The translations under genes were made by a program, and so were the position numbers. Shown here piece by piece: positions 1 through 11,698 of a stretch of DNA of 11,698 bases. Numbering within the stretch: the first letter of the stretch is position 1; each line of letters opens with the position of its first letter. The notes under the pieces were generated by a model that was not told the DNA's origin, ran no database searches, and saw only the letters and a program-made list of their open reading frames with translations. The stretch is from Calditrichaceae bacterium. GTDB lineage: Bacteria; Calditrichota; Calditrichia; Calditrichales; Calditrichaceae. Where the stretch lies: positions 1-11,698 of the forward strand of contig JAUXGF010000027.1 of assembly GCA_030622395.1 (NCBI GenBank), given 5' to 3'.

Positions 1-161
1 CTATAAACAGTTCGTCCCGCTGGGACTAAAGAATTATCCGGCATAACGTTGATGAACCATAGTTGGATTTATGTTGAAAACCTCTCTATGCCATGGTACA
101 AAAGGGATTGCAGAATCGGTTAATAATTTTCTTAACAATTTTTCACGAATTTAACTCATAA
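1..161. other. Gene-free left edge with one short palindrome
   Basis: No convincing gene is visible here. A perfect palindrome, GTCCC-GCT-GGGAC, lies at 14-26 and matches the hairpin type found at 1906-1918 and 1975-1988, so this edge probably belongs to the same dispersed repeat family. A 27-codon open frame at 73-156 on the plus strand has no recognisable features and I do not call it a gene. Confidence 0.6.
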
Positions 162-328
162 TTAGTGTCTGAACGAAAACTAGCCCAAACTGTCATTTTC
201 CCACGGGGACGCCTTGCGGCGCGAGCGGAGCGTCCCGATAATCGGGATTTAACGTTATAAATATTGAAGTTACAGATTTCTCCCTTCGGTCGAAATGACA
301 AAAAAGCGCTTTTTCGGTCAGACACTAA
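162..328. mobile_element. MITE-like element with 18-bp terminal inverted repeats
   Basis: The ends are TTAGTGTCTGAACGAAAA (162-179) and TTTTCGGTCAGACACTAA (311-328), inverse complements at 17 of 18 positions. A second nested pair, TGTCATTT (191-198) and AAATGACA (293-300), lies inside. The centre holds a GC-rich inverted repeat, GGGACGC (206-212) with GCGTCCC (230-236), and a competing hairpin TCCCGAT-A-ATCGGGA (233-247). TA dinucleotides at the outer edges (163-164, 326-327) could be a TA target duplication as in IS630/Tc1-type elements, but they also fit inside the repeat. There is no transposase. It reads open on the minus strand for about 60 codons, which I take as repeat translation. The size and nested palindromy suggest a non-autonomous element or a folded RNA; only the inverted repeats are directly seen. 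Confidence 0.6.
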
Positions 329-462
329 GTAACTAAACGAAGATGTTCAGGAATTAATAACCAGACGCCAAGCAAAGTACCGGAAATTTTTTTTGCCAAT
401 AACTCTCTGGTATCGCGCTCAATGTCAGTTATATCTATAAAAAATTGCTGAATTATCGGGAT
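325..462 (-). pseudogene. Short coding remnant, truncated at a repeat element
   Basis: The minus-strand frame carries a plausible protein stretch of about 45 residues with an amphipathic start and the hydrophobic segment SGTLLGVWLLIPEHLRL, then stops within four codons at the edge of the MITE-like element. The same frame extends upstream to 552, but 463-552 looks like repeat sequence (a hairpin and a GGGGTTACC-type stretch) rather than real coding. From memory the segment resembles small conserved hypothetical proteins that continue past HLRL, which would mean the repeat insertion cut the gene, but I could not verify this. It may instead be chance. Confidence 0.3.
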
Positions 463-520
463 GCCTTCTTTGTGCCTGTGGTGTGGCTTGGGTTGTAAAA
501 ATGCAAACCCACCCTTGCTT

Positions 521-612
521 GCATCCCGATACTTCGGGGTAACCCCTCTCAAGAGGGGAATTGTTCCAAATCCCCCTCTATTTTTTAAAGAGAGGGGGAT
601 TTAGGGGGTGAG
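521..612. repeat. Cluster of three hairpins overlapping the galE 3' end
   Basis: Three stem-loops lie in tandem. The first is CCCGA-TACT-TCGGG at 525-538. The second is CCCCTC-TCAA-GAGGGG at 543-558. The third has a perfect 10-bp stem, ATCCCCCTCT (570-579) with AGAGGGGGAT (591-600), around an A/T-rich loop. The third spans the galE stop codon. It could slow or end transcription, but on the minus strand it is followed by AUUUGGAAC rather than a U tract, so I treat it as a dispersed repeat rather than a canonical terminator. Confidence 0.65.
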
Positions 613-1595
613 TTGACAGACTTCATATAAACATCAGACATTGTTTTAAAAATAGTTTCTAAGTCCGAATACTGAGCTTCCCAGTTCAAAAGCTTTTTTG
701 CCAAATCACAACTGGCTACTAGCTCCGGCGGATCGCCGGGTCTTCTTTCTGTAATGTCATAAGAAATTATTTTTCCGGTAACCTCTTCGGCTTTCCCGAT
801 AACTTCCAATACGGAATGACCAATCCCTGTGCCTAAATTGACCAGCAGATTTTCTTCTTTTTCAATTATATACTTCATGGCTAAAACATGAGCCGAAGCC
901 AGATCGTTTACATGGATGTAGTCGCGGATACAAGTTCCATCCGCTGTTTTATAATCATTGCCGTATACCTGCATTTTATCCCGAATACCAGCCGCAGTTT
1001 CCATTACAATGGGCGAGAGATTAGCCGGATTTTTTTCCTTGCCTTTTATCTTTCCGTTAATGTCATAACCTGTGGCGTTAAAATAGCGCAGCGCGGCATA
1101 TTTAATGTCCGTTAATTTGCTATACCACTTTAGATTCTCTTCAATAGCCAGTTTTGTATATCCATAATAGTTCTCCGGATTTACGGGATGTTTTTCATCA
1201 ATCGGCAAATATTGCGGGCTGCCGTAAACCGCGGCTGAAGACGAAAAAATAAAATTATTAACCCCGTTTTTTAGCATAGCGTTCAACAGGTTTATTGTAC
1301 CGTAAATATTATTAACCGCGTATTTTCCCGGATCAATCATGGACTCGCCTACTGCTTTCCAGGCGGCGAAGTGAAAAACAGCGTCAATATTTTTAGCAAA
1401 GGCTTTTTCAAGATCAACTGTATTCAATATATCGCCTTTGATAACTTCTGAGCGGGGATCAATATTTTCACGTAAACCCAAAGAGAAATTATCAAATACA
1501 AAAACCTGGTATCCCTGGTCGCATAACAATTGTACTAAATGACTGCCAATGTATCCGGCGCCTCCGGTAACTAAAATTCTTTTATTACTATTCAT
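585..1595 (-). CDS. galE: UDP-glucose 4-epimerase
   Basis: This cytoplasmic NAD-dependent short-chain dehydrogenase/reductase interconverts UDP-glucose and UDP-galactose (Leloir pathway) and supplies UDP-galactose for surface polysaccharide. The 336 residues match the family's usual 330-340. Residues 11-17 form the GxxGxxG dinucleotide fold (GGAGYIG). Ser119, Tyr144 and Lys148 (YYGYTK) form the catalytic triad with the spacing of E. coli GalE. RDYIHVNDLA (224-233) and RPGDPPE (285-291) are typical of the extended SDR epimerases. The ATG at 1595 is preceded by a strong AAGGAGG. The last eight residues, SPPKSPSL, and the TAA stop are encoded by the repeat hairpin, so the natural C-terminus probably ended near residue 328. 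The active site is unaffected. The 595-bp repeat-filled gap upstream argues against co-transcription with the secreted cluster. A UDP-N-acetylglucosamine epimerase activity cannot be excluded. Confidence 0.95.
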   Translation of the reverse strand: MNSNKRILVTGGAGYIGSHLVQLLCDQGYQVFVFDNFSLGLRENIDPRSEVIKGDILNTVDLEKAFAKNIDAVFHFAAWKAVGESMIDPGKYAVNNIYGTINLLNAMLKNGVNNFIFSSSAAVYGSPQYLPIDEKHPVNPENYYGYTKLAIEENLKWYSKLTDIKYAALRYFNATGYDINGKIKGKEKNPANLSPIVMETAAGIRDKMQVYGNDYKTADGTCIRDYIHVNDLASAHVLAMKYIIEKEENLLVNLGTGIGHSVLEVIGKAEEVTGKIISYDITERRPGDPPELVASCDLAKKLLNWEAQYSDLETIFKTMSDVYMKSVNSPPKSPSL

Positions 1596-1607
1596 CTGAT
1601 AATTCGT

Positions 1608-1614
1608 CCTCCTT
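1608..1614 (-). promoter_or_regulatory. galE: Ribosome-binding site of galE
   Basis: AAGGAGG on the minus strand lies 12 nt before the ATG at 1595. It is a near-perfect Shine-Dalgarno sequence with a slightly long spacer, and it fixes the start. Confidence 0.7.
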
Positions 1615-1625
1615 ATTTATTTTTA

Positions 1626-2131
1626 GGTTCTATGTCGATTATTTGTATGGGTAAGATTTGTTTTCATTAGTTATGATTTATGTATGTATAAAGCCTTTAG
1701 AAAAAATTAGTATTAATTTTTAAACAGCCCCAAAGGGGCATTATATCAAAACGCAGGGCAACGCCCTGTGAATTAAAATGATACTCTAACATAAGCCCCA
1801 ACGGGGCGTTATAATAATCGGCCTGCATTATTAATAACGCCATTTTCCCACAAGGGATCCCGTTCCGTAAGAACGCCTGTGGAACTGATCAGCTGTTTAT
1901 CAATCGTCCCGATGGGACTCATATTGACTATTAGATCTTTTCCCCACCAATAAATTGGTGGGCTATTTTCGATCGTCCCTTATGGGACTATATTCCAGAA
2001 ATATTTTTAAATAACTTATATACCAAACAATTTGTTCGCTGCTTAAGGTGAGGGCTATCTGATAAATCGGGATCGAAATGAAGTTGCTATTTTTTATTAT
2101 TATATTTACCCACACAAAACGACATAGAGCC
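1626..2131. repeat. 506-bp block of palindromes bounded by imperfect inverted repeats
   Basis: This fills most of the 595-bp gap between galE and the CotH gene and contains no gene. The left boundary has GGTTCTATGTCG (1626-1637) followed by ATTTGTATGGGTAA (1641-1654). The right boundary, read on the minus strand from 2131, has GGCTCTATGTCG followed directly by TTTTGTGTGGGTAA (to 2106). That is 23 of 26 matching positions with one 3-nt gap. Between them are seven or more short hairpins: GCCCC-AAC-GGGGC types at 1727-1739 and 1795-1807, CAGGGC-AAC-GCCCTG at 1754-1768, CGTTC...GAACG at 1861-1875 inside a larger imperfect stem 1845-1883, GTCCC-N-GGGAC types at 1906-1918 and 1975-1988, and CCCACCAAT-AA-ATTGGTGGG at 1943-1962. 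No transposase is present. It may be a composite of REP-like repeats, a non-autonomous element, or a structured RNA. Confidence 0.6.
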
Positions 2132-2190
2132 ATTTTTAATTGTATAACTGCCGAATAACATTTTTTTTCACACGTATCGGAAATATAACA
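2132..2190. other. Downstream flank of the CotH gene
   Basis: This short A/T-rich stretch lies 3' of the CotH reading frame on the minus strand. It contains an eight-base A run on that strand but no stem before it, so I see no intrinsic terminator for the cluster. Confidence 0.4.
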
Positions 2191-3618
2191 CTATCTAATT
2201 AAAATCATTTTTTTTGATTGGATATTATCATTTGTTTTCATTTCATATATGTAAATCCCGCTGGCTACATTTCTACCTAAAGAATCTTTGCCGTCCCAGC
2301 TAACCTTATAATTTCCGGCTGGCTGTTTACTATGAACCAGTATACGAAGTCTCTCGCCTAAAATATTATATATAGACAATTCCACTTTACTTTTAGCAGG
2401 AAGCTGATAGGTAATAGTTGTTGCCGGATTAAAAGGATTGGGATAGTTTTGCTCTAAAGAAAAAACATCCGGTATATATTCTAAGTTTTTGTCAATCGCC
2501 GTAAACACTGTATTTTCTGAACCGGGCGTCCCGCCATTCACTGATGAGGCAGCCCAGTTTTGAGCAAGACTATTATCCGACTGCGGATTTTTTAATTCTA
2601 ATGTGGGACCGTTACCGTTGGGTTCCGTGGGCCAGGGCGCCTGTTCATCAAAAGTAAGTGCATCGATAAGTATTCCATCGCAGTCATACAAGCGGATTAA
2701 TTCACCGTCACTGCTTAAGCCAAAATCAAAATCACCCAGGCAATTATCAACTGTTGGGAAAAACTGTTTAAATGCAACCTTATCCCGGCATATTACTAAG
2801 TGATCCTTTCCATCAAGTATGGTATTAGATGGGAGAATAAAAGGACTGTGGCTGTCGTTATCATCAATAAAATACCAATTGGAAATATCAACCGCCGTGC
2901 TGCCGCTATTGTACAGTTCAACCCAATCTTCTGTGTCAAGTTCAGCGCCGGATTTATAATTAATTTCATTGATAACCACTTTGCCTGCTGCCGCACTGTC
3001 ATACTCAAATATTGCTGTTACGGTCTGGTTATCAACAATATTGAATGTTATTGTCTGTGAATCAGGGATGCTATCCCCTTCCCATCGAACAAATCGAAAA
3101 CCTGTTTTTGGTAAAGCGATTAATTGAATGGGGATCTGGATGAAATATTTTCCATTCCAGGGATAATCACTAATAATCTGGCTGTTAATTTTAATAGAGC
3201 CGCTGTTTTCCGGAGACACGGTTAAATTGATTGTTCCCATACCGCCGTCAATTAAACCGAATTCTTCCATGATATGCCGGCGCACGGAATCTCCGCGGCT
3301 TAAAGCATAGTTAAGCGTCACCTGAATCGAATTGTACCACTCATCCATTGAATCAATTGATTTACCCAGCCACCAGGGACCTTCGAAGGTATATTGCCAG
3401 CGTTCGATATGACGAGGCATCTCAGAATGAATACCTGCTTTCATCTCCTCTATCAGAGTGGTAACCCTTTGCGGCTTAAAGGTAATATTCAGATGGTCGG
3501 CATTGCGGTTAATAAATTCATTGCGGTAAGATTCATTTTCCAATAGTTTAAAAAACAATAAAGTGGTTCCGTTCTGCTGATCGCGCATTTCATCAAACAT
3601 ATTCGAACCTTCCCACAA
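2191..3618 (-). CDS. CotH protein, C-terminal part after frameshift, with T9SS domain
   Basis: This 475-residue frame is the continuation of the CotH protein encoded upstream at 3489-5798, displaced by one base. Its first codon here is TTG (3618); an in-frame ATG follows at residue 7. Residues 1-120 are the rest of the CotH kinase domain: FFKLLENESYRNEFINRNAD, then EEMKAGIHSEMPRHIERW, typical of the family's C-terminal half. Residues ~128-206 look like a bacterial repeat (InlB-B-like) domain, ending GFRFVRWEGD...TVTAIFE. Residues ~213-368 form a second lamin-tail domain (VVINEINYKS...DWVELYN). Residues ~385-475 are the type IX secretion C-terminal domain (NYPNPFNP to SKKMILIR). The intact C-terminal domain suggests the frameshift is recent or an assembly error. 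As a separate protein it would lack a signal peptide and could not be exported. Confidence 0.85.
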   Translation of the reverse strand: MWEGSNMFDEMRDQQNGTTLLFFKLLENESYRNEFINRNADHLNITFKPQRVTTLIEEMKAGIHSEMPRHIERWQYTFEGPWWLGKSIDSMDEWYNSIQVTLNYALSRGDSVRRHIMEEFGLIDGGMGTINLTVSPENSGSIKINSQIISDYPWNGKYFIQIPIQLIALPKTGFRFVRWEGDSIPDSQTITFNIVDNQTVTAIFEYDSAAAGKVVINEINYKSGAELDTEDWVELYNSGSTAVDISNWYFIDDNDSHSPFILPSNTILDGKDHLVICRDKVAFKQFFPTVDNCLGDFDFGLSSDGELIRLYDCDGILIDALTFDEQAPWPTEPNGNGPTLELKNPQSDNSLAQNWAASSVNGGTPGSENTVFTAIDKNLEYIPDVFSLEQNYPNPFNPATTITYQLPAKSKVELSIYNILGERLRILVHSKQPAGNYKVSWDGKDSLGRNVASGIYIYEMKTNDNIQSKKMILIR

Positions 3619-5798
3619 ATGCCCGCATGAAACCCGTAATCATTATCAAAAAGCAGCCATTTAAATTTTCCGCCCGCGGTTCTGGGCCGCCAGCATTTAA
3701 TGTTATTCCAGGGCCAGTCCGGATTGCCATAAAACATCACTGCAATGCAATAATCCATAAAATTATAGACGTCCATAAGGGTCTGCACATAAGCATAATT
3801 GGCGGAATCGCTTAAATCACTATTCTCGACAAAATCAAGTAAAATGCGATACTGCACATCATCTCCATGGATGATCATTGTATCTCTTTCCACAAAATCA
3901 ATATTATCGGGATCAACGCCTCGGTTAGAGGCAAGATAGTGCTCGTTCATTTTCTCGCGTATATTATGTATGCCCCAGCATTGCCCGTTCAGATAGACCA
4001 GCGCCGGCCGGTATTCCATATAATCGAGATCTGTATGAATAACTAATTTAGACATTAGAGCGTCACGAAAGAAAGTTCTGCCCCAATCCTGCCCCGAATT
4101 ACGCAATATAATGGCTTTATACTGCTGAATATTTTTGTCAGGGAAAATGGGATAATTGATACGATCCTGGCCGTAACGGCCCCGGGCAAACACAGCAAGA
4201 GATTTTTGCGGATAAAGACGGCTCCACGAACCGAATATCTTAACCCCGGCGTTAAGTGCAAATCCGCGGGCGCCGTCCTTCTCAAAGAATTCCACATGAA
4301 TAGGACGTTCCCAATCTTCCCAGAAATTTGATCCCCAGTAAGGGTAATTCACCGTATCCGCGTCGTCACCATACACATAAATACCAATTTCATTATCGAA
4401 AAAATTAGCCGGATCGGTGGACAGAGCTACAACCGGTAATTCAAAACTTTGATTGACAAAATAAGTATTGGTAATCGTTTTTCCCGGCAGCATCCCGTTT
4501 GCGAAAACACGTGCCCGCACCACCATGATGCTGTCAATCGAAATTGGATAGCTATAAACCTCAGAAGTATCCGACGGTTCACTGCCATCCAAAGTATAAT
4601 AGATATTAATGTTTTCACCTTCTGCGGTCAGCGCTAATTGGAACGGGGTGTCATAAAAACCACCATCGTGGGAAAAGTTTACATCCGGGGCAAATTCCTG
4701 GTAACCGTTTGTGACATTTGCGGCACCCGGCGTGGGCTCATCAAAATAGTACCACTGGCTGCCGCCGTCCGGCTGTCTGCCGAAAGAGATATCCGCGGGG
4801 ATGGCCCCAAATTCAACAGAGTCGATAGTCTGCCCCTGCGGATCAGTTATAATGAGTTCTTCCCCGGATGAACTGATCTTGAAGGTTGCGTGTAACTCCT
4901 GTTGTTTTGGAAAATTTAGAACGGGCGAAGCCCCGCGCACATCCTGTGGTATGTAATTCATTTCCAATGTCAGAAACGGTATTAAAGTCAGGTCGGTTGA
5001 ATAAAGTTGATCATTATGTACCTGAATGGCTAAAACATTATTGCCGTTTTGCAAAATGGATTGAATATTTTCAATCTCAAACTCTTCCGGGGATCCGCCG
5101 CTGTACATTTGAGCGTCGTGATCCGAATCCGCGAATTGATCATAAAACGGCGGCGTACCCACCGTACCAATATTGGCGCGGGCAATTTCGACATTATTAA
5201 GATAAGCCACAAATGCATCGTCATAATCGATATGCAAAAAACAATTAGACACTTCATCCGGTTTTTCCACATAAAATTTTTTACGAATAAAAACCGAAAC
5301 AGGGCCGGGCTGGAAAGGATCCTCCGGCCCCACATCAGTGGAATCATCTCCATCGCCATAACCAAATCCACTGGGGCCTTCCGGCCAGGACGAAGCGATA
5401 AAATCAAGCGTGCGCCAGTTTGCCGGCGGTTCTTCCGTACCGATAAAATAGCGCCAGATATCGCCCCAATCGATAATGGTTTCATAATGTACTGCAGGTA
5501 TCTGCGATTCCTTATGCGAAGCAAAAACGATTAAGAAACTGTCCGGTTCAATAACAACCGGCGGGAAAGTCCATTCAAATGGAGTAGAATTATTATCAGA
5601 CAGTCCATAATTGGTTAAGTCAAGCGTAGTGGTACCCGCATTATAAATTTCCAGCCAATCCGGGTATTCACCGTCCTTATCGGCTAAAGTCGATACGTTG
5701 GACGACATAATCTCGTTTATGAACAATTCCTGGCTAAACGTATTAATTGTCATAGCCGACAGCAGAAGCGCTGTCATTATTATTTTTGATATTGTCAT
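3489..5798 (-). CDS. CotH-kinase/lamin-tail protein, N-terminal part, frameshifted near 3622
   Basis: It begins with a signal peptide (1-22, predicted mature end QELF). CotH domains are atypical kinase-fold proteins; B. subtilis CotH phosphorylates spore-coat proteins, but the substrate here is unknown. A lamin-tail domain starts at ~23 (INEIMSSN, DWLEIYN), is interrupted at ~98 by a jelly-roll segment to ~298, and resumes at ~300-362 (SSSGEELIITDPQG...DEPTPGAAN). Residues ~370-447 are a chitobiase-C-like domain (YYTLDGSEP). The CotH kinase domain runs from ~453, with LVYLNGQCWGIHNIREKMN (600-618) and LLFDNDYGF (715-723), whose Asp residues are the likely metal ligands. Correct reading ends at about His724-Ala725; one extra G in the GGG run at 3622-3624 would join HAG to HLWEGSNMF in the other frame and give about 1,202 residues. 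The last ~44 residues of this frame are out-of-frame sequence. The ATG overlaps the upstream stop (ATGA), so translation is probably coupled; only a weak Shine-Dalgarno is seen. Confidence 0.88.
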   Translation of the reverse strand: MTISKIIMTALLLSAMTINTFSQELFINEIMSSNVSTLADKDGEYPDWLEIYNAGTTTLDLTNYGLSDNNSTPFEWTFPPVVIEPDSFLIVFASHKESQIPAVHYETIIDWGDIWRYFIGTEEPPANWRTLDFIASSWPEGPSGFGYGDGDDSTDVGPEDPFQPGPVSVFIRKKFYVEKPDEVSNCFLHIDYDDAFVAYLNNVEIARANIGTVGTPPFYDQFADSDHDAQMYSGGSPEEFEIENIQSILQNGNNVLAIQVHNDQLYSTDLTLIPFLTLEMNYIPQDVRGASPVLNFPKQQELHATFKISSSGEELIITDPQGQTIDSVEFGAIPADISFGRQPDGGSQWYYFDEPTPGAANVTNGYQEFAPDVNFSHDGGFYDTPFQLALTAEGENINIYYTLDGSEPSDTSEVYSYPISIDSIMVVRARVFANGMLPGKTITNTYFVNQSFELPVVALSTDPANFFDNEIGIYVYGDDADTVNYPYWGSNFWEDWERPIHVEFFEKDGARGFALNAGVKIFGSWSRLYPQKSLAVFARGRYGQDRINYPIFPDKNIQQYKAIILRNSGQDWGRTFFRDALMSKLVIHTDLDYMEYRPALVYLNGQCWGIHNIREKMNEHYLASNRGVDPDNIDFVERDTMIIHGDDVQYRILLDFVENSDLSDSANYAYVQTLMDVYNFMDYCIAVMFYGNPDWPWNNIKCWRPRTAGGKFKWLLFDNDYGFHAGICGKVRICLMKCAISRTEPLYCFLNYWKMNLTAMNLLTAMPTI

Positions 5799-8110
5799 TT
5801 TATTAGAACCATCTTCTTTGATATCATAGATTTACTTGACGTCAAACGGTAGATATAAATTCCGCTGGGCGCCTTTATTCCCTGATCATTCTTACCTTCC
5901 CAAATAATTTTATGCTGACCTGTAAATTGATGCCTGTTTATTAAGGAACGAATTTTTTGTCCTAACATATTATAAATCGTTAACTCCACTTTGCCGGACG
6001 CCGGCAGACTGTAATTGGTTGTTGTTGCCGGATTAAACGGATTGGGATAATTTCCTAAATTAAAGCTTTTTGGTAAATGATTGTTATCATCTTTGGCAAT
6101 ACCCGTCTCATTTCGCGGCTTGGGAATGATAAACGGATCGCCGTTAAAAACCAGACCGTAATACCAGCCTTTTGCGTCAGTTGTAAATCCGTATTCTCCC
6201 TTGTACTGAAATGTTTTCAAGAAAGCTTCACCGTAGCTAATACCTTGTGCAAGGCAGGTATAAAAATAATCAAAGTCCGTCATACCGCCGCTGTGCGTAG
6301 TGCCTATTGTGTTTATTCCGCTCTCCGTTAGCAGCGCATATACAGCGCCGCAATTCATATCCGCTATATAGCGGCTGTTGCCGCAAGCAAAAAGATTATA
6401 AAAATTAGCGTTCGCTTCAGCTAATAAAATTTGCGTATTCGTAAAATATTCAGTGCCTGCCCCATCGTTAATTTTAAATGCATGTCCCTGCTCCCAGGAA
6501 TGAACCCAGACGTGGATCAGGCTGTAACCATCATCAAGACGGCTGCCATAATCGCTGCCTGTGGTCTGATTAATATCATAAATGGATAAATAATCGGGAT
6601 AAAGCAGACTGATATAATCATTAGCAACTTCATTGCCCCAGGTGTGCCAGTCATCATCCGGATAGGCTAAGGCTTTAAACTCCTGCCGAACACCGTTTAA
6701 ATCATGGCGGTAATCATGGCATTTTTGCAGGTATGAACAAATAACTTCACTCGGATCGCCCATTCCGCTTGTGGGGATTATTCTTCCGATAACAATTTCC
6801 GGAGCTTCGGTGTTACGCGGGAAATCATCGATATGCGTATCATAAATTCCATCCGTTCCCAGTACAAGAGAGTCACCTTCTTCTTTATAATTATCCTGCC
6901 AGGTACCGTCCAAATCCATGTAATAAATGTCTGCCGGGTATTCCTGATAATGCCATAACGAATCATCTTCATTATAGCCAGTTGCCTGATACCAGGGAAC
7001 AGGAAAATCGCCGATTAAAAGCGCTCCCTGTAATCCTTCTATAGAGCGCAGGGTATTCCTCAGAGCCTGATGATTGTCAAACTGCATGGAATAGACCACC
7101 ACTTCGGCGCCTTCATTTTCCCAGTCATTGATAGTCTTTGAAAGAGTATTTTCAATCGATGAATATAATTGGGGCTGAACAAAAATAGCCCGCACATTAT
7201 TTAAATATAATTTTTCATTAATCTCTCTCGAACGTCCGCTTACCAGATGCGTGCTTTCATCTTCGGAAAACAGGATATATCCATAGGTTTCGTTAGTATC
7301 AATTGTTATGTCGTAATAAATTGAATCAACGATATCTACGGCAATTTTATCATATTGATAGCGTGGATAATTTAAAGCCAATGTATCATTAAGGCATCTG
7401 CGGTAAACCGTATATTTTAATCCGGGTTTTTGATCCCATGATATTTTTAGCGCAGCCTCTTCCCTTTGCAAATAAAGGCTGTCCGGCGGCAAGGGAATAT
7501 CCATAGGCTGTAGTTGCAGGGTGGTCGGAAATCCCGCCAACAGCGGAAGACACCAGATTTCATCTGCATGCTCGCCCTGTTCAAAGGTATAGGTTTCATT
7601 ATAGCAGGAAAATATAATTTTGAATGAATCTCCGACTGCAACCTCAGGATTAGAAAAATTTCCTAATTCGATTCCATACCAACCCATCCCGCTGATATTA
7701 GCATCTCCAATCGCCCAGCGGGGAGAATCATCCGTAAGAATCTTATTATCATTTCCGTTAAGCAAAACAATGAAGCTGGCGACAGGAGGCAAATCCTCGC
7801 AAAAAGAATTATCATTATGTCTTACGTATCCTTTATAATAGGCGTAATCTTCTCCAAAAACAAAGGAATCCGCTTTAGCGCATTTTTGCATTTGTGAATG
7901 GTATTTTATTTCACCGCCGATCTCTTTATTCTCAGTATCCCAGCGCGCTTTCCATTCTTTGTACGTCATTGGTTTACTGCCGTCCGGCGATCGCCATTCT
8001 GTTCTCACAGGCTGAGACGACTGTCCAAAACCATTTGACGTTAACAGTAAACTGAAACTAAGGATTAAAAATACCAGACAGCATTTGTTTTTTTTATTAA
8101 TAATAGCCAT
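5795..8110 (-). CDS. Secreted gingipain-like (C25) cysteine peptidase with T9SS domain
   Basis: This is probably an exported cysteine endopeptidase of the caspase/gingipain fold, 771 residues. Residues 1-29 are a signal peptide (hydrophobic core 10-24, predicted mature end QSSQ). Residues ~88-170 form a module shared with the neighbouring glycosidase (ILTDDSPRW, GWYGIELGNFSNP). Residues ~200-297 look like Fn3. The peptidase region runs ~305-665: ALLIGDFPVPWY (363-374), YPADIYYMDLDG (391-402), a His segment IHVWVHSWEQGH (532-543) and a Cys segment LFACGNSR (573-580). His537 and Cys576 are the likely catalytic dyad by the family's pattern; the usual His-Gly is His-Ser here, so activity is less certain. 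Residues ~682-771 are the type IX secretion C-terminal domain. I chose the ATG at 8110 over the one at 8125 because GGGAG lies 8 nt before it; the upstream ATG lacks a site. It follows the glycosidase stop by a few bases and overlaps the CotH start. Confidence 0.85.
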   Translation of the reverse strand: MAIINKKNKCCLVFLILSFSLLLTSNGFGQSSQPVRTEWRSPDGSKPMTYKEWKARWDTENKEIGGEIKYHSQMQKCAKADSFVFGEDYAYYKGYVRHNDNSFCEDLPPVASFIVLLNGNDNKILTDDSPRWAIGDANISGMGWYGIELGNFSNPEVAVGDSFKIIFSCYNETYTFEQGEHADEIWCLPLLAGFPTTLQLQPMDIPLPPDSLYLQREEAALKISWDQKPGLKYTVYRRCLNDTLALNYPRYQYDKIAVDIVDSIYYDITIDTNETYGYILFSEDESTHLVSGRSREINEKLYLNNVRAIFVQPQLYSSIENTLSKTINDWENEGAEVVVYSMQFDNHQALRNTLRSIEGLQGALLIGDFPVPWYQATGYNEDDSLWHYQEYPADIYYMDLDGTWQDNYKEEGDSLVLGTDGIYDTHIDDFPRNTEAPEIVIGRIIPTSGMGDPSEVICSYLQKCHDYRHDLNGVRQEFKALAYPDDDWHTWGNEVANDYISLLYPDYLSIYDINQTTGSDYGSRLDDGYSLIHVWVHSWEQGHAFKINDGAGTEYFTNTQILLAEANANFYNLFACGNSRYIADMNCGAVYALLTESGINTIGTTHSGGMTDFDYFYTCLAQGISYGEAFLKTFQYKGEYGFTTDAKGWYYGLVFNGDPFIIPKPRNETGIAKDDNNHLPKSFNLGNYPNPFNPATTTNYSLPASGKVELTIYNMLGQKIRSLINRHQFTGQHKIIWEGKNDQGIKAPSGIYIYRLTSSKSMISKKMVLIK

Positions 8111-8118
8111 TATAAGAA

Positions 8119-8123
8119 CTCCC
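8119..8123 (-). promoter_or_regulatory. Ribosome-binding site that decides the peptidase start
   Basis: GGGAG on the minus strand lies 8 nt before the ATG at 8110 and partly overlaps the in-frame ATG at 8125. It sits just past the TAA of the glycosidase gene (8127-8129), so ribosomes finishing that gene could reinitiate here. Confidence 0.65.
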
Positions 8124-8126
8124 ATT

Positions 8127-11100
8127 TTATCTGATAAGCAGCATCTTTTTTGAATTAGTATAATCCCCCGCTGTTATTTTATATATATAAATTCCTCCGG
8201 CTGCGTCAATCCCCCTGTCATCTCTTCCGTCCCACTTAATTTCATGTATGCCGGACTTCATTACGTTGTTCGCCAATGTTCGCACTTTTTGTCCTAAAAT
8301 ATTGAATACGTTAATTTTAACATTCACTGACCGCGGCAGTTCAAATCTGATAGCCGTTGAGGGGTTAAAGGGATTAGGATAATTTTGTTTGAGAAGAACA
8401 GTCTCGGGCGTCTCCTGCAAATCAACATCCGGCAGACCTGTTTCCAATTCATTTAAATCGATAAGCATACGCGCCGCGATTCCTGTCCAGATATATGTTT
8501 TATGATGACCTGCCCATTGATCATCCGGGCTGTATAATTCCCATAAATTATGATCATTCTTTAATTGCTCAATAACAGCGGATAACACTTTATATGCTAA
8601 TTGTTTTGCCTGATAATAATAGCCATAATTAATCAATCCTCTAAAAATCAGATACTGCCACTGAACCCAAACCGGACCGTTCCAGTAGCCTTTGGGATTA
8701 TAGTAGCCGTCATCAGCCGCCAATGAAGGAATTCCATAAACGCGCCAAAATTTATCAGGATCGGTTAATACCTGAACAAGTTTTTCGGCTTGCTCCTCAG
8801 TTGCGCTGTTTGCCCATAGCGGGAGAAAACCAATAATTTCCCGCCGTTTCAGATCATTAGCAGAATTGTAGGTAAAGCCATGATCGGTTTTATCAACATG
8901 ATAAAAGAAATTGGTCTGCTCATCCCAAAAGGTATTATTGATTGCTTCCGTGCGTTTAGCCGCTTCGTTTGTCCAGTAGTCGTATTCACTCGTATTTCCC
9001 AACTCCAAAGCCATTTGAGCTAATGAATGCGCTTCACTTACTAACATTACATTCAAATCCATACATTCAAAATTACTGGGCCAGCCGACCTCCCAGACAG
9101 CCACACATCCGTCGCGCAAACTTTCTAATACAGCATGGGCGCCCCATTCGCAGAGACTATCTCCATCTGCGTTCCGGTTATCCAGCCAGTATTGATAAAA
9201 TTTTGATCCCGATTGATAGGCGTCCTGCAAAAACACCGTATCTTGTGTAATTTTATAAATCTCCCAATTTTCCCAATTGAACAAGGGAGCTGATGTTGTA
9301 TATTGACCATACCAATAAATTGTTTCATTCAAATAAGGACCGGTTCGATAATTAATATACCCGTCCGTCCATTGTCGTTCCATATAAACGCGTTGGGAAT
9401 TCATTGCGCTTTGTCCGTCCATAAAAGCGTAAGCAAGCATTACCAGGCTTTCATGGAAAACCTGACCGCCGTGTCCCCAGCCCCAGGTCGGCTCTCGTGA
9501 GAAAACATAATAATCGTAGGAGCATTCCCCTTCCGGCGGCATCATACACTGCCGCGCTAATGAAAAAGCGCTCCAGTACAGCATTTCATAATCAGGGTTA
9601 GAAAATGTTAAATTTGGTATATGACTATAAATTCGTTCGGCATCCTCTACAAGGGGCTGTAAATCAATAGACGTCGAATTCCTACATTCTGCGATCAGTT
9701 CATTCACGTTTGAACCGGCTTCGGCAACGCCTCTGATTATACGCAATTGAGAACTCTGAGCTGATGGAATTGATAAAGTTTTTTGCATAGCTGTGATTTT
9801 AACATCAGCCGCAGGAATTGTATTATATAATTGTACATTTAAAACATCGCTGAAAAAGGCAATGTTTTGACCGCTTCCCCGGCCTAATTCTTTTGAATGA
9901 CCGCTAAACCTGCCGCTGTCATCCCTGGCGATAATTATGTAATTATATAAACTGTCCGGCTCTAATCCTGTATCCAGATATCCGCCGCTTTCGATCCCTT
10001 CTGCAATGCGGTCAAATCGTCCTTCGGGCTCTCCGCAGCGTCTATAAATACTGTAAAAACAATTTTCTTCCTGCTGCCATAAAAGCTCGGCGCTGGCGTA
10101 ATTTTGACTAAAAGAAATCACAGCATTGGCTGGAACAGGCGGATGTTCTTCTTCTGTCAATTGTATATCAGTGTGTACGCCTCCACTTGAGGGCAGCGCC
10201 GGAATTAATCCCTTGCCTATCCCCTGCTGTTCAGTAACAAGGCAATTGAAAATAACAGTAAAAGAATCATCGGCGGCTATAGCGGGATTCTGAAAATTTC
10301 CCAATTCACATCCCTGCCAGCCATTGCCGGGAATGTTAGGATCTGTATCTCCCCATTTCGGCGCATCTTCCGTTAAAATCTCAATATCGCTGTTGTTGTG
10401 TAATACAATCATTTGGGCGTCAGGAGGAGCGTGTAAACAGGATGTGCCGTCTTTATGATTAACTGTTCCCCATTCCACGCAGTAATTACTTCCCCGCTTA
10501 CTAATCATTGAAAAAGAAGAATCGGTCAAATAAGTATATGCGCCAAAATCATCTGCTTCCGAATCAATAATATAAACATTGATTAAATCTTCCTGATAAG
10601 GCACGCCGTGAGAGGTAGTCCAGCTATCCGGTCTCTCTTTATGTTGAAAAATAAAACCGTCGTATTCAGGAGTAATTATTGATACATCTGTAATTTCATC
10701 AGTCTGGTGATATAAAAAAGGATAGACGGTTAACTCCGCATCAAAGCCGCTCTCATTTGTGATGTTAATATCCTGTATTGCAATTCTTGAACTGTAAACA
10801 TCAAAAAATATTTCGACGCGTATACCTTCAAAAGGATAATAATAATATTTAACCAAATCACTGTATGATGTTGTAATAAGCGGTTCCGTATAAAATTCAT
10901 TTAAGTAATAGCGGAACTCTCCATTTAATTTAAACCCAAGGCAGAGGCTTCCGCCATTGTCAGTTTCAAAATCAATCCCGTCTTGCAAATCATACCATTT
11001 GAATGTATAACCTTCATCAACAATAAATTCTGACCGGTTAAGCGGGGCGGCATAAGTTGTATAGATCGGATCATCCTTTCCTGCTTCGAGATTGGATAGA

Positions 11101-11174
11101 TAGGGCTGACTATGCAGCGTTCCCGCTAAAATCAAAATTATAAAACAGGTAATAAAATGATATTTAATGCACAT
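8127..11174 (-). CDS. Secreted GH63-like (alpha/alpha)6 glycosidase with T9SS domain
   Basis: This is a probable inverting exo-glycosidase of the GH63/trehalase-like superfamily, 1,015 residues. Residues 1-22 are a signal peptide (predicted mature end QPYLS). Residues ~30-165 look like the beta-sandwich N-domain. Residues ~228-312 are the module shared with the peptidase (ILTEDAPKW, GWQGCELGNFQNP), followed by an Fn3-like segment at ~347-430 (YSIYRRC). The catalytic barrel runs ~505-912: WGWGHGG and FHESL (564-577), LESLRDG (683-689, Asp688 a candidate acid), YWNGPVWVQWQYLIFRGL (830-847) and LWELYSPDDQW (877-887, Glu879 a candidate base), all fitting the fold. Residues ~925-1015 are the type IX secretion C-terminal domain. 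The substrate cannot be read from sequence; alpha-glucosides or alpha-mannosides are the family's usual ones. The ATG at 11174 is preceded by GGAG and beats a TTG at 11189. It is the first gene of the cluster. Confidence 0.82.
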   Translation of the reverse strand: MCIKYHFITCFIILILAGTLHSQPYLSNLEAGKDDPIYTTYAAPLNRSEFIVDEGYTFKWYDLQDGIDFETDNGGSLCLGFKLNGEFRYYLNEFYTEPLITTSYSDLVKYYYYPFEGIRVEIFFDVYSSRIAIQDINITNESGFDAELTVYPFLYHQTDEITDVSIITPEYDGFIFQHKERPDSWTTSHGVPYQEDLINVYIIDSEADDFGAYTYLTDSSFSMISKRGSNYCVEWGTVNHKDGTSCLHAPPDAQMIVLHNNSDIEILTEDAPKWGDTDPNIPGNGWQGCELGNFQNPAIAADDSFTVIFNCLVTEQQGIGKGLIPALPSSGGVHTDIQLTEEEHPPVPANAVISFSQNYASAELLWQQEENCFYSIYRRCGEPEGRFDRIAEGIESGGYLDTGLEPDSLYNYIIIARDDSGRFSGHSKELGRGSGQNIAFFSDVLNVQLYNTIPAADVKITAMQKTLSIPSAQSSQLRIIRGVAEAGSNVNELIAECRNSTSIDLQPLVEDAERIYSHIPNLTFSNPDYEMLYWSAFSLARQCMMPPEGECSYDYYVFSREPTWGWGHGGQVFHESLVMLAYAFMDGQSAMNSQRVYMERQWTDGYINYRTGPYLNETIYWYGQYTTSAPLFNWENWEIYKITQDTVFLQDAYQSGSKFYQYWLDNRNADGDSLCEWGAHAVLESLRDGCVAVWEVGWPSNFECMDLNVMLVSEAHSLAQMALELGNTSEYDYWTNEAAKRTEAINNTFWDEQTNFFYHVDKTDHGFTYNSANDLKRREIIGFLPLWANSATEEQAEKLVQVLTDPDKFWRVYGIPSLAADDGYYNPKGYWNGPVWVQWQYLIFRGLINYGYYYQAKQLAYKVLSAVIEQLKNDHNLWELYSPDDQWAGHHKTYIWTGIAARMLIDLNELETGLPDVDLQETPETVLLKQNYPNPFNPSTAIRFELPRSVNVKINVFNILGQKVRTLANNVMKSGIHEIKWDGRDDRGIDAAGGIYIYKITAGDYTNSKKMLLIR

Positions 11175-11179
11175 TTTAA

Positions 11180-11183
11180 CTCC
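11180..11183 (-). promoter_or_regulatory. Ribosome-binding site of the glycosidase gene
   Basis: GGAG on the minus strand lies 5 nt before the ATG at 11174. It decides this start over the in-frame TTG at 11189, which would place the site inside the coding sequence. Confidence 0.6.
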
Positions 11184-11212
11184 ATTCAAAAATACATTTA
11201 AAACCAGAATTT

Positions 11213-11247
11213 GGAATTGGGAACTTGTAACTTGTAACTTGGAATTC
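11213..11247 (-). repeat. Degenerate 7-bp tandem repeat, reverse orientation
   Basis: Five consecutive heptads on the plus strand read GGAATTG, GGAACTT, GTAACTT, GTAACTT, GGAATTC. Their complement matches the AATTCC-type heptads at 11243-11293 and 11489-11544, so this is an inverted copy of the same tract. Confidence 0.65.
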
Positions 11248-11293
11248 CTTTAGTTCATAATTACCAATTCCCATTTTCTGCTTTCCAATTTCC
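11243..11293 (+). repeat. Degenerate 7-bp tandem repeat, forward orientation
   Basis: Heptads AATTCCT (11243) and AGTTCAT (11252) are followed in exact register by AATTACC, AATTCCC, ATTTTCT, GCTTTCC and AATTTCC (11259-11293). The tract ends three bases before the inverted-repeat element. Confidence 0.6.
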
Positions 11294-11296
11294 CTC

Positions 11297-11461
11297 GTAT
11301 CAGAGTTAAGCGAAGCGGTCTCTGATACGTGACGACGCTGCCTGAAATGCTTCACCCTTACCTCTGTTATTTAATATCATCGCCTGAAACGCTTCGCCCT
11401 TACGCCTGACTGAATAATTCCCATCGTGTGTATCAGAGACCGCTACGCTTAACTCTGATAC
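11297..11461. repeat. 165-bp inverted-repeat element with self-complementary ends
   Basis: Each end is a 32-bp sequence with its own 9-bp palindromic arms, GTATCAGAG...CTCTGATAC (11297-11328 and 11430-11461). The two ends are also inverse complements of each other at 31 of 32 positions, differing only in the loop (GCGAAGCGG against CCGCTACGC). The interior has a direct repeat of 26 nt (11341-11366 and 11383-11408, 22 of 26 identical, beginning CCTGAAA and containing CCCTTAC). There is no open frame of note. It could fold into a large cruciform or act as a non-autonomous mobile element. Confidence 0.7.
11341..11408. repeat. Two 26-nt direct repeats inside the inverted-repeat element
   Basis: CCTGAAATGCTTCACCC at 11341 and CCTGAAACGCTTCGCCC at 11383 begin two 26-nt units spaced 42 bp apart. 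Both carry GCTTC-CCCTTAC. Only two units are present. Confidence 0.6.
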
Positions 11462-11488
11462 AAGAAAAAGAAAAATATCCCCCTCGAA

Positions 11489-11544
11489 AATTCCAAATTC
11501 CTATTTCTTACTTCCCAATTCCTAATTCGTAATTCGTAATTAAC
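11489..11544 (+). repeat. Eight-unit degenerate 7-bp tandem repeat
   Basis: Eight heptads in exact register read AATTCCA, AATTCCT, ATTTCTT, ACTTCCC, AATTCCT, AATTCGT, AATTCGT, AATTAAC. The tract runs from the inverted-repeat element almost to the stop codon of the next gene at 11549. It resembles the short tandemly repeated heptanucleotides described in cyanobacteria in kind, not in sequence. Confidence 0.7.
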
Positions 11545-11548
11545 CACT

Positions 11549-11698
11549 TCACCGCACAGCCGGAAAAGCAGCGACTCTTAATTTTGTACAGCCATAAGGA
11601 ACTAATTCAATTTCCTCCGCAGCATGCTTGTATTTTTTAGGATACCAGTAAGGGCTGTAAGGAATCGGCCCGGTTATACCGCCGTACATTTGCCATTC
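11549..11698 (-). CDS. C-terminal fragment of a possible glycoside hydrolase (window edge)
   Basis: The last 49 codons of a gene that continues beyond the window. The frame is open to the edge and ends in TGA. It reads GPIPYSPYWYPKKY, then EEIELVPYGCTKLRVAAFP close to the stop. From memory the PYGC(T)-(K/N)-LR-(I/V)-x-x-FP ending recurs at the C-terminus of some DUF1680/GH127-type arabinofuranosidase-like enzymes, but other carbohydrate-active families may end alike, so the family call is weak. No type IX secretion domain is present, unlike the three genes downstream. A carbohydrate-active role would fit the neighbouring glycosidase and galE. Confidence 0.6.
   Translation of the reverse strand, partial: EWQMYGGITGPIPYSPYWYPKKYKHAAEEIELVPYGCTKLRVAAFPAVR

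Follow-up and report, generated by a model that had tools for sequence, protein, structure and literature searches.

Why do two adjacent enzymes of unrelated chemistry, a glycosidase and a peptidase, carry the same module? Both are encoded on the reverse strand of an 11,698-nucleotide stretch of DNA from a Calditrichaceae bacterium (contig JAUXGF010000027.1), hereafter the window. The glycosidase (1020 residues, open reading frame 8127..11189) is GH63/MGH1-like: its catalytic domain (residues 585-902, 8484..9437) matches PF22422 with an E value of 1.3e-40 (140.5 bits against a cut-off of 27), and PF03200 is matched with 38.3 bits (cut-off 22.4). YgjK-type GH63 glucosidases share this catalytic domain (PDB sequences, E 1.4e-17, best stretch residues 669-888), and the module of the window glycosidase lies between its N-terminal region and that domain. 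The peptidase (776 residues, open reading frame 5795..8125) is C25-like; its catalytic region (residues 355-640, 6206..7063) scores slightly below the PF01364 cut-off (E 1.7e-4, 21.4 bits against 23), and a precomputed Pfam list assigns PF01364 to this protein and to 18 of the 19 other relatives listed. Each enzyme ends in a T9SS-type sorting tail recognized by Pfam and NCBIfam profiles (glycosidase residues 937-1016, 8142..8381; peptidase residues 693-773, 5807..6049). TIGR04183 exceeds its cut-off of 23 bits in both (40.5 and 38.6 bits; residues 937-1017 in the glycosidase), and the PF18962 match of the glycosidase tail, at 26 bits, is slightly below the cut-off of 27.

The shared unit, about 215 residues long, is a self-contained accessory module made up of a new beta-sandwich domain and, C-terminal to it, an Fn3-type domain. 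This bears out the sequence-only reading that the two neighbours have a module in common. In the peptidase, the first domain spans residues 85-206 (7508..7873, from the AlphaFold model) and the second residues 209-302 (7220..7501). The corresponding glycosidase domains are residues 227-345 (10155..10511, by profile match) and 349-436 (9882..10145, by alignment to the peptidase copy, which is modelled as an Fn3 fold). The models behind the peptidase first domain have pLDDT values of 93.4 and, for that domain alone, 90.6. As had been suspected of the downstream segment, the second domain in the model of the peptidase copy has the Fn3 beta-sandwich fold; both window copies fall below the Pfam fn3 threshold, and a relative (L005), with its best stretch in the same domain, reaches 33.6 bits (cut-off 25). 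Because Foldseek matches to a 218-residue model were dominated by Fn3, the first domain was given a model of its own, which served as a separate query. Nothing was then found below E 0.001 (best 0.13), and no CBM family was prominent among the matches listed, an outcome that carries no weight against a CBM. Nor does the first domain match any named family in Pfam, NCBIfam, PHROGs or PDB sequences; in the profile search of Pfam proposed with the earlier reading, 47 members (E up to 1e-20, span of at least 100 residues, identical ones taken once) gave a best E of 0.033 for any family. The suggestion that the module belongs to no named family thus holds, in these libraries, for its first ~120 residues, which are an undescribed domain, and fails for the last ~95, which are generic Fn3-type and hence not new. 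The unnamed domain precedes the Fn3-type domain in 43 aligned modules, and the titles and abstract beginnings of the literature yielded no paper on such a module. Prealbumin-like sandwiches (transthyretin/HIUase, the carboxypeptidase N/D TTL domain, the teneurin TTR domain, CnaB and the SusC N-terminal extension) are the closest known comparison for the first domain; none of them reached E 0.001 in Foldseek, and hhalign against CarboxypepD_reg-type domains of TonB receptors (one module-type locus, four related genomes) returned a probability of 0.4%.

Three adjacent glycosidase paralogues of 717-735 residues do not have the module, which is therefore separable from the catalytic domain and, as had been supposed, not simply part of it. 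Related clusters from several bacterial phyla carry the module too, on GH63-like glycosidases, C25-like peptidases, metallopeptidases of HExxH types (the motif is present in 37 of 37 proteins examined), four sugar-dehydrogenase-like (GSDH-like) proteins and one thioredoxin lipoprotein. At least two module genes are found in 22 of 55 loci (15 loci repeating the same stretches were left out), and in 20 of those 22 they are assigned to different enzyme types. Every architecture seen has the module N-terminal to the catalytic part. In the metallopeptidases, it is near the N-terminus behind what appears by eye to be a signal peptide, a placement that would suit a prodomain or folding aid that keeps the enzymes inactive or assists their folding during export. 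This explanation is very doubtful: in the glycosidase the module is internal, after an N-terminal region of ~225 residues, the adjacent glycosidases are made without it, and the same prodomain on such different folds would be unusual.

A common binding target is the best inference from these sequences for the shared module. The reading that we favour, with somewhat less than even confidence, is that the module is a locus-specific targeting unit that brings different enzymes to one target. It draws on the occurrence of one module on unrelated catalytic types and on the clustering of module genes in loci, some of them PUL-like, with a TonB receptor, a PorV-family protein and additional glycosidases. 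Attached to enzymes of unrelated chemistry within one type of locus, the module would most likely give them all a single destination: either a substrate rich in glycoprotein or some surface ligand on which the locus draws. Peptidases, glycosidases and, in some genomes, a sugar-dehydrogenase-like protein would then work next to one another on a target made of both sugar and protein. Its mode of action would be that of the CBMs that concentrate CAZymes, in which a single accessory module on chemically different enzymes serves one target. Unlike these, the module has no match to a carbohydrate-binding family in Pfam and is also attached to peptidases and oxidoreductases; that no ligand or carbohydrate-binding family was matched speaks against targeting. 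The thioredoxin lipoprotein, which has no obvious extracellular substrate, likewise counts against it.

The same clustering in 22 of 55 loci would also be expected of a docking module that binds no substrate and, in the manner of a dockerin, joins the enzymes to one another or to some surface component encoded by the locus, so that they form one cell-surface complex. A paired unnamed family, c1, and a PorV-family gene are recurrent neighbours (20 and 19 of the 55 loci, respectively) that could supply such a partner. In the phylum of the window, a strong c1 match (a 570-bit cut chosen after the score table had been viewed) is found in 11 of 13 module-positive genomes and 3 of 27 module-negative ones, with a Fisher p of 1e-5 for genomes that are related and hence not independent. 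Transthyretin-like domains, moreover, dock cargo in T6SS spikes. In those three module-negative genomes, however, c1 stands beside a TonB receptor, once also with a PorV-family gene, in loci without the module, which is therefore not a general partner of that cassette. A general partnership of the module with c1, the PorV family and the TonB receptor was down-weighted on this ground. Thirteen distinct module-bearing glycosidases of 904-963 residues end, by eye, at the catalytic domain with no T9SS-like tail, so that this route to the surface is not open to all module bearers. The likeness to the dockerins and cohesins of cellulosomes lies in one module on several enzymes of an organism; the module differs from them in having no dockerin match in Pfam, and no cohesin-like partner was identified. 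We regard docking as rather unlikely, but as the strongest of the rival readings.

The first domain is further distinguished from prealbumin-like sandwiches by a His-Cys-His-Cys set that is a feature of the module family and is present in 188 of 233 modules (span of at least 85, identical ones once, locus rows containing X left out; a smaller set comprised 78). These residues, at module positions 19, 25, 27 and 90, are H245, C251 and H253 (10431..10457) and C316 (10242..10244) in the window glycosidase. In the peptidase, H103, C109 and D111 (7793..7819) and C174 (7604..7606) are the proposed metal-site residues, assigned like those of the glycosidase from conservation and co-variation. The set looks like a metal site and changes partly in concert: positions 19, 27 and 90 co-vary, and C25 follows less. 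H19 and C90 are both present in 207 modules and both absent in 14, with a single one in 12, and the pair ranked 26 of 7626 by corrected mutual information. Over five independent starred-branch pairs differing in H19, C90 changed in the same direction as H19 in a mean of 4.7 pairs and in the opposite direction in 0.0 (lowest attainable p of the sign test, 0.0625); among the control positions listed, F73, G81, D82 and L121 each followed H19 in about 0-2 of the five. C25 is retained in 17 of the 23 modules without C90, a pattern that a simple site of four ligands would not account for. A C25-C90 disulfide in its simple form was likewise a poor fit (C25 without C90 in 17 modules, neither in 6, C90 without C25 in 0); such a bond may be present in the majority of modules. 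All four residues are lost from two glycosidase modules (L074 and L180), in which the site is therefore dispensable; an apparent third loss (L060) is an artefact of bases missing over the first part of the module, which makes its row unreliable, and was not counted. Under the targeting reading, a transition metal such as zinc may be bound by the conserved His-Cys-(His/Asp/Glu/Tyr)-Cys set, whose probable location is one pole of the sandwich; the metal would fix a contact loop or be part of the contact itself.

Several module loci include a NicO-like permease, which has a His-rich loop, together with a partner protein, c4. Of the 55 loci, 9 have c4 and 8 have c5; these two proteins resemble ZevA and ZevB. 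In the phylum of the window, c4 is confined to module loci (3 of 40 genomes). This arrangement could mean that the His/Cys site serves the secreted metallopeptidases as a metal buffer or sensor, to which the permease would supply the metal. Such a role is improbable, since c4 is present in just 3 of the 13 module-positive genomes of the phylum, the permease also stands beside modules in which part of the site is changed (L138 and L139), and glycosidases are not expected to need a metal supply. For the first two of these reasons, a coupling of the permease to the His/Cys site was down-weighted.

Recent domain shuffling within the cluster, also proposed from the sequence, fails for the window pair. 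In a tree of 73 modules (profile span of at least 95 positions, at least 190 residues), peptidase modules form one clade (support 98/93) separate from the glycosidase modules, and each window module lies closest to modules that other genomes carry on its own type of enzyme. The two thus belong to separate older clades, and neither was copied recently from its neighbour. In other loci, local exchange of modules between metallopeptidase genes does appear (L063, 99/81; L175, 98/90), as would be expected if the sharing were a neutral leftover of recent duplication between neighbouring genes. For the window, that explanation was already disfavoured by the tree, and the retention of key site residues across phyla makes it more improbable still; we give it hardly any weight. 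The targeting reading is supported by two peptidase relatives (P0016 and P0018) whose first domains are identical at 63 of 120 positions and whose flanks are identical at 80 of 90 and 399 of 465, a pattern that would be expected of a swapped or diversifying contact domain. Between the window peptidase and that of another locus (L010), the module (63% identity) and the catalytic part (64%) are equally diverged, so that the first domain does not evolve faster as a rule.

A more elaborate proposal, which we regard as a long shot, makes the module an assembly tag gated by metal. The H-C-H/D/E/Y-C residues would form a zinc or nickel centre that shapes the pole through which a new prealbumin-like domain makes contact, and the peptidases, glycosidases and sugar dehydrogenase of one PUL-like locus would by this means gather on a shared surface partner. 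The outcome would be a T9SS equivalent of the cellulosome, directed at glycoproteins; in some loci the NicO-type permease would deliver the metal. Should the targeting reading be true, the module would define an accessory-domain family not described before and would flag, in phyla that have received little study, a class of loci that probably degrade glycoproteins; it would tie chemically unrelated enzymes to a single target and provide a sequence handle for finding such loci. The possible metal centre and the exchange between neighbouring genes would make both mechanism and evolution testable on small recombinant domains.

Based on ORFs and profile matches, the minus strand of the window encodes a GH63/MGH1-like glycosidase (8127-11189), a C25-like peptidase (5795-8125), a CotH/LTD protein present as two ORFs (2191-5798), and an epimerase. 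The CotH/LTD ORFs overlap in different frames and divide the CotH profile between them (positions 1-216 in one and 229-320 in the other), a pattern expected from a frameshift or an error in assembly. The gap-free alignment between peptidase and glycosidase described in the sequence-only reading was reproduced exactly, at 35/62 identities with the start codons placed five residues downstream; the best of 200 shuffles gave 14. BLASTP returns a longer match (78/214 identities, E 6e-35), which spans a module consisting of an unnamed beta-sandwich first domain and an Fn3-type second domain, and a second, separate match in the T9SS sorting tail. TIGR04183 scores above cut-off in both proteins, and one paper (PMC5317091) places this tail in the FCB superphylum, Calditrichaeota included.

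Two of the four module copies in the window's own genome are found in the window; the others belong to a second GH-like protein and to a 929-residue HExxH protein, near its N-terminus. A scan of genome contigs gave 24 module loci. By catalytic part, the 82 module ORFs of 55 loci comprise 29 glycosidases (GH; 4 more by position), metallopeptidases of the MetC (18), MetD (11) and MetD2 (7) types, 5 C25 peptidases, 1 thioredoxin protein and 7 fragments. An HExxH motif is present in 37/37 metallopeptidase-type proteins examined, and no significant match is seen between the catalytic references of MetC and MetD. Protein searches recovered 177 module proteins (GH 65, MetC 40, MetD 32, C25 21, MetD2 12, thioredoxin 1, none 6). 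Four of the six unclassed proteins (P0050, P0072, P0104 and P0106) are GSDH-like: the module is fused to glucose/sorbosone dehydrogenase-like (PF07995/DUF7133) proteins, the ends of which match FlgD_ig or T9SS-tail models, below cut-offs for P0050. At L070:1878-4130, the module lies within a protein that resembles a lipoprotein; its C-terminal domain is a thioredoxin (ResA/TlpA-like) domain, and its N-terminal part gives a weak, below-cut-off CarboxypepD_reg match. Module-bearing glycosidases have, by eye, a short form ending in the catalytic domain (13 distinct, 904-963 aa) and a long form with a T9SS-like end (10, 1014-1031 aa); the two lengths are seen in L005, L024, L026, L063, L064, L065 and other loci.

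Judging from its conservation and covariation, a His/Cys set within the module probably holds a metal. In module numbering, the combination HCHC at H19, C25, residue 27 and C90 is found in 36/47, 56/78 and 188/233 modules of three sets; residue 27 is other than His in 40/233, and 28 of those 40 have E, D or Y. Among the 233 modules, 207 have H19 together with C90, 14 have neither, and 12 have just one of them. By corrected mutual information, pairs 19-90, 19-27 and 27-90 rank 26, 45 and 83 among 7626, and 15 of the 25 pairs outranking 19-90 fall inside the ragged N-terminal part. With the site columns left out of tree building, H19 requires 8 changes and C90 9. H19 differs in 5 independent starred-branch pairs; on average C90 changes in the same direction in 4.7 of them, and in no pair does it change in the opposite direction (median p 0.0625, the minimum reachable with 5 pairs); C25 follows H19 in only 1.4. 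In the model, H19 immediately follows strand 1, C25 and residue 27 occupy the loop that follows, and C90 stands at the end of strand 5, a placement that plausibly would bring all four to one shared pole. All four residues are lost in the glycosidase modules of L074:3124-5850 and L180:4419-6514, and the L070 thioredoxin-protein module is without H19 and C90. C11 and C68 make up another Cys pair, found chiefly in GH modules: 13/16 modules that have C11 also have C68, and C68 alone is seen in none.

Recent shuffling, an origin raised from the sequence alone, does not hold for the window's pair: a 73-module tree places the peptidase modules in a clade of their own (98/93), and the window's two modules diverged long ago. 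GH modules fall in two groups, one of which includes the thioredoxin module. MetC, MetD and MetD2 modules are interleaved (14 MetC changes vs 16.3 shuffled), and adjacent genes of different catalytic type pair in genomes G023 (99/81) and G189 (98/90) and group less strongly in G028. Based on this pairing, modules appear to have been exchanged between adjacent metallopeptidase genes. One pair of related peptidases, P0016 and P0018, shows a case in which the first domain alone was swapped or diverged fast, with 63/120 identities vs 80/90 before it, 79/95 in the Fn3 part and 399/465 after. Between the peptidases of the window and L010, divergence is similar in the module (63% identity) and catalytic part (64%).

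Neighbouring genes were counted over the 55 loci, many of which are cut by contig ends, and for each family one or two representatives supplied the name. Paired ~600-residue proteins (c1; the single member scanned has no Pfam match) occur in 20/55 loci, a PorV/PorQ-family protein (NF033709) in 19/55, a protein without family (c4) in 9/55, a NicO-type permease (c5) in 8/55 and a TonB-dependent receptor in 6/55; further glycosidases also recur. The paired family, as at L062:2064-3950 and relatives (A5), has TLDWKxHDVG near its start and a weak T9SS-like tail, adjoins PorV-family and TonB receptor genes, and seems to belong to a PUL-like cassette found in these phyla. Strong c1 matches, at a cut chosen after table inspection and among genomes that are relatives, occur in 11/13 module-positive vs 3/27 module-negative genomes of the window's phylum. 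In the window's genome, one contig carries two c1 genes together with a TonB receptor and ends there. In the three module-negative genomes with c1, it lies beside a TonB receptor in other loci, in one with a PorV-family gene too. At L138:6472-8099 and relatives, c4 has HGYxF after a likely signal peptide and is paired with the NicO-type permease, which has a His-rich loop; c4 occurs in 3/40 genomes of the window's phylum, always within module loci. The c4/c5 pair may resemble ZevAB. According to PMC3872050, ZevAB is a system that binds zinc.

The module is present in 13/40 genomes of the window's phylum, its own included. In surveys centred on, and counting, genomes already known to carry it, it was found in 8/82, 7/245 and at least 6/395 genomes of the phyla of G064, G061 and G063, respectively. 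Record titles of module loci name Calditrichota, Neomarinimicrobiota, KSB1, Ignavibacteriae, Bacteroidota and WOR-3. One contig titled Archaeoglobus (L011/L136) is likely mis-binned, since its locus resembles the bacterial ones.

Three GH paralogues adjoining module-bearing GHs retain both their N-terminal and their catalytic parts but are missing ~200 residues, among them the module with its Fn3. The module is therefore no part of the catalytic domain, the alternative against which the sequence-only reading had set its shared unit. Because the module is shared by unrelated chemistries, physically clustered and separable, we tentatively propose that its role is targeting and that its enzymes have a target in common. 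The main rival, docking of the module into a complex, seems less likely. Caldithrix abyssi has >150 peptidase and >60 glycosidase genes, according to PMC5317091. As a targeting module, the shared unit would direct enzymes of unrelated chemistry to one common target.
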